A program made the position numbers and the translations under genes. The notes under the pieces are model-generated. The model saw only the letters and a program-made list of their open reading frames with translations. It searched no databases and was not told the DNA's origin. A DNA stretch of 64,000 bases from Pseudomonas sp. ANT_H4 (GTDB lineage Bacteria; Pseudomonadota; Gammaproteobacteria; Pseudomonadales; Pseudomonadaceae): contig NZ_VOBG01000009.1 of NCBI RefSeq assembly GCF_008369295.1, positions 62,001-126,000 on the forward strand, given 5' to 3'. How positions within the stretch are numbered: the first letter of the stretch is position 1; each line of letters opens with the position of its first letter. This document shows positions 1 to 64,000 of the stretch, piece by piece.

Positions 1-1170
1 GGCATAACTGCCCAGTTCATCCATAAAGTTGAGGTGCGGTGGATTTGGCCTCTCTTCTTCCGGCAATGCCTGCACCCAGGAAATCGCTGTACGGAAATCA
101 CCGAGGAACATCTTGCCGAAGTTGGACGCCGCTTCGTTCTTGCCCATGGTAGGCAAGGCGACGTAGATGATTTTCTTCGCCCGAATGGCTTCGAAGAGGT
201 CGATATCGGGAGTGTAGGTATTCAGGACCTCACCGAACTTGCCGGTACCGAACATGTACATCCTGCCGGCAAGTCCGCCGAATGTTTCCTTCATCCGCTT
301 AATGTCGACCATGTTTTCAAGGCCTGGCTTTCCCGTGCCTCCGCCGACCTTGTACTGCTCAAGAAAAAGGGAAAGGTTTTTGGTAGCCGGATTGTGAGGC
401 TGAGTTTTCTTCAAGCGGGTCTCGAGTTCCTCGATCGCTTTGTGGTTCATCAGCAGAATCGTGAAATCGATGAAGTTGTAGGCAAGCCCCGCGGCTTGGA
501 ATGCTGCAACCAATGTCGCAATCCCCTGATTCGCTGACTGCTTATAGTGGTCTGCGCCAGGGTTATTCTCAGTAGATGGGATGATCGACAAAATACGCGC
601 AGCGACTTCATCCGGATCGCCCCGAAGGATCGGGTTGTAGGTGTTGCTCAACTCCGGATTGCCCGGATTGAGGATCAGCAGGTCTTGCTCACGCCCGGCC
701 CAGCAGCAGTACTGATAGATGGTCTGAATATCGTCTGCGTTCATTTTGCCGTCGATGAACGTCAATCCTCCACCGCGTTGAATCTGTTGGAACATCAATA
801 ATTTGCCCAGGACTGTCTTGCCGACCCCGGACTGGCCCAAGATGAAACCGTGTCGCATCAGATCTTCATCAGGAATATGAACTGGGCTGCCTGTGTCGGT
901 CGTATAGCCCACCAGCATTCCATCTGGTCGCACCAGGTCCGTTGCCGACCTGATATTGATTTTTGAATCAAGGAGCAGTTGATCCTTCCAAAACTGAAAC
1001 AACCTATTGCCAATATAAGCTCCACCCGCCGCCCCCAATGCGAGCGGTAAGCTGGAGGATAACGATCCAAAATATGGAGAGGTCAGTACCCCACCAGCAC
1101 CCATAGAACTCAGCGCCAGGGTGTCAAGTGTTCCTCCAATTTTTGATCGTAAAATCTTTTCCATGCTCAT
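1..1170 (-). CDS. traD: Type IV coupling protein (TraD/VirD4-like ATPase), partial
   Basis: The reading frame is open from the left edge of the window to an ATG at 1170, giving 390 residues with no stop; the C-terminus lies outside. A segment near residues 20-58 is hydrophobic, followed by a Walker A motif GQSGVGKT at residues 112-119 and later MDELGSYA, which looks like the Walker B region. This is the layout of the inner-membrane hexameric ATPases that deliver relaxase-bound DNA to the type IV secretion channel. The start at 1170 has AAAGG about ten bases upstream; the second ATG at 1164 is possible. It is transcribed away from the tra operon, immediately after the Rad52-like gene and a terminator. 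The family assignment is firm; which coupling-protein subfamily is inference. Confidence 0.85.
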   Translation of the reverse strand, partial: MSMEKILRSKIGGTLDTLALSSMGAGGVLTSPYFGSLSSSLPLALGAAGGAYIGNRLFQFWKDQLLLDSKINIRSATDLVRPDGMLVGYTTDTGSPVHIPDEDLMRHGFILGQSGVGKTVLGKLLMFQQIQRGGGLTFIDGKMNADDIQTIYQYCCWAGREQDLLILNPGNPELSNTYNPILRGDPDEVAARILSIIPSTENNPGADHYKQSANQGIATLVAAFQAAGLAYNFIDFTILLMNHKAIEELETRLKKTQPHNPATKNLSLFLEQYKVGGGTGKPGLENMVDIKRMKETFGGLAGRMYMFGTGKFGEVLNTYTPDIDLFEAIRAKKIIYVALPTMGKNEAASNFGKMFLGDFRTAISWVQALPEEERPNPPHLNFMDELGSYA

Positions 1171-1194
1171 CAAAGACGACCTTTAGCAACGCAT

Positions 1195-1227
1195 AAAAAA
1201 ACCCGAACACCAAATGGCGTCCGGGTT
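1195..1227 (-). terminator. Rho-independent terminator after the Rad52-like gene
   Basis: On the minus strand a 12-bp stem (1216-1227 pairing with 1200-1211, two G-U pairs) closes a 4-base loop and is followed by a run of T. It lies 7 bp past the stop of the Rad52-like gene and before the coupling-protein start, so the two genes are probably separately expressed. Confidence 0.8.
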
Positions 1228-1233
1228 TGCGGG

Positions 1234-2118
1234 TTAGAGAAAAATGCTCGATTCAGTCGCAACGGCGCCAGTCTTTGCTGGATCGGTCGAAGAATCTGCA
1301 ATACGCAGCAGAGGCGATTGCAAAAGCGTTTTGATTTCCAACTGAGTCAGTTGCGTGTCCTGCTCAATCTGCGCACGCGCAGCTGCTATGTTGACTATCT
1401 GTTGACCTTTTTCCTGATAATCCTGGAGCTTGGTTTTGTAGCTCAAGTAGCGCGATGACAAATCCGCACCGGTGTCGTTTTGTTGCTGAGTAACACCGGT
1501 GATGGTGGCATCAGCAGAAGTCATTCCGGTAGCCGGGTTGCCCGCAGCCTCCATCTTGGCCTTTAGACCTTCGACGTACTTATGGTCATCGAATTTTCCC
1601 ATGTAGACATCGGCACTGAACCCCAGTAACGAAAGACATTTTGACGTTGCGTCGGTAATGCTTTTCTTTGCGTGGTCTTCATCACTCGAAATGGTCCCGT
1701 AGGCATCCCGAGAAAGGAATGTGGTTGCGCCGAACTGCTTGATGGATCCTCGTTTGCCCCCGTAGATGTACCAGACCTCAAGGTAGACCTTGTGAATGAT
1801 TTCACGACCGAGCATGCGGCCTTCTTTATCAAAGCCCAACGGGCCGCCTTCGACGTAACTTTCACTGATGAGTTCTGTTCCCCATCCAAGACCATGCGGA
1901 CCGAAAATCTGAGTAGCCCTCATGGCTTGATAGGTCGGGGATACTGCGGTGCCCTGGAAGCCACCCTTGCTGAACGACTTGGTTAAGTCGGGAGATGTTT
2001 CCTGAACCTGGCTCCACACCTCTAGACCGATCGAAGCCGCGGGTGCAACTGCATCCGAAGGCTTGCATTCGTTGCTTGCCTGAACCGCGGTGGATACTGC
2101 TTCTGATGTGGGTTGCAT
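1234..2118 (-). CDS. Probable Rad52/ERF-type single-strand annealing protein
   Basis: The protein has 294 residues. Its middle part resembles the Rad52/ERF-like DNA annealing proteins of phages and conjugative elements: an opening 'GPHGLGWGTEL' strand, a long beta region, and the helix DATSKCLSLLGFSADVYMGK followed by FDDHKYV. Such proteins anneal complementary single strands for recombination or repair after DNA transfer. The start was set at 2118 rather than the longer frame reaching 2229, because AGGAG lies 8 bases upstream of 2118 and the extra residues look non-conserved. The C-terminal third is Gln/Thr-rich and probably helical. The gene is divergent from the OmpA-like gene and the tra operon. 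The family call is by motif memory only and is moderate. Confidence 0.5.
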   Translation of the reverse strand: MQPTSEAVSTAVQASNECKPSDAVAPAASIGLEVWSQVQETSPDLTKSFSKGGFQGTAVSPTYQAMRATQIFGPHGLGWGTELISESYVEGGPLGFDKEGRMLGREIIHKVYLEVWYIYGGKRGSIKQFGATTFLSRDAYGTISSDEDHAKKSITDATSKCLSLLGFSADVYMGKFDDHKYVEGLKAKMEAAGNPATGMTSADATITGVTQQQNDTGADLSSRYLSYKTKLQDYQEKGQQIVNIAAARAQIEQDTQLTQLEIKTLLQSPLLRIADSSTDPAKTGAVATESSIFL

Positions 2119-2342
2119 TTTTTTACTCCTACGACGCTGCAAAGAGTGAATACCTAATGCACGGGTATGACGCACAGCAGCCAATAATGTAGGAAGGGGA
2201 TCTCGCCAGTTTTCAAACGGCATTTGCAATACTTAACACGTCGCTATATTTTATGCGGCACGACTAGCCTATTGCAAGAAAAAGGCTACCGGCTGTATTA
2301 TCGCTACGTGTTATGCCACGATATAACCCCACGAGTATCCCT
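2119..2342. promoter_or_regulatory. Divergent promoter region with inverted repeat
   Basis: This gap separates the minus-strand Rad52-like gene from the plus-strand OmpA/tra genes. It contains two 8-bp arms TAACACGT (2234-2241) and ACGTGTTA (2306-2313), each set in a similar context (gtcgcta / tcgctac), and a second dyad TAGCC...GGCTA near 2266-2287. These look like binding sites for a regulator controlling both directions. The right arm overlaps the upstream ATG at 2313, which is one reason to prefer 2343 as the OmpA-like start. Confidence 0.45.
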
Positions 2343-2954
2343 ATGATCACTAAAACCCGTGCCCTAATGGTTGCTTCGCTCGCCATTGCTGCAAGCACCG
2401 CCGGCGCCGTCGACGTGCGCCAAATGGTGATTCCGGAATCGGTTGGCGTAGCGGTAGAACCTGCACATCAGGCACATGTCCTCGGTGAAGCTATCCGCGA
2501 TAGCCAGGTCAAGCGCACGCCCACCATCTGGATCGTTAACGAACCATCGCGCACTCGCGCACTCATGCCAGCAGAAGAAGCACGGCTAGACGCAATCGAC
2601 GCAGAGGCGGCCGAAGAAGCACGGCATGTGCGAGCGACTGTCCTTTTTGGTTTCGACAAGATCAGCCCGCTTGAGTGGTCAGCACTCGAGAACACGATCG
2701 CCGATGCGCGACGAAACGGGAGCGTCGTTAAGCTGGTAGGTCATGCTGACGATGTTGGGAGTGACGCATATAACCAGAGGCTCTCTGAAAATCGCGCAAT
2801 CTCAGTAGCCCGGTATCTGATCAAGCACGGTGTCAGCAAAAAAAACATCAAAGTATCCGGACGTGGCAAGCGAGAACCAGTTTCCATCGTTGACAGTTCG
2901 ATGAACCGCCGGGTGGAAATCGATGTAGTCAAAGCTGCGGGGGGTGCTCTTTGA
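2343..2954 (+). CDS. OmpA-family peptidoglycan-binding protein
   Basis: About 203 residues. It begins with a signal peptide (MITKTRALMVASLAIAAS, cleavage probably after AGA) and ends with an OmpA C-terminal domain: VLFGFDKISPLEWSAL, then VKLVGHADDVG with the usual GHAD peptidoglycan-contact signature, NQRLSENRAISVARYL, and NRRVEID. It is likely periplasmic and anchors the conjugation apparatus to the cell wall. A start at 2313 is possible, but 2343 begins directly at the signal peptide. The gene heads the tra operon and its stop overlaps the TTG start of traL. Its precise role in transfer is inferred from position. Confidence 0.75.
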   Translation: MITKTRALMVASLAIAASTAGAVDVRQMVIPESVGVAVEPAHQAHVLGEAIRDSQVKRTPTIWIVNEPSRTRALMPAEEARLDAIDAEAAEEARHVRATVLFGFDKISPLEWSALENTIADARRNGSVVKLVGHADDVGSDAYNQRLSENRAISVARYLIKHGVSKKNIKVSGRGKREPVSIVDSSMNRRVEIDVVKAAGGAL

Positions 2955-3235
2955 AAGAGATCGACATCCCGCGCTACGTCGATAGCCAGATGCAATTACT
3001 GTTCTGGGAGATCGACGAAGCGGTAATTTTTATCGGCTGCTTGGGCGCAGGTATCGCAATCGGAGGCTGGGCAACAATCGCGTCGCTGGTGGGAGGCTGG
3101 TACGCAGTAAAACGGTTCAAGCGTTTCAAAAATGGCGCTCTCGATGGCATTTTGCAGCACCTTTGCTATTGGGCCGGGGTCATGCCACTGAATAAGCATT
3201 ACCAGGACTCATCGAAGCGAGACTTCTTTCTTTAA
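2951..3235 (+). CDS. traL: F-type pilus assembly protein TraL
   Basis: 94 residues, starting with TTG that overlaps the previous stop (TTGA). It has the family's PRYVDSQMQLLFWEIDE opening, a central Gly-rich double membrane span (FIGCLGAGIAIGGW...LVGGWYAVKRFKRF) and a short Trp/Pro-containing tail. TraL is a small inner-membrane component of F-type mating-pair formation, equivalent to VirB3. It begins the traL-E-K-B-V order typical of F, SXT/R391 and IncA/C systems. Confidence 0.85.
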   Translation: MKEIDIPRYVDSQMQLLFWEIDEAVIFIGCLGAGIAIGGWATIASLVGGWYAVKRFKRFKNGALDGILQHLCYWAGVMPLNKHYQDSSKRDFFL

Positions 3236-3299
3236 AGAAGTTTTTCAGCTCATTATGCTTACGCGTTATGAATCCTTAATGGCTCCAGGGTTTTGGAAA

Positions 3300-3932
3300 A
3301 TGAAATTAAAAAGTCTGCTCGGCACGATGGAAGGGCTCTCGTCGTTCGCCAAATTGAATGCAACGTCCAATACCTTTTTGGCTGTAGCAGTGTGCGCGCT
3401 GACTATCAACCAGATGGGACAACATGAAACCACACGCCTGATCCCGCCAACGCTGGACAAGGAAGTGAGGATTGGCTGGAACACTGCTGACGAGGAGTAC
3501 CTGAAGTCTTTCGGACTTTACGCCTCGGTACTGATGGGTAACGTCACCCCGAAAAACGTGAAATTCGTTGCAGACTCAGTCAGCGCCTTCGTAGATCCGG
3601 CGATCTACCCTGAGGTTCGAAAAAAAATGTTCACGCTCGCCAACGACCCAGTGTTCAACACCAACGCTGGGTCAATCAGCTGGTCGGCGTCGAAGACAAG
3701 CTACGAAAAAGAAACCTCGAAGGTGTTCATCGTCGGAACAATGGAATCTCGAAGCGCAACAGGACAAGTCAAGCCTGAGATCAACGTCGTTGAATACGTC
3801 ATGAAAATCCGAGACGGCCGGCCGGTGATTGAGGCATTCGATACCTATCCCGGCGCCAACCCTAAAACTCTCAAGTGGATCCAGGCTCACCCACCGAAGC
3901 CAGCAGAACAAACTAAGGAGACGATTCAGTGA
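3300..3932 (+). CDS. traE: F-type conjugation protein TraE
   Basis: 210 residues from ATG 3300 (MKLKSLLG, a typical TraE start; CCAGGG lies about ten bases upstream). An earlier ATG at 3255 would add 15 residues. One N-terminal membrane span (NTFLAVAVCALTINQM) is followed by a periplasmic domain with RLIPPTLDKEVRIGWNTADEEYL, matching the VirB8-like TraE family. It is an inner-membrane scaffold of the transfer channel. The stop overlaps the GTG start of traK, so translation is probably coupled. Confidence 0.85.
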   Translation: MKLKSLLGTMEGLSSFAKLNATSNTFLAVAVCALTINQMGQHETTRLIPPTLDKEVRIGWNTADEEYLKSFGLYASVLMGNVTPKNVKFVADSVSAFVDPAIYPEVRKKMFTLANDPVFNTNAGSISWSASKTSYEKETSKVFIVGTMESRSATGQVKPEINVVEYVMKIRDGRPVIEAFDTYPGANPKTLKWIQAHPPKPAEQTKETIQ

Positions 3933-4774
3933 AACGCTCAGCCATTGCTCTCATTGTGCTGGTCTCCCTTCAAGCGACTGTTGCTGTTGCTGATGGGACG
4001 GCCAATTACAACCTGCCGCCGGTACCTAAGACGGTAGAGAAACGCACCAAACCCGTCGAAGCCCAACCATTGCCCGGTCTTGGCCTTATGCCTGGCAACA
4101 AGGAAGAGTCGCGCACGCAAGTGGTTCGCGTTGGTTCTGACCGAAATGAAATCGTCTATGTTTCGAGCCTTTTGCCGAATCGGATTTCTACGCCTTTCGC
4201 TGAACCACGCTCGATCGACCAGCAGGAATCAGACGTTGATTTTTCAACGATCGGGCAATCTCTTTACGCAACTATGAAGACTGGCAAACCAGTTGCGGCC
4301 TACATCACTGGAGCGAACCCAAATGATCCCGTGATTTCTCTGACACTCGTTCCAAAAGAAATGCCGCCCCAGACCATCGTTCTACAGTTGGATAAGGCCC
4401 AGGCTGAAACAGGTGGGAAATCCGAGTCTGGTAGTGCCCCGGACAATAATGTTTACACCGACCATATTCGTTATTGCCTGCGTGAAGTAGCACTCGGTAA
4501 AACTCCGGAAGGTTTCAGCGAAGGCACGCTACCTTCGGCTGCGGCAAATATCGGTAACGTGATTGCATATCCAAAAGTCCGTTATTCTGGTCCAGAGTAC
4601 GACATCTATCGCTATACGATTTTGGGCACAACTCCAAATAATGTCGATTTAGATGAAGGTACTTTTTATAGCGAAGGAGTTCGGGCCGTCTCGTTCTTCC
4701 CAACTGCCACCTTGAGAAACGGAAAAACTACAGAAGTTTTCATCGTTTCTGATAAATCGGCGACTGAGGATTAA
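3929..4774 (+). CDS. traK: Secretin-like conjugation protein TraK
   Basis: 281 residues starting with GTG at 3929 (GTGA overlap with traE). A signal peptide (MKRSAIALIVLVSLQATVAVA) is followed by a proline-rich stretch and the central ISTPFAEPRSID...VAAYITGANPNDPVISLTLVPKEMPPQ region expected of TraK. TraK is the VirB9-like periplasmic protein that joins TraV and TraB in the outer-membrane core complex. It sits in the conserved order between traE and traB. Its exact C-terminal partners cannot be read from the sequence. Confidence 0.8.
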   Translation: MKRSAIALIVLVSLQATVAVADGTANYNLPPVPKTVEKRTKPVEAQPLPGLGLMPGNKEESRTQVVRVGSDRNEIVYVSSLLPNRISTPFAEPRSIDQQESDVDFSTIGQSLYATMKTGKPVAAYITGANPNDPVISLTLVPKEMPPQTIVLQLDKAQAETGGKSESGSAPDNNVYTDHIRYCLREVALGKTPEGFSEGTLPSAAANIGNVIAYPKVRYSGPEYDIYRYTILGTTPNNVDLDEGTFYSEGVRAVSFFPTATLRNGKTTEVFIVSDKSATED

Positions 4775-4776
4775 CC

Positions 4777-5985
4777 ATGGCTATGAAAGACAATCTTAAT
4801 ACATGGTGGCAAGACCTCAATCCCCGCTGGCGCCAAGTTATTGCAATTGGCGGATTGTTGTGTTCACTGATGTTAGCCGGTGCCATTCTGGTAGGCGGCG
4901 GAAAAAAAACTGATAGCAAAAAGCCTGAGCCACTGAACGAAACCAACTTAATGTTACCGGTTGGTAACAACAATACGCCTGAACAGTTGCTTGCAAAAAT
5001 CGAAGCGCAAGGTAAAGAACTAAAAACCGTGAGCTCTCAGTTGCAACAGGAAAAAGAAGCTAGGAACGCCGATAAGCTTCGCGAAATGGAAGAAAAGCAA
5101 AATAATAAAAATGACCCCGTCACCCAGGATGCTTTGCAGGAACTGAAACGGGTTAATCAGCGACTGCAAGACTTGGAAAAGAACGGCCCACGTTCTGGCT
5201 CATCTCCGGCACTCACTGACTCACTACCTGGTTATGACGCTTCGGCCGGCAATGGTCCAGTCGCACCCGCATCAGAAGTAAAACCGGCGGGTCCTAAATT
5301 GAGAATCACAGGGGCAAACCTCGATAACAAGCGCGAAGCTCCTAAACGTGAGGAAAAACCGGTACCGGCCTTGCCTAGTGGTTCCTTCTTTGAAGTGGTC
5401 TTACTGAACGGGATGGATGCTCCAACCAGCGCCACTACGCAAAAGAATCCAGTTCCAACGACGATGCGTGTCAAAACCCTCGCGATGCTTCCAAATAAAT
5501 ACAAAGTCGATATTAAAGAGTGTTTTGTACTCGCATCGGGTTACGGTTCTCTTTCGAGTGAGCGTGCAATTATACGTACTGAAAGCATTTCGTGCGTTCG
5601 TAAAGACGGCAAGATTATTGATACTAAACTCGAAGGGTACATAGTCGGCGAAGATGGTCGTGCGGGTATGCGAGGTCGACTTGTTTCCAAGCAAGGTCAA
5701 ATGATCGCAAAGACCATTGTCGCTGGCGGACTCTCTGGTATCGCCCAAGGTTTGACGCCGCAAAGTGTTCCACAACTTAACCTGAACCCGGGTCAAACTG
5801 TTTCCACACAAACCGCTGACGCATCGAGCATTCTCCAGACAGGTGTGGCTAAAGGTTTCTCAACTTCAGCAAACGAAGTTGCCAAGTTCTATATGGAAAT
5901 GGCGCGTGAAATGACTCCGGTAGTCGAAATTGATGCTGGCCGCAAGGTAAGCGTCATGTTGGTTAAAGGGTTCGAACTGAAATGA
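4777..5985 (+). CDS. traB: Conjugation core-complex protein TraB (VirB10-like)
   Basis: 402 residues. An N-terminal cytoplasmic stretch, one membrane span (QVIAIGGLLCSLMLAGAILVGGG, near residue 30), a coiled coil at about residues 68-125, a Pro-rich linker, then the VirB10/TrbI fold with VVLLNGMDAPTSAT and the GRAGMRGRLVSKQG segment. This protein spans both membranes and links ATPase energy to the outer-membrane channel. The start is 2 bp after the traK stop and the end overlaps a possible traV start (ATGA). Confidence 0.88.
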   Translation: MAMKDNLNTWWQDLNPRWRQVIAIGGLLCSLMLAGAILVGGGKKTDSKKPEPLNETNLMLPVGNNNTPEQLLAKIEAQGKELKTVSSQLQQEKEARNADKLREMEEKQNNKNDPVTQDALQELKRVNQRLQDLEKNGPRSGSSPALTDSLPGYDASAGNGPVAPASEVKPAGPKLRITGANLDNKREAPKREEKPVPALPSGSFFEVVLLNGMDAPTSATTQKNPVPTTMRVKTLAMLPNKYKVDIKECFVLASGYGSLSSERAIIRTESISCVRKDGKIIDTKLEGYIVGEDGRAGMRGRLVSKQGQMIAKTIVAGGLSGIAQGLTPQSVPQLNLNPGQTVSTQTADASSILQTGVAKGFSTSANEVAKFYMEMAREMTPVVEIDAGRKVSVMLVKGFELK

Positions 5986-5999
5986 ACAAGGTGATACCT

Positions 6000-6605
6000 A
6001 TGAAACGAATTGGAATTATCGGTGCGCTGCTGCCTATCGCATTGCTCAGTGGTTGTTCTTCTTGGTTTAACACCGCCGGAGACGATGAGTTTTCCTGCCC
6101 TGGTATGCCCCAAGGAATCATCTGTAAATCGCCAATGGCTGTTTACAAGTCGACGAACCAAATGCCCGCGCTGACCGACAGTGATATGCCGATTGGTCAG
6201 AAAGTGCCGAATGTTAAGTATGGAAACGATCTGGGAAAGACTGCGAGCTCTGAGCAAAGCCTAAAGGCTTCGAACGGGATGCCAGGGCCAAAAGTTGCAG
6301 ATCTTGCCCGCCCAGTACGCATGCCGGCCCAAGTCATGCGTATCTGGATCGCACCATGGATCGATAGCAAGGACGACCTTCATTTTCCGTCCTACTTGTT
6401 CACTGAAGTTCAGCCTCGTACCTGGTCATTCGGTAAAACCGAATTCGCAGGCCAAGGAATGGTTGTACCTCACCGCGAGCTCGTCGCCGTACCGCCTGTG
6501 AACGCCACAGTACCGGCACGACAACACGAGGAAAAACAACCCACGGATTATGGTCCTGACTCAACTACCGCAATCCCAACACCCACCGACATCAACCTGA
6601 ACTGA
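6000..6605 (+). CDS. traV: Conjugation lipoprotein TraV (VirB7-like)
   Basis: 201 residues from ATG 6000, which has AGGTG seven bases upstream and begins directly with a lipoprotein signal ending in the lipobox LLSGC. An alternative start at 5982 overlaps the traB stop. The Cys-containing motif FSCPGMPQGIICKS downstream is characteristic of TraV. The protein anchors the TraB/TraK core in the outer membrane. The Pro/Thr-rich tail looks poorly conserved. Confidence 0.85.
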   Translation: MKRIGIIGALLPIALLSGCSSWFNTAGDDEFSCPGMPQGIICKSPMAVYKSTNQMPALTDSDMPIGQKVPNVKYGNDLGKTASSEQSLKASNGMPGPKVADLARPVRMPAQVMRIWIAPWIDSKDDLHFPSYLFTEVQPRTWSFGKTEFAGQGMVVPHRELVAVPPVNATVPARQHEEKQPTDYGPDSTTAIPTPTDINLN

Positions 6606-6623
6606 TCCAACTGGAGCTTCACC

Positions 6624-7076
6624 ATGAACGTACAAAACACTGCTCAAATCGAAAACAAAGCGACTGCACCATTCGCCAAGTTCAAAAGCAAGCTGGTAGT
6701 TGCGGCGCTCGGTCTTGCTACCGCGGCCGGCTACACCGCCAACGTCCAGGCGAGCAACAAGATCGAGCTCAACAAGACCGCGCCATTCGCCAAAATGGAC
6801 AAAAAATCCATGCTTATTGTGGCCGCTGTAGGCCTGGCTGCTGCTCTGGATGTCACCGCCGGTTCCGACTCCACGTTCACCATGATCGTGACTAATCTGG
6901 ACAACTGGATGACCGGCTCCCTTGGTAAAGTTTTTGCTTTGGGTGCACTGGGTACCGGCCTCGCGATTGGCGTCGTGAAGCAGTCGGTAATGTCCGTGGT
7001 AACCGGTGTCGCTGTGGCCCTGTCTGCGAGCGTTGGCCCTGGCGTTCTGACCAACATTTTCACCGCCACATTGTAA
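6624..7076 (+). CDS. traA: Pilin subunit TraA with duplicated leader
   Basis: 150 residues. The last ~70 residues (from AGSDSTFTMIVTNLDNW) have the length and two hydrophobic spans of a mature F-type pilin (GKVFALGALGTGLAIG and SVVTGVAVALSASV). The leader is unusual. Residues 14-36 (TAPFAKFKSKLVVAALGLA...) and 52-80 (TAPFAKMDKKSMLIVAAVGLA...) are clearly two copies of one unit, so the signal region is doubled. Cleavage near ALDVTA|G is expected by analogy with F pilin. The gene sits between traV and traC as in SXT/IncA/C systems, followed at once by a terminator. Confidence 0.75.
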   Translation: MNVQNTAQIENKATAPFAKFKSKLVVAALGLATAAGYTANVQASNKIELNKTAPFAKMDKKSMLIVAAVGLAAALDVTAGSDSTFTMIVTNLDNWMTGSLGKVFALGALGTGLAIGVVKQSVMSVVTGVAVALSASVGPGVLTNIFTATL

Positions 7077-7084
7077 GACCCTCG

Positions 7085-7114
7085 AAGGCGCACTGGCGAT
7101 CAGTGCGCCTTTTT
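7085..7114 (+). terminator. Terminator/attenuator between traA and traC
   Basis: An 11-bp perfect stem (7085-7095 with 7101-7111), a 5-base loop and TTTTT follow the pilin gene by 8 bp. Partial termination here would make pilin mRNA more abundant than traC mRNA, as expected for a structural subunit. Confidence 0.85.
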
Positions 7115-7188
7115 AGTTGGCTCTGCCTGCGGGTTGCCCTACAGGCCTTCCAAAGCCTACTCAACCACACTCCAAGGCGAACAGTGCT

Positions 7189-9621
7189 ATGGCAGCCTCA
7201 AAAGCAACGATCAAAGGTGACCGAGTCACCCTTCCTCAAGCAAAACTCACCGTAAGAGCAGTCGACCCCGAATCTAAGGTATTTTTTTGCTCTGATGGTA
7301 CTGAACACTACCTAGGCGCCTGTTTTATCTCGGACGCTTTGACGGGCGCAAGTACTTCGACCGTCGATAAGTTGCAATCGGCGCTGAGCATGGCCTTTCC
7401 ACCTGGCACATTCATCCAGATCGGCATGCTCGCCAGCCCTGATGTAGGCGAGTACATCGACGCCTACGTCAACAACAAGCCTAATTCAACACCAATACTG
7501 CGAGCACTGACGACCCAACATGCAAACCTCATCAGCAGTGGCGTCGACACTCCGTTAGTGCAGCGCAGCGGCGTCTTGCTCAATCGTCAACGTGTTATCG
7601 TCACCGTCAAATTCCCATGCCGCAATGAGCGGCCGGAAGACTCGGATATCGCCACCACGAAAGAAAGTGCTGACCGAATCACAGAAGCACTGAAGGCAGC
7701 ATCGTTGAATCTATTTCAGCTCGATGCCGTCGCTTACCTGGTGATCATGCGAATCATCACCAAACTGTGGGATGCACCGCGCTCCCACTATGACGAAGCA
7801 AAATTGCTCAAAGACCAAATCTATTACCCGGGCGATTCCATCAACTACGACGATCCGTCAACAATCAAATTTAACGAAGGTTCTCACTACGCTAAAGCGT
7901 TGAGCGTCAAGTTCTTTCCGCAGCGCACTAGCCTGGCAATCATGAACCATATGATTGGTGACCCTGGTGGACTCTCCAATCAGATCACCGACCCCTACTA
8001 CATGGTGCTGACGCTGCACTATCCAGACCAGGTTGTGAAGGTGGACGAAGTCAAAAACACCTCCTCAATCATCAACCATCAGGTGTTTGGCCCCACTGCG
8101 CACCTAATTCCTGTGCTGGGCTACAAGAAAAAAGGCATTGACACACTGGTCCATGAGATCGAGGGAAAAGGTGCAGTTGTTGTCGAAGTAAACTTCACAA
8201 TTTTCCTTTTCTCGCGCAGCCTTGAGCGGTTGAACAAGCTTTCCTCTGGTCTCCAAGCTTACTATACGTCCCTCGCATTCGAACTTCGTGAAGACAAGCG
8301 AATACTCGAGGCCCTGTGGAACAATCTGCTACCTCTGAACACCACTCGTGAAGGGACGAAAAACTTATTCCGATTCCACACAATGGGTGTTCGCCACGCA
8401 GTGCAGTTTCTGCCGATTCTTGGCGAATGGACTGGCAGCGGGATGAGCGGGGCAATGTTGTTACTCACTCGCCGTGGCCAGCCAGCGCTGATCGACCTGT
8501 ACGATTCCACAACGAACTATAGTGGGATCATTTTTGCCGAGGCCGGCGCGGGTAAGTCCTTCCTCACTCAGAAATTCGTTGCGGACTACCTGGCTTCCGG
8601 TGCGAAGGTTTGGGTAATCGATGCCGGCCGAAGTTACCTCAAGCTATGCAAAGGTGTCGGCGGAGAATTCATTGAGTTTCGACCTGAGTCGGATGTGTGT
8701 CTGAATCCGTTTACGCACATCGAAGATCTCGAAGAAGAAATGGATATCCTCAAGGCTACCATTGCCAAGATGGCAGCTCCTGAAGACATCCTGGACGATT
8801 ACCAGCTATCCCGCATCGAGCAGGCAATCACCAGCGTATATACGAGGTTTGGTAACAGTGCCAATATTCGAGCAATCGCTGAGTGGTTCATTGCGCAGTC
8901 CGACGACCCAGAGTGTCTGCGTCTCGGCCGCCAGCTTTTTCCATTCGCCGGCGGACAATTCACGCGTTGGTTCGAAGGAGAAAACAACCTCGACATGAGC
9001 AACGCTTTCATCTGCATGGAATTGAGCGATCTGAAAGGTCGGCCAGCACTCCAGCAGGTTGTATTACTGCAATTGATCTCGCGCATCAACCACGACATGT
9101 ACAAGGCGCAAATGGGACAGCGCGGGCGCAAGAAGATCTTGATTGTCGACGAGGCGTGGGAGTTGCTTGATGATCCAATGATGGCGAAAGCCATGATTGC
9201 AGCCTACCGAAAAGCCCGAAAAGAAGACGGTGCGGTGCTCGTTGTAACTCAATCGATCGGTGACGTTTACGCTTCGAAAAACTGCGAAGCGATTGCGGCA
9301 AACTCCGCCTGGCAGTTCATTCTTCAGCAGAAGACAGAATCCATTGATTCTGCGATCGAAAGCAAACAGTTCAAGATCGAAGCCTACGGCCAACACATGT
9401 TGAAATCCGTACACACTATGCCGGGCAAATACAGTGAAATCATGGTGAAACGAAGCGATACAGATTGGGGGATCGTCCGGCTCGTAGTGGACAAATTCCA
9501 CAACGTGATGTTCTCCACCAAGGGGCCGGCGCGGAACGAGATTCTGGACCAACTCGACCAAGGTGTTGATGCCGTGGAAGCAGTTAACGACTTCATTGAG
9601 CGTGAGGCGGCCTACGCGTAA
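7189..9621 (+). CDS. traC: Conjugation ATPase TraC (VirB4-like)
   Basis: 810 residues from ATG 7189 (MAASKATIKG); a TTG frame start at 7117 exists but lies inside the terminator region. The C-terminal half has Walker A (AEAGAGKSFLTQKF, about residue 460) and Walker B (KKILIVDEAWELLDDP), followed by a helicase-like TQS segment. The N-terminal half matches the TraC_F domain. TraC is the cytoplasmic ATPase needed for pilus assembly. It is the last tra gene before the transposon, so the rest of an F-type operon (traW, traU, traN, traF, traH, traG) is absent here. The terminator directly after it argues that the operon may naturally end here. Confidence 0.88.
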   Translation: MAASKATIKGDRVTLPQAKLTVRAVDPESKVFFCSDGTEHYLGACFISDALTGASTSTVDKLQSALSMAFPPGTFIQIGMLASPDVGEYIDAYVNNKPNSTPILRALTTQHANLISSGVDTPLVQRSGVLLNRQRVIVTVKFPCRNERPEDSDIATTKESADRITEALKAASLNLFQLDAVAYLVIMRIITKLWDAPRSHYDEAKLLKDQIYYPGDSINYDDPSTIKFNEGSHYAKALSVKFFPQRTSLAIMNHMIGDPGGLSNQITDPYYMVLTLHYPDQVVKVDEVKNTSSIINHQVFGPTAHLIPVLGYKKKGIDTLVHEIEGKGAVVVEVNFTIFLFSRSLERLNKLSSGLQAYYTSLAFELREDKRILEALWNNLLPLNTTREGTKNLFRFHTMGVRHAVQFLPILGEWTGSGMSGAMLLLTRRGQPALIDLYDSTTNYSGIIFAEAGAGKSFLTQKFVADYLASGAKVWVIDAGRSYLKLCKGVGGEFIEFRPESDVCLNPFTHIEDLEEEMDILKATIAKMAAPEDILDDYQLSRIEQAITSVYTRFGNSANIRAIAEWFIAQSDDPECLRLGRQLFPFAGGQFTRWFEGENNLDMSNAFICMELSDLKGRPALQQVVLLQLISRINHDMYKAQMGQRGRKKILIVDEAWELLDDPMMAKAMIAAYRKARKEDGAVLVVTQSIGDVYASKNCEAIAANSAWQFILQQKTESIDSAIESKQFKIEAYGQHMLKSVHTMPGKYSEIMVKRSDTDWGIVRLVVDKFHNVMFSTKGPARNEILDQLDQGVDAVEAVNDFIEREAAYA

Positions 9622-9657
9622 TCGTTGCCGCCGCCCCCCCTTCACACGATCAATTTA

Positions 9658-9682
9658 GCCCAGAGAAATCTGGGCTTTTTTT
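9658..9682 (+). terminator. Terminator after traC
   Basis: A 7-bp stem GCCCAGA/TCTGGGC with a GAAA tetraloop and seven T residues, 37 bp past the traC stop. The outer transposon end begins only 13 bp downstream. Confidence 0.85.
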
Positions 9683-9695
9683 GGTCGCGCAAATA

Positions 9696-9742
9696 GGGGT
9701 TGTGCCGAGATAAAGGAAATTTAGGACATTCGCTCTGTAAGT
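9696..9742 (+). repeat. Left terminal inverted repeat of outer transposon
   Basis: It begins GGGGTTGTGCCGAGATAA and has TTAGGACATTCG about 26 bases in. Compared with the right end it differs at several positions and by a one-base indel. Confidence 0.85.
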
Positions 9743-9819
9743 TACTGTAATTACGTTGTTTTTATTTATTCTCTTTGTGGCTTAAGCCAATATCCAAAAG
9801 ACTGTCATCCCGTATCTAG

Positions 9820-10833
9820 CTATGGCTTGCGCCGCAGTAACGAGCCCGCCGCATTCTCCTCGAAGGCTCTAGCCTCTTCGATATAGCCGTGTACCGTGCC
9901 GTCGTGCCGCCAGCCACCCTGACGTTTGATCTCCAGAAAGCCCGCCCCAGCCCGATGGGCGCTGGTGGCCAAGCCTCGGCGCAGACTGTGGCTGCTCATC
10001 TCGGGCACAGATAACAATCCTGCAGCTTTGGCACGTGCCGCCAAGATGGTATTGACGCTACCCTCGTGCAGCGCCACCTCGCCGATCACGCCCCAGCGAC
10101 TGACGCGTCGAAACAAGGGGCCTTGCTCAATCTGCGCGACCTCCAACCAGCCCCGTAACGCCTTCGTTGGGCAGCAGAGGCTGTCGCCATAGGGGATTGC
10201 TCGCTCCAACCCCTCACCCTCTTGATCGGTTTTGGAGCGCGGCAGCGTGATCCGTAGGCCTTCCCGCTCCCACTGCAGGTATTGAACCTCCAGTGTGACC
10301 AGCTCACTGCGACGGAACGCGCCGAAATAACCCACCTGAAGCAAGGCGCTGTCACGCCGCGCAGCGAGCCCTTCGAGCGAGTCCAGGTGTGCCACGATGC
10401 GTTCGAGATCCTCCAGCACCAGGGCCTTGGCTTTTCGTCGCGGACGCCCGTTCACCCGCTCAATGCCGCGCAAGGTTTTGCGCACGGTGGCGCTGGCGGC
10501 CGGGTCAGGGAACCCCTGATAGCGGTGCCATTGCGACAGCGCGGTCAGGCGCAGCGCCAGGGTCCGTGGGTTCAACACTTCCGCGAAGGCCAGCAGGTAG
10601 CGAATCAGCGCGCTTTCATCGCACGGCAGCACGCCGCCCCAGGCGAGAAAGTGGCGAATGGCCGAGCGGTAGGTGCGCCGGGTGTTGTCGGAGGTGGCCG
10701 CCGCGAGAAAGCGTTGGTGTTGCTCGGCCAACTGTGCGGGGGTGGTGAGCGTACCGGGGGTACGTATCAGCGCAATCGGCTCGTCGAGTGGGACTGGAGA
10801 GACACTTTCATCGTTATTTCGAGCCGTCATCAC
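9820..10833 (-). CDS. tnpS: Tyrosine recombinase, probable cointegrate resolvase TnpS
   Basis: 337 residues. A core-binding SAM-like domain (TRRTYRSAIRHFLAWGG) precedes a catalytic domain with GAFRRSEL (first Arg), SSHSLRRGLAT (His-x-x-Arg) and GGWRHDGTVHGYIEEA (last His and Tyr). In Tn4651/Tn5041-type transposons a recombinase of this size, TnpS, resolves cointegrates at a site lying between it and the divergent tnpT. Here tnpT and the probable site are at 48 kb, pushed away by the inner element, which begins 22 bp upstream of this start codon. The enzyme class is certain; the TnpS identity rests on context. Confidence 0.8.
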   Translation of the reverse strand: MMTARNNDESVSPVPLDEPIALIRTPGTLTTPAQLAEQHQRFLAAATSDNTRRTYRSAIRHFLAWGGVLPCDESALIRYLLAFAEVLNPRTLALRLTALSQWHRYQGFPDPAASATVRKTLRGIERVNGRPRRKAKALVLEDLERIVAHLDSLEGLAARRDSALLQVGYFGAFRRSELVTLEVQYLQWEREGLRITLPRSKTDQEGEGLERAIPYGDSLCCPTKALRGWLEVAQIEQGPLFRRVSRWGVIGEVALHEGSVNTILAARAKAAGLLSVPEMSSHSLRRGLATSAHRAGAGFLEIKRQGGWRHDGTVHGYIEEARAFEENAAGSLLRRKP

Positions 10834-10849
10834 GAAGCGCCTATTGAGG

Positions 10850-10854
10850 CCATG
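10850..10854. repeat. Target-site duplication CCATG, left copy (inner transposon)
   Basis: CCATG immediately before the TGTCG terminus at 10855; the identical 5-mer follows the other terminus at 47991-47995. Confidence 0.85.
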
Positions 10855-11009
10855 TGTCGTAAATATTTAATCTCAAGAATTTTTATCTCGTTGATTTGTA
10901 TAGTTATTTATTAAAACAACTGCGTCAGTCGTCTGAAAAGTGTGCTTTTTTTTGCATTTAAATAGCATCCTGCTTGAATTATTGCATTTAGATAATATGC
11001 AGGTTAGCC

Positions 11010-12125
11010 ATGATTATCCAGCAAAGCGACCGGTTTCTCTATGAAGGGAAGGTGTGGACCTATGCAGCGTCCCTTACGGAAACATCAGTACAGTTGTACT
11101 GCGAGGCAGATCATGTTTTTGTTGAGGCTGACTTATCGGATATTGAATTTATTTCTTTTGTTTCTCCATCAAATGAGGAGACAAAAAAAGATTTGTCTGG
11201 AGCATCATGGGAAGAGTGGGAGCTGGCTGAGTATCGGTATATTGCGATTAAAGAGTATTTGAATAATATTAAAGAGCATGGTTCGTTCGCAAAACTGCAA
11301 GCAATGCTGTCGTTAAGCAAGCCCCGTGTGTATGTTCTTTTAAAAAACTATAATGATGAAGAGGGGCCAAGTAGCCTTTTAAGATCCAAAAAGGGTAGGA
11401 AAACAGGCTCGAAATTTATCGCTTATAATATAGAAAGCATAATAAATGCAGCTGTCGAGTACGAATGGAAAGGCCCCGGCAGTACAGTAAAGAAGGTTCA
11501 TCTAAGGGCCGAAGAAATGTGTCGGGCAGCTGGTGTGCCTTCCCCCTCCTATGGAACCGTTCAAAAAAGATTGAAAGAGCGCCCCGAGTCGAATTTGGCA
11601 AAATTGTCCATAGGCGTCAAGAGGGCGAATGATAAGTACTCAGCTCGACCCAAGCATAACAATTCACAAAGGCCACTCGCAAAGTGGCAGATGGACCACT
11701 GCGTTATAGACTGCATCATCGTGGATGAAAAAACACGCAGACCGTTATGTCGACCTTGGGCGACGTTGATTATTGATTTGCATAATCGAGTCGTCCCCGG
11801 CTATTACTTGTCGTTAAATGCGCCAGGGGCATATAACGTGGCAATGGCAATCACACATGCGGTATGTCCTAAGGGGAAATGGATTGAAGCACTTGGTGAT
11901 GAAGATATTAAATATCCCTACTACGGTAGGCCAGAAGAAATTGCCATGGATAATGCCAAGGAGTTTAAGTCACAATTCTTTAGAATTGCCGCCAAGAAGA
12001 ACAATATACACTTAGCGTGGCGGCCAATTGGTAAACCTTGGTGGGGAGGGCATATAGAGCGTCTGAATGGAACTTTGGCGATGAGCTATATTCACTTTCT
12101 CCCAGGAACGACACTTTCAAACGTA
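11010..12125 (+). pseudogene. TnsB/TniA-like DDE transposase, C-terminus lost to IS5 insertion
   Basis: The first ~372 codons are intact. They include an N-terminal DNA-binding part (KLQAMLSLSKPRVYVLLKNY) and the whole Mu-type catalytic core: Asp in WQMDHCVID, Asp in AMDNAKEF and Glu in GGHIERLNG. The frame then runs into the IS5-family element at 12126, and no continuation appears beyond the IS, so the C-terminal ATPase-contact domain and the partner genes have been deleted. In this family the protein cuts and joins the transposon ends. The gene is AT-rich compared with its surroundings. An ATG at 11010 with AGG seven bases upstream is the likely start. Confidence 0.8.
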
Positions 12126-13319
12126 GGGAAACTCTGAAGAAGACTTCCAGATTTTGGCAAAATACCCGGATTCCACCCGCTGAGTTTCCCCATGAAGCAG
12201 ATGACCTTCGCTGACGCCGAGTACGCCGGTAAGCGCAAACAAACCCGCAAAGAGTTGTTCCTGATCGAGATGGATCGGGTGGTGCCGTGGAAGGGTTTGA
12301 TTGCCTTGATCGAGCCGCATTATCCCAAGGGTGAAGGCGGTCGTCCGGCCTATCCGCTGATGGCGATGCTGCGCGTGCACCTGATGCAAAACTGGTTCGG
12401 TTACAGCGATCCAGCGATGGAAGAGGCGCTGTACGAGACCACCATCCTGCGCCAGTTCGCGGGGCTGAGCTTGGAGCGTATCCCCGATGAAACCACCATC
12501 CTCAACTTCCGTCGTTTGCTGGAGAAGCACGAACTAGCCGCCGGCATCTTGGCTGTCATCAATGGCTATCTGGGCGACCGAGGGCTGTCGCTGCGCCAAG
12601 GCACGATCGTCGATGCCACGCTGATCAATGCGCCGAGTTCGACCAAGAACAAGGACGGTAAGCGCGACCCGGAAATGCATCAGACCAAGAAGGGTAACCA
12701 GTACTACTTCGGCATGAAGGCGCACATCGGTGTCGATGATGAGTCGGGCTTGGTGCACAGCGTGGTGGGCACGGCGGCCAACGTGGCCGATGTCACCCAG
12801 GTCGATAAGCTGCTGCACGGCGATGAGAACATGGTCGGTGCCGACGCGGGTTACACCGGCGTCGAGAAACGCCCTGAACATGAAGGCCGGGAGGTCATCT
12901 GGCAGATCGCCGCCCGCCGTAGTACTTACAAGAAGCTTGATAAGCGCAGTGCTTTGTACAAAGCCAAGCGCAAGATTGAGAAGGCCAAGGCTCAGGTACG
13001 AGCCAAGGTCGAGCATCCGTTCCGGGTGATCAAGCGCCAGTTCGGTTATGTGAAGGTGCGCTTCCGTGGTCTGGCGAAGAACACGGCGCAACTGGTGACG
13101 CTGTTCGCGCTGTCGAACCTGTGGATGGCGCGCCGACATTTACTGGCGAATGCAGGAGAGGTGCGCCTGTAATGTGGGAAATGGCTGCCGCGAGGTGCTC
13201 GCGGCGGCTAAAAACACAGAAATAAGCGGGTGATCTGAGCGTTTTTGATCGATTTGCCGCTTTTAAAATCGGCAGGGGCTGAAGTCAGCCAGAAATACAC
13301 AACTACTTCAGACCATCCT
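12126..13319 (+). mobile_element. IS5-family insertion sequence
   Basis: About 1.19 kb with imperfect terminal repeats: left GGAAACTCTGAAGAAG from 12127, and right (reverse complement) GGATGGTCTGAAGTAG ending at 13318. TAG occurs at both outer borders, compatible with the short TA-centred duplications of IS5 elements, though the fourth base differs (GTAG/TTAG). It interrupts the TniA-like gene, and the other side does not continue that gene, so it marks a deletion junction. Confidence 0.8.
12192..13172 (+). CDS. IS5-family transposase
   Basis: 326 residues and apparently intact. The N-terminal MKQMTFADAEYAGKRKQTRK and a DUF772-type segment (PAYPLMAMLRVHLMQNWFG) lead to the DDE nuclease: IVDATLINAPSS (Asp), VGADAGYTGVEKR (Asp) and VEHPFRVIKRQFGY (Glu, with the Y-R-K/E-type signature). 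Cut-and-paste or copy-out transposition of its own IS is expected. Confidence 0.95.
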   Translation: MKQMTFADAEYAGKRKQTRKELFLIEMDRVVPWKGLIALIEPHYPKGEGGRPAYPLMAMLRVHLMQNWFGYSDPAMEEALYETTILRQFAGLSLERIPDETTILNFRRLLEKHELAAGILAVINGYLGDRGLSLRQGTIVDATLINAPSSTKNKDGKRDPEMHQTKKGNQYYFGMKAHIGVDDESGLVHSVVGTAANVADVTQVDKLLHGDENMVGADAGYTGVEKRPEHEGREVIWQIAARRSTYKKLDKRSALYKAKRKIEKAKAQVRAKVEHPFRVIKRQFGYVKVRFRGLAKNTAQLVTLFALSNLWMARRHLLANAGEVRL

Positions 13320-13680
13320 TAGCCTAAATTTATAATGGCAGACTCAATCTTGACAAAAGTAATCCAGAAATCACGAACCTTACCAAAATGTAATCTTTGC
13401 GTAGCTGGTGTGTCAGTAATGACCGTCTACGCTAGATCTAGCTAAATCAGAGTTTCAGCCTTAGGTATCACGGAGATGCATGTCTCGCTATTAGACATGC
13501 ACTCAATCAGATTTGGTGCTTGACCTGTGTGTTACACACAAGTGTAAAAGATGGGTGTATTAAATATTAAAAGACTTTGACCCAAGTAAAGTGAATGTCA
13601 CTTAGACGAGATGATTTTTCAAGCTAAGTCCATAGGCGCACCTCTTTTCCTTATTCTGACTTCGACGGAGGAATACAATC
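13320..13680 (+). promoter_or_regulatory. Copper-responsive promoter region of the ppk2 module
   Basis: No gene is seen in this 361-bp gap. It holds a cop-box-like dyad TTACC-AAAA-TGTAA (13380-13393, one mismatch to the perfect form) and a MerR-family promoter (13520-13550; separate entry). The ppk2 start at 13681 has GGAGG ten bases upstream. The same two elements recur together at 22.7-22.93 kb, so the two regions are probably duplicates. Confidence 0.6.
13520..13550 (+). promoter_or_regulatory. MerR-family type promoter/operator (19-bp spacer)
   Basis: TTGACC (-35), a 19-bp spacer containing the dyad TGTGT...ACACA, and TAAAAG (-10). The elongated spacer with internal dyad is the hallmark of metal-sensing MerR-type regulators. 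It is nearly identical to the promoter at 22904-22934. Confidence 0.65.
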
Positions 13681-14550
13681 TTGAGTAAAAAACATGGCAA
13701 GAAAAAGCAACACAAGGGCAATGTTGAGGTAATCGACGCTTTATTAATAAACCGCCTCGATTCCGTCCTCAGTGTCGAGCCACAAAATGCTTCGATTTCG
13801 CGCGAGGACTACCGTGAGCAGTTACACCTTCTCCAGCTAGAAATGGTCAAACTGCAGCGCCATTTCATTGGCTGCCGGGACAAGATACTGGTGATTCTTG
13901 AGGGGCGCGATTCTTCGGGCAAGGATGGCAGCATCAAACGCATCGTCAAGCACCTCAGTCCGCGTGAAACGCGGGTGGTTGCACTGGGCAAACCATCCGA
14001 TCGTGATCGCAGTGGCTGGTACTTCCAGCGTTACGTACCCCATCTTCCGGTGGCTGAGGAACTCGTGCTGTTCAACCGCAGTTGGTATAACCGCGCCGGC
14101 GTTGAGCACGTAATGGACTTCTGCACCCAGGATGAGTACGAGGAGTTCATGACCTCGGTGCCACAGTTTGAGGAGATGCTGGTCAATTCAGGCATCAAGC
14201 TGCTGAAGTACTACCTCGACATCAGCAAGGAAGAGCAGATAAAACGCCTGGCCGATCGCAAACACGACCCGCTCAAGCAGTGGAAGATCAGCCCGATCGA
14301 CTCGGTAGCAGTCAAGCAGTGGAAGGCCTACTCAGATGCCCGCGATGCAATGTTGACACGCACTCACACTGCAATCGCGCCATGGCACATCGTGCGCACT
14401 GACAACAAACATCTAGGGCGCCTGAACCTGATGCGCGACATTCTGCGGCGGTTGCACTACGCCGGCAAGAAGGACAAAAACGTCCGGCCCGACCTGAACA
14501 TCGTGTTCGAATTCACGCCTGACTGCATCCCCCACCAGCGGCTGTCGTGA
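13681..14550 (+). CDS. ppk2: Polyphosphate kinase 2 family protein
   Basis: 289 residues, starting with TTG at 13681 behind a GGAGG site. It shows the PPK2 core: Walker A-like LEGRDSSGKDGSIKR, ERRVVALGKPSDRD-like segment (here TRVVALGKPSDRDRSGWYFQRY), FNRSWYNRAGVEHVMDF and the lid DRKHDPLKQWK. These enzymes transfer phosphate between polyphosphate and nucleotides. Polyphosphate binds metal ions and its turnover assists heavy-metal export, which fits its place before a P-type ATPase. A decayed second copy of the C-terminal part lies at 22.4-22.65 kb. Confidence 0.92.
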   Translation: MSKKHGKKKQHKGNVEVIDALLINRLDSVLSVEPQNASISREDYREQLHLLQLEMVKLQRHFIGCRDKILVILEGRDSSGKDGSIKRIVKHLSPRETRVVALGKPSDRDRSGWYFQRYVPHLPVAEELVLFNRSWYNRAGVEHVMDFCTQDEYEEFMTSVPQFEEMLVNSGIKLLKYYLDISKEEQIKRLADRKHDPLKQWKISPIDSVAVKQWKAYSDARDAMLTRTHTAIAPWHIVRTDNKHLGRLNLMRDILRRLHYAGKKDKNVRPDLNIVFEFTPDCIPHQRLS

Positions 14551-14575
14551 TCACACTGTTTAATAGGGAACCATC

Positions 14576-17026
14576 ATGAAGATAAGCACCATTGAAGTCG
14601 GTAACTTGGTCTCCGCACTGAGTGCCTCGGGCGTAGAGCGACAACTTGCGACCATGGTTGGCGTCCACCACGTTGATGTGAACTATGTTGCCGGCAGCGC
14701 CACGATCCACTATGACGAGGACCAAGTCACACTCACAGACCTGCAGCAACGTGTCGCCGACTGCGGCTATCACTGTGGCGGTGAGCTGTTGCCCGCTCAC
14801 GTTTGCAGCCCTTCAGAACACAAGGCGGACGGGGCGTCCCCGGACGGACGAACTAAACATGTCGACCACACGGCCCACGAGAAAAAGGCCTCCAGCGCCG
14901 CACCGGATAAATCGAGTTCTGCCCGCAAGGGTTCCCACGCGGGGCACGCTGCGGCAAAAGGCTCGGCAGGTGGAGAAAAAGACGAAATGATGCATGACAT
15001 GGGGCACTCGGCCGGTATGTCGATGCAAGACATGGCGATCGACATGCGCAACCGGTTCTTCGTTGCGCTGCTGTTCGCCATTCCAGTATTCCTGTATTCG
15101 CCGATGGGCCAGATGTTCGGCGATTTCGCAACTCCGTTTGGACTAGAGCGCAAGCTGTTCCTGTTCATCGTCGCCACGGCGGGTATCGCATATCCGGGCT
15201 GGCCATTCTTCGTCGCTGCCTGGCGCGCCATGCGCAATGGTGTGGCCAATATGGCTACGCTGGTCGTTTTGTCAGTAGGCACGGGGTACATCTTCAGTCT
15301 GGGCGCCACCTTCTTCTTCGAGGGGGATGTCTTCTATGAGGCTGTGTCCGTACTGCTGGTATTTATCTTGCTCGGGCATTGGCTGGAAATGCGAGCGCGG
15401 GCAGGCGCATCTGATGCCATCAGAGCTTTGATGGATTTGGCACCGCCTTTGGCTACGGTCATCCGCAACGGTGTTGAAACCAAGGTGCCAACGTCAGAAG
15501 TCCTTGCGGGCGAAACCGTTATCATTAAGCCGGGTGACAAAATTCCGGTCGACGGTGAAGTAACTGACGGAAGCTCGCAAGTTGATGAATCGATGCTCAC
15601 CGGAGAGTCAATGCCGGTCAAAAAGTCCGTCGGCGACGCCGTGATTGGCGCGACGATCAACAAGAGCGGCAGCTTCCAGTACAAGGCTACGAAGGTGGGC
15701 GCTGACACTGCTCTGGCGCAGATTGTTAAGCTGGTACAAGAAGCCCAAAACTCCAAGGCGCCTGGGCAGCTACTCGCTGACCAAGCAGCGCAGTGGCTGG
15801 TATGGATCGCCATTGCGATCGCCTTGCTGACATTCATTGTCTGGTTTTGGGTCCTCGGGCAGCCTTTGCTGCTTGCGCTCACGCTGACGATTACGGTCTT
15901 CGTGATCGCTTGTCCTGACGCATTGGGGCTGGCGACGCCAATGGCCATCATGGTTGGCACCGGCTTGGGAGCGATGAACGGCATTCTGTTCAAGAATGCG
16001 TCTGCCCTCGAGAACGCCACCAAGTTGACCGTCGTCGTCTTCGACAAGACCGGAACGTTGACACTAGGTCAACCGGACGTCGTCGAGACGGTGACCGCGA
16101 AGGGCGTCGACGAAAACCGTCTGCTGGCCACGGCAGCTGCGGTCGAGAAATTCTCAGAACACCCGCTCGCGCTCGCCGTCCTCAAGCGCGCCGGCGAGCT
16201 ACCTACCGAGATTGCCACCGACTTCGCCAATATCGACGGTCAGGGTGCGCGCGCTTCGATTGGCGCCGATGCTGTCCTGCTCGGTAACCGCAAGTTGATG
16301 GAAGCGGAGAAGATCGATCTTGGGGAACTGGATACGCAAGCCGCTAGGCTCCAGGGCGGCGGAAGAACAGTGGTCTATGTCGCCCGCGCAAGCAAGTTGA
16401 TCGGCCTAATAGCCATTGCCGATGCTGTTAGACCAACCTCTAAGCAGGCTATTGCCAAGCTGCAGGAGCGCGGTGTCAAGGTCGCGATGTTAACCGGTGA
16501 CAACCAGGCGACCGCCGAACGCATCGGGAAAGAGCTTGGCATAGACATCCTCTTTGCCGACGTGCTGCCTGGCCAGAAGGCCTCTAAGGTCAAGGAACTG
16601 CAAGAGCAGGGGCACAAGGTAGGCATGGTCGGCGACGGTATCAACGACGCCCCGGCTTTGACTCAGTCCGATGTTGGCTTTGCCATCGGGGCAGGCACCG
16701 ATGTAGCGATGGAAAGCGCCCAGGTGGTGCTGATGAAGAGCGATCCCTACGATGTAGTCGGCGCCATCGTGTTGTCACGCGCAACATTGCGCAAGATGCA
16801 CCAGAACCTATGGTGGGCAGTCGCCTACAACGCCATCGCTTTCCCGCTCGCTGCCGGGGTGTTCTACCCCTTTATTCTGTCGCCGGAAGTCGCAGCGTTG
16901 TCCATGTCGGGCAGTTCGGCAGTTGTGGCTATCAATGCGCTGCTGCTTAAACGCACCAAGCTCGTGGGTATTAAGCAGGCTAAATCTGCCCCGGTTCATA
17001 ATCTTGCAACAGACGCATCCTTATGA
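14576..17026 (+). CDS. P1B-type heavy-metal ATPase with atypical CPD motif
   Basis: 816 residues. The N-terminal domain has the length and fold pattern of a heavy-metal-associated domain but no CxxC. It is followed by a His/Met-rich linker (about residues 95-155, with [14 protein letters not shown]). The core is complete: TGES, membrane motif [11 protein letters not shown] with C446-P447-D448, DKTGT at D490, SEHPLA, and GDGINDAP. CopA and ZntA pumps have CPC here and CopB-like pumps CPH, so Asp in the third position is unusual and may alter ion choice. It follows ppk2 by 25 bp behind a copper-type promoter, so Cu or Ag export is likely but unproven. Confidence 0.88.
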
Positions 17027-17064
17027 GCCCGCTCAACCAAGCAGTGGCCGGGAGGGCTGACTAA

Positions 17065-17721
17065 ATGTGTTTCTCAGCCACTGCCAGCTTTACCGCAGGG
17101 ACCTTGCTGCTCGGGATCGGTACGCTGGTACTTAGGGCAGCGCGCCGTCCGAACGAGTTAGCATTCGCTGCCATTCCGCTGTTATTCGCCATTCAGCAAC
17201 TGGTTGAAGGAGTGGTCTGGCTGACCTTCAACTTTGATGCACCACTGTTGAACACGCTGATGACACACGTGTATTCGTTCTTTTCGCATGTGCTGTGGCC
17301 GGCTTACATACCCTTGGCTGTGTATATGCTTGAGCCTCCTGGTCGCCGCAGGCGTGCGCTGATCCCGGTGGTTGCAATAGGTGCTGCGGTCAGCACCTAT
17401 CTGTTGTACATGCTTGTGGTGTACTCAGTAGTGTCGCGTCCCATCGGCCAGCATGTTGAATATGACTCGCCACACTTCTATGCGGCTGCGGTGATGTTGC
17501 TGTACTTGGTTTCAACCACCGTGAGTCCGCTGCTGTCCACACACCGTATGGTCAAGGTCTTCGGCGCGTTGGCGTTATTGTCATTTGGCGCAGTTTATTA
17601 CTTCTATACAGCCTGGTTCATCTCGGTGTGGTGCTTTTTTGCCGCACTGCTGAGCAGCGTAATTTATTTCCACTTTGTCTTGCCGCAGCCTAGGCGGAGC
17701 CTAACCGAAGTAGCATCTTGA
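17065..17721 (+). CDS. DUF6629-like multi-pass membrane protein
   Basis: 218 residues with about seven hydrophobic spans and the opening MCFSATASFTAGTLLLGIGT, which I associate with the DUF6629 family of unknown function. The conserved IQQLVEGVVWL and FYTAWFISVWCFFAALLS segments fit. It lies 38 bp after the ATPase and is probably co-transcribed. No function is known. Confidence 0.65.
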   Translation: MCFSATASFTAGTLLLGIGTLVLRAARRPNELAFAAIPLLFAIQQLVEGVVWLTFNFDAPLLNTLMTHVYSFFSHVLWPAYIPLAVYMLEPPGRRRRALIPVVAIGAAVSTYLLYMLVVYSVVSRPIGQHVEYDSPHFYAAAVMLLYLVSTTVSPLLSTHRMVKVFGALALLSFGAVYYFYTAWFISVWCFFAALLSSVIYFHFVLPQPRRSLTEVAS

Positions 17722-17752
17722 GTTTTCGCCGATTCAATCCTAAGGAGTATTG

Positions 17753-18358
17753 ATGATGAAGAAACTATCGACTCTAATTGTGCTAACGCTAGTGCTTAGT
17801 CTCACTGGCTGCGGCTATAACAACTTTCAAAGCAGCGACGAACAGGTTAAGGCCAGTTGGTCGGAGGTGATCAATCAATATCAGCGTCGCGCAGACTTGG
17901 TGCCCAATCTGGTCAAAACCGTCAAAGGCGAGGCGAAGTTCGAGCAGGACACACTGACCAAGGTGGTCGAAGCCCGCGCCCAAGCCACCTCGATTCAAGC
18001 GACTCCGGAGTTGGTCAACGACCCGCTGGCGTTGCAGAAATTCCAGCAGGCGCAAAGCCAGTTGGGCGGGGCATTGTCGCGCTTGCTGGTGGTCTCTGAA
18101 AATTATCCGAGCCTGCGTGCCAATCAGGGTTTTCGCGATCTCGCGGCGCAATTGGAAGGCACCGAAAATCGCATAACGGTGGCGCGCAACCGCTATATCA
18201 AGGCGGTGCAGGAGTACAACGTGACTGTGCGTTCGTTTCCCGCCAACCTGACTGCGCTGGCACTCGGCTATAAGGAAAAGCCAAGCTTCACGGTCGAGAA
18301 TGAAAAACAAATCTCGACGCCGCCGAGTGTCAGCTTTGATACCGAGGCAGCCAAGTGA
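17753..18358 (+). CDS. lemA: LemA-family lipoprotein
   Basis: About 201 residues. AAGGAG lies five bases upstream of ATG 17753. A lipoprotein signal ends at LSLTGC, then the LemA signature follows: NNFQSSDEQVKASWSEVINQYQRRADLVPNLV, KVVEARAQAT and a long helical bundle with YPSLRANQGF. LemA proteins are membrane-tethered helical bundles, usually next to TPM-domain proteins as here, and are linked to envelope stress. The stop overlaps the next start (GTGA). Confidence 0.9.
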   Translation: MMKKLSTLIVLTLVLSLTGCGYNNFQSSDEQVKASWSEVINQYQRRADLVPNLVKTVKGEAKFEQDTLTKVVEARAQATSIQATPELVNDPLALQKFQQAQSQLGGALSRLLVVSENYPSLRANQGFRDLAAQLEGTENRITVARNRYIKAVQEYNVTVRSFPANLTALALGYKEKPSFTVENEKQISTPPSVSFDTEAAK

Positions 18359-19209
18359 TTTCCGCTAAAGCCATCAGTCGAAGCAGTCGCTTGCTGCTCG
18401 CAGCGCTGACCTTTGGCTGGGCGCTGATTTCCGTCGCAGAGCTCCAAGTTCCGCCATTGACGGGGCATGTCATCGACCAGACGGAGACACTCTCAACAGA
18501 GCAAAAGGCTGCACTGGAGCAATCCTTAACGGCGCTCGAAGCCAGGAAGGGAAGCCAGCTTTCGGTGTTGATAGTGGCTTCGACGGCTCCAGAAGAAATC
18601 GAACAGTACGCGTTGCGAGTGGCCGAGCAATGGCAACTTGGCCGTAAGAATATTGATGATGGCGCCATTCTGGTGATCGCGAAGAACGACCGGGCTCTGC
18701 GAATCGAGGTGGGCTACGGCCTGGAAGGCGCACTCAACGATGCCACCAGTAAACGCATCATCAGCGAGATCATCCTGCCGCGCTTTAAACGTCAGGATTT
18801 TTATGGCGGTATCAGGGATGGGGTGGAGCAAATCGTTCGGGTCATTGACGGCGAAGCCTTGCCCGCGCCCATAGCGCCAACCTCAGCCGATGTTGGCGCA
18901 ATACAACAGTACATTCCGCTGTTGTTTATTTTGGCCCTCGGCGTGGGCGCAGTGTTGCGCGCGTCGCTGGGCAAGGGAGTGGGTTCCGTGGTTACCGGCG
19001 GGGTGGTCGCGCTGATCGCCTGGTTCGCTGCCGGAGGGTTGTTGATGCCATTGCTCGCCGGCGTGGCTGCGGTGCTTTTCAGCATGTTCGGTGGCAGCAT
19101 GTCGGGGTATCGACACGGCGGCTTCTATGGTGGGCTGAGCAACCGTGGCGGCGGTTTCCATGGTGGCGGCGGTGGCTTCGGTGGTGGTGGGGCGTCGGGG
19201 AGGTGGTAG
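18355..19209 (+). CDS. TPM-domain protein (YgcG family)
   Basis: 284 residues, starting with GTG at 18355 that overlaps the lemA stop. Signal peptide, then the TPM domain (GHVIDQTETLSTEQKAALE, LRIEVGYGLEGALNDA, FYGGIRDGV), two membrane spans near residues 185-240 and the Gly-rich tail GGGGFGGGGASGRW typical of the family. TPM proteins are proposed phosphatase-like or photosystem-repair-like factors; with LemA they form a widespread two-gene unit of unclear envelope function. Confidence 0.88.
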   Translation: MISAKAISRSSRLLLAALTFGWALISVAELQVPPLTGHVIDQTETLSTEQKAALEQSLTALEARKGSQLSVLIVASTAPEEIEQYALRVAEQWQLGRKNIDDGAILVIAKNDRALRIEVGYGLEGALNDATSKRIISEIILPRFKRQDFYGGIRDGVEQIVRVIDGEALPAPIAPTSADVGAIQQYIPLLFILALGVGAVLRASLGKGVGSVVTGGVVALIAWFAAGGLLMPLLAGVAAVLFSMFGGSMSGYRHGGFYGGLSNRGGGFHGGGGGFGGGGASGRW

Positions 19210-19211
19210 TA

Positions 19212-19709
19212 ATGAAGCTTAAACGGGTCATAAATCACTTGTTGGTGACTGACAGGCAACTCAGGCGGATCTTTCCAGGGAGTACATTGAGTAAGATTGA
19301 AGCGGCCATCAAGGCGAGCGAGGTCGTACATGCCGGAGAAATCCGCTTCGCGCTCGAAGGTGGGCTAAGCGCTGCGGCGCTGCTTAATGGGCAGTCTACC
19401 CGCGACCGCGCGATTGAACTGTTCTCGCAACTTGGTGTGTGGGACACCGAAGATAATAGTGGCGTACTGATCTATCTGTTGTTTGCCGATCGGGCCGTGG
19501 AAATCGTTGCTGACCGCGGCATTAACGCCAAGCTGGACGTGCAGGCATGGAGCAAGGTCTGTCGCCAAATGGAGGACGCCTTCAGCCAGGGAAATTTCGA
19601 AGCTGGCGTGCTCAGTGGCGTGCAGGCAGTAACGCAGCACCTACTTCTGCACTTTCCTTCTGAGCGCTGCAACGCGAATGAATTGCCTGACAAGCCGGTG
19701 CTGCTGTAA
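19212..19709 (+). CDS. Second TPM-domain protein
   Basis: 165 residues from ATG 19212 (GGGGAGG upstream). It has no signal peptide or membrane span but keeps a TPM core: GEIRFALEGGLS, DRAIELFSQLGVWDTEDNSGVLIYLL, VEIVADRGINAKLD and FEAGVLSGVQAV. It is probably the cytoplasmic partner in the LemA-TPM-TPM trio. Start sites at 19203-19206 are possible but lie inside the ribosome site. Confidence 0.8.
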   Translation: MKLKRVINHLLVTDRQLRRIFPGSTLSKIEAAIKASEVVHAGEIRFALEGGLSAAALLNGQSTRDRAIELFSQLGVWDTEDNSGVLIYLLFADRAVEIVADRGINAKLDVQAWSKVCRQMEDAFSQGNFEAGVLSGVQAVTQHLLLHFPSERCNANELPDKPVLL

Positions 19710-19805
19710 GGCTGAGCACTTCATAAAAATACCGATGTCAGCGCAGCGTGGAAACATGCGCCTTGGCTGACCAGTCGTTCAGCTTTTCATGCGAGGAGTC
19801 GAGAC

Positions 19806-20240
19806 ATGCAACACCAAACACAGTATGAAAGCACGCTAATCGCCGCCTTCACCAACCATGGTGATGCTGTGGTGGCTGTCCGTAAACTCGCTATCGATGG
19901 CTTCGATACGCAGCGTTTCAGTATCGTGGGGTTAGGGCGCTTAGATGGAATGATAATGGCGGTCGTCGAGGGTTCCGCTTTATTCGGCAGTGTGGCCGCA
20001 TTTGACGCAGCGCTATCCAGGATTGGAATCCCGAAGGACCGCGTGATCGAGTATGAGCAAGCCATCAGAACAGATAAATTTCTCGTCGTGGCGCATGGTT
20101 TGTCTTTAGAAATGGAAAAAACGAAGGTGGTGCTGGAGACGAGCAACCCAGCGCTAATAGATCTATATGAAAGCGCTAAAAACCAAGCTTCAGATGATAT
20201 GCAATCGATGGCTAGGATGGATGATGCAAGGGCCATTTGA
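19806..20240 (+). CDS. General stress protein (YflT/17M-like), shortened
   Basis: 144 residues. The N-terminal FTNHGDAVVAVRKLAIDGFDTQRFSIVG and the later IGIPKDRVIEYEQAIRTDKFLVVAHG match the heat-induced/general stress proteins with a central glycine-zipper hydrophobic segment. Here most of that central segment is missing (GLGRLDGMIMAVVEGSALFG), which suggests an internal deletion. Whether the short form works is unknown. ATG 19806 is preceded by GAGGAG-like sequence. Confidence 0.6.
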   Translation: MQHQTQYESTLIAAFTNHGDAVVAVRKLAIDGFDTQRFSIVGLGRLDGMIMAVVEGSALFGSVAAFDAALSRIGIPKDRVIEYEQAIRTDKFLVVAHGLSLEMEKTKVVLETSNPALIDLYESAKNQASDDMQSMARMDDARAI

Positions 20241-20278
20241 CGTATAGACACATCGACAACCCCTGAAGGAGAAACGTC

Positions 20279-20437
20279 ATGGTGTGGCTGACAGAAAACT
20301 GGTTTTGGATTTTGATCTTCATCGCCTTTATCGCGATGCACCTGTTCGGTCACGGCGGTCACGGCAGTGTGGATAAAGAAAACAGCGCAAAGCAAAGTAG
20401 CGCGGTGAAGACGAAGTCAGGCGGCCATCGGCACTGA
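20279..20437 (+). CDS. Small His-rich membrane protein (DUF2933-like)
   Basis: 52 residues, with GAAGGAG eight bases upstream. One membrane span (NWFWILIFIAFIAMHLF) is followed by GHGGHGS and a charged tail ending GGHRH. It resembles a minimal version of the DUF2933 proteins found beside copper genes, and of the protein at 26253. Metal binding through the His residues is inferred. Confidence 0.6.
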   Translation: MVWLTENWFWILIFIAFIAMHLFGHGGHGSVDKENSAKQSSAVKTKSGGHRH

Positions 20438-20531
20438 GTGACCGAGCTCACTCGCGCTCCAATGTTCACGCAAACAATGCTCACCAGCGTCGCGAGCACT
20501 GCCAGTTCGAAGCCCATAAGGAGCAAGACAA

Positions 20532-20804
20532 ATGCTGAATATTAAAATTGTCAGTTGGTCGCTCGGACTCTTCGCCGCCATCAGCTTCGTGCTATGCGTC
20601 ATCTATGGTTTGATCGTGCCGGCGAACCTACGCATGGCTGCATTCTTGGAGATGGTTCTGCCAGCGTTCAAGTGGCTTACCTTCTGGGGCTTCTGCCTAG
20701 GTTTGATCGAGAGCTTTCTTTACGGGGCCTATGTCGGACTGGTGTTCGTGCCCATCTACAACTTGCTCACCCGCTTGTGGGCTGCGCCGGACGTACAGAA
20801 GTGA
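20532..20804 (+). CDS. DUF5676-like small membrane protein
   Basis: 90 residues with two long hydrophobic spans (SLGLFAAISFVLCVIYGLIV and FWGFCLGLIESFLYGAYVGL), matching what I recall of DUF5676, a family common near copper and stress genes. AAGGAG lies about six bases upstream. The stop overlaps the GTG start of the MFS gene, so the two are translationally coupled. Confidence 0.65.
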   Translation: MLNIKIVSWSLGLFAAISFVLCVIYGLIVPANLRMAAFLEMVLPAFKWLTFWGFCLGLIESFLYGAYVGLVFVPIYNLLTRLWAAPDVQK

Positions 20805-22117
20805 AACAAACCATCGCTGCCAGTAGCTCTAGAAAGACCGCTGGACCAGATGTGCTGCGGGCTGTCCAGCTAGCGTGGCTGGCGGGTTCTGTCTTCAGCG
20901 TCTCCGCCGGCTATGGGGCGCTAATACCCGTCTTGCCAGGCTGGTTGACCTCAATGCTGCCCGGCATAAGCTACATTGAAGTCAGCAAGCACGTTGGTTT
21001 TCTCAGTGGTGTGTATGCGGCCGGTGTGCTGCTGGGGGCGCCGCTCTGGGGGATCGCTTCGGATCGAGTCGGGCGCGGCCGGATCCTGCTAATCGGGCTC
21101 GCCGGCTACGTCATCAGTCAATTGCTCTTGTTGTTCCCAGCGATTGTCGGATTGGTGGGGATATATGTGCTGCGCGCTGCGACCGGCTTCTTCGTCGCCG
21201 CGGTCGTTCCTGTCGTCGCGGCGTTGGTCGCCGAACACACGCCGGTGGAGCAGCGCGCGCGGCGTTTCGCGTGGCTGGGAGCCATGTCACTGCTGGGATT
21301 TCTGTTCGGTCCCGCACTGATCGAGGTAGCTAACGGTGTCGGGCGATTACTACTTGTCGACGGAGTGGTTAACACGGCGCTATCAGCGAAGCTCGTGCTG
21401 GTTCTATCAGCCCTGCTAGGCGGGATGATGATGCTCGGGCTGGCTGGCACTTTGCCCTCGTCGCCTGTCGTTGAGGCTGCCGTCCAAACCAAGCCGGCAA
21501 GCTTGGTCCGCGCTCAGCCAACCGCGCTGCTGTGGCTCAGTGGAGTAGTGATGTTCGTGCTGGCGGGCTTTGAACTCGGTCTTGTGCTGCAACAGTCCCC
21601 TCGGCACGCGGCGCTCATGCTGGCCGAGTGCAGCCTTGTCATGCTGGGCGTAAACGCCGTGCTCTTCGTTACGTCGTTACTGGAGAAACGCGCGGCGCGA
21701 ACCCTCATCGGCATCGGGCTTGTCCTCGCGATTTTTGGTTTGACGGTGCTGGCGGCCGGTCGTTCAGGCGCTTGGATGTACCTGGGTGTCAGCCTGACTT
21801 CGGCGGGTATAGGTCTGGTACTTCCGGTCATCACCTACCTGGCCGCAGGCGCCGCGCCGAACAGCTTGGGTGCCGTTATGGGCGGTCTAGCCGCAGCATC
21901 GGGTCTTGGCCAGACCCTGGGCTCGGCTGCAGGAGGTTGGCTCTTCGGAGTGTTGGCGCAGCACAGCTATGGCTGGCTGACGCTACCCCTGATGGTGATG
22001 CTAATACTGCTGCTGGTAAGGTCGGGATGGTGGACGGTCGTTGCCGTCGCAGCCGCCCCAAGCCCCAAGTCGGGCGGCATGACGAGTGAGCCGTCCGCAA
22101 CGACTCCCGCCATCTAG
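20801..22117 (+). CDS. Major facilitator superfamily transporter
   Basis: 438 residues from GTG 20801, overlapping the previous stop (GTGA). About twelve membrane spans; the A-like motif GIASDRVGRGRILLIG between spans 2 and 3 marks it as an MFS pump, with RAATGFFVAAVVPV for the span 4 region. Substrate cannot be read; a drug- or metal-complex exporter is plausible from the neighbours. It ends the ppk2-to-MFS cluster. Confidence 0.85.
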   Translation: MKQTIAASSSRKTAGPDVLRAVQLAWLAGSVFSVSAGYGALIPVLPGWLTSMLPGISYIEVSKHVGFLSGVYAAGVLLGAPLWGIASDRVGRGRILLIGLAGYVISQLLLLFPAIVGLVGIYVLRAATGFFVAAVVPVVAALVAEHTPVEQRARRFAWLGAMSLLGFLFGPALIEVANGVGRLLLVDGVVNTALSAKLVLVLSALLGGMMMLGLAGTLPSSPVVEAAVQTKPASLVRAQPTALLWLSGVVMFVLAGFELGLVLQQSPRHAALMLAECSLVMLGVNAVLFVTSLLEKRAARTLIGIGLVLAIFGLTVLAAGRSGAWMYLGVSLTSAGIGLVLPVITYLAAGAAPNSLGAVMGGLAAASGLGQTLGSAAGGWLFGVLAQHSYGWLTLPLMVMLILLLVRSGWWTVVAVAAAPSPKSGGMTSEPSATTPAI

Positions 22118-22429
22118 GCCCGCTGTTACCACGTCGATAATCAACAGAATTTAGGCGTCACCGAGGGTATGGCTGGAGAGTATCAGTCCTGGTCAATACA
22201 CGGTCTACCGCCAACTGCTCTGAGCCTCTGTCAGTAAGTTTTAGTTCTGGCTAATCTGCGGCTATCAAGGGCTTTATGCGGTGCATTCAGCATTGCGTGC
22301 GCCTTGAGAATGCAGTGAATCGATCAAAGCAATCCGTAGCTTACAGAATCACAATCTTGGCCTCATGCCTCATGCCTCATGCCTCATGCCTCATGCCTCT
22401 GTCAGGTAAGGTTACCTAGTGTGCATCGA
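22118..22429. other. Intergenic stretch without recognised genes
   Basis: After the MFS gene I see no convincing frame. The only structure is the 7-bp tandem repeat at 22362-22396. Confidence 0.5.
22362..22396. repeat. Tandem 7-bp repeat CTCATGC, five copies
   Basis: Five perfect copies of CTCATGC followed by CTC. Non-coding, just upstream of the ppk2 remnant; likely a slippage expansion. Confidence 0.85.
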
Positions 22430-22650
22430 TGAACTGAAATCGATCGACCAGACGGCGCTGAGCCACTGGGGGGAATACTCGAGTGCGCGCGATGCGCTGC
22501 TGGAACAGACGCATCACTCTTAAAGTCCCAGGATCGTGGTCAACGCGGACGACAATAAGTGCGCCCGCCTGAACGTCTTGGCGCAACAGAGTTGGTGGGA
22601 TGAAGCCACCCTACGCATCGCAATGCCGGAAGTTCTCAGGTGCAAGTAGT
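22430..22650 (+). pseudogene. Remnant of a second ppk2 (C-terminal part)
   Basis: The frame reads SIDQTALSHWGEYSSARDAL..EQTHHS, then a TAA stop, then PRIVVNADDNKCARLNVL. This matches residues PIDSVAVKQWKAYSDARDAM...HIVRTDNKHLGRLNLM of the intact ppk2 at 13.7-14.5 kb. The N-terminal three quarters are gone. It shows that a ppk2 copy once preceded the merR-copA module too. Confidence 0.75.
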
Positions 22651-22703
22651 TATCGCCGATATAGTCTTAAAGTATGGGCAAATCAATTATTTAAATCTGA
22701 AGC

Positions 22704-22717
22704 TTACAGAAATGTAA
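22704..22717. promoter_or_regulatory. Cop-box-like dyad TTACA-GAAA-TGTAA
   Basis: Perfect 5-bp arms (6-bp if the outer C/G pair is counted), about 200 bp upstream of the MerR-type promoter of the copA module. The same dyad occurs at 37307 and, with mismatches, at 13380 and 37641. Binding by a CopR/CusR-type response regulator is inferred. Confidence 0.6.
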
Positions 22718-22903
22718 GCTTAGCTTAAGCAAGTTGTAAGGAAACCTTGTCAAGGCATGTGACCATGAACACTTGGTTGAACTTTTGGTATTTACATGGG
22801 AAATAGTCAAGGGTGTCGGTGCAACTTTAAATCCATGGCGGTTAATGGTGCTGTATACACGGCGGCATCGATCTCAAGTGCCTATTTGCAAAGGATCCGG
22901 TGC

Positions 22904-22934
22904 TTGACCTGTGTCTTACACACAGGTGTAAAAC
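22904..22934 (+). promoter_or_regulatory. MerR-family promoter/operator of the copA module
   Basis: TTGACC, a 19-bp spacer and TAAAAC. The perfect dyad ACCTGTGT-N5-ACACAGGT spans the -35 to the spacer end. The regulator encoded next (23052) is the natural candidate to act here and at 13520. Confidence 0.75.
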
Positions 22935-22977
22935 GTATCAATGAGTGGCGAGTTAATCCTAGGTTTGACGCTATAGA

Positions 22978-22991
22978 TTGATTTGGATCAA
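22978..22991. promoter_or_regulatory. Anr/FNR-like box TTGAT-TTGG-ATCAA
   Basis: A perfect match to the TTGAT-N4-ATCAA consensus, centred 67 bp upstream of the MerR-family start codon. A class II promoter using it would start near 23026. Oxygen control of this copper operon is inferred. Confidence 0.6.
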
Positions 22992-23051
22992 ATGCAGTTT
23001 GCCGAGATGGCCCACAGTGTTTGTATCGCAATATTCAGTGGGAAGATAACA

Positions 23052-23456
23052 ATGCGTGTTAACGAGTTGGCCAAAAAGCTCGGAGTTAGCGACGACACTA
23101 TTCGCTACTACACCCGCGCTGGTTTTGTAACACCCGGCAAAGACCAATCAAATGGTTATAAGTCATATCGCGAGCGCGACGAAAACCGCCTCCGGTTTAT
23201 TTTAAGTGCACGGCAACTGGGGTTTTCTGTGGCCGATATTGCGCAAATACTGGCTGAGGCCGATGGAGGTAAAAGCGCCTGCCCCACGGTGCGCCACCTG
23301 ATTGCCCTGCGCCTGCAGGAGACTACGCAACGGTTTGAGGATATGCAGAAACTGCGCAAGCGCATGCTCGCTGCACTCAACGAATGGGGCAGTAGGCCGG
23401 ACCGGCAGCCCAGTGGCAACAGCATCTGCCATCTGATCGAAGGCTTTACGTTGTAA
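23052..23456 (+). CDS. MerR-family metal-responsive regulator
   Basis: 134 residues from ATG 23052, where GGGAAGA precedes; a TTG at 22983 would lengthen it through the Anr box and is unlikely. The N-terminus has the winged-helix segment VNELAKKLGVSDDTIRYYTRAG. Metal-site candidates are Cys in GGKSACPTVRHL at the start of the dimer helix and Cys in NSICHLIEG near the C-terminus, a spacing closer to ZntR/PbrR/CadR than to CueR (CxxxxxxxC loop). It lies 67 bp ahead of copA. The inducing ion is probably Cu/Ag by context, but Pb, Cd or Zn is possible from the Cys pattern. Confidence 0.85.
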   Translation: MRVNELAKKLGVSDDTIRYYTRAGFVTPGKDQSNGYKSYRERDENRLRFILSARQLGFSVADIAQILAEADGGKSACPTVRHLIALRLQETTQRFEDMQKLRKRMLAALNEWGSRPDRQPSGNSICHLIEGFTL

Positions 23457-23522
23457 AGCCCGGGCTTAGCTTGCAGGCGACCCTGCGCTGTTAATTCTGA
23501 CGTCAATAATAAGGACCCAACC

Positions 23523-25826
23523 ATGAATCACAGTCCTCCGGCTTTCCACGATCACGGTCATCTGACACCTGCCGAAAATCAAGCGACTGCTATTGCGAGC
23601 AGTCAAAGCCTGATTATTGAAGGAGCGGGCTGCGCCAGTTGTGTTGGCAAAATTGAAAAGGCGCTCATGGCCGTGCCTGGCGTGCAATCGGCAGAAATGA
23701 ACTTCGCCAACCGCACGGTACAGGTACAGGGCAGTGCGGCTACCGAGTTGTTGGTGAAAGCGGTGGAGCGGGCCGGCTACAACGCCAAAAATATGGCCAG
23801 TGAGTCGGAAAGCGATGTGCTCGATGAGAAAGAACAAGCTGACTTGGCCTATTACCAAAGATTGATGCGCAAAACCTGGATCGCGCTGGCACTGGGTGTG
23901 CCACTGATGATCTACAGCCTGGTGGTGGGCGAGATGACGATTACCACCACGGTCGAGCGCGTTGTCTGGCTGGTGGTGGGGCTGCTGACGCTTGCGGTGA
24001 TGATTGTGTCGGGCCGTCACTTTTACGTGGGGGCATGGCAATCCTTTAAAAATCATTCGGCCAATATGGACACCCTGATTGCCTTGGGTACTGGCACGGC
24101 ATGGCTCTACTCCATGGTGGTGGTGTTCGCACCAGATGCAGTGCCGCTGATGGCGCGCCATGTCTACTTCGAAGCCACCGCCATCATCATCGGTCTGATC
24201 GATCTGGGGCTGGCGCTAGAGCTGAAAGCGCGTGGCCGCACCAGTGAGGCGATCAAACGCCTGATCGGCTTGCAAGCCAAAACCGCACGAGTGATTCGCG
24301 ACGGCGAAGAACTGGACATTGCAATCGAGCAGGTGTTGCTCAACGATTTGGTGCGCGTGCGCCCCGGTGAAAAAATCCCGGTGGACGGAGAGGTCCAGGA
24401 AGGCCATACCGCCGTCGATGAATCCATGTTGACTGGCGAACCGATGCCGGTGGAGAAGTCTACGGGCGACAAGCTGGCGGCCGGTACCCTGAACAAAACC
24501 GGCACCTTGGTTTTCAAAGCTACCCGCGTGGGTAAAGACACGGCGCTGGCGCAGATCATCAATATGGTCAAGCGTGCGCAAAACTCCAAACCGCCCATCG
24601 GGCGCATGGCCGATGTGATTGCGGCCTACTTTGTGCCAGTGGTAATGATCATCGCAGTGCTGAGTGCGCTGGCTTGGCTGAACTTCGGGCCGGAACCGGC
24701 CATCGCTCTTGCCATAGTCTCAGCCACGACTGTGCTGATTATTGCCTGCCCCTGTGCACTCGGCCTGGCTACGCCGATGTCGGTGATGGTAGGGGTGGGC
24801 AAAGCGGCTGAGGCGGGTGTCCTGATTCGCAACGGTGAGGCGCTGCAAACCGCGTCGAAGATCACCGCCATGATTCTGGATAAGACCGGGACCATCACCC
24901 TAGGCTCCCCCAAGGTGACCGACATTGTGACCCAGGCCGATTTTAATCAGGAGCAGGTGCTGCAACTGGCGGCCAGTGTGGAGTCCGGATCAGAACATCC
25001 GTTAGCGATGGCCATTGTTGAGTCGGCCAAGGAGCGCAACTTAACCCTCGACAAGGTCGAATCGTTCAATGCCATCGCCGGTCAGGGTGTAGAGGCACGG
25101 GTCGCCGGCCAGGCGTTGCTGTTCGGCAATGAAAAGCTGATGCGCGAGCGCGGTATCAATGTCAGTGAATTCATTGAAGCGGCCCAGCGCCTAGCCAGTG
25201 AAGCTAAAACGCCCATGTATTTTGCGGTGGATGGTCGGTTTGCCGCCATCATCGCGGTGGCCGACCCCATCAAGGAGGATTCCGTTGCGGCTATCAAGCG
25301 CCTGCAGAACAACGGCATTCGCGTGATCATGCTCACTGGTGACAACCGCGCCACCGCCAAAGCCGTGGCAGAAAAAGTGGGCATCAGTGAGTTTTTTGCC
25401 GAAGTTCAACCCGCAGACAAGGCCAAGAAAGTGGCCGAATTGCAGATGCAAAATGAAATTGTTGGCATGACCGGGGATGGCATCAACGATGCTCCGGCGT
25501 TGGCGTTGGCCAATGTTGGCTTTGCCATCGGCACGGGCACCGATGTGGCGATTGAAAGCGCGGATATCACCCTGATGCGTGGGTCGCTGCACGGACTGGC
25601 CGATGCGATTGCAGTGAGCAAGGCCACCCTGCGCAATATCAAGCAAAACCTGTTTGGGGCTTTTATCTACAACGTTGCCGGTGTGCCAGTAGCGGCCGGC
25701 GTGTTGTTTCCGGTGCTAGGCGTGCTAATGAACCCCGTCATCGCTGGCGCCGCCATGGCATTTTCCTCCGTCACCGTAGTTACCAATGCCAATCGCCTGC
25801 GCCTGTTCAAGGCGCAGGAACATTAA
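23523..25826 (+). CDS. copA: Copper-exporting P1B-type ATPase CopA
   Basis: 767 residues. A His-containing N-terminus (FHDHGH) precedes one heavy-metal domain with C37ASC40. The core has TGEP, the membrane motif C409-P410-C411 ([11 protein letters not shown]), DKTGT at D453, SEHPLA and [10 protein letters not shown]. The C-terminal spans carry [11 protein letters not shown] and [16 protein letters not shown], the Tyr-Asn and Met/Ser-containing spans of Cu(I) pumps. It exports Cu(I), and probably Ag(I), from the cytoplasm. It is co-transcribed with the MerR-family gene and followed 27 bp later by a cupredoxin. Confidence 0.93.
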
Positions 25827-25853
25827 CTGTCGTATAGCACGAGGGATTTCACC

Positions 25854-26207
25854 ATGTGGCTAATCAATATTGCAGGGCTGGTCCTGATTGCCCTGATTGT
25901 TTGGTGGTTCTGGCTGTATAAGCCGAAGGAAGTCGCCCTGGGCGAGCAAGGTTTGATGGTCGTCGTGGAAAATGGCGGCTATACACCGGCCAATATTCAA
26001 GTGCCAGCCAATACCCCAATCAACCTTACCTTTTTGCGCAAGGATGCAACGCCCTGTGCCGAGTTAGTGTTGTGGCCTGACTTAGATATCAGCGAGACAC
26101 TGCCGCTGAACAAACCCATACAAGTTGCTCTGCCAGCGCTGAAGGCAGGGGACTATGCCTTTCATTGCCAAATGCAAATGTATCGCGGTGCCTTGCACGT
26201 GAAATAA
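25854..26207 (+). CDS. Membrane-anchored cupredoxin-like protein
   Basis: 117 residues. One N-terminal membrane span (INIAGLVLIALIVWWFWLY) is followed by a small beta-barrel: VVVENGGYTPANIQVPANTPINLTF, then DATPCAELV and FHCQMQMYRG. The Cys, His and Met near the ends are placed as in EfeO-type cupredoxins. It probably holds copper in the periplasm as it is handed to or from CopA. No signal-peptidase site is evident, so it stays tethered. Confidence 0.8.
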   Translation: MWLINIAGLVLIALIVWWFWLYKPKEVALGEQGLMVVVENGGYTPANIQVPANTPINLTFLRKDATPCAELVLWPDLDISETLPLNKPIQVALPALKAGDYAFHCQMQMYRGALHVK

Positions 26208-26252
26208 GGCAGGCGGTGGGCCAGTGTTTTTATTTTAGCGTAGAGGCCGAAT

Positions 26253-26609
26253 ATGAGTAACGAAAAAAGTTCTTTCTGGTGGTCGCCTAAAGGATTAGCA
26301 GCGCTGGGTCTGATTGGTGCGGTCAGTTATTTTTTGCTGATGGAGCATCGCCAGCATGTGTTTGTATTTTTGCCGTTCCTAATCATTTTGCTGTGCCCGT
26401 TGATGCATATTTTTATGCACGGTGGACATGGTGGGCATGGTGGGCATGGTGGGCATGGTGGGCATGGTGGGCATGGTGGGCATGGTGGGCATGAGCAGGG
26501 CGGTGCAGATACGCCCAAGACTATGTCCGGAGACAGTGCCGCCGAGCGCGCCGCCTATCAGCGCGGGCTGGATACAGGCAAGCGCCAGACTGACCACCAT
26601 CAACACTAA
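26253..26609 (+). CDS. DUF2933-like protein with (GGH)8 repeat
   Basis: 118 residues. The N-terminal WWSPKGLAALGLIGAVSYFLLMEHRQHVF and CPLMHIFMHGGHGG match DUF2933 proteins. One or two membrane spans lead into eight Gly-Gly-His triplets (residues ~57-80) encoded by a 9-bp tandem repeat, then a soluble tail ending TDHHQH. The His array is a plausible metal sponge at the membrane surface. Repeat number is likely to vary between strains. Confidence 0.75.
   Translation: MSNEKSSFWWSPKGLAALGLIGAVSYFLLMEHRQHVFVFLPFLIILLCPLMHIFMHGGHGGHGGHGGHGGHGGHGGHGGHEQGGADTPKTMSGDSAAERAAYQRGLDTGKRQTDHHQH
26421..26492 (+). repeat. 9-bp in-frame tandem repeat GGTGGGCAT, eight units
   Basis: Eight consecutive units, the first with A in place of G (GGTGGACAT). 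Each adds one GGH triplet, so slippage changes His-array length without frameshift. Confidence 0.9.
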
Positions 26610-26620
26610 GGAGCTAGGTT

Positions 26621-27277
26621 ATGCACAATGAGTCCGCTTATGGTCTCTGGACTTTAGTAATAATAAATTCCGCTATTTTCATTTTTTTTGCGTTCAGCTT
26701 TACCAAGCCGCAAACCAAGGCCGATTGGCGCAGCCTAGGCGCATTCTCTGCGTTTGTGGTCGCGCTGTTCACCGAAATGTATGGCTTTCCACTGAGTATC
26801 TATTTTTTGTCGGGCTGGCTGGCTGAAAAATATCCGGGGGTGGATTTCCTATCCCATGAAAACGGCCATCTGTGGCATACCCTTTTGGGCTTTGAGGGTA
26901 ACGCCCACTGGGATCCGCTGCATATTGCCAGCAACGTAGTCATCGTACTGGGATTTTTTATGCTCTCCTCGGCGTGGGCGGTATTGCACAAGGCCCAACA
27001 AACCCGATCACTTGCTAGCACTGGCTGGTATGCCCGCTGCCGCCACCCGCAATACATCGCTTTTATTATGATTATGTTCGGCTTTTTATTGCAGTGGCCA
27101 ACGCTCCCCACGCTGGTGATGTTTCCAATATTGGTGGTGGTTTATTTGCGACTCGCCAAACGCGAAGAGCAAATGGCGTTAGCTGAGTTTGGCGACGAAT
27201 ACCGCGCATATATGCACAACACACCGGCCTGGATTCCCATGATCAAAACCTCTCTACCCAATGTCGACAGAACCTGA
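26621..27277 (+). CDS. Isoprenylcysteine carboxyl methyltransferase-like membrane protein
   Basis: 218 residues with five to six spans. The C-terminal signature YARCRHPQYIAFIMIMFGFLLQWPT plus KREEQMALAEFGDEYRAYM is the SAM-binding region of the ICMT/PEMT-like methyltransferase family. In bacteria its substrate is mostly unknown; members recur beside copper pumps and HMA proteins, as here. It starts 11 bp after the DUF2933 gene. Confidence 0.8.
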   Translation: MHNESAYGLWTLVIINSAIFIFFAFSFTKPQTKADWRSLGAFSAFVVALFTEMYGFPLSIYFLSGWLAEKYPGVDFLSHENGHLWHTLLGFEGNAHWDPLHIASNVVIVLGFFMLSSAWAVLHKAQQTRSLASTGWYARCRHPQYIAFIMIMFGFLLQWPTLPTLVMFPILVVVYLRLAKREEQMALAEFGDEYRAYMHNTPAWIPMIKTSLPNVDRT

Positions 27278-27288
27278 GGAAGGCAGTC

Positions 27289-27563
27289 ATGAAAAAGTTA
27301 ATTACTAGCATCGCCATCGCCGCCGCAGTAGCCACCCCCGTTGGTGCCAATGATGATGGACCAGGCGCAGATGATGAAAACGCATGAACACATGAACACA
27401 TGCATGGAATGAAAAAATGATGGCTGAAGTAAAGCAAGAAACATAATGCGGAAAAACGCCAAGTGCTGATAGAAAAAAACATAAGTGAATCGATGCTCGT
27501 ATGAGCATGATGATGCCGATGGGCTCGGCAAATAATAGTCAGACTGACCATGCCCATGACTAA
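27289..27563 (+). pseudogene. Frameshifted Met/His-rich periplasmic metal-binding protein
   Basis: A clean signal peptide (MKKLITSIAIAAAVATPVGA) starts at 27289 with GAGGAAGG upstream. The frame then shifts near 27348: the second frame reads MMMDQAQMMKTHEHMNTCME, later pieces read MMAEVKQET and AEKRQVL, and the end reads MSMMMPMGSANNSQTDHAHD before TAA. At least three frameshifts separate the pieces, so a Met/His-rich copper-binding protein has decayed. Sequencing error in a repetitive stretch is possible but unlikely for all of them. A similar intact Met-rich protein is at 49343. Confidence 0.7.
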
Positions 27564-27631
27564 CAGCTGACGACCAGCGTGCTGCTTGCAGCGATGGAGC
27601 TAATAACGTGAAAGAGACAGAGGAAAAACCA

Positions 27632-27925
27632 ATGGAAACTTTGATTATTAAGATTGATGGCATGCACTGTGGCAGCTGTGTGGCCGGTGTGGAAAAAGCA
27701 TTAATACAGGTAAACGGCGTGCAATCAGCCGCCGTTTACCTGGAAGCGGGGCAAGCGACGGTTACCTACGACCCGGCTTATGTCAGTACGGCCGATCTCG
27801 TCTCGGCAGTCGTTACTGCCGGTTACTCGGCTCGCGCCAATGCCGAACCGGCACCCGCTCCAGCTCCAGCTCAGAGCGGGCATTGTGGTAGCGGCAGTGG
27901 CAAGAGCAAAGGCGGGTGCTGTTAG
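27632..27925 (+). CDS. Heavy-metal-associated domain protein (copper chaperone-like)
   Basis: 97 residues from ATG 27632 (GAGGAA upstream; a GTG at 27608 would add eight). One HMA domain with GMHCGSCVAGVEKAL binds a single Cu(I), followed by an Ala-Pro linker and a Cys/His/Gly tail (GHCGSGSGKSKGGCC) that may be a second site. Likely a cytoplasmic chaperone for CopA. Confidence 0.85.
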   Translation: METLIIKIDGMHCGSCVAGVEKALIQVNGVQSAAVYLEAGQATVTYDPAYVSTADLVSAVVTAGYSARANAEPAPAPAPAQSGHCGSGSGKSKGGCC

Positions 27926-28115
27926 TTGTAAGTGGTCATATTTCCCGGCGCAGGTGCTGACGGAAATGGGCAAGCCGATTACACCACCGATAACCCTGAT
28001 GGGCAGGGTTATCGAAGCGGGTCAGAGTGCCGTTGGCCCGCTTCGATCTGTCCGTGGGCGCCGTTGTCAATAGTGTATCTGCAGTCAAACGATTGGAACC
28101 CAATGGGGGTTAATG

Positions 28116-28484
28116 ATGAGCGAAAGCAAGCATCGTCTGGGCGTTTCAGAAACCAATTTGGTCGTGCGCCACCTCAAACTTGCACCTCAGAACCTGGGGC
28201 GCGTTGAGGACGCGATTAAAGAAATCGACAACATTTACGGCTTGGATGGCGTGTCTTACGACGAGAAATCACAGGTGCTGAACCTGGCCTACGATGCCTC
28301 ACGCATCAGCATCGACTGTGTCGAGGAGGTGTTGGGCCAGTTCCAGATTGAGGTGGGGCACGGTTGGTGGACGCATTTCAAGGAGGGTCACTACCGTTTT
28401 GTCGATCAGAACGTCAAAGATAACGCCGCGCACCAGCCCTGGAGCTGCCATCAAACGCCACCGGGGGCTAAGCGCAAGCCTTAA
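28116..28484 (+). CDS. Hypothetical protein with degenerate HMA-like fold
   Basis: 122 residues. GGGGG lies six bases upstream of ATG 28116. Residues 15-85 look like a beta-alpha-beta-beta-alpha-beta ferredoxin-like domain (NLVVRHLKLAPQNLGRVEDAIKEI, GVSYDEKSQVLNLAYDAS, CVEEVL), with no CxxC. The tail has WSCHQT. It sits last in the copA series and may be an accessory metal protein; the function is not known. Confidence 0.5.
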   Translation: MSESKHRLGVSETNLVVRHLKLAPQNLGRVEDAIKEIDNIYGLDGVSYDEKSQVLNLAYDASRISIDCVEEVLGQFQIEVGHGWWTHFKEGHYRFVDQNVKDNAAHQPWSCHQTPPGAKRKP

Positions 28485-28496
28485 CTGGAGATGATG

Positions 28497-28820
28497 ATGG
28501 ATGCTAACTCCCCGTTGGTTCTGGTGGACATGGGCATCGACACTCAGCAGGAACCTGTGTGGTACATGCGCAGTGATTGCCATGTGTATCGCGCCGAAGG
28601 ATTTTCGGCCAGCAGCAGGGTACTGACAAAGGCTGCGCGCCCGCGTGGATTGCCAGTTTGAACGTAGTGGATGATCGGGTGTTGGCGGGTAGTGAAGTCG
28701 GGATTGTCTGGCCTGGGGTAGGGCAGTGAATCTGAGCCCTACCGATGATCTGCTGAGATGCATTGAGCGCGCTCTTGATCTGGACGCTGAGGAGCTACTG
28801 TTTACCCAAGTAAGCGCCAC
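28497..28820 (+). pseudogene. Remnant of a thymidine/AMP phosphorylase-like gene (N-terminus)
   Basis: The first frame reads PLVLVDMGIDTQQEPVWYMR...CHVYRAEGFSASSRVL and stops after 54 codons. Another frame then reads LNVVDDRVLAGSEVG and LSPTDDLLRCIERALDL. Together they resemble the N-terminal region of the thymidine phosphorylase family proteins that sometimes neighbour ppk2 genes. Frameshifts and loss of the rest make it non-functional. The family call is from memory and is moderate. Confidence 0.4.
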
Positions 28821-28867
28821 CGGGGGCTGGCATCCAACCGCGTGCCGTAGGTGTGCCTCTTGATTAA

Positions 28868-28990
28868 CTCCGCTTCAGCAGCTGAAAAAAGCTCTCAGCT
28901 ACGGCATTTTCGTGACAGTTACCGCCTCGACTCATGCTGCCAATCAGGTTGGTTACCTCCTGAGAACTGCGCCAGTTGGTGATGCCGCCC
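28868..28990 (-). pseudogene. IS3-family transposase fragment (OrfB C-terminal)
   Basis: The minus strand reads GSMSRGGNCHENAVAESFFQLLKR, the conserved GSMSRxGNCxDNA...ESFF block of IS3-family integrase-like transposases, then a stop. Neither IS end nor the DDE Asp residues remain. Confidence 0.8.
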
Positions 28991-29053
28991 TGATTTAGGT
29001 GCGGTCAATCGCAGTGTCTTGAAGTTGATAGACAGGTGATTAGCAAGCCATAC

Positions 29054-30304
29054 TCACCCAACGACTCTTGCAATTTTCTTTAAAATTTCTTTGTTGTCGC
29101 CAAGTTTGCAAATTGCATCGCAGTGCTTACGCAATTCCGAAAATACGATATAGCTAATTTCAATATTGTTATTTTTAATTGCAGGGCGGCTCAATTGTGA
29201 TATTAGCTCTTGCTCTCTGCTGTCTGGAACTATAAGGAATAGTGAGGAAGGATCTTCCGGAAAGGAAAAGTGCAAGTCCGTAAGACGAAGAATTCCGGAG
29301 TATATGGACGTGCTTTTTTCCACCTCAAAAGCACATACAATTTTGTTGGTGTCTTTTTCAAACCAAATTACGTCAATTAGAGCGATGGTGTTATTTGTTT
29401 CTTTGTCAATTCCGATATAGGGGAATTTTGGCAAGCTAATAAATGAAAAATTATTGCCTGCATGGCATCTCGATCGGTCATTTGATGCGCTAATTACATC
29501 ATAACCTAACGAGTGGCCGATTTTCAGAAGATGATATTGCATTTCTGTATGCAAATTTTCCTCCTCTTTTTCATCAGCAACTTCTTTATGGCGTTTTTTT
29601 ATTAATTTATTAATTTTTTCCTGTTCTTTCTCGGAAAGAGCACCCTCATCTCCGATCATGATTTTTTTAAGGCCGATGTCAAACAAGAAACCAGAAAATG
29701 CGCCAAGATCTTTAGAGAATACACTTCTGTACTGAGTGTTTTTTTCTAGAATTACTTCCCGCATACGAAGATATTCTTTCCACGAGCCCAGCTTAACGTT
29801 CTCTTTGAATAAATAATTAAACCCATTAACGATTGCAGTATTGAATGGAGGTATTATTTCCGGATGTAGAAAGTAAATAATGTTGGCGACGGCTGGCCCC
29901 AGCCCTTTGATGCCACATTGATCAAGTAGAATTATTTCCTTTAGTACTTGTTCTTCTTTTTTAGCCTTGATGACATTTTCAAGGAATTGTCCGAATGCTA
30001 CTTTATTCTCTTCGTTTTCATATATATCTGGAATTCTAAGTTTTGGTTTCCAGTAGAAGGCGTGTGAAGCGCCGATAAATATTTGCTTTTGCTCGGTAAT
30101 GCAGTTAAGTACAAATTCTAAACTGGAGTGCTTAAAGTCGTTGCCAAACTCTTTTGTCTTGATGTCCTGTATTATGGTGTGAATGCCGCGTCGAATTGAA
30201 CGAAAGGCTTTAAGGCGCTCATCGTTATTAACAAACCAAGTGTTGAATACTGATTCATCGTCCTTCTTATATCTGATAATTAACTCATGTAAATTCATGC
30301 TCAT
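29054..30304 (-). CDS. HhH plus PD-(D/E)xK-like protein, possible defence nuclease
   Basis: 416 residues, AT-rich (unlike its neighbours), with GAGAGAT upstream of ATG 30304. The N-terminal half has a helix-hairpin-helix-like segment IKGLGPAVANIIYFLHPEIIPP near residue 135. After a charged coiled coil (SEKEQEKINKLIKKRHKEVADEKEEE) the C-terminal half has ALIDVIWFEKDTNKIVCAFEVEKST, which fits a PD-(D/E)xK nuclease active site (Asp...Glu-x-Glu/Lys). No methyltransferase partner is next to it. A restriction-like or abortive-infection role is inferred from the fold and composition. Confidence 0.5.
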   Translation of the reverse strand: MSMNLHELIIRYKKDDESVFNTWFVNNDERLKAFRSIRRGIHTIIQDIKTKEFGNDFKHSSLEFVLNCITEQKQIFIGASHAFYWKPKLRIPDIYENEENKVAFGQFLENVIKAKKEEQVLKEIILLDQCGIKGLGPAVANIIYFLHPEIIPPFNTAIVNGFNYLFKENVKLGSWKEYLRMREVILEKNTQYRSVFSKDLGAFSGFLFDIGLKKIMIGDEGALSEKEQEKINKLIKKRHKEVADEKEEENLHTEMQYHLLKIGHSLGYDVISASNDRSRCHAGNNFSFISLPKFPYIGIDKETNNTIALIDVIWFEKDTNKIVCAFEVEKSTSIYSGILRLTDLHFSFPEDPSSLFLIVPDSREQELISQLSRPAIKNNNIEISYIVFSELRKHCDAICKLGDNKEILKKIARVVG

Positions 30305-31045
30305 TTATCTCTCTTAAACTTGCCATTGCACATAACGCTCAGGTTAAGGGGCTGGCTTTAGCCGGCCCCAGTGGGCAAAGCGAACGATTTAAGTGCTGTA
30401 ATTGACTCTCCTGCGCCACACTTATTCGCACCTCTTGCGTGTGACACGAGGTCTGGAGGGTAGCAGCGATGATCAAGCGAATTACAGTTGATTTGGCCAA
30501 GTCCGTTTACCAAATTGCTGGGAGCGAGTGTCTGGGTCTGTGTCGGTCAGGTGAGTCAGCGGAAGCGGCTGAGCCGAACGGTGTTTGGACAATATGTACA
30601 TGATCAGTCCGAGTCGGTAGTGGGTAATGGAAGCCTGCAACACGGCGCATTACCGGGCCCGCGTAGCGAAATCACTCGGGGATCAAGTGCTCCTGCTGCA
30701 TGCGAGTTATGTAACCCTGTCGGCGGTGTAACAAGGCCGATTGAAACGACTGGCGTACGTGGATCTACCCGAACGGCGAGGAACGTCACTCGCAACAGAT
30801 AACCGTCGCGGTTGATGCCGAGCAGTTTCTACAAATGTGGAAGAGCACCAAGGAGCGTGGCTGATGTTAACGATCAATATTGAGTCACACAGGCACTCAG
30901 TGTCTCCCGTCTGCTGCTGATGCTCAGCCTCTCGGACAGCCAAGCCGATGAAGCAGATCATCGGGGCGCACTATTGGTTTCTGGGCTTCCATCGACGGAT
31001 ACGTTGATTACATAGCAGACGTGGAAAGCCCGAAACACCCCTGTA
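30305..31045. other. Degenerate stretch with IS remnants
   Basis: The gap between the nuclease-like gene and cusA contains the IS110-family remnant (own entry). A short frame ending near 30863 (GEERHSQQITVAVDAEQFLQ) is not assigned to a family. No intact gene is seen. Confidence 0.55.
30469..30740 (+). pseudogene. IS110-family transposase fragment (N-terminal)
   Basis: It starts MIKRITVDLAKSVYQIA, the DEDD-type N-terminus of IS110 transposases. A frameshift follows, and the next frame reads RKRLSRTVFGQYVHDQSESVV, and another shift leads to the HYWAR-like and HASYV segments. The remainder of the transposase is absent. Confidence 0.75.
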
Positions 31046-34000
31046 CTAAATGGAAAGTTTGCTCCGCCGCGTCTCCTGAAGGATGAGTACCCAGCCGTAA
31101 ATCACAGGCAATACCAAAAGCGAGAGAATAGTTGCGCTGATCATGCCCCCGATCATGGGCGCTGCAATGCGTTTCATGACATCCGAGCCCGTTCCTTCCC
31201 CCCACATGATCGGTACCAGGCCAGCGATCACGGCTACCGCCGTCATGGCAATGGGGCGCACGCGTTGCGTGGTACCGAGAGAAACGGCACTCATGATTTC
31301 GGCGGCACTTAAATACCCACTACCTTCAGCACGAAGCTTGGCGATGGCCTGATCGATAAAAGTCATCACCAACACACCGATTTCAGCGGAAACACCGGCC
31401 AGCGCAATGAAGCCTACCGCCACCGTTATCGACATGTTGTAGCCGAGCAGCCAGACCATCCAGAATCCGCCGATCAAGGCAAATGGAATGGATAGCATCA
31501 CCACGGTAGGCGCCGTCAAGTTGCGGAAATTGAAGTAGAGCAGCAGGAAAATGGTTAACAGGGTGAGCGGGACAACTACTTTTAAGCGAGCGTTAGCACG
31601 CTCCATGTATTCGAATTGGCCTGACCAGACCAAGGAGTATCCAGCCGGTATGTTGATCGTGCTTTCCACCTGCTTTTTCGCAGCAACCACATAGCCGCCG
31701 ATGTCGCTGGTCTTGATGTCCACATAAACCCAAGCATTGGGGGTGGCGTTTTCCGTTTTCACCGAGGGAGGGCCGCGCTTAAGACTCAGTTCTGCTACCA
31801 AGGAAAGGGGGATCTGCGCTCCTGTCGGGGTGGCAATCAGCACCCGTTTCAAAGCTTCCATGTTATCGCGCAACTCGCGCGGATATCGCAAGTTAACGGG
31901 GTAGCGCTCCAGTCCTTCGACGGTTTCGGTCACGTTCATACCGCCAATGGCAGATTGCACCACATCCTGCACATCGCCCACGGTCAGACCGTAGCGGGCA
32001 GCCACTTCGCGCTTGATATCAAAGTCTAGATAGTACCCACCAGCAGCTTTATCGGCGAATGCCGACAATGTATCTGGCAACTTTTTCAAGGTTCTCTCGA
32101 TCTCACCGGCGACCTTCTCCAATACATTTAGATCGGGGCCGGAGACCTTGACCCCGATTGGTGTTTTGATGCCGGTAGAGAGCATGTCGCTACGGGTTTT
32201 GATCGGGTAAGTCCAAGCATTTGCTACACCGGGAAAGTTGATCGCCTTGTCCATTTCCTGCATCAACTCTTTTGTAGTTTTTTCAGGATTTGGCCACAGC
32301 GACTTTTCTTTCAGGCGGATGGTTGTTTCCATCATAGCTAAGGGGGCTGGATCGGTAGCGTTTTGTGCTCGACCAATTTTTCCGAACACATGGTGAACTT
32401 CGGGGAAGGTCGCCAGGATCTTGTCGGTCTGTTGCAACAGTTCCTTTGCCTTGGTGATGGAAATGCCGGGATAAGTGCTCGGCATGTACAATACATCGCC
32501 CTCATCCAGTGGTGGCATGAACTCCGATCCCGTTTTCATAACCGGATAAATTGTCGCCGCCAACATCAGCAGTGCAAGCAAGACCGTCATTGCACGCCAG
32601 CGAATGGCAAATCCTAGCAGCGGGCCGTGCAAGCGTTTCAGCCCGATATTGATCAGATTCCGATCTTCACTTGGGATTTTCCCGCGAATCAGCAGCCCCA
32701 TCAATACCGGCACCAGAGTGACAGCCAGCAACGCTGCTGCGGCCATGGAATAGGTTTTGGTAAAGGCCAATGGTGAGAACAATCGCCCTTCCTGCGCCTG
32801 CAGGGTGAATACCGGCAGAAACGACACGGTAATAATCAACAGCGAGAAGAACAGGGCGGGGCCGACTTCTTTGGACGCTGTAGCGATCGCCGTCCATCTT
32901 GCGCCGGGGTTGTTGCCCGCTTCGCCGAGATGCTCAAGATGCTTGTGAGCGTTCTCAATCATAACGATCGCACCATCAATCATCGCGCCAATGGCAATGG
33001 CGATACCACCCAGCGACATGATGTTGGCGGACAAACCCTGCCAACGCATGACTATGAATGCGATCAAAATGCCGACTGGCAGGGTAATAATGGCCACCAG
33101 CGCGCTTCTGGCGTGCATCAAAAAGACGAGGCAGATCACTGCGACAACGATGAATTCCTCGATTAACTTATCTTTGAGGTTGTCCACCGCACGTTCTATC
33201 AAGTCACCGCGATCATATACGGAAACAATCTCGACACCTTCGGGCAGCCCTTTCTTGAGTGTGTCCAGTTTCTCGCGCACAGCCTTAATAGTGGCTAAGG
33301 CGTTCTCGCCATAACGCATAATAACGATGCCGCCGGCTACTTCGCCGTCGCCATTGAGTTCAACCAGGCCCCGGCGCAGTTCGGGACCGATATGAATGTT
33401 TGCCACTTGCTTCAGATAAATCGGCGTGCCACTTGTATCCACGCCGACGGGTATTACTTCCAGGTCGTGCAGGCTCTTGATGTAGCCGCGTGCGCGAACC
33501 ATATATTCAGTTTCGCCCATTTCTACTAGACGACCGCCCACATCATTGTTACTGCGCTGAATCGCCTGCTTAACCTTTGCGAGAGGAATGTTGTAGGCCC
33601 GCAGTGCGTCCGGCTTGACTTCGACTTGATACTGCTTGACATATCCACCGATGGAAGCGACTTCGGAGACGCCTTCCACAGTCTGTAGCGGATAACGCAA
33701 ATACCAGTCCTGGATGGAGCGCAGTTGAGATAAATCATGTCGGCCCGATTTATCCACCAGTGCGTATTCGTAGACCCAGCCGACACCGGTAGCATCTGGC
33801 CCCAACTTGGGAGCCACATTGGCGGGCAGGCGATCAGCGGCGTAGTTAAGATATTCGAGCACACGGGTGCGGGCCCAATACATGTCGGTGCCGTCTTCGA
33901 AAATTACATAGACCATGGAAAAACCAAAAAACGAATAGCCACGCACTACTTTGGTTTTCGGTACGGACAGCATCGCCGTGGTCAGCGGGTAGGTCACCTG

Positions 34001-34189
34001 ATCTTCCACTACCTGTGGTGCCTGGCCGGGGAAGCCGGTAAAGACGATGACCTGCACATCAGAAAGATCGGGAATGGCATCCAGTGGCGTGGATCTCATC
34101 GCCTGGTAACCGGCGAACGTTATCAGTAGCATTGCAATAAGAACCATGAAGCGGTTCTTGATCGATGCATCAATCAGCGCATGTATCAT
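31046..34189 (-). CDS. cusA: Cu(I)/Ag(I) efflux RND pump CusA
   Basis: 1,047 residues. It opens MIHALIDASIKNRFMVLIAM and has the RND permease layout of two sets of membrane spans with large periplasmic loops. The segment AWTYPIKTRSDMLSTGIKTPIG contains the Met-bearing signature that separates monovalent-ion Cus pumps from the Zn/Co/Cd CzcA group. The transmembrane proton relay segment (GAMIDGAIVMIENAHKHLE) is present. It pumps Cu(I) from the periplasm or cytoplasm through CusC. It overlaps cusB by 4 bp (ATGA). A CusF gene is not present. Confidence 0.93.
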   Translation of the reverse strand: MIHALIDASIKNRFMVLIAMLLITFAGYQAMRSTPLDAIPDLSDVQVIVFTGFPGQAPQVVEDQVTYPLTTAMLSVPKTKVVRGYSFFGFSMVYVIFEDGTDMYWARTRVLEYLNYAADRLPANVAPKLGPDATGVGWVYEYALVDKSGRHDLSQLRSIQDWYLRYPLQTVEGVSEVASIGGYVKQYQVEVKPDALRAYNIPLAKVKQAIQRSNNDVGGRLVEMGETEYMVRARGYIKSLHDLEVIPVGVDTSGTPIYLKQVANIHIGPELRRGLVELNGDGEVAGGIVIMRYGENALATIKAVREKLDTLKKGLPEGVEIVSVYDRGDLIERAVDNLKDKLIEEFIVVAVICLVFLMHARSALVAIITLPVGILIAFIVMRWQGLSANIMSLGGIAIAIGAMIDGAIVMIENAHKHLEHLGEAGNNPGARWTAIATASKEVGPALFFSLLIITVSFLPVFTLQAQEGRLFSPLAFTKTYSMAAAALLAVTLVPVLMGLLIRGKIPSEDRNLINIGLKRLHGPLLGFAIRWRAMTVLLALLMLAATIYPVMKTGSEFMPPLDEGDVLYMPSTYPGISITKAKELLQQTDKILATFPEVHHVFGKIGRAQNATDPAPLAMMETTIRLKEKSLWPNPEKTTKELMQEMDKAINFPGVANAWTYPIKTRSDMLSTGIKTPIGVKVSGPDLNVLEKVAGEIERTLKKLPDTLSAFADKAAGGYYLDFDIKREVAARYGLTVGDVQDVVQSAIGGMNVTETVEGLERYPVNLRYPRELRDNMEALKRVLIATPTGAQIPLSLVAELSLKRGPPSVKTENATPNAWVYVDIKTSDIGGYVVAAKKQVESTINIPAGYSLVWSGQFEYMERANARLKVVVPLTLLTIFLLLYFNFRNLTAPTVVMLSIPFALIGGFWMVWLLGYNMSITVAVGFIALAGVSAEIGVLVMTFIDQAIAKLRAEGSGYLSAAEIMSAVSLGTTQRVRPIAMTAVAVIAGLVPIMWGEGTGSDVMKRIAAPMIGGMISATILSLLVLPVIYGWVLILQETRRSKLSI

Positions 34190-35733
34190 TGCTGATCACC
34201 CATGTCCTGATGGTTAGGCATATCCATGCCGTCCATATTCTGATGATTAGGCATGTCTGTGCTGCTGGCGGGCTGATGGGTTTCCATCGGTGCAGTTTCC
34301 GGCTGTATTTGTCCTGTCTCTTTCCCGTTGGTTGTGGACGGCTGATTCGGACTGCTCACTTCCATCATTTTTGCCGTCGCTTCCTTGAGTTTGGATTCGG
34401 AATCCAATAGGAACACGCTGGACGTCACCACGATCTCACCGGCCTGTAGGCCGCTGACAATCTGCGTATTGCCAGCAACCGAAACCCCGACAGTGACTTT
34501 GCGCGGCGAGAATTGGCCAGGGGCACGCTGAATGAATACCTGCTCCTGTGTGCCTGTCCGTACGATGGCTTCGGAAGGCACCACCACAGCGTCTATCTGC
34601 TTATCCGCTTGAATATCGACATCGGCGAACATGTCCGGCTTCAGGGCAAGATTCTGATTGTCAAACTCTAGACGGACTTTGATAGTGCGCGTTTTGGCTT
34701 CTAGATAAGGGTAGATAAAGCTCACCTTGCCAGTGAAAGTGCGCCCAGGTATGCCAGCTACCTGCATCTTTGCAGTGTCGCCCTCACGCACCCATGGAAT
34801 ATCGTCCTCATAGATATCCACCAGCACCCATACTCTGGACAGATCGGCAATCATGTACAGTTCTGTTTCAGGGCTGATGCGCTCACCCTCGCGTGCACCG
34901 ATGTTCATCACGATGCCATTAAAGGGTGATTGGATATGCATACCTTTCATGACCTTACGCTGGGCTTTGATTTGATTGATCTGATGCTCTGGAACATCGA
35001 GAAGTTGCAAACGCTCCTTTGCAGAGCGCAAAAGGCTATTCGCGCCGTCCCGTACATCGGCAAAAGGACTTTTGCCTAATGTGACCACGCTGTTTAACGC
35101 AAGTAGATACTCTTCCTGTGTGGCGACCAGTTGCGGTGAATAAATCGATAGCAACATGGTGCCTTTTTTTACCGGCTCACCGACTTTGTTGATGAACAGT
35201 TTTTCGACCCATCCATCATATTTCGGATGAAGACGCGCTATCCTTTGTTCGTCATAGGTTACTCGTCCAATTGTGCGAATACTGCGCGACAACGTCTCGC
35301 GTGTGACCTCCGCGGTTCTCACGCCAATGTTCTGTACCACTGTTGGATCTATCTTTACGGTCCCTACGGGCGCGCTGTTCCCGAGATTTTCTTCCGGGTA
35401 CACGGGAACATAATCCATACCCATTTGGTCCTTAGTCGGGACGGGGGATGTAATGTTTGGGTTCATTGGGCTTCGATAGAATAGGGCTTTGCGCTCGTTG
35501 GACTGAGCGTCTTGTGCATAGACAGGAACATAATCCATGCCCATCTCATCCGTAGCCGGCAGCGGAGAAGTAATAGTAGGATTCATTGGGTTACGATAAA
35601 AAAGCACTTTGTGTTCAGCGCTGCTCGGTTGCGCTGTTGTTGCATCAGGTGTTTTATTGAAGGCCGCCCAATAACCAGCGCCACCACCGATTAACAAGGC
35701 TGCGACTGCCGTTGCGATGATGCTCTTACTCAT
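34186..35733 (-). CDS. cusB: Efflux adaptor CusB with doubled metal-binding domain
   Basis: 515 residues. A signal/anchor (IIATAVAALLIGGGAGYWAAF) precedes two copies of a small heavy-metal-binding domain, FYRNPMNPTITSPLPATDEMGMDYVPVY and FYRSPMNPNITSPVPTKDQMGMDYVPVY (about residues 45-110; quoted in part). The membrane-fusion core follows (RLHPKYDGWVEKLF, GAREGERISPETELY). The C-terminal tail is Met/His-rich with two MPNHQ repeats. It links CusA and CusC and collects Cu(I). Single-domain CusB is more usual. Confidence 0.9.
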   Translation of the reverse strand: MSKSIIATAVAALLIGGGAGYWAAFNKTPDATTAQPSSAEHKVLFYRNPMNPTITSPLPATDEMGMDYVPVYAQDAQSNERKALFYRSPMNPNITSPVPTKDQMGMDYVPVYPEENLGNSAPVGTVKIDPTVVQNIGVRTAEVTRETLSRSIRTIGRVTYDEQRIARLHPKYDGWVEKLFINKVGEPVKKGTMLLSIYSPQLVATQEEYLLALNSVVTLGKSPFADVRDGANSLLRSAKERLQLLDVPEHQINQIKAQRKVMKGMHIQSPFNGIVMNIGAREGERISPETELYMIADLSRVWVLVDIYEDDIPWVREGDTAKMQVAGIPGRTFTGKVSFIYPYLEAKTRTIKVRLEFDNQNLALKPDMFADVDIQADKQIDAVVVPSEAIVRTGTQEQVFIQRAPGQFSPRKVTVGVSVAGNTQIVSGLQAGEIVVTSSVFLLDSESKLKEATAKMMEVSSPNQPSTTNGKETGQIQPETAPMETHQPASSTDMPNHQNMDGMDMPNHQDMGDQQ

Positions 35734-37129
35734 GAGGGCTCTCCTTATAATTATTTATAGTGATACCGCGCTGCATCGACTTGGGAATAGTCGTTCCGAC
35801 AGCCGCTTCCAGCCTTGCCCATGCTTGCCAACCCGAAGTTAGTGCTTTCCAGTACTGCGTTTCATAGTTGTAGAGTGTGATTTGGGCGCGAATGAGATTT
35901 AAGAAGTCCATTTTACTGACTTGGTAAGCGGCAAGCATCGATGCGGTTGTTTGTTGTGCCTGAGGAATGATGCCGGTCTTGAATAATGACGCCTGCTCAT
36001 GACTGCCGCGGTATTCGGCCAGCGCCTGTTCAATTTCCACATCCACTTGTAAGGTGCGATCTTGCAGTTCATATTCTTCTTTAATGACCTCGACGTTCCG
36101 CTGCGCCAGTGCCCGGTCCTGCTTGGTATCTGTAAAAATAGGCAGAGTCATGCTTAACATAACGCTGGCCATATCCGCGCGCTGACTACCATCTTGGTTA
36201 ATACCGTCACGAAAGCCATAAGCTGCACCCAGCTTGAAATCTGGGTAATAATCTTTATGTGCCAACGCCACACGACTGCGCGAAGCCTCTATCGCACTGC
36301 GCTGAGCAGAAAGCACGGGGCGAGTATCCAGCGCTACCTGACGAAATGACGCAATATCTGGAATGACTGGCAGACGTTCATCGACCTGCGTTGGCAAAAT
36401 AACCTGGGACGCTGCCGGGCGATCAAGTAAGGCGTTCAGCATCGCGGCCTGTGTTTGCCGCGTTGCTCTCAAGCTGATTTCGATATCCAGCAGTTTGGAC
36501 AGTTCTACCTGTGCAAGCAAAACATCCGCCTGCAAACCTTTGCCTGTTTTATATTTGACTTCGGCAATTTTAATAAGCTGCCGCAGCAGCACCTGATTGC
36601 GCTTCACAATGGAGATGGCACGATCCAGAAAAGCTAAATTCCACCAATTTAACTGTACGTTTTTGGTTAGTACTAGACGCTTTTCGTCAACATCAAATGC
36701 TGCGGCCTTGGCGATAAAGCTAGCCGCCTGCTCACGCAGCGCTAATTTTCCGGGAAAAGGCAATTCAAAGCTGATGCCTATCTGGGTCTGCGTCATGCCC
36801 TCCTGCGAGAATGAATACGTATCAACCGGAACATTCAGTGCATTTAAAGACAGCATGGGGTCCGGTAGTGTTCCTACCTGAGAAGGTACTTCAGCTAGCG
36901 CCAGTGCTAGCGCATTGATCTTTTCTAAATTTGGGTTGCTTGCTAGGGCAACCGTCAGCGCCTGCTCGAGGGTAAGCGGCCCAGTGATCTTTGTATTTAT
37001 CTGAACTGAGCTACTGCCGTTAAGGGTCGGTAACGAGAGGTCTGCTGGCTCTGCCAGAGACACCAGCGGAAAACCGGCTACTGCAAGGCAGAGCAAAGCA
37101 GTAATTCTTGTGACGCCCGTGTTTATCAT
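35726..37129 (-). CDS. cusC: Outer-membrane efflux channel CusC
   Basis: 467 residues from ATG 37129 (AGGGG eight bases upstream; a longer frame from 37207 lacks a ribosome site). A signal peptide ends near SLAEPADL. The TolC fold is seen as two repeats of outer-membrane strands and long helices (LTLEQALTVALASNPNLEK, SRVALAHKDYYPDFKLGAAYGF, VEIEQALAEYRGSHEQ). It forms the outer exit of the Cus pump. The cusC stop overlaps the cusB start. Confidence 0.88.
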   Translation of the reverse strand: MINTGVTRITALLCLAVAGFPLVSLAEPADLSLPTLNGSSSVQINTKITGPLTLEQALTVALASNPNLEKINALALALAEVPSQVGTLPDPMLSLNALNVPVDTYSFSQEGMTQTQIGISFELPFPGKLALREQAASFIAKAAAFDVDEKRLVLTKNVQLNWWNLAFLDRAISIVKRNQVLLRQLIKIAEVKYKTGKGLQADVLLAQVELSKLLDIEISLRATRQTQAAMLNALLDRPAASQVILPTQVDERLPVIPDIASFRQVALDTRPVLSAQRSAIEASRSRVALAHKDYYPDFKLGAAYGFRDGINQDGSQRADMASVMLSMTLPIFTDTKQDRALAQRNVEVIKEEYELQDRTLQVDVEIEQALAEYRGSHEQASLFKTGIIPQAQQTTASMLAAYQVSKMDFLNLIRAQITLYNYETQYWKALTSGWQAWARLEAAVGTTIPKSMQRGITINNYKESPHE

Positions 37130-37306
37130 TACTAGCCCCTGAGTTGGAATATGTAAATACCGATTTCGCTGGTTGATACCACTTTCTGAAATAATTTCTT
37201 TGGTCATTAATGATGAACTGTAAATATGAAGCTGAAAAATATATCTCTGCAGTAAAAGTACTGCTTTATGGGAGTATGAAGGTAGTCAATCAAAAAAACA
37301 CAAAGC

Positions 37307-37320
37307 TTACAGAAATGTAA
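37307..37320. promoter_or_regulatory. Cop-box-like dyad upstream of cusC
   Basis: TTACA-GAAA-TGTAA, perfect, 178 bp before the cusC start codon. Likely site for a CusR/CopR-type regulator; none is encoded in the window. Confidence 0.6.
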
Positions 37321-37366
37321 TCTGCGTGTTAGCAGGCTGAAATAAATGATTGAGACGCGCCTTATG

Positions 37367-37380
37367 TTGATCTAGATCAA
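37367..37380. promoter_or_regulatory. Anr/FNR-like box TTGAT-CTAG-ATCAA
   Basis: Perfect consensus match between the two cop-box-like dyads. Its orientation with respect to a promoter is unclear: the TATAAT at 37393 is ten bases too close for a class II site on the plus strand. Confidence 0.6.
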
Positions 37381-37903
37381 TTTACAGGCATCTATAATGT
37401 GCTAAGTCAATCATTACCATCGCTGCGAGTGACCCATTCGAAATGGACTTCTTTGATGAAGCTAAAACAACTCCCCGCTCAAAAAACTATTAAATTGCAA
37501 GTCGATATGACATCGATGAATGCGATCGATCGGAAAGTTTCTGATTCAGGCTGGTCGTTAGCTGTACGGTTTTTAAGGTGGCGAAACACGGGTTGCACAT
37601 ATTTTGCAGTTGGTGTGACTTGAGGGACTCATGCCTAGCATTACAGAAATGAAATTATTGCTTAAGTAAGCTGTAAGGCAGTATGATTTAAAGTGAAGAC
37701 ATAGGCACGTAGTTGAATCGCCCCCGATTCCCTAGACACTTGGCTCAATAAATACCGCTTTTCAAACTCTACAGGGAATAGTGTAGGGGCCGGAAAATTG
37801 ATATGGCTTGCTGGTTAGAGCTGATACGCTGTGCGGTGCTAGATCGACTGCTTCCCGAGATGAAACTGCCATACTTAAGCTTTCTTTTGGTGAGGGTGAC
37901 GTT

Positions 37904-38095
37904 ATGGACACACCTGATAGCTGGCGAGTTGTCTGCCAAGATCCAGGAGACGGCAGCGGAGACGTTATCGTTGAGCTTCCATCCGAGCTACTTGAGAAGC
38001 TTGGTTGGACTTTGGGAGATGAACTGGCAATTGAGAAGGGGGAGGATGGCATTTCCCTAAAGCTCAAACAGCGAGCAGTGAACGCCCCCTCCTAG
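37904..38095 (+). CDS. AbrB/MazE-like DNA-binding protein
   Basis: 63 residues from ATG 37904 with GAGGG eight bases upstream. A swapped-hairpin AbrB pattern is visible: GDVIVELPSELLEKLGWTLGDELAIEKGEDGISLKLK. Such proteins are often antitoxins, but no toxin gene follows, so it is either an orphan regulator or a pair that has lost its partner. Confidence 0.7.
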   Translation: MDTPDSWRVVCQDPGDGSGDVIVELPSELLEKLGWTLGDELAIEKGEDGISLKLKQRAVNAPS

Positions 38096-38640
38096 GGCGG
38101 ACTGCTGGCTGCATCCGCTTTCGGCCTGGTGGCGGTAGTTCAGGTTATGTAATGACTCTCGCCTCTGCCCTGATAGTCGCTGCTGAAGCGAGATGAATTT
38201 TGCGTTGCATGAGTCATGTATACCGAAATTAGCCAAGTTTTCTTATTTTCATAAACTCGCTAATTTCAGTAGAGATACAGGCTGTCGCCTGCCTCCTGAA
38301 CAGCGTGTGCGAGCGCCTCTACAGCCCAGTAAGCACGCTGAAACTCGATATGGTATTTGAACACCATCTACCCCATCTCGGGCTAAATCACGGCACCTGC
38401 CAAAGTTCATTGGTCGATTCCGTTCTTTCACTATGGGCCGCTACCGACCAGGTGATCGGTCTGCCTCCAGAGGTCGGCACTGCGGGCATTGCGCCTATCT
38501 GAGTATTTGTGACAGCATCGCCCGATTAACCTCAAGAGCTTCCTGCTATCGCAATGGGACAATCAATCTCTCATAGGCGCGGGCGTAGGCTTGCCAGTGG
38601 CTGAGATGAGGCGGTAGTCTACCATTACACAAGGATAGTT
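38096..38640. other. Intergenic stretch with one dyad
   Basis: No supported gene in 545 bp. The dyad GAAATTAGC...GCTAATTTC (38225-38267) is the only clear structure. Confidence 0.5.
38225..38267. repeat. Inverted repeat, 9-bp arms
   Basis: GAAATTAGC (38225-38233) and GCTAATTTC (38259-38267) around a 25-bp AT-rich centre. It could be an operator or an old recombination site. Confidence 0.5.
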
Positions 38641-39246
38641 TTGGTTATGTCGTACATTAACTCGCCCAGCGATCAGCAAGCTGCAATCAGCGACGTCGAC
38701 GAGACGGTGCTTCGGGCAGCAGTACACAAGTGCCTAGATGAAGAGCGCGTAGGGCCGATTCATGACCTTGGTCTCAGTAACTGTGGGCCCTACGTGGCTA
38801 CCAAGCTCCATGGATTCCAACAAGCTATCGCTGAGTACAGCAAGGCCAAGGCCCATGCGAAGCGCGAACTCACTCGGCAAGATGCGCTGCATGCTGGCAG
38901 TGACCTCATTCACGCCGTGCAACAAATGAAAGGGCGGCTCGAAACTGAGCGCCAAGAGGTGGAGCTGTTCTTCATTGATGATCAGATCAGGCCGCCTTTC
39001 CATCTCAGCAAGCGGCTATCAGTGCAAGTGCCGTTCCGCTGGCGAGCGTCACCGTCTGCGGACTGGAAGCACGGGCAACTGACTTTCGTCTACGATTTTT
39101 CCCCTCAGCCCAGCTATGCCCTGCTGCTGCCCAAGCGCAAACCCAGCGCCGCCAAGATCGTGAGGGGTCTCAAAGATCGACTGTACGAAGAATGTGCAGG
39201 CGCTCTTCTCTATGAGGGAGTTCTTCCGTACGGGCGGCGACGGTGA
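38641..39246 (+). CDS. Hypothetical protein, first gene of the nuclease island
   Basis: 201 residues from TTG 38641 (AAGGA five bases upstream) or 199 from ATG 38647. I do not recognise a family. The N-terminal half is helical and charged (AIAEYSKAKAHAKRELTRQDALHAG), the C-terminal half has strands (LSVQVPFRWRAS, GQLTFVYDFSPQPSYALLLPKRKPS) and ends in basic residues. It lies 283 bp before the nuclease-TPR gene in the same direction. A partner or immunity role is possible. Confidence 0.55.
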   Translation: MVMSYINSPSDQQAAISDVDETVLRAAVHKCLDEERVGPIHDLGLSNCGPYVATKLHGFQQAIAEYSKAKAHAKRELTRQDALHAGSDLIHAVQQMKGRLETERQEVELFFIDDQIRPPFHLSKRLSVQVPFRWRASPSADWKHGQLTFVYDFSPQPSYALLLPKRKPSAAKIVRGLKDRLYEECAGALLYEGVLPYGRRR

Positions 39247-39528
39247 TGCTGTGCCTGAGGTGTTCGAGGTTAGGCCTAGCGTCTATGGCGGAGGCCTGAA
39301 TAACTTCAGCTGCAATTTTTGGCAGCCAGAGAGGTCGGCCCCATAAATTCGAGCTAGCCATCAGCCTCGATGCCGATGGCTGGTGTAAACGATCGTCCGC
39401 TCACCTGCGCAGACGTTCCCCAGCATCGTGAACCGCACACCATCACGATGACGTCGAGCCTGCGTTGACTCAAGGCCAAGGCGTTGATCGTAGCGGGGCG
39501 ATGCCATTGATCATTTCAGGAGTGGGTG

Positions 39529-42500
39529 ATGGAAAAGGAACAGTCGGCTGCCAAGATCGCTGGCCCTAAGCCGCAAGACTTCCTGCGAGCGAGACGTCCG
39601 GAGCAGTTCTCGGACTCTGTAAAGCTACAAGAATCGACCATCGACCGCTCCATGCTGGAGTACCACTTCGAGACTCTGAACAATCGAAGCCAAGAGCTTC
39701 AGTTCGAGATATTCATACGGAAGCTTTGCGAGCGAGAAATCTGCCCCAACCTGGTTCCCCAGACCGGGCCAACAGCAGGTGGCGACGGCAAAACCGACAC
39801 AGAAACTTACCCTGTCGCCAACCAGATCGCCTTCTTCTGGGGGCTAAACGAGGCCCCGGAGTCCGAGCGATGGGCATTCGGTGTCAGTACTCAGAAAGAT
39901 TGGAGGGCGAAATGCAGAAAGGATGTCGAGAGCATCATGTCGACAGGTCGTGGCTACGTCCAAATCTTCTGTGTCACCAGTCGTTTCATCAAAAACAGCT
40001 CCAGAGCAGAGCTCCAAGACGAGCTTTCCGAAAAGTATGACGTCAAGGTCACTATCCTCGATCGAACATGGCTGCTTGATAAAACGCTGCAGCCCAAGAA
40101 TCAGCACCTTGCTATTGATCACCTAGGACTTACAGGCAGCATTGAGAGCAAAATTCAGATCGGCCCATTCGACGCTGACAAGCAGATCCAACTAGCAGAG
40201 ATCGAACGCCAGATCGACCAAGTTGAAGATCCAGGCCGTTTGACCATCTCCCAGGTCGACCTCTACACCAAGCGTGCCATCATGTACAAAGAGCTTGAGC
40301 GGGATGCCACTGCTGTACAGCATCAGTTCGATATCGCCGTACGGACAGCGAAAAAATTTGGCACCCCGAGACAGCATTTTGATGCCCTTTATCAGCTGAC
40401 ATGGGCCGCGTACTGGTGGCTGGGAAATGCCGAACTCTTTGAGGAAACCTTTGAGAAGGCACTTGGCGTGGCCCAAGAGACCGACAACGTTGAGGTATGG
40501 GAGAAAGTCGTAACGTTGTTCAATCTAGTGGTCACCACTCATCGAGACGGCAAGTGCACCCTCGATGTGGTTTCCCTGGAGGCTACCATTCGAGAGAAGT
40601 TGAACTCGATAGCCGAAGACGCGGATATGATTAGCGGCGCATTGCAAGCCAAGACTTCTTTGGCGCTTTTAGACCTGTTGACGGCTGAAAGTGAGGATCA
40701 AGTCAACACTACCTTTAACACCCTGAGCACTATAGTCGACAGCGCCCATAAGCTGATTGGTTATCCTATGGCTGGCCTCGTCAATTTGTTGGAAGCTCTC
40801 GATATGGCCTTTGGAGATCTCAAGGCCTACGAGGATCTGATGGATAAGGTCATTGACGATGCCGGTGCACGGGAAAACAGCCGGATAAAGGCAGATAAGT
40901 ACCTGAGGCGCGGAGCGCTGAGCAGCGACAAAAAGGATTACTACAGGGCGATCAAGTGCTTCGGATTGTCCCTCTATGGGCTGTATAGCAGTGAAAGCAA
41001 GGGGGAAATGTTCTCTGCCCTTTATATGCTGTCCCATGCGTACGAGAAACAGGGGCTGCTCTGGGCTGCGCGAGGAGCAGCTATGATGGCAGCTTACCTT
41101 GTTACCGCTGATGCGTTGAAGGAACAAAGAAGCAGTGACAAGCAAGCCGCTATTTACCAACGACTCATGTGGATTGAAGGTCAGCTAGGTCGCTTGGGCC
41201 AGTCGCTGACTTGGTATCACCTGGCTCACCTCATCTCGCCAATGCTGGATGAAAAGCTTTGGACAGATAGTCAAAAGATCAATTATGAATGTTTGATTGG
41301 TAAGCTATTTCTCAATGCCGATTTTTCAGATATTGAGAGACTGGCGTGGCTGCCGGATAAATTGAATCAAATGGATCTAGGGCTCAGTGCTGACGCGCTA
41401 TTGGTTTGCTTGGGCCATGAAGATAAAGCGGGGCCTGAGGGTGAGCCAATTGACCTTCAATTTATGAACATGTGGCGCAGCATTGATATGGGAGCCCCGG
41501 TGGCTCCGCTCGACCTCTATCTAGACCGCTGGACGACCATAAGCTCCTACATTCTGGGTTGTAAGGTATCTATTTCCTTCCCAGTGAAGTCCCCCTGCAT
41601 TGAGCTGGCGCAGCAATTGCTGGCTGTACTGGAAAGCTTCTGCGCACCGATGATGTCAGACCATGCAGCGGCTACATTGCCTGCCGTGAATATTGATATC
41701 TCATTGGAAGATGAGGATGACTTCATGCTCCAGCACAGATTCGATACCGCTGCACAGGTGACTTCTGCTGAGATCCTCTGCTCGCCATTCAGTGTCGCGA
41801 ATTTAACTGATGAGCAAAGAAGTTCGATCCAGCAATTTTATAGTGAATTCTGTCTTCACTTTGTCTCCATTATTTGCCCGCAAATTGGCTGGTCGAAACT
41901 GGAGGAAATGCTTCGAGACGATAAAGCCCTAGAGCGCGCAGTTATCTTTAATTGCAATATAGGCTTAGACGGCTATTTCATGGGGCGTGGTGCTGTTCCA
42001 GGGATTGCGTCTCATCAGGATGCGTCCCTCGAATTGCACAAGCCAACTCGGCGCGTGACTTGGTTTGAATATAACAACATTGAACCTATGGATTGGCGCC
42101 CTAAATCGAATGTGCGCGAGGAGCGTCCAAAACATCCGTTTCAGTTTTCAACAATAAAACATAGAGAGCTTAAAGTCGTTTCTCTCATTCAGGCGAGTCT
42201 GTGGGATCAAGCCGGCTGGAAGGGCTTAGGCTTTCAAACATGCGAAGGGGAAATTCCTTTGTTGATATTTGGCTTCGAGCACCTCGCTGTTGGGACTAAA
42301 ATATTCGAGAATATCGCAATAACTATCGGGGATAAGGATCCCAGTAACACTTTGCGCATCGCATTGATACTCGCTATTAGCAGGCAGAATCCTGCGCATT
42401 ATCGTGTGGCTGTTACAAGCAATATGGATCGGTCTGATGATGGGGTTTCGAAAGTCCAAACGGCTCTTTCTAGAATTCATACTATGATGCCAAACTCTTC

Positions 42501-42756
42501 TGTAAATATTGACAGATTTTTGAAAGATTACGAGGTGCACAAAAAGTGTCATGTTGCTACGGTGAATGCAGAAGGGAAGATGGTTAACCATTTATTAACT
42601 TCTGGGGTTGTTGTCATGCATGCCTGGGAGATCGGTGAAAACGACCAGGAGATTTCGGCTATCAAGCCTAACGACGATATCCTTATTCCGGTAGGCATGG
42701 AAAATCCTCCAATCAGCCGTGCGTTGGCGAAGATTCGTTCATTTGAAGCCAGATAA
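39529..42756 (+). CDS. Large nuclease-TPR protein, candidate defence effector
   Basis: 1,075 residues from ATG 39529 (AGGAG six bases upstream). Residues ~50-150 look like an Mrr-type PD-(D/E)xK nuclease: LQFEIFIRKLCE (Glu near 60), GGDGKTD (Asp 86/90), then GVSTQKDW, a Q-x-K variant of the E-x-K pair. Residues ~220-610 are helical repeats of TPR type (for example AIMYKELERDATAVQHQFDIAV and HAYEKQGLLWAARGAAMMAA). Residues ~640-1075 form a mixed alpha/beta region of unknown family. A nuclease head, repeat sensor and unique C-terminal domain is a common plan for anti-phage proteins. No described system is recognised; function is inferred. Confidence 0.6.
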   Translation: MEKEQSAAKIAGPKPQDFLRARRPEQFSDSVKLQESTIDRSMLEYHFETLNNRSQELQFEIFIRKLCEREICPNLVPQTGPTAGGDGKTDTETYPVANQIAFFWGLNEAPESERWAFGVSTQKDWRAKCRKDVESIMSTGRGYVQIFCVTSRFIKNSSRAELQDELSEKYDVKVTILDRTWLLDKTLQPKNQHLAIDHLGLTGSIESKIQIGPFDADKQIQLAEIERQIDQVEDPGRLTISQVDLYTKRAIMYKELERDATAVQHQFDIAVRTAKKFGTPRQHFDALYQLTWAAYWWLGNAELFEETFEKALGVAQETDNVEVWEKVVTLFNLVVTTHRDGKCTLDVVSLEATIREKLNSIAEDADMISGALQAKTSLALLDLLTAESEDQVNTTFNTLSTIVDSAHKLIGYPMAGLVNLLEALDMAFGDLKAYEDLMDKVIDDAGARENSRIKADKYLRRGALSSDKKDYYRAIKCFGLSLYGLYSSESKGEMFSALYMLSHAYEKQGLLWAARGAAMMAAYLVTADALKEQRSSDKQAAIYQRLMWIEGQLGRLGQSLTWYHLAHLISPMLDEKLWTDSQKINYECLIGKLFLNADFSDIERLAWLPDKLNQMDLGLSADALLVCLGHEDKAGPEGEPIDLQFMNMWRSIDMGAPVAPLDLYLDRWTTISSYILGCKVSISFPVKSPCIELAQQLLAVLESFCAPMMSDHAAATLPAVNIDISLEDEDDFMLQHRFDTAAQVTSAEILCSPFSVANLTDEQRSSIQQFYSEFCLHFVSIICPQIGWSKLEEMLRDDKALERAVIFNCNIGLDGYFMGRGAVPGIASHQDASLELHKPTRRVTWFEYNNIEPMDWRPKSNVREERPKHPFQFSTIKHRELKVVSLIQASLWDQAGWKGLGFQTCEGEIPLLIFGFEHLAVGTKIFENIAITIGDKDPSNTLRIALILAISRQNPAHYRVAVTSNMDRSDDGVSKVQTALSRIHTMMPNSSVNIDRFLKDYEVHKKCHVATVNAEGKMVNHLLTSGVVVMHAWEIGENDQEISAIKPNDDILIPVGMENPPISRALAKIRSFEAR

Positions 42757-43111
42757 GGGTTGGTCACCTGCCCCAGGCGTCCCATCAACGGCGCCTGGGG
42801 AGCTTTGTGCATTTGCGACGAACGACGCATTCGGCTGCAGTCAGATTGGTCCGAGCATCCGCTTCTGGCTGAAAAGCGGCCAGCTGTTATGAGGGCTGAC
42901 GGTGCTGATCACGTTGGCGAGGCTGTATCTGCGCCCGGTCGTAATTTAAGTATGCTGCAGAGTCTGACATGCAGCTTGCCTTGGACTTCTCTGATGCCAC
43001 TATTGCGCTGTGGTTGTGTAATCGTCGCGCCTGTCATAACGGCAGCCTCTCGGATGCAAAGATATTCTTGATTCCACAGCAGATTTTAGGCTAAGGATAG
43101 ATGAGGTATTG
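42757..43111. other. Intergenic stretch with hairpin
   Basis: A hairpin (42771-42800; 9-bp stem CCCCAGGCG/CGCCTGGGG, 12-base loop) follows the nuclease-TPR gene by 15 bp and may end its transcript, though the T-run is weak. I see no gene in the remaining ~310 bp. Confidence 0.5.
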
Positions 43112-44218
43112 ATGAAGGAATACGCTGAGTTTGAGATCCAACAGGCGCTGCACTACGTATGTTCCGCAGATAACCCGAAGGAAGCGCTGGAACGCTTTCA
43201 GGATCATGTTGAGCTGCTAGGTGAATGGCGCATCATGTACGCGGCGGCTGAAGCCGGTGGGCCCTTTGACTTGGCTCGGGAGCAGTTTTCCAAAAAAGGT
43301 TTCGTTTCGACCATGCTGCGCGGTAGGTCTGTTTGGATTCTGGACAAAGCCTTCGCTTTGTCCAGAACACAGGTGAACTACATGCTGGGTGGCTCGCTTT
43401 TTCTGGATTCGAATGCGGCCAGCTACATTCGCAAACTGTCGTATGCGGAGCGTATTTCTCCTGAACTCGACGCTGTGCGCGCGGACCTGCAACGGACGTT
43501 CTCCGTGGATGATCTCGCGAGGCTGAATTCATACATATACCTGGGTGAAGCGCAGAAAAAGTGGTCACCCGAAACCCGGCAGTTTTGCAAAGAAACGGTT
43601 GCTGCTGTGCACGCGCTGTCGCTCGATGAAGCCCCATTGAGTGAGGGGTGGGGAGAGCGGTTTCGCACCCTTTACCAAGAGCATGCCGAGGCGTTCGCCG
43701 AGGAATGGATCGACGGATTTTCGCGCAGTCTGGAGGCTGGGTTGAGCGTCGCCATTGCCCAGCAGGCTGCGGCCGCCGAATGCATGATTCTACGTGCCAA
43801 GATTATCGAGTGCAGCTCTTCAGCGTCACCGGAGGCGAAAATGGAGGCGCTACTCAGCTTCATGCACGATGAGCTGCGTATCTTCATGATGCGTGAGCTG
43901 ATTGTATGTGCCGATATTCTCTTCCATACCAAGAGAACAAAGCTTTCCGAGAAACTAAACTCGGTGCTGGACAAAAAAGACCCACTCCGCATCATCAATA
44001 ACTGCGCCTGGGACTTGTACATACTGAGGATCATCGAGTCGCTGTCCAATCCTCAGCACTTAGATGGTGTAGATTTCTGTCTGGATTACTTGATCACCTT
44101 TGATGAGGATTTGGTGGATGTTATTTGCCTGACTGAGTTGCGCGCAGTGGCGGTTCATCTCGGTTCACATCGAGCGTACCCATTCTTTAATAACGACTTG
44201 ACTGGCTGGCTGGTTTGA
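43112..44218 (+). CDS. Hypothetical protein, third gene of the nuclease island
   Basis: 368 residues from ATG 43112 (GAGG five bases upstream). Mostly helical. GSLFLDSNAASYIRKL near residue 95 and FCLDYLITFDEDLVDVICLTELRAV near the C-terminus contain acidic residues after hydrophobic strands, as in PIN-like nucleases, so a PIN-related RNase is one possibility. I do not recognise the family with certainty. It lies 355 bp after the nuclease-TPR gene in the same direction. Confidence 0.5.
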   Translation: MKEYAEFEIQQALHYVCSADNPKEALERFQDHVELLGEWRIMYAAAEAGGPFDLAREQFSKKGFVSTMLRGRSVWILDKAFALSRTQVNYMLGGSLFLDSNAASYIRKLSYAERISPELDAVRADLQRTFSVDDLARLNSYIYLGEAQKKWSPETRQFCKETVAAVHALSLDEAPLSEGWGERFRTLYQEHAEAFAEEWIDGFSRSLEAGLSVAIAQQAAAAECMILRAKIIECSSSASPEAKMEALLSFMHDELRIFMMRELIVCADILFHTKRTKLSEKLNSVLDKKDPLRIINNCAWDLYILRIIESLSNPQHLDGVDFCLDYLITFDEDLVDVICLTELRAVAVHLGSHRAYPFFNNDLTGWLV

Positions 44219-44521
44219 TCGGGCACAAGCGTATGGCGGGTTTTTCAGGGAGCTTGCAGGAAGAAGCCTTTAAGCAGCGCGCGGACCATAGAAGTCTGGA
44301 GAACGTGCAGAGAATTCTGGCGGAGGATCGTCTTCGGTTACTGCAGTTGGCCAATAGGTAGGTCTCAAGCTATGCCGCAATGATGATATTTGATATGTAG
44401 TTATAGCGCTCATAGAACGGGTAATGATCGTCAGATAAAGCGGAATCACAGGCTATGCATTCATCCCCAACAAGCTCTAAAGACAAAAGCTACCATTACA
44501 GTAGCTTCTGTCAGCGACAAC
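44219..44521. other. Intergenic stretch, no gene seen
   Basis: 303 bp without a supported frame. A short frame near 44233-44360 (GSLQEEAFKQRADHR) has no start or ribosome site. Confidence 0.45.
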
Positions 44522-44650
44522 CTATTTTTTTGAGGACTTGCTAGGCTTCAAGTCGGGATTATTTCCTTGCGTGTCTTTATTGTCACGACGACGTTTATCA
44601 ACTTCGCCGGTTGATTTAGCAATTGGCTTAGGGCCTGGTTTAAGCGCCAT
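44522..44650 (-). CDS. Small basic protein, 42 residues
   Basis: ATG 44650 has AAGGAGAG about eight bases upstream. The protein (MALKPGPKPIAKSTGEVDKR...) is Lys/Pro-rich, ends PSKSSKK and is probably disordered. A hexanucleotide repeat sits directly upstream of the ribosome site. Function unknown. Confidence 0.55.
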   Translation of the reverse strand: MALKPGPKPIAKSTGEVDKRRRDNKDTQGNNPDLKPSKSSKK

Positions 44651-44661
44651 AATATCTCTCC

Positions 44662-44690
44662 TTGATGTTGATGTTGATGTTGATGTTGAT
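44662..44690. repeat. Tandem TTGATG repeat, 4.8 copies
   Basis: Four full TTGATG units and most of a fifth, about 12 to 40 bp upstream of the small basic protein's start codon. Copy-number change could alter promoter or leader spacing. Confidence 0.85.
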
Positions 44691-45014
44691 TGTTGCAGAA
44701 TCACCTTATTGATATTGGCGGCTACTTTCAATAGACATGAGATGCTTGATTTTAGCTATGTACTCGTCCACTGCAAAATTTCGCTGTCAAGCCGCTAGCA
44801 ACCCGAGAATGAATGACCGCTTTTGGCCGTATTTTCGCTGCCTACCAACCGCTTTGATTGATGTTTCACGGGAAAATTCTCGGAAGCACCTCATCCGAGC
44901 AATAGACGTTACATCCGGCATTGGGCTGCTGGTTAGCAGCTGAGCAGCTGAGCCGCTGTTCTGTGATGAAAGCTCTAAGTCGAGCTCAACCACGGGGAAA
45001 GATTGATTTCTATC
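44691..45014. other. Intergenic stretch, no gene seen
   Basis: Upstream of the 42-residue gene and downstream of the next small minus-strand frame; no supported gene. Confidence 0.4.
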
Positions 45015-45185
45015 TCAAGCAGAAGGCCATGCTAAGCGACCTGCCGGCTCCAATTCTTTGCCTTTTTCCAGTGCGACTCTGAGGAACCTGCGTTCAGTTT
45101 CTGAAATGCCTCCGGCCAGCCTTCGAGCTTCTGCTTCGAACTGGGCAACGATCAATGCTTGGGGTTGGCGTTTAGAGAGCTTCAT
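45015..45185 (-). CDS. Possible small helical protein, 56 residues
   Basis: ATG 45185 to a TGA at 45015. The sequence is amphipathic and helical (ALIVAQFEAEARRLAGGISE, ETERRFLRVALEKGKELEP). No clear ribosome site precedes it, so the call is tentative. Confidence 0.3.
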   Translation of the reverse strand: MKLSKRQPQALIVAQFEAEARRLAGGISETERRFLRVALEKGKELEPAGRLAWPSA

Positions 45186-45574
45186 GGAAGCCAATGGCAG
45201 GTTTGTGGCGGATGGTGTGCTTGATGCTAGCAGCTGGTTCGGGAGCCTAATAGCGTTGTTTCAGATTCCGGCGCCCTGATTTCAGGGATTTTCGAGCGCT
45301 TGGCAACCATAGGCCGGGGGACGCCTATCGGAGCCGGGTAGTCCACTTCGATGGCCATGGAGACCATGGACGCCAGGGCAATTCATCCTTCAGCGGAAGA
45401 TTCCCTCAGAGGTATTAGGATCAAAAATTTTTAAGCTTGAAAAATTTGGCGTTGTGGTACCAGTAGAACCATTCGTCAACCAGGGCGGCGTCAGTCATGG
45501 CGCAATCCTCGCTTCCGAGAATAGGTGGCGGAGACTTCCGGCGTTTTGCAAGGAACTTGCCAAACGCCATTGAT
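45186..45574. other. Intergenic stretch, no gene seen
   Basis: The only frame with a ribosome site is a 25-codon one on the minus strand (45421-45498), which I do not call. Confidence 0.4.
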
Positions 45575-45612
45575 TCTATAGACTCAAATTAACCATAATT
45601 AAATCTATAGAC
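45575..45612. promoter_or_regulatory. Paired TCTATAGAC operators of the RES-Xre pair
   Basis: TCTATAGAC at 45575-45583 and 45604-45612, each containing the palindrome TCTATAGA, 29 bp apart and just upstream of the antitoxin start. Probable autoregulation site for the Xre antitoxin or its complex. Confidence 0.65.
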
Positions 45613-45630
45613 GCGACAGGAATTGCAGTC

Positions 45631-46026
45631 ATGAGAATCCCACTCAAAGCTACAGCCGTTAACAAGGATCAGGCCCGCGTGGTGTTGAGCACTGCGCTCA
45701 ACATCCTGATGAAGTGGGACGCCTCAACGGATCAATCCTGCAATATCCTGCGCGTGTCACGCAGCACCATTACCCGAGCACAACAAGGCAAAGGCGTTGA
45801 ACTCGACAGCGATCAACTCGACCGAGCAAGCATCGTCTTGAACTGCCATGCAGCACTGCGGCTTGTATTCGATAACCCTGATAACGTCTATGGGTTCCCA
45901 AATATGGAAAACCACAACGACTTCTTCAATGGCCGTAAACCGCTTGAAATCATGGCTCAGGGCGACTTCCTTTCCCTGATGGAGACATTCAAGCGGATTG
46001 ACGCTCTGCGTGGGGGTGGCTGGTGA
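45631..46026 (+). CDS. Xre/MbcA/ParS-type antitoxin
   Basis: 131 residues. A helix-turn-helix region (SCNILRVSRSTITRAQQGKGV) and a C-terminal DUF2384-like part (LRLVFDNPDNVYGFPNMENHNDFFNGRKPLEIM) are typical of the antitoxins paired with RES toxins. GACAGGA lies about ten bases upstream. The stop overlaps the toxin GTG. Confidence 0.88.
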   Translation: MRIPLKATAVNKDQARVVLSTALNILMKWDASTDQSCNILRVSRSTITRAQQGKGVELDSDQLDRASIVLNCHAALRLVFDNPDNVYGFPNMENHNDFFNGRKPLEIMAQGDFLSLMETFKRIDALRGGGW

Positions 46027-46718
46027 ACCTATCTGCCCTTCCAGTGTCGGCCGGTGAGGACGTGAGGGGCTACAGGCTAGTCAATTCGAAGTTCCCACCC
46101 ATCGCACTGTTCGATGACGTGGCAAACGCCCAAGACTTCGAAATCCTGTTTCAGGCCCAAGCGCGAACCAATCCTCGAATCCTAAACGAGGTCGGGAGGG
46201 TAGAGCTGATCCCGCGAGCCGAGATTCCTTTCGGCATTAATGGCTGCTCCTATGCCACGGCTCCATTCACTCACATCAATCCTGACGGCTCTCGGTTTAG
46301 TGACGGTCGGTTCGGTGTTTTGTATGTGGCGAATGAAATGGACACGGCTGTAGCTGAGGTTAGCCACCACCAGTCCCACTATTGGTCTAAGGTGCCGGCG
46401 CTACGCTTCGAGCGTTTTGTGTTTCGTGGATTGAGTTGCAGCTTCACTGATGCAGGCATGCACGATGCTACGGGTATTGCGCTGAATGACCCGATCTACC
46501 ACCCCGACGATTACGGATCGTCACAGTTGCTTGGCCGAGAGGCCAAAAGGGCTAAGTGTGCTGGGTTAAGGTACAACTCTGTGCGCGCACCAGGGCAAAT
46601 CTGCTGGGCATTGCCTACCCCAAGCGTAGTGACCTCAATCATCCAGACGGCCCACTTCGAAATGGTCTGGAATGGGGCAATCACTAGCATCAACAAGCTC
46701 CAGAAACTGTCGGGGTAG
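46023..46718 (+). CDS. RES-domain toxin (NAD+-degrading type)
   Basis: 231 residues from GTG 46023, overlapping the antitoxin stop. RES signatures: GYRLVNSKFPPIALF (Arg), GRFGVLYVANEMDTAVAEVSHH (Glu) and the later SVRAPGQICWALP (Ser). RES toxins deplete NAD+ and are ADP-ribosyltransferase-like. Sits downstream of its antitoxin in the usual order. Confidence 0.9.
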   Translation: MNLSALPVSAGEDVRGYRLVNSKFPPIALFDDVANAQDFEILFQAQARTNPRILNEVGRVELIPRAEIPFGINGCSYATAPFTHINPDGSRFSDGRFGVLYVANEMDTAVAEVSHHQSHYWSKVPALRFERFVFRGLSCSFTDAGMHDATGIALNDPIYHPDDYGSSQLLGREAKRAKCAGLRYNSVRAPGQICWALPTPSVVTSIIQTAHFEMVWNGAITSINKLQKLSG

Positions 46719-46829
46719 GAATCCCCACGCGCCAATTAGGGACGATCAGCTGATCCGTGCGAGGCGGGCTATAGTTACTAGATAGTTATTTATTACAAAT
46801 CACCGTCCCTTAATCAGGGGGAGGTAGCC

Positions 46830-46997
46830 ATGAAGGCTAATAAAAAGACAGTACGCCCAGAAATCTTGGCCCTTTTAGAGCTTGGAAACGGTTTTGTCGG
46901 AACCAAAATCAGTGCCCTAACACGCTCTGAAATTTCTCACAATTTGCAAAAAGCCTTTGTCGCCTTGAGGGAACGAACCGCGACCAAAAGCACCTGA
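46830..46997 (+). CDS. Small hypothetical protein, 55 residues
   Basis: A strong GGGGGAGG site seven bases before ATG supports expression. The protein (MKANKKTVRPEILALLELGN...) is basic and helical. Its last 20 codons overlap the opposite-strand gene 46937-47179. Family unknown. Confidence 0.45.
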   Translation: MKANKKTVRPEILALLELGNGFVGTKISALTRSEISHNLQKAFVALRERTATKST

Positions 46998-47179
46998 AAC
47001 AAGATCTTGTGGATGGCAATCTGGCCCCGATAGTCCAGCTGGGCTGCCGCTTTAGAGATGGCCGTACTTGTACCAAGCTCTGCAAAGCATCTTATGCTGA
47101 AAGGACTTCCTTTACGTAGGCGCTTAACCCGCTGCATAACGAGTTGATATACCGGTGGTTCAGACAAATGGCGGGCCAT
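46937..47179 (-). CDS. Truncated DUF6088/AbiEi-like protein
   Basis: 80 residues, two bases after the stop of the BPSL0761 gene. VMQRVKRLRKGSPFSIRCFAELGTSTAISKAAAQL resembles the N-terminal wHTH of DUF6088/AbiEi-type antitoxins. The C-terminal 25 residues are the antisense of the 55-residue gene and look foreign, so the rest of the gene has probably been cut off. Confidence 0.45.
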   Translation of the reverse strand: MARHLSEPPVYQLVMQRVKRLRKGSPFSIRCFAELGTSTAISKAAAQLDYRGQIAIHKILFQVLLVAVRSLKATKAFCKL

Positions 47180-47181
47180 TG

Positions 47182-47445
47182 CTATCGTTCCTTCTCCAGC
47201 GACGAGCAGAGCAGCGGCTGATGAAAGGCGATAACACGGCGCCGATATTCGTCATCATGGGTATCGCTTGCTAGGCATTCCTCCAAGCGTCCCAGCGAGA
47301 AAACTTCAGCCGCAGAGGGGTAGTGCCTGAGCAAACTTTTCGCATAACTGCGGATATCCTGCGGTAGCCCGCCATCACGGGAGAGCTCACGCAAGAAGTC
47401 CTCCGTTTTGACGATGGCACGAGTTCTTTCATACGGAAGGGTCAA
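47182..47445 (-). CDS. BPSL0761-family protein
   Basis: 87 residues starting with TTG at 47445 (GGGAGAT six bases upstream). The pattern MTLPYERTRAIVKTEDFLRE and YAKSLLRHYPSAAEV is that of the BPSL0761 family, whose function is unknown but which accompanies DUF6088 genes on mobile DNA. Confidence 0.7.
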   Translation of the reverse strand: MTLPYERTRAIVKTEDFLRELSRDGGLPQDIRSYAKSLLRHYPSAAEVFSLGRLEECLASDTHDDEYRRRVIAFHQPLLCSSLEKER

Positions 47446-47658
47446 TCGTTATCTCCCAGACGAGATCTAAAAGTCGCGGATAGCTCAAACGCTTACCAGA
47501 GCCTACCACCCAGAATGCAGCCCAGCGCTTCAGACATTGTGAATTGCACGTGCCGCAGCTGGACGGAACCTCCATAAAGTCCGAGCGGGGCCCGATTGCC
47601 GGTGAGATTCGAGAGGCATCCAGAGTGTCTTTTCGTATCCCGAACGGTATTGGCATGA
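47446..47658. other. Stretch without intact gene
   Basis: Overlapping short frames on both strands; none has a ribosome site or a recognisable family. It may be degraded IS21 sequence leading into the istB remnant. Confidence 0.35.
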
Positions 47659-47808
47659 CTGTCATTCGGCGAATGGGTCAGCGTTTTTGGCGACGCCAAG
47701 ATGACCACTGCGCTGCTCGACCGCATCACCCACCACTGCGAGGTTCTATAAACCGGCAATGATTCGTTTCGCTTCAAACAGCGCAAGAAGCAGATGAAAA
47801 CCGCCTAG
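47659..47808 (+). pseudogene. IS21-family helper ATPase (IstB) C-terminal remnant
   Basis: The frame reads [20 protein letters not shown], then [10 protein letters not shown], a TAA in place of a sense codon, then TGNDSFRFKQRKKQ. This is the conserved end of IstB proteins. The sequence following (tggaaagttttggacgctg, twice in part) may be the IS end. Confidence 0.8.
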
Positions 47809-47944
47809 CTAACTGGAAAGTTTTGGACGCTGTTACCTGGAAACTATTGGACGCTGATTGGCAGTTACGGGGCTACCGCACGGTTAAAAACGAGAATACT
47901 CAAGCAAGGATTGATGATGCTTTCGTAGCTTATTGTTTTCTTTG

Positions 47945-47990
47945 ATTATTTCTTTTAAGCAAAATTTCTCGTTTTTAAAAAAATGCGACA
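47945..47990 (-). repeat. Right end of inner transposon
   Basis: On the minus strand it starts TGTCGCATTTTTTTAAAAAC followed by GAGAAATTTTGC. Matches the left end at TGTCG and shares A/T-rich motifs with a TCTCG/CGAGA core. Confidence 0.75.
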
Positions 47991-47995
47991 CCATG
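47991..47995. repeat. Target-site duplication CCATG, right copy
   Basis: Identical to 10850-10854. Removing the inner element and one copy rejoins tnpS to the tnpT leader with about 180 bp between the two start codons. Confidence 0.85.
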
Positions 47996-48038
47996 TGTAC
48001 TGCGAATTATAGGAGTAAATGACGACGGTGCCGACTTA

Positions 48039-48066
48039 ACTCACGATAACCGCGCTTATCGTGGGT
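48039..48066. promoter_or_regulatory. Probable recombination core site (rst-like) of TnpS
   Basis: ACTCACGATAA-CCGCGC-TTATCGTGGGT: 11-bp arms with one mismatch and a 6-bp centre, the architecture of tyrosine-recombinase crossover sites. It lies between the tnpS flank and tnpT as expected for the Tn4651-type resolution site. Confidence 0.65.
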
Positions 48067-48157
48067 CAACTGACGGTCTCAGTCGGCTGAACTATTCTGT
48101 ACTTAAATCGAGGTATTACGTTTTCCATAATACGGTACGAAAAAATCCGAGGTGTTC

Positions 48158-49207
48158 ATGGCCCGTTCCGGCGTCCTCTACCTGCATGTTGCCCAGGCGG
48201 CCACCCAACTGGTGGCTGCGGGCCACAACCCCACCATTGACAGCATCCGCGTCGCCCTGGGTGGGACGGGCAGCAAAAGCACGATTGCTCCGTTGTTAAA
48301 GCGTTGGAAAGCCGCGCATCCCGGCACGCTGGCCCAGGCCGAACTGGGATTGCCCGCGGAGCTGGTCCTGGCGCTGAAAGGACTGTACGAAAAAGTTCAG
48401 GCGGAGGCGGCCGTCCAACTCCAGCAGGCCGTAGCGGCTCACCAGGCAGAGGCCGACGCGTTGCAGGAACAGTTGCAGCAGGCATTCGTCGAGCGCGACG
48501 CGCAACTCAGCGTTCAGGAGCAGCAGGCCCAGGCACTTGCCGTAGCCACTACGCGCAGCCAGGGGCTGGCTGACACCCTGCAGCGTCAGGAGATCGCCCT
48601 GGCCAGCCTGGGCAGTGAAAAGACCGGGCTCGAACAACGTCTGGCTGACCGCGCCGCCGAGGCGGCCGCACTGACCCGGCAACTGCAACAAGCGCGGGAG
48701 CAGTTTGAGCACTACCAGGCATCGGTCGCGCAACAACGCAGCGACGAGCGCCAGGCCACTGAGCAACGCCAGCAGCGCCTGGAACACGAATTGGCAGCGC
48801 TCCGGCAGCGTCTGCTCGCGCAGCAAACCCGCCTGGGCGAACTGCAGGCGCAGGAACAACGCCTGGTGCAGGACCATGATCGTCTAGAGAGCACCCTGCT
48901 CACGACGCAAGCGACGCTCGCGCAGAGTCAGATTGCGCATGAACACGTCTTACTTCAATTCACCGACTTGCAACAGTCGCATCAGGCACTGGAGCAGCGC
49001 CATGGCCAAGGTGAGCAGCGTTTGGCTGAGACGCGGACTTACCTGGCCGTCAATGAACGGGAGCGAAGCCTGCTGGCGGAACGCTTAAGCCAAACTGAAA
49101 GCCAATTGAGCCAGTTGGCCACAGAAAAGCAGCTTCTCGTGCAAGACAACGCGGTGCTGTCAAGCCAGCTCGCAGAGTCCAGAGCGATGAAGCCGAAGAC
49201 TTGTTGA
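48158..49207 (+). CDS. tnpT: KfrA-like coiled-coil DNA-binding protein, probable TnpT
   Basis: 349 residues from ATG 48158 (GAGG five bases upstream). The first ~70 residues are a KfrA_N-type DNA-binding domain (AATQLVAAGHNPTIDSIRVAL, GSKSTIAPLLKRWK). The rest is one long Gln/Ala/Leu-rich coiled coil. In Tn4651 the cointegrate-resolution protein TnpT is of this size and divergent from tnpS; context makes this the same gene. A dyad GTATTA...TAATAC upstream (about 48111-48131) could be its own operator. Confidence 0.75.
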   Translation: MARSGVLYLHVAQAATQLVAAGHNPTIDSIRVALGGTGSKSTIAPLLKRWKAAHPGTLAQAELGLPAELVLALKGLYEKVQAEAAVQLQQAVAAHQAEADALQEQLQQAFVERDAQLSVQEQQAQALAVATTRSQGLADTLQRQEIALASLGSEKTGLEQRLADRAAEAAALTRQLQQAREQFEHYQASVAQQRSDERQATEQRQQRLEHELAALRQRLLAQQTRLGELQAQEQRLVQDHDRLESTLLTTQATLAQSQIAHEHVLLQFTDLQQSHQALEQRHGQGEQRLAETRTYLAVNERERSLLAERLSQTESQLSQLATEKQLLVQDNAVLSSQLAESRAMKPKTC

Positions 49208-49342
49208 CCGAAAAAGGCGCCTACCTCAGGCGCCTGAAACCATCCTCCAAACCAAAGGAGCCAAACAGGAGGACAGTGGAGCAATCAACTCTTCAATACA
49301 CAGCCTGGCTGGAAACCAAGGTCGTAGATGAGGAGAGTCGCC

Positions 49343-49612
49343 ATGCGTAACGCCATTACCTACACCGTCCTTGCTACCTTCATAGCCCTTGGAACTGTTG
49401 CCACGGGATTTGCCGAACAGGCCAAAGCCCCCGCCCAAAGCAGTGCCGAGACAAATAAGGGTGAGGACATGCACATGATGGACGGCAACCATATGCCGAT
49501 GATGGACATGCAGGAAATGTCCAAGATGATGAAAAACTGCAATACAATGATGGAGAACATGAACCAACACATTGGAATGGAGTCCCCGAAGGGCGATAGC
49601 AAGGCACAATAG
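49343..49612 (+). CDS. Met-rich periplasmic protein, probable metal binder
   Basis: 89 residues from ATG 49343 with GAGGAGAG seven bases upstream. A signal peptide (MRNAITYTVLATFIALGTVA) precedes a tail in which Met, His and Asp dominate (MHMMDGNHMPMMDMQEMSKM). Such proteins bind Cu(I)/Ag(I) in the periplasm. It is the intact counterpart of the broken gene at 27289. Confidence 0.7.
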   Translation: MRNAITYTVLATFIALGTVATGFAEQAKAPAQSSAETNKGEDMHMMDGNHMPMMDMQEMSKMMKNCNTMMENMNQHIGMESPKGDSKAQ

Positions 49613-49639
49613 CGATCTGGTTCACGTCGGCCGTCTCCG

Positions 49640-50409
49640 TCCCTCGCCGGTGTGCGCCCCGACACGGAGGCCGACCTTGCCGCTCCAGATATCGTTCTCA
49701 AAACTGCCGAGGAGCTGCTTCCCCTCATCGACGGCCTTGTAGTAATTCAAACCACCGACCAAGGCGACATCATCTGCAAGCGGGTAGCTCCAGGTAGTGC
49801 CGGTATAGTATTGGTTTCAGGCATCCTTGAGACAACTGGTGTAAAGGCTGAAGCCAAGGTTGTCGTTGGGTGTGTAATCACCGCCGACTATCCACGGAGA
49901 GCCGACTTCGCCTGCGTAGAAGGTTGCAAAATCATCCCGCATGCTGCTGGAGCTGGGTTGGCTCATCGCGTGCAGGCGTCCGCCCTGTAGCACCAAGCCC
50001 TCGACACTGGTGTTGTATGCGGTGACGCCGCGGAAGCTTTCCGGAAGCAGTCGCGAATCGCCGTACTGCACGACAGGCGTGACAGGGAAGACATCGCCTA
50101 CTTTGATTTCAGTGTCCAGGAAACGGGTCTTTACGGCGCCGCCGAGCTTGGAGTAATTGTCCTCGGCCTGGCCGAGCCCGACTCGAATCGGCCTATGACT
50201 CCGTGGGCCCATTCTTCCGAGTAGCCATTTCCTGTACTGCTGGACTGGCCTTTGCGAAAATCACGGTTGAAGTAGAAATTTCGATTGAGGATGCTCAGGC
50301 TGCTGCCTTCGATGAATCCCTCGCCTTTTTCCTCGGCGGCCATTGCAGCCTGCGCAGCGCTGATGCTCAAGACGATCTGAGAAAGTCCCAACAGGGCCTT
50401 GTTGTTCAT
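49640..50409 (-). pseudogene. OprD-family porin, frameshifted and truncated
   Basis: It begins [20 protein letters not shown] with a signal peptide, then [20 protein letters not shown] as in OprD porins. The frame breaks near 50190, where a segment of ~50 residues seems deleted. It resumes [34 protein letters not shown], breaks again near 49815, and continues WSYPLADDVALVGGLNYYKA before being lost near 49640. No C-terminal strands remain. Confidence 0.8.
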
Positions 50410-50568
50410 AAACGCTCTTGATGTTTTGGCAGATTTTTCATTGTGCGGTTGTGTATATGCCGAAGCGCGCCGGGCATAGCCGGGTGCGCTTCTTACATAC
50501 TTCCACATGCAAAATAACGTCAGGGTGACGTGAAAATTACTTTTCCGTCAGCAACACGTCAACAATGC

Positions 50569-50901
50569 TCAGTGCTGGCTCCTGCAGTCCGTTCCTGATA
50601 CGCGGTACTCCAGAATATGCAGGTTTCCGCTCGAATCCTCGTAGGTCATTTGCGCAGGCATCACATCGCAGTTGCCATTGGTCGACGTGACGTGAATGAC
50701 CTTGGCGATGTCGAGCTTCATGCCATAGCGGTAGTGAGTGACTTCTGGCGGGTTCTTGCCTTGGGCGCTAGCGTATTCGCGCATGGATTGCTCGTTGGCC
50801 TGGATCATCTTACCGTACAGGCGATCGGAACTGCCATCGGCCCATACGGTGGATGACAGCAGAGTCGCACTCACTATCAGCAGCAGTCTTAGGTGTTTCA
50901 T
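50569..50901 (-). CDS. DUF2790 secreted protein under a MerR-type promoter
   Basis: 110 residues from ATG 50901. A signal peptide (MKHLRLLLIVSATLLSSTVWA) precedes the DUF2790 pattern EVTHYRYGMKLDIAKVIHVT, CDVMPAQMTYEDSSG and LEYRVSGTDC. DUF2790 proteins are small, periplasmic and common in Pseudomonas, often copper-linked. Here the promoter is of mercury-operon type (next entry). The signal peptide and leader are nearly identical to those of the gene at 52805. Confidence 0.8.
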   Translation of the reverse strand: MKHLRLLLIVSATLLSSTVWADGSSDRLYGKMIQANEQSMREYASAQGKNPPEVTHYRYGMKLDIAKVIHVTSTNGNCDVMPAQMTYEDSSGNLHILEYRVSGTDCRSQH

Positions 50902-50939
50902 AACGGCGATCTCCTCTCGGGTTTTCGATCCACGATTCA

Positions 50940-50970
50940 ACTCTACCTCCGTAGTTAAGTACGGAATCAA
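50940..50970 (-). promoter_or_regulatory. MerR-type promoter of the DUF2790 gene
   Basis: Minus strand: TTGATT, 19-bp spacer with the dyad CCGTA-N6-TACGG, then TAGAGT. Same form as the mer promoter at 53629. Confidence 0.75.
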
Positions 50971-51067
50971 GGAGGGAGGAGATGAAGGTCCTGGTTTATG
51001 GCGCCGAGATAAGATGGTAGGGCTTAAGTACACTTTCGTCGGGTAACAGCAGCGCATTACTGCGCCA

Positions 51068-51112
51068 CCGCCCCCAAAGAACCGGGCATGAGAGTCGCGC
51101 CTCATCCGGCTC
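51068..51112 (-). pseudogene. Group II intron fragment
   Basis: Minus strand GAGCCGGATGAGG...CATGCCCGGTTCTTTGGGGG forms the short hairpin and CGGTTCTTnGGGGG block conserved next to reverse-transcriptase frames in bacterial group II introns. No reverse transcriptase remains. Confidence 0.45.
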
Positions 51113-51159
51113 AAGTCTTTCGTCAGCACCATGGTCTAGTACCGGGCAATCAATCCACG

Positions 51160-51500
51160 TCTATCGCAGCTCGACGTTGGGCAAAGTAAGACGACCACGC
51201 AGGATCACAGGGATTGGCCAAGTTACGTAGTGCCGTTTCTCGATCCGGCTTAGGTATGTGCGCCACGTAATCACGCTTGATCGTCTTCACGAAGCTCTCG
51301 GCCATGCCGTTGCTCTGCGGGCTGCGAACTGGGGGGTCACCGGCTGCAAGCCGATCTGTCGAGCAAACAGGCACGTCTGGTCGGCGGTGTACGCCGAGCC
51401 GTTATCGCTTAGCCATTGCACCGGCGTGGCGGGCAGTTGATCACCGAAGCGCCTCTCCACGCTTTCCAGCATCAAGTCGCGGATATCATCGCCGCTGTAC
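51160..51500 (-). pseudogene. IS3-family transposase fragments
   Basis: Minus-strand pieces in two frames: [20 protein letters not shown] (second catalytic Asp) and, after a frameshift, [20 protein letters not shown] with the last Glu. Only the C-terminal half is left. Confidence 0.8.
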
Positions 51501-51659
51501 CCGGTCGGGCTCGCGACCTAGCCGATGGCCTCGCGATCACAGCAGTCCAGGGCGAAGGTTACGCTCAATTTGGCTCCGTCCTCGCAGCGGAACTCAAAGC
51601 CGTCCGAGCACCAACGCGTATCGCTGGTTTGCACCGCAATACGGCCTTCGTGCCGACGC

Positions 51660-51960
51660 GGCACGCCGGGCTGTTTTCGTAGACAGATTCAGCAGCGGTT
51701 GCAGGTGCTCGCCGCACTGGATCACCCAGCGCGCCAGGGTTTGGCGGGGGATATCGACGCCGTGACGACCGAGGATTTTTTTGAAGCGGTGCAGCGGCAG
51801 ACCATCGACGTATTTGGTGATCAACAGCATCGCCAGGACGCTAGGACTGGCCATGCTCTTTTCGATCAGTTGAGCCGGTTTGTCGGCGGTGACCGGTGCG
51901 GCTTCACAGCCGCGGCAGCCGTAGACCTTGTCCGCTGGTTCCCTTCACAACCACTGGCCA
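51660..51960 (-). pseudogene. IS66-family transposase fragment
   Basis: The minus strand reads MASPSVLAMLLITKYVDGLP and HRFKKILGRHGVDIPRQTL, the signature of the large IS66 transposase. A preceding piece (VYGCRGCEAAPVTADKPAQL) is also typical. The frame is lost near 51660. Confidence 0.8.
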
Positions 51961-51972
51961 ACGCAGAGCGTT

Positions 51973-52231
51973 TTACCCATGCAGCGAAACGATTAGCGGA
52001 CAGGAAACGGTCCCGTGGCTCGCACAACAGTCGTGAACCAGTTGCACCAAAACAGACTCGATCCGTCGCAGATCCGCGAGCTTGCCACGCACATCCCCAA
52101 GCTTCTGCTCGGCGAGCACGCGCGCTTCATCACAGTGAGCGCCGTCATCGAGCCTCAACAGCCCGGCCACTTCTTCGAGGCTAAAGCCCAGCCGTTGCGC
52201 GGACTTTACGAATTTCACCCGGGCGACATCG
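51973..52231 (-). pseudogene. merR: Truncated merR, second copy
   Basis: Codons for [20 protein letters not shown] through the Cys-containing C-terminus ([15 protein letters not shown]) match the intact merR at 53183 with few changes. The DNA-binding N-terminus is replaced by the GGGG terminus of the miniature element at 52232. This is the relic of a second mer locus. Confidence 0.85.
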
Positions 52232-52492
52232 GGGGTTGGGGAGCAATGGAACTGAAAACCAACGTAAGCCGAATTAGAGTTCGTTTTACTCGTCAGCGAC
52301 TGCGAATTAACGAACTTTGATTCGTGAGAAAGGTTTATTGCACTGATTTTCGGGTGTTGGTGACCTTTCCTCGCGATAGCGGAAACGGTTTCATAAAACG
52401 GTCGTTTTTCGAAACTATCCAGACGTTGCAAGGGTTTGCGGGGCAGCGACTGAGCTTAAGTGCACTTTCTGTTCCGTTGCTCCCCCAACCCC
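52232..52492. mobile_element. Tn3-type miniature inverted-repeat element, 261 bp
   Basis: Left end GGGGTTGGGGAGCAATGGAA (38 bp, 52232-52269) and, as reverse complement, right end GGGGTTGGGGGAGCAACGGA (52454-52492). GGGG starts and ~38-bp length are those of Tn3-family ends, with no gene inside, as in TIME-type elements. It interrupts merR' on one side and a HigB-like gene on the other. Its flanking 5-mers do not match. Confidence 0.6.
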
Positions 52493-52609
52493 TATTTCCA
52501 GCAGCGAGGTGATGAATTCGTTTTGCTGTTGTGCGGCGGCGACAAAAGCAGCCAAAGCCGTGATATTGAAGCGGCTAAAAAACTCGCCAGCGAGTGGAGG
52601 TCAGAATGA
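52493..52609 (+). pseudogene. HigB/RelE-type toxin fragment (C-terminal)
   Basis: Reads YFQQRGDEFVLLLCGGDKSS then RDIEAAKKLASEWRSE and stop, the C-terminal end of HigB/Gp49-like toxins. The N-terminus is lost at the miniature element. The stop overlaps the next start (ATGA). Confidence 0.7.
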
Positions 52610-52710
52610 GCGAAAAAATTTACGACTACGACCCAGCAGCAGCCCTAGACGGCCCTGAAGCAATCGCCGTCTTCATGGCGGAGCCCTGCCATTTCCTCTC
52701 AGCGCCATAA
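52606..52710 (+). pseudogene. HigA-type antitoxin fragment (N-terminal)
   Basis: 34 codons: MSEKIYDYDPAAALDGPEAI then AVFMAE match the N-terminus of addiction-module antidotes. The helix-turn-helix is missing where the duplicated mer leader begins. Confidence 0.7.
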
Positions 52711-52735
52711 TCCAGGACCTTCATCTCCTCTCTCC

Positions 52736-52766
52736 TTGATTCCGTACTTAACTACGGAGGTAGAGT
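52736..52766 (+). promoter_or_regulatory. MerR-type promoter of the gene at 52805
   Basis: TTGATT, 19-bp spacer with CCGTA-N6-TACGG, TAGAGT. It is part of a ~155-bp inverted duplication with 50830-51005. Confidence 0.75.
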
Positions 52767-52804
52767 TGAATCGTGGATCGAAAACCCGAGAGGAGATCGC
52801 CGTT

Positions 52805-53020
52805 ATGAAACACCTAAGACTGCTGCTGGTAGTGGGTGCGACTCTGCTGTCATCCACCGTATGGGCCGAGGGCGGGAGCGACCGAGCGATTGAGCGAATT
52901 GCTGCACGCGAGAGGGCTGAAGCGACCCTGGTGGCGGAAACCGTCAAGGAGATTAAGCAACTGGGCCCCACGGCGGCAGGCCGTAGCGAAGCGCAGCCCG
53001 CCTGTCCGCCTGCAAAGTAG
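52805..53020 (+). CDS. Small secreted protein under a MerR-type promoter
   Basis: 71 residues. It shares the signal peptide of the DUF2790 protein at 50569 almost exactly but has a different mature part, Glu/Ala-rich and helical (SDRAIERIAARERAEATLVA) with one Cys near the end. Probably a diverged or recombined paralogue. Function unknown. Confidence 0.55.
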   Translation: MKHLRLLLVVGATLLSSTVWAEGGSDRAIERIAARERAEATLVAETVKEIKQLGPTAAGRSEAQPACPPAK

Positions 53021-53125
53021 AGCCTGTGCTACTCGACCAGATGCAACGTGAGCCCACTCTGCTGAGGCGCGAGGGCAAATAGCAATACCAAACTGTGCCC
53101 TTTGCAAGTGCTCCTTTGGCCATTC

Positions 53126-53153
53126 AGCGGCGCTCATTGAGCGCCGCTTTTTT
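53126..53153 (+). terminator. Terminator between the small gene and merR
   Basis: 10-bp perfect stem AGCGGCGCTC/GAGCGCCGCT, 3-base loop and T-run. Faces convergently towards merR and may serve as a bidirectional stop. Confidence 0.8.
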
Positions 53154-53182
53154 CTAAGCGCAAGCCGACCAACAGGGGCGCC

Positions 53183-53623
53183 TTACGCAACGGGAAATCC
53201 TCGGTTAACGCCCGAGTTGTCCCCATGCAGCGAAACGATCAGCGGACAGGAAACAGTCCCGTGGCTCGCACAACAGTCGTGAACCAGTTGCTCCAAAACT
53301 GACTCGATCCGTCGCAGATCCGCGAGCTTGCCACGCACATCCCCAAGCTTCTGCTCGGCGAGCACACGCGCTTCATCGCAGTGAGCACCGTCATCCAGCC
53401 TCAACAGCCCGGCCACTTCATCGAGGCTAAAGCCCAGCCGTTGCGCGGATTTAACGAATTTCACCCGGGCGACATCCGCCTCACCGTAACGGCGAATGCT
53501 GCCGTAGGGCTTGTCCGGTTCGGGTAACAGCGCCTTGCGTTGATAGAACCGGATGGTTTCCACGTTGACCCCGGCCGCCTTGGCGAAAGCGCCAATGGTC
53601 AGGCTTTCCAAATTGTTTTTCAT
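53183..53623 (-). CDS. merR: Mercury-responsive regulator MerR
   Basis: 146 residues. The winged-helix N-terminus ([20 protein letters not shown]) is followed by the three Hg(II)-binding Cys positions in [16 protein letters not shown] and TVSCPL. It represses, and with Hg(II) activates, the mer promoter in the 71-bp gap to merT. The start at 53623 is 6 bp from the -35 of that promoter. It is the likely regulator of the two extra MerR-type promoters as well. Confidence 0.96.
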
Positions 53624-53628
53624 ACCGC

Positions 53629-53659
53629 TTGATTCCGTACATGACTACGGGACTAACCT
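53629..53659 (+). promoter_or_regulatory. mer operon promoter/operator
   Basis: TTGATT, 19-bp spacer with the dyad CCGTACATGACTACGG, then TAACCT. The classical MerR-twisted layout. Confidence 0.9.
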
Positions 53660-53694
53660 TAAACCATCGATCAAATGCTCGAAAGGAGAAATGC

Positions 53695-54045
53695 ATGTCT
53701 GAACCATCAAACGGGCGCGCCCCTCTTGTCGCCGGGGGGCTTGCGGCGATTCTCGCCTCGGCTTGCTGTCTCGGGCCGCTGATTCTGATCGCACTGGGAT
53801 TCAGCGGGGCCTGGATCGGTAACCTGACCGTGCTGGAACCGTACCGCCCGCTCTTCATCGGCGCGGCACTGGTGGCGCTGTTCTTCGCCTACCGGCGCAT
53901 TTTCCGCCCCGCTCAAGCCTGCGCACCGGGCGAGGTCTGCGCCATCCCTCAGGTACGTACCTCCTACAAGCTGCTGTACTGGCTGGTGGCGGCCTTGGTG
54001 CTGGTCGCGCTCGGCTTCCCCTACATCCTTCCCTTGTTCTACTGA
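53695..54045 (+). CDS. merT: Mercuric ion transporter MerT
   Basis: 116 residues from ATG 53695 (AAAGGAG upstream). Three membrane spans; the Cys pair in span 1 (ASACCLGPLILIALG) and the cytoplasmic loop pair (CAPGEVCAIP) pass Hg(II) from MerP to MerA. First gene of the operon. Confidence 0.96.
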   Translation: MSEPSNGRAPLVAGGLAAILASACCLGPLILIALGFSGAWIGNLTVLEPYRPLFIGAALVALFFAYRRIFRPAQACAPGEVCAIPQVRTSYKLLYWLVAALVLVALGFPYILPLFY

Positions 54046-54058
54046 TCAGGAGTTCACC

Positions 54059-54337
54059 ATGAGAAAACTGCTCGCATCCTTAGCCCTCGCCAGCCTGGTC
54101 GCCACACCCGTCTGGGCGGCCACGCAGACCGTCACCCTGGCGGTGCCGGGCATGACCTGCGCCGCCTGCCCGATTACGGTGAAGACGGCGTTGACCAAGG
54201 TCGATGGCGTGACCAAGGCTGAGGTGAGTTTCGAGAACCGCGAGGCCATCGTCACCTTCGACGATACCAAGACCAATGCCCTGGCGCTGACTAAGGCGAC
54301 CGAGGACGCTGGCTATCCGTCCAGCGTCAAGCAATAG
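54059..54337 (+). CDS. merP: Periplasmic mercury-binding protein MerP
   Basis: 92 residues: signal peptide (MRKLLASLALASLVATPVWA) plus one HMA domain with GMTCAACPITVKTAL. It captures Hg(II) in the periplasm and hands it to MerT. Lies 13 bp after merT. Confidence 0.96.
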   Translation: MRKLLASLALASLVATPVWAATQTVTLAVPGMTCAACPITVKTALTKVDGVTKAEVSFENREAIVTFDDTKTNALALTKATEDAGYPSSVKQ

Positions 54338-54349
54338 GAGGGACTTCCG

Positions 54350-56496
<2,147 letters not shown>

Positions 56497-56516
56497 TGAG
56501 AGAGGGAGGTTGAAAC

Positions 56517-56936
56517 ATGAGCAACACGGCAGACGATCTCGGTAGGTGCGACAGCCTACGCAAGACATGGCAGTTGGTCAGCTTCTGGGGCCTGCCTGCC
56601 GTCGTGGCGACGATAGCGATTGTTCTGTCTAATCGACGCCCCGCGTTGTTCCTGGCAGCAGGCGCCGCGCTGGCCGTGATGGGCGGCGCCTGCCTGGTCA
56701 ACGCCACGCGTTGTCGCCGCCTTCACTGCTACATAACGGGGCCTCACTTCCTGTTGCTCGCAGTTGGTGCGCTATTGGCTTATGTGTTTGACCAAAACGG
56801 CGAGCATCTCTCCAGGTTGTGGCTGCTACTGGCTCTGGGAGCTGCACCGTTGCTCATCTGGCTACCTGAGCGCCTAGCCGGAAGGAAATATCTGAGCGCC
56901 CCAGTTTGCGGTGAAGGTCGGGAGTGTCGGCGATGA
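56517..56936 (+). CDS. Hypothetical mer-operon membrane protein
   Basis: 139 residues, with three to four hydrophobic spans and a conserved-looking RCRRLHCYITGPHFLLLAVG loop with Cys and His. Proteins of this kind occur between merA and merD in some mer operons (called OrfY in places). The role is unknown; a transport aid is plausible. GAGAGGGAGG precedes ATG 56517 closely, and its stop overlaps merD. Confidence 0.7.
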   Translation: MSNTADDLGRCDSLRKTWQLVSFWGLPAVVATIAIVLSNRRPALFLAAGAALAVMGGACLVNATRCRRLHCYITGPHFLLLAVGALLAYVFDQNGEHLSRLWLLLALGAAPLLIWLPERLAGRKYLSAPVCGEGRECRR

Positions 56937-57295
56937 ATGCCTACTCCATATCCAGATTGGCCGAGGACGCGGGCGTCAGTGTCCATATAGTCCGAGATTA
57001 TATGCTGCGCGGCTTGCTGCACCCCGCGCGGCGCACGGAAAGCGGTTACGGCATTTTCGATGAGCGGTCCCTGGCGCGGCTGTGCTTCGTACGTGCCGCC
57101 TTTGAGTCCGGTATCGGGCTCGACGAATTGGCGCGGCTCTGTCGAGCGCTCGATGCAGACGATAGTACCGATGTGATCGGGTGTATCGACCGCTTGCTTG
57201 GGCAAATCGCGACCCGGCTGGCAGCTTTAGACGCAGTGAAAACGGAGTTGGCCGGGCTGACTCATCGTGCCATCGAAGGTCACACCCATGCGTAA
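56933..57295 (+). CDS. merD: MerR-like coregulator MerD
   Basis: 120 residues from ATG 56933, overlapping the previous stop (ATGA). A MerR-type helix-turn-helix (SISRLAEDAGVSVHIVRDYM) without the Hg-binding Cys set is diagnostic of MerD, which displaces MerR from the operator to switch the operon off. Confidence 0.94.
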   Translation: MNAYSISRLAEDAGVSVHIVRDYMLRGLLHPARRTESGYGIFDERSLARLCFVRAAFESGIGLDELARLCRALDADDSTDVIGCIDRLLGQIATRLAALDAVKTELAGLTHRAIEGHTHA

Positions 57296-57524
57296 TACCA
57301 ACCAATCCGAATCAATCAAGATGCCCCGCTGGCACGCCTACACGTGGGGTGTGCTCGCCGCGCTCACTTGCCCCTGCCATCTGCCGGTGCTGGCATTACT
57401 GCTCTCGGGGACTGCGGCCGGGGCCTTCGTCAGCGAGCATTGGAGCCTCGCGACGCTCGTGCTGACGGTTCTCTTCGTCCTCTTCCTGAGAGCGGCTCTA
57501 CGGGCCTTTCGGAAGCGGGCGTGA
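57288..57524 (+). CDS. merE: Mercury transport protein MerE
   Basis: 78 residues from ATG 57288, overlapping merD by 8 bp. Two membrane spans; the Cys pair in [17 protein letters not shown] is the family mark. A broad mercury importer at the operon's end. Confidence 0.94.
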
Positions 57525-57685
57525 CCCGCTCGGAGCACGGCGCGGTCTCCGCTGCCGAGTTGCGGCAGGCTTGGGAGCGTTGGGAATTGTTGCTGCACTG
57601 CCAGCCGCAGGTCGATCTGCGCGCAGGTTCGATCGCAGGTGTGGAAGAGTTACTAGGTTTTCTTGGACGATGGAGAAACCCCATC
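57521..57685 (+). pseudogene. EAL-domain (Urf2) N-terminal fragment fused in frame to the next gene
   Basis: From GTG 57521 (overlap with merE) the frame reads [20 protein letters not shown] and [20 protein letters not shown], the start of the Urf2-type EAL phosphodiesterases that follow merE in many transposons. The EAL core is deleted and the frame runs on into the DUF3330 gene. Confidence 0.7.
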
Positions 57686-57898
57686 ATGAACGCAAACGAC
57701 ACCCCCACTATCAGTTGCTGCGAATGTTGCAAGGAAATTTCCCTTGACGCCGCACTGACGCCGGAAGGTACCGAGTACGTCGTGCACTTCTGTGGCCTTG
57801 AATGCTATCAGCGCTTCATATCGCGCGCGGATAAGAGAGCGGCATCCGAGCCTGATCACCCCTGCACACCAGAGGTCAGTACCCGTCACGACGACTAA
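57686..57898 (+). CDS. DUF3330 protein
   Basis: 70 residues from ATG 57686 with GGAG upstream. [20 protein letters not shown] and [12 protein letters not shown] contain four to five Cys arranged like a small metal-binding (TRASH/YHS-like) domain. Common at the distal end of mer operons; a metal-sensing or storage role is inferred. Confidence 0.75.
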
Positions 57899-58191
57899 TC
57901 TTTGCCTCTGGAAAGTGGCTCTGGTTTTTTTTAGAAAGCGTGAGTCCATTGAGATTTAATGCAAGTCCGCTCGTGGCTAATGTAAGCCCGAAGGCTTCGT
58001 CAGTAGTTTTATCTAGGCCGATGCCCGGGAGGATGGCAGCGTGCCTACAGGGCGTCAAAACCGGCTACCCAGAGTCAAATTCACCCCACAGTACAGCGAT
58101 GCTATAGAGTTACTCGTCAGTCCTGCAGCATCAGTTTTACTCTGCACCTCCATTGTATTCAGTCTGCCGGCAGCCCATTTGCACGAATAGT
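57899..58191. other. Intergenic gap, mer to tnpC
   Basis: 293 bp between convergent units. No gene or clear terminator is seen. Confidence 0.45.
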
Positions 58192-58554
58192 CTAGTCCTG
58201 ATAGTCAGGAGCAAGCGCTGCCAAAGGAGCAACGTGTTTAGAACCCGCCTGCAAGCATGAACATAAAGCAGAAATATCCTCTTGAAGGGCCATCGCCTGC
58301 GCCCAAATACTGTCGACATCACTGGTAGCCACAGTGAGGGGGAAACCTTCCAGTACCGTCATGGCCATGCCATGCAGGCGTAGGAAGTCTTCTCGAATGC
58401 TGCCGACCCCTCCGATTTCAGCAAGGCAGGCATCCAGCCGGTCGACCAAGTTGAGCAACTGAGCGGTGTCGTAGCTTGCACGCAGAGAGTCGAGTACCTT
58501 GGTATCGACGTCCCCATAAGGTGTCACGCGGAACGAAGCTGGCGGGATATGCAT
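58192..58554 (-). CDS. tnpC: Transposition regulator TnpC
   Basis: 120 residues, helical, overlapping the tnpA stop by 1 bp of an ATGA. Tn4652 carries a 120-residue TnpC at the same place, where it lowers transposase level post-transcriptionally. I rely on size and position; sequence motifs are few (LVDRLDACLAEIGGVGSIRE). Confidence 0.8.
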   Translation of the reverse strand: MHIPPASFRVTPYGDVDTKVLDSLRASYDTAQLLNLVDRLDACLAEIGGVGSIREDFLRLHGMAMTVLEGFPLTVATSDVDSIWAQAMALQEDISALCSCLQAGSKHVAPLAALAPDYQD

Positions 58555-61500
58555 CAGTTCGTCACCTCAACGTTGCTGTCAGACATCTGTTTCGCACGCA
58601 TTGATCCCGCAGCCTGCTGGAAAATGGAATCCTTGATCCAGGGTTCCGGTGGGCGTTTGAGTTTCAGGTTGAACTCCCCAAAACGTTTGACATTGCTGGT
58701 TAGGTAGGGGCTGAGAAACGATACGTCGTCGTCAGTGAACTGCCAGCCATCACGGGCGAGCTTCTGCAGGATGCGCATCATGTCCACGGTGTTCTGCAGG
58801 ATCACCGACGAGGCCACCATGTCGTTGTAGCGCAGGCGTTTCTGTTGCTCGTCCGGATCGTTTTCGGCGATCACGTCACCGCCAAAGGACAGCCACTTAG
58901 AGAAGCCGTTGTAGGACTCGATCTTATTGGTGTTGGCGGTGACTTCCTGGCGCAACTCGCGGCTGCCGATCCAGTTGAGTAGGAAGATCGTCCGGATCAC
59001 GCTGCCCAGCGCTTGCGCGGCATGATAGAGCTTGTTGCGCCGACTGTAGGAGCCAAGTTTGCGCAGCAGCATAGGTGAGGAAATCTTGCCGGCCTGGATT
59101 GACAACGCGACCTGCATCAGATCCTGCCAGTGGGTTTCGATCAGGTGCCAGTCGGCGGTGTCGGTGAACAGACGGTTGATGTGTTTATACGAAACGCCGC
59201 GATCTGGCCGGCACATCACCAGGTCGCGCCAGTTGCGGATACGCGGCATCAGATTGATGCCCAGCAGATGAGTGAAGGCGAACACCGTGGCCGACTGGCC
59301 CTGGGTGTCAGAGTACACCGTATCGGGTTCGACGCTGAGGTCGACCTTGAGCAACCCCTCAATCACATAGATTGCCTCCCAGATACCAGGCGGGATGAAG
59401 TGCTGGAACACCGCGATGTAGTTATTGGCCACGTGTCGGTACGCCACGGCCCCCATCTTGCGATAGCGGAAGTGGTAGCCGGCCAGCAGATTGTCGTCAT
59501 AGAAGTCGAACTGCGTACCGTCCGCGGCCACCGCCTTGCCATCGCCCCAGAGCTTGGGCAGGTCAAGTTGCAGATAGAGTTCCACCAGCTCGCGGTTAGC
59601 CTTGTCTAACTTCTCAAGCGAGAGATGGCGGCGATTCGTATAGGACAGCATGTGCGGCGTGACATTACCGGCCAGATGCCGTGCGGCCTGGTTGGGGCCA
59701 AGGTTGCAGCCCATGGCGAAGATCGTCATCAGGTAGCGCTCGGCCGGTTCTTTGAGCTTTGGCTCGTTGCCGGACATCGGCCCGAAATGCCGAGTGAACT
59801 GAATCCAATGCTCAATGTTGGCCATGATGTCGAGCACGTGCCTGGCCGGCATGCGCTGCATAAGCGCCGTCTGTAGCGAGATGGCCGAAGGCGGGATGTC
59901 CCGCGCTATCACTCGGCGTAGCACCGGTTCGCCGGCTTCATTGATCGATACGTCACCTCGGCAAGAAGGGAATTTTTCATCCAGATGCTGCGCGGTTTCC
60001 TCCAGCTGAATCTTGAGGGAGGCGACAAACTCCTTCGCCGTGCCAGGCAGCCCCACCTTTTCGCAGTAGGCCGGTAGACGATGGAAACATTCTTCCCAGG
60101 GCAGCAACTGCTTACGGTAGTCGGCGAAAGATTCCGACCCCAGCACGCACATATCACCCGAGCGCAGCTCACTGGCCAGGTAAGAGAACACGCAGACTTC
60201 CAGATAGCGCCGGTTGGTAGGTGGCCCTTCACTGGCAGGACGACGCACGACCTTAACCCAGCGCTCCGACGCAAACGACAAGTCGACATGCTCGTCGATC
60301 CACTCGCGGTGTAGATTTTCGCTGTCCTGGATGAGCTGAAGCGCCTGGATAAGTGAGCGATCCTGAGTCGTGGGTTCCAGTTGAAGAAGGTGGCTCAGAC
60401 GGAACAACAGCGAGCGATGGGACTTGAAGTGCTTCCAGATCAGCGGCAGGTAGTTGTTACCGCCCGTAGCCTGGACTTCGGCGCAAGTCTCGCGCAACCG
60501 ATCCAGGTTGCCATCGGGAGAGAGGAATTCCCGGATCAGACTGCCAGCCTCCTGGTCATCCGGTTCCTGAACAAGAATCTGCACCACGCCATCCAGGGTG
60601 GCCGCCAGTTGCTCCAGCTTCTGGCGTTGCCGCGCCTGGATTTGCTCCAACTCCTCCTTGGCGCGTTTGTGGATCGTCGAAATCCGTCGGATGAACATCT
60701 CGGCCAGGTGATCCCGAGTTCGCACCCGCATCCGATAGATCAAGGCCAGCATCAGTGTGTAGCGTTTCGGCAGCGAGCAGTCCTTCAGCTCGGCGACGTC
60801 CGACGCGGCGGCTTGGGTGGCGAAGTGGCGGATCTTAGCATCGACGACCCCCTCAAGAATGGCATCCAGATCTCCGAAGCTCTCTAACCACGCCAGGTGG
60901 TCGATCAACACCTCCAGGTGCTTGCGGGAAGGCTTCTTGGGTGCCTGCTTGAGTGCGTTGAAGTCACTCTGCCGACGCCCGAAATCCGTGTCGAGCAGCT
61001 CCTTTAGCTTGTAGATCACCTCGATTGGCGCTCGGAGCACGATCAGGTTGAAGGTAACTTCCTGAGCACTCGCCAAAGCGGTTTCTGCGATGTTGTTGAG
61101 CGTCGAATAAGCCGGAAGCTCATAGCCACGCTGAATCAGCTCATCAAGCATGGCATTAATGAGATCGACTCGCTGCTCAAGCACTACAGCGCAGTCACGT
61201 GCGATTTCCTCAGTGATCGCTAGCCCGTCGCTGCTATAGAAGGGTGTAACCTGCAGGTACTGCCGAACCGCCGCTTGGTGTCGGTAAAGGGTGCGGGGGT
61301 TGCTGTAGCGCGGAGCTATTCGTGCGCCGTAGCGAAGGCATTGTCGGACATGACTGATGAGCTCCTGAGGAAGCTCCTCGAACGGAACAAAATAGTGTAG
61401 CTGCTGAAACACCTTTAGTTGGATTGCCAGCCCAATCGATAGCGCTGGACTCTTAGCGGTGTTATTGACCCATTCGATCTCTGAATCAGACAGGGAATAG

Positions 61501-61571
61501 CATCGATGCAGCTCCTTAGCTGGCAACTGACTGGGCAAGAGCGGGTAGGCTGTCCTTTCCACCGAAGCCAT
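58554..61571 (-). CDS. tnpA: Tn3-family transposase TnpA (Tn4651/Tn5041 group)
   Basis: 1,005 residues from ATG 61571 (MASVERTAYPLL; GGGG nine bases upstream); longer frames to 61607 exist. The DDE catalytic triad is seen in AADGTQFDFYD, YSDTQGQSATVFAF and NTNKIESYNGFSKW. The N-terminus is the end-binding domain. It makes cointegrates from the 47-bp ends. It is transcribed inwards, starting about 100 bp from the right end, and appears intact. Confidence 0.95.
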   Translation of the reverse strand: MASVERTAYPLLPSQLPAKELHRCYSLSDSEIEWVNNTAKSPALSIGLAIQLKVFQQLHYFVPFEELPQELISHVRQCLRYGARIAPRYSNPRTLYRHQAAVRQYLQVTPFYSSDGLAITEEIARDCAVVLEQRVDLINAMLDELIQRGYELPAYSTLNNIAETALASAQEVTFNLIVLRAPIEVIYKLKELLDTDFGRRQSDFNALKQAPKKPSRKHLEVLIDHLAWLESFGDLDAILEGVVDAKIRHFATQAAASDVAELKDCSLPKRYTLMLALIYRMRVRTRDHLAEMFIRRISTIHKRAKEELEQIQARQRQKLEQLAATLDGVVQILVQEPDDQEAGSLIREFLSPDGNLDRLRETCAEVQATGGNNYLPLIWKHFKSHRSLLFRLSHLLQLEPTTQDRSLIQALQLIQDSENLHREWIDEHVDLSFASERWVKVVRRPASEGPPTNRRYLEVCVFSYLASELRSGDMCVLGSESFADYRKQLLPWEECFHRLPAYCEKVGLPGTAKEFVASLKIQLEETAQHLDEKFPSCRGDVSINEAGEPVLRRVIARDIPPSAISLQTALMQRMPARHVLDIMANIEHWIQFTRHFGPMSGNEPKLKEPAERYLMTIFAMGCNLGPNQAARHLAGNVTPHMLSYTNRRHLSLEKLDKANRELVELYLQLDLPKLWGDGKAVAADGTQFDFYDDNLLAGYHFRYRKMGAVAYRHVANNYIAVFQHFIPPGIWEAIYVIEGLLKVDLSVEPDTVYSDTQGQSATVFAFTHLLGINLMPRIRNWRDLVMCRPDRGVSYKHINRLFTDTADWHLIETHWQDLMQVALSIQAGKISSPMLLRKLGSYSRRNKLYHAAQALGSVIRTIFLLNWIGSRELRQEVTANTNKIESYNGFSKWLSFGGDVIAENDPDEQQKRLRYNDMVASSVILQNTVDMMRILQKLARDGWQFTDDDVSFLSPYLTSNVKRFGEFNLKLKRPPEPWIKDSIFQQAAGSMRAKQMSDSNVEVTN

Positions 61572-61674
61572 TGAGTTCATCCCCCAAGTAAGGCAAAACA
61601 TCAGCATAGACGGCTAGTCAGGCGGGGGATGACCAGCAATCAAGAACTCAATAAATTTCCTTTTAGTTCAATAT

Positions 61675-61721
61675 CTTGCAGAACGAATGTCCTAATTTTT
61701 GCCTTATCTCGGCATAACCCC
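61675..61721 (-). repeat. Right terminal inverted repeat of outer transposon
   Basis: On the minus strand it begins GGGGTTATGCCGAGATAA and contains TTAGGACATTCG. Mate of 9696-9742. Confidence 0.88.
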
Positions 61722-62010
61722 AACAGGACACGGGCTTTGCTGGTCATTGTGAAGTCTCAGCTCATATACGGTTTATCGAATATATGGTTTTACGCATGAT
61801 AGGTAAAGCCCATGCGCCGGAAAAATTCGAAAAGGACCAGCTCCGCCGAATAAAATCCCATAAAGCCCCTATTTACAGGACGCATTGAATACTCACTCAG
61901 CAGAGTGACTAATAAATATTTGGAAACGTGTATATGCGAATACTGTAATAAGTTTGTCATCCATTCGAGGATAGCCTCTGCTCCGATCCAACCAATCAGG
62001 AGCCAGGAAG

Positions 62011-62283
62011 ATGAAAAAACTGACGATCACCGCCGCCTTGCTGACCAGCCTGTTTGCGAGCATTAGCTTCGCGAGTCAGTACGACAAGCCCGGATTTTTT
62101 ACTAAAATAGAAGACGGTCGCCTTTGGGTCTTTCGTGAAGGGTCTGAGCAACTGAAAGACTTCCAAGCACACGGCGAACCGGCCAAGCAATACACGGAAA
62201 TCGGCACTGGTCCGGAAGGGATGACCGTTAAGTCAGGCGATGAGAAGGCGCTCAAGGACTATCTGAGCACGCTTAAAAAATAA
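62011..62283 (+). CDS. Small periplasmic hypothetical protein
   Basis: 90 residues, with AGGAG 13 and AGGAAG directly before ATG. A signal peptide (MKKLTITAALLTSLFASISFA) precedes a short mature part (DGRLWVFREGSEQLKDFQ, GTGPEGMTVKSGDEKALKDY). It resembles small Pseudomonas secreted proteins found near metal genes; family not recognised. Confidence 0.7.
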   Translation: MKKLTITAALLTSLFASISFASQYDKPGFFTKIEDGRLWVFREGSEQLKDFQAHGEPAKQYTEIGTGPEGMTVKSGDEKALKDYLSTLKK

Positions 62284-62440
62284 GTTGGTTAGGCCTGCCC
62301 CCGTCCTGTCGTAGGGGCGGGCGCCGGTAAAAGTACATTAGCCTTTGCAGCAACTTGGCGAAGCACGTGGCGCATTATCAGAAATCGCATTTTTAGTGCC
62401 GCAACAAGACGGCTGACTTGCCGAGACCTCCAAGAAGCGA

Positions 62441-62800
62441 CTAGCTGTGCAGCGACGAGTTCACCGCGAACAGTGCACCAAAAACCATCCATCCACCCAA
62501 CAGTACAACCTGCTGTGCCAGCTCGGTGTTCAGCCCGAGTGCGGTTGCCGCGCAGCAGCCCGCCAGTGCCAGCGCCCACAGAAATACCGCACGACCATCG
62601 GGCACGTGCCCCCGTTTCTTTCCGGTGATGTTGGGCGCGAAGGACTGGACGATGCCGTAGCCGATCACCCAGGCTGTGAGGAAGCCGCCTAGCAACGCAC
62701 CTTTGAAAACGATCAACGCCAGCAAGGCTCCGCCGAGAAAGAAGCCGACGCCCTTAACGACGCGGAAGAGGCTGCCAATTAATTTTTTCAGAGTCAACAT
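62441..62800 (-). CDS. Small membrane protein divergent from arsR
   Basis: 119 residues, three hydrophobic spans (FFLGGALLALIVFKGALLGG, FLWALALAGCCAATALGL, VLLGGWMVFGALFAV). Its start codon is 26 bp from arsR and it shares the intervening dyad. A role in arsenic handling is only suggested by position. Confidence 0.55.
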   Translation of the reverse strand: MLTLKKLIGSLFRVVKGVGFFLGGALLALIVFKGALLGGFLTAWVIGYGIVQSFAPNITGKKRGHVPDGRAVFLWALALAGCCAATALGLNTELAQQVVLLGGWMVFGALFAVNSSLHS

Positions 62801-62823
62801 TTCAACAATAGTTGTAGTGTTGA
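62801..62823. promoter_or_regulatory. Probable ArsR operator between divergent genes
   Basis: TTCAACAATAGTTG starts an imperfect dyad closing with GTGTTGA. TTCAACAATCGTTG recurs at 63228 before arsD. Confidence 0.6.
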
Positions 62824-62826
62824 CTC

Positions 62827-63180
62827 ATGAAAAAGACAACCGCCACCAGCATTTTCGAATCCCTCTCATCCGGCCTGCGCCTAGATGTGTACCGACTACT
62901 GGTCAAACAGGGTAGCGCCGGCTTGGTCGCAGGCGAGATCGCCTCGACCCTCGCTGTGCCGCCGACCAATCTCTCGCTTCACCTTAAGGCACTGACCCAG
63001 GCGGGACTGCTGACGGTATAGCAGGAGGGCCGTTTCCAGCGCTACCGCGCCAATATCCCGCTGATGCTGGACCTGATCGCCTATCTCACCGAAGAGTGTT
63101 GTGCCGGTAACCCGGAGCAATGCGCCGACCTGCGTGCCCAGTCCACCTGCGCGCCTGCAGTGCTACCACCGCTGACCTGA
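62827..63180 (+). pseudogene. arsR: arsR with an internal stop codon
   Basis: 117 codons with a TAG at codon 65 (63019-63021). The first part is an ArsR winged helix (SGLRLDVYRLLVKQG, VPPTNLSLHLKALTQAGLLTV). The frame resumes QEGRFQRYRANIPLMLDLIA and ends in a Cys-rich tail (EECCAGNPEQC). The expected codon at the stop is GAG, one base from TAG. The truncated protein lacks part of the wing and all the tail Cys, so it is probably inactive unless suppressed or re-initiated. Confidence 0.8.
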
Positions 63181-63227
63181 GTCAAATAGAGCACGGAAGA
63201 GTTGTGTTGTATTGCTTTCGATAACGT

Positions 63228-63241
63228 TTCAACAATCGTTG
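63228..63241. promoter_or_regulatory. Second ArsR-type half operator before arsD
   Basis: TTCAACAATCGTTG, one base different from the same stretch at 62801, 11 bp before arsD. Confidence 0.5.
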
Positions 63242-63251
63242 GAGAATTAAA

Positions 63252-63611
63252 ATGAAAACCCTTGAAATCTTTGATCCTGCCCTTTGCTGCAGCACCGGCG
63301 TGTGCGGCGTCGAGGTCGAGCAGGCGCTGGTCAGCTTTGCGGCTGACGTGGAATGGGCGCGGCACCAGGGTGCCAAGATCGAGCGTTTTAATCTGGCCCA
63401 GCAGCCGCTGATGTTTGCCGAGAACGCCACGGTCAATGCCTTCCTGCAACGCTCTGGCCAGGAAGCGCTGCCGTTGTTTCTGCTCAATGGCGAAGTGGCC
63501 CTGGCGGGGCGTTATCCCAGTCGTTCCGAACTGGCCCTTTGGCTGGGCGTTACCGAGTCTGCCGAAGTCAAACTACAGAGCACATGCTGCTCCGGCAGCC
63601 GCTGCTGCTGA
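63252..63611 (+). CDS. arsD: Arsenic metallochaperone ArsD
   Basis: 119 residues. Cys 12/13 and Cys 18 in DPALCCSTGVCGVEVEQAL are the As(III)-binding set; a Cys-Cys pair also ends the protein (STCCSGSRCC). ArsD passes As(III) to ArsA. GGAG lies seven bases before ATG. Confidence 0.95.
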   Translation: MKTLEIFDPALCCSTGVCGVEVEQALVSFAADVEWARHQGAKIERFNLAQQPLMFAENATVNAFLQRSGQEALPLFLLNGEVALAGRYPSRSELALWLGVTESAEVKLQSTCCSGSRCC

Positions 63612-63626
63612 GCTCAGGAGAGCCCC

Positions 63627-64000
63627 ATGCAATTTCTCGATCAAGCGCCACGCTTTCTGTTCTTTACCGGCAAGGGCGGCGTCGGCAAGACCTCGATTGC
63701 CTGCGCCACCGCTGTGCGACTCGCCAGGGAGGGCAAGTCCGTGCTGCTGGTGAGTACCGATCCGGCCTCCAATGTCGGCCAGGTATTCGGCGTCAGCATC
63801 GGCAATCAGATCACCCAGATTCCTGCGGTGGCGAACTTGTCGGCACTGGAAATCGACCCGCAAGCGGCCGCTCAGCTATATCGCGACCGCATCGTTGGCC
63901 CGGTGCGCGGCGTGTTGCCCGAGGCCGTAGTGAAGAGCATCGAGGAGCAGCTTTCCGGTGCCTGCACCACGGAAATCGCCGCATTCGACGAGTTCACCGC
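63627..64000 (+). CDS. arsA: Arsenite-transport ATPase ArsA, partial
   Basis: The frame starts at ATG 63627 (CAGGAG six bases upstream) and is open at the right edge (124 codons seen). The P-loop GKGGVGKTSIACATAVRLA and the switch DPASNVGQVFG mark the first ArsA nucleotide domain. It drives arsenite efflux with ArsB or Acr3, which must lie beyond the window. Confidence 0.95.
   Translation, partial: MQFLDQAPRFLFFTGKGGVGKTSIACATAVRLAREGKSVLLVSTDPASNVGQVFGVSIGNQITQIPAVANLSALEIDPQAAAQLYRDRIVGPVRGVLPEAVVKSIEEQLSGACTTEIAAFDEFT

Follow-up and report, generated by a model that had tools for sequence, protein, structure and literature searches.

A candidate mercury-responsive gene unit outside the mer operon of Pseudomonas transposons

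The 64,000-nucleotide stretch of Pseudomonas sp. ANT_H4 DNA analysed here (the window) carries, besides a mer operon, two single-gene units that each have the operator and promoter architecture of a mercury-regulated gene. One of them, which encodes a small PtrA-like protein, is, as judged from its sequence and its recurrence, a real unit of MerR type that lies apart from the mer operon and is conserved; it resides in a known kind of transposon, and the gene family to which it belongs is mostly preceded by copper-type boxes in the relatives that we sampled. We propose, with a probability of roughly 0.7, that both small genes are accessory to mer transposons and come under the control of MerR and Hg(II) in trans. 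The mer system is among the best-studied metal-resistance systems, and a MerR-type unit outside its operon adds a testable candidate to it, one that is borne by mer transposons on clinical as well as environmental Pseudomonas plasmids. Little is understood of the PtrA and DUF2790 proteins, which would thereby gain a defined metal signal that can be tested directly.

MerR-type promoters and the genes behind them

A sequence-only reading of this DNA had placed a CCGTA-N6-TACGG dyad with a 19-bp spacer before a DUF2790 gene, a small secreted-protein gene and merT, and a motif scan of the window bore this out. Exact dyads precede these three genes (Table 1) and are the only zero-mismatch copies in the window; at all three sites the dyad lies inside a 19-bp spacer between the -35 and -10 elements, and the sequence as read fits TTGATT-N19-TANNNT. 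At up to 2 mismatches the same scan of the window returned 23 matches, with 16.2 expected. The position 50940, which had been given for the DUF2790 promoter, belongs to a real site, of which it marks the -10 end, the promoter being on the minus strand.

A cognate Hg(II)-type MerR is encoded in the window. The protein exceeds the cut-off of family TIGR02051 (164.9 bits against 150.85), falls below that of the narrower model NF010315 (239.1 bits against 261), and matches PDB entry 5crl, which we take to be the Tn501 MerR protein, across residues 1-134, with cysteines at positions 82, 117 and 126. In the dyad, the 19-bp spacer and these three cysteines the window agrees with the known mer operator/promoter and its Hg(II)-responsive MerR; it differs in that two single-gene units besides the operon also have the site. 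Within the operon, merP and merA were called from an annotated mer operon to which the region is nearly identical (71% of 49300-58600 at 99.8%), and Pseudomonas plasmids match the genome at 98-100% identity. Contig 11 of the genome holds another mer operon (L143; L numbers are our labels for loci), with a mer-type dyad site before its merT.

Table 1. Positions of the features discussed, in window coordinates
Feature	Position	Strand	Evidence or remarks
DUF2790 gene, 110 aa	50569-50901	minus	signal peptide; PtrA-type N-terminus and DUF2790 domain (residues 52-107)
Inverted repeat, left arm	50822-51024		promoter and signal-peptide part of DUF2790 gene
MerR-type promoter, DUF2790 gene	50940-50970	minus	TTGATT-N19-TAGAGT, exact dyad 50949-50964
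Second merR copy, truncated	51970-52230	minus	95% identity to 53216-53476; lacks N-terminal part; NF010315 match from position 49
262-bp element, two facing transposon-end copies	52231-52492		against the 38-bp L010 end, 8 mismatches in one copy and 1 in the other
Inverted repeat, right arm	52682-52884		promoter and signal-peptide part of PtrA-like gene
MerR-type promoter, PtrA-like gene	52736-52766	plus	TTGATT-N19-TAGAGT, exact dyad 52742-52757; kept in six variants
PtrA-like gene, 71 aa	52805-53020	plus	signal peptide; one Cys near C-terminus, kept in six variants
Terminator-like stem-loop 3' of PtrA-like gene	53126-53153	plus	10-pair stem, then TTTTT; also in the five other variants, with small changes (by eye)
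merR, Hg(II)-type	53183-53623	minus	TIGR02051; 5crl_A E 3e-62; Cys82/Cys117/Cys126
mer operator/promoter of merT	53629-53659	plus	TTGATT-N19-TAACCT, exact dyad 53635-53650
merT-merP-merC-merA-(membrane ORF 56517-56936)-merD-merE	53695-57524	plus	Pfam/NCBIfam for merT, merC, merD, merE; near-identity for merP, merA

Family models placed the products of both small genes. The DUF2790 protein has a full domain match to Pfam PF10976 at E 1.8e-27 (95.5 bits against a gathering cut-off of 27) and a match to PDB entry 4f98_A at E 4.6e-08; its residues 1-45 match the PtrA N-terminal family, NCBIfam NF041599, at E 5.6e-16 (58.2 bits, cut-off 31). The latter model, which spans 46 positions with the signal peptide included, is also matched by the PtrA-like protein at E 2.6e-13 (49.7 bits against the curated cut-off of 31). 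Up to E 1 this 71-aa protein has no Pfam match, DUF2790 included, and its predicted structure is a single low-confidence helix (pLDDT 60.9, pTM 0.27). With the PtrA (PA2808) family it has in common the signal peptide, the N-terminal segment and the character of a small exported protein; it differs from that family in an ACPPAK-like C-terminal cysteine tail, found in the six mer-linked variants described below.

The small gene had been described as a paralogue of the DUF2790 gene, and this holds for one part of it: the two genes have promoter, signal peptide and PtrA-type N-terminus in common, but their C-terminal parts differ. Duplication of the promoter and signal-peptide segment would best explain what they share. 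An inverted repeat of 203 nt, 93% complementary, holds both promoters and extends through the signal-peptide part. Because of this repeat, the DUF2790 and PtrA-like sites are copies of one sequence and do not constitute independent evidence, so that the three MerR-type promoters proposed earlier, two of them outside the mer operon, amount to two kinds of site; what stands is the MerR-type architecture, the Hg(II)-type merR alongside and the preservation of the PtrA-like site in six variants. The stronger evidence therefore comes from the PtrA-like gene in other elements. A DUF2790 gene beside a second mer operon in genome G005 (L109) was considered as the ancestral layout and rejected, since its identity with the window ends at 50397; the sequence past that break presumably resembles a Tn3-family end.

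Conservation and placement of the PtrA-like unit

We compared six variants of the unit, namely those of the window, L010, L014, L011, L090 and L019, the last from Ottowia thiooxydans. All six have an exact dyad, and its distance to the ATG is kept at 60 or 63 nt. The dyad core is different in L011 and the -35 element reads TTGACT in L019, and in both of these the palindrome is intact. Invariant columns make up 27 of the 32 positions of the promoter in the six-variant alignment, as compared with 22/61 upstream and 21/38 in the leader. The reading frame, the ribosome-binding site and the stem-loop are intact in 6/6 variants and the C-terminal cysteine of the protein is retained in every one. Of 15 pairs compared over the mature part, 13 have a dN/dS below 1 and two a dN/dS above 1, values that come from few and short sequences (38-51 codons). 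A terminator scan of the 3.8-kb region gave 5 terminator-like sites where shuffling led us to expect 3.9, and is by itself little proof.

In the annotated plasmid records that we examined, the PtrA-like gene is convergent to merR, with the exception of pPPUT-Tik1-1, in which a Tn3-family transposase gene interrupts it after approximately 35 residues. On pKF715B it is flanked by a 38-bp end on one side and by merR on the other, and a second end, inverted and with one mismatch, is found beyond tnpA and a recombinase gene; these two ends therefore place the PtrA-like gene inside a Tn3-family element there. A MerR above the family cut-off is encoded on all 6 plasmid records searched, one of which has only a merR fragment beside its DUF2790 unit. 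The PtrA-like gene also accompanies merR on pCN1276 and p12969-2, for which the table in PMC10488154 lists Tn5046 and deltaTn5041D plus Tn5046, respectively; the operons in that table, merRTPCADE and merRTPABGD, in contrast omit the PtrA-like gene, which the tabulated part of the paper leaves unnamed. Judging from gene order, each PtrA-like copy can provisionally be assigned to a named transposon. Among the open-access papers searched, none connects PtrA or DUF2790 genes to mer in its title or the opening of its abstract, and none pairs DUF2790 with mercury, though a 2011 paper on PtrA and papers of 1997 and 2002 on Tn5041 might mention the ORF.

We also surveyed the dyad in the genome and in the genus. 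The bare dyad was rejected as evidence, for with 8 places in the 6.13-Mb genome it is no commoner than the reversed control, which has 9; 4 of the 8 are mer-type by their flanks, the one before merT of L143 among them. Extended to a TTGANN-dyad pattern, the search gave 4 sites in the same genome and 0 control matches, and across the genus it gave 78 sites, in 45 of 398 genomes, against 4 for the reversed control. All but the window's own three sites were fetched and classed by the position of the downstream gene: 55 of these 75 precede merT, 10 a PtrA-like gene, 3 the DUF2790 gene and 7 none of these, which with the window's three added makes 56 merT, 11 PtrA-like, 4 DUF2790 and 7 elsewhere. 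With the window included, the PtrA-like sites come from 11 genomes and the DUF2790 sites from 4. A -10 of the form TANNNT at N19 was found at 13/13 of the fetched small-gene sites, at 41/55 merT sites and at 0/7 of the unclassed ones. A single dyad sequence is present at all small-gene sites of the survey, the 11 PtrA-like ones among them, and these therefore derive for the most part from a small number of elements. L101, L119 and L138 each have a diverged DUF2790 gene close to merR; as independent cases these genes were discarded, since the closest dyad match within 400 nt upstream has 3 mismatches, and L119 encodes the same stretch as L101.

Proposed mechanism and the role of the products

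At mer promoters, MerR bound to the dyad holds RNA polymerase at a spacer that is too long, and Hg(II) realigns the -35 and -10 elements. In the arrangement that we propose, an exported protein of PtrA type is encoded at that end of the transposon where mer lies, by a gene convergent to merR. This gene forms a unit with a MerR operator of its own, a promoter with an over-long spacer of 19 bp, a ribosome-binding site, a signal-peptide segment and, after the gene, a terminator-like stem-loop; a duplicated mer operator/promoter would have replaced a copper-type promoter to create it. By analogy with merT, MerR would keep the small-gene promoters off when metal is absent and realign their -35 and -10 elements with Hg(II), one MerR serving the small-gene sites in trans; as far as sequence can tell, Hg(II) regulation of the two small genes is likely. 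The products would be exported to the periplasm by way of their signal peptides, and we conjecture that they might act there, alongside MerP, as a buffer or a shield against Hg(II), perhaps through the retained C-terminal cysteine.

The strongest alternative departs from this model in a single point, what the products do. In it, too, MerR regulates the sites, yet the proteins are useless for mercury, being passengers behind a duplicated mer promoter whose expression is a by-product; we regard this as quite conceivable, at somewhat short of even odds. Truncated copies beside other mer operons speak for it: at 9 of 14 genome loci beside mer operons we found PtrA-like remnants that have neither dyad nor signal peptide, the best dyad within 400 nt upstream having 3 mismatches at all nine, and among the 60 plasmid matches listed, 23 align from residue 27 only. 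Because of these truncated copies the PtrA-like gene seems dispensable for mer, and they suggest that the unit can be lost without loss of mer. Most of the surveyed mer sites, moreover, are without such a gene (55 fetched merT sites as against 10 PtrA-like), and the two pairs with dN/dS above 1 would also fit passengers. On the other hand, the promoter block is better conserved than its flanks across the six variants, and passengers would not readily account for a reading frame, ribosome-binding site, stem-loop and C-terminal cysteine that are intact in 6/6, or for dN/dS below 1 in 13/15 mature pairs.

The function of the products aside, the two extra dyads could be inert relics of transposon rearrangement, with duplicated ends around merR fragments and a miniature element. 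The surroundings of the two genes in the window lend this some colour, since they are a mosaic that comprises the inverted repeat, a truncated merR, a 262-bp element with two ends and an IS66 transposase fragment. From its ends and its length the 262-bp element is putatively the kappa-gamma miniature element, whose length PMC7765201 gives as 262 bp (the element also figures in PMC4133298). Nevertheless, the promoter-gene unit is intact in L010, L011 and L014, each of which has a single transposon end in the stretch scanned, and we consider inert relics improbable.

Copper-type boxes of relatives and proposed origin of the promoter

According to PMC7922089 and PMC11195947, P. aeruginosa PtrA is a periplasmic protein of copper tolerance that is controlled by CopR, and CzcR, too, acts on the operon to which it belongs; PMC11195947 gives CTGACAn5GTAAT as the CopR consensus of this species. 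We scanned 250 bp upstream of 90 PtrA-family genes, made up of 30 returned loci and 60 rows hand-picked from the same list. The CopR consensus was present within 2 mismatches in 82 of the 90 (59 exact; reversed control, 1/90), a figure that is not an independent count, as the relatives are top-scoring, non-random matches representing 64 distinct proteins; by distinct protein the figure is 56/64. By gene type, the box was found before 22/22 DUF2790-type genes and 60/68 short genes. The MerR dyad was present in the same 250 bp in 0/90 within 1 mismatch and in 1/90 within 2. The mer-linked genes differ from this pattern in both respects: the dyad lies upstream of 7/7, in place of the CopR-type box of the PtrA (PA2808) family, and the box that would mark PtrA proper was found, within 2 mismatches, upstream of 0/7. 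The DUF2790 gene of the window, with its MerR-type promoter, likewise stands apart from the sampled DUF2790-type genes, all of which have the CopR-type box. A response of the sites to a different MerR-family regulator or to a different metal (copper or zinc), by which the metal response of the PtrA family would be retained, is, for all that CopR and CzcR act on PtrA in P. aeruginosa, very unlikely: the merT promoter next door has this same dyad, 68 of the 75 fetched sites precede merT or the two small genes, the other 7 have no TANNNT at N19, and the mer-linked genes are without the CopR box at up to 2 mismatches.

The promoter and leader of the PtrA-like gene were then compared with those of merT. 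In the window 45 of the 62 positions agree, as do 25 of the 40 that lie outside the -35 and the dyad; permutations for this window pair gave a mean of 10.6 and reached 25 in 0 of 100000 trials, a score that shared -10 and ribosome-binding-site constraints also raise, inseparably in this comparison from descent. The four variants other than L090, each set against its own merT leader, matched at 19, 20, 26 and 23 of 45 positions outside the -35 and dyad. The simplest reading is that the promoter and leader of the PtrA-like gene would be a diverged duplicate of the mer operator/promoter, and mer transposons thus seem to have rewired a metal-stress gene to the mercury switch. More tentatively, the PtrA/DUF2790 family may be a general periplasmic soft-metal shield that swaps metal regulons by promoter exchange, with copper two-component control in most relatives and MerR/Hg(II) control on mer transposons; if so, the PtrA-like protein would be an unrecognised component of mercury resistance. 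Three plasmid-borne PtrA-family genes adjoin two-component metal regulators, and DUF2790 genes of P. alloputida have been reported as lanthanide-responsive.

Between the two small genes

The stretch separating the DUF2790 gene from the PtrA-like gene holds an IS66-family transposase fragment, whose Pfam match covers profile positions 3-65 of 284. A second merR, of which only the C-terminal part is left, shares 95% identity with the intact merR and ends exactly at 52230, where it directly adjoins an element delimited by two transposon-end copies that face each other. This element has the same length as the kappa-gamma miniature element, which is given as 262 bp in PMC7765201.

Features in the window and on contig 11
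Feature	Location	Detail
IS66-family transposase fragment	51594-51854	PF03050, E 3e-17
Truncated merR	51970-52230	C-terminal part only
Element with facing transposon ends	52231-52492	262 bp
Predicted protein between merA and merD	56517-56936	139 aa
Second mer operon, same genome (G000)	L143, contig 11, 111500-117500	

A second mer operon

The mer operon on contig 11 has its own merR and its own MerR-type dyad, CCGTACCTGACTACGG; the PtrA-like gene was not found in this 6-kb stretch (tblastn, E 1e-4).

The merA-merD interval

Searches of Pfam and NCBIfam with the predicted membrane protein assigned it to no family at a useful E-value, and the gene in the same position of related mer operons is annotated as hypothetical. 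On plasmid pWTJH17 (L011:9901-12089), merA and merD have a gene for a sigma-70 family factor between them; the gene after merE encodes a patatin-like phospholipase.
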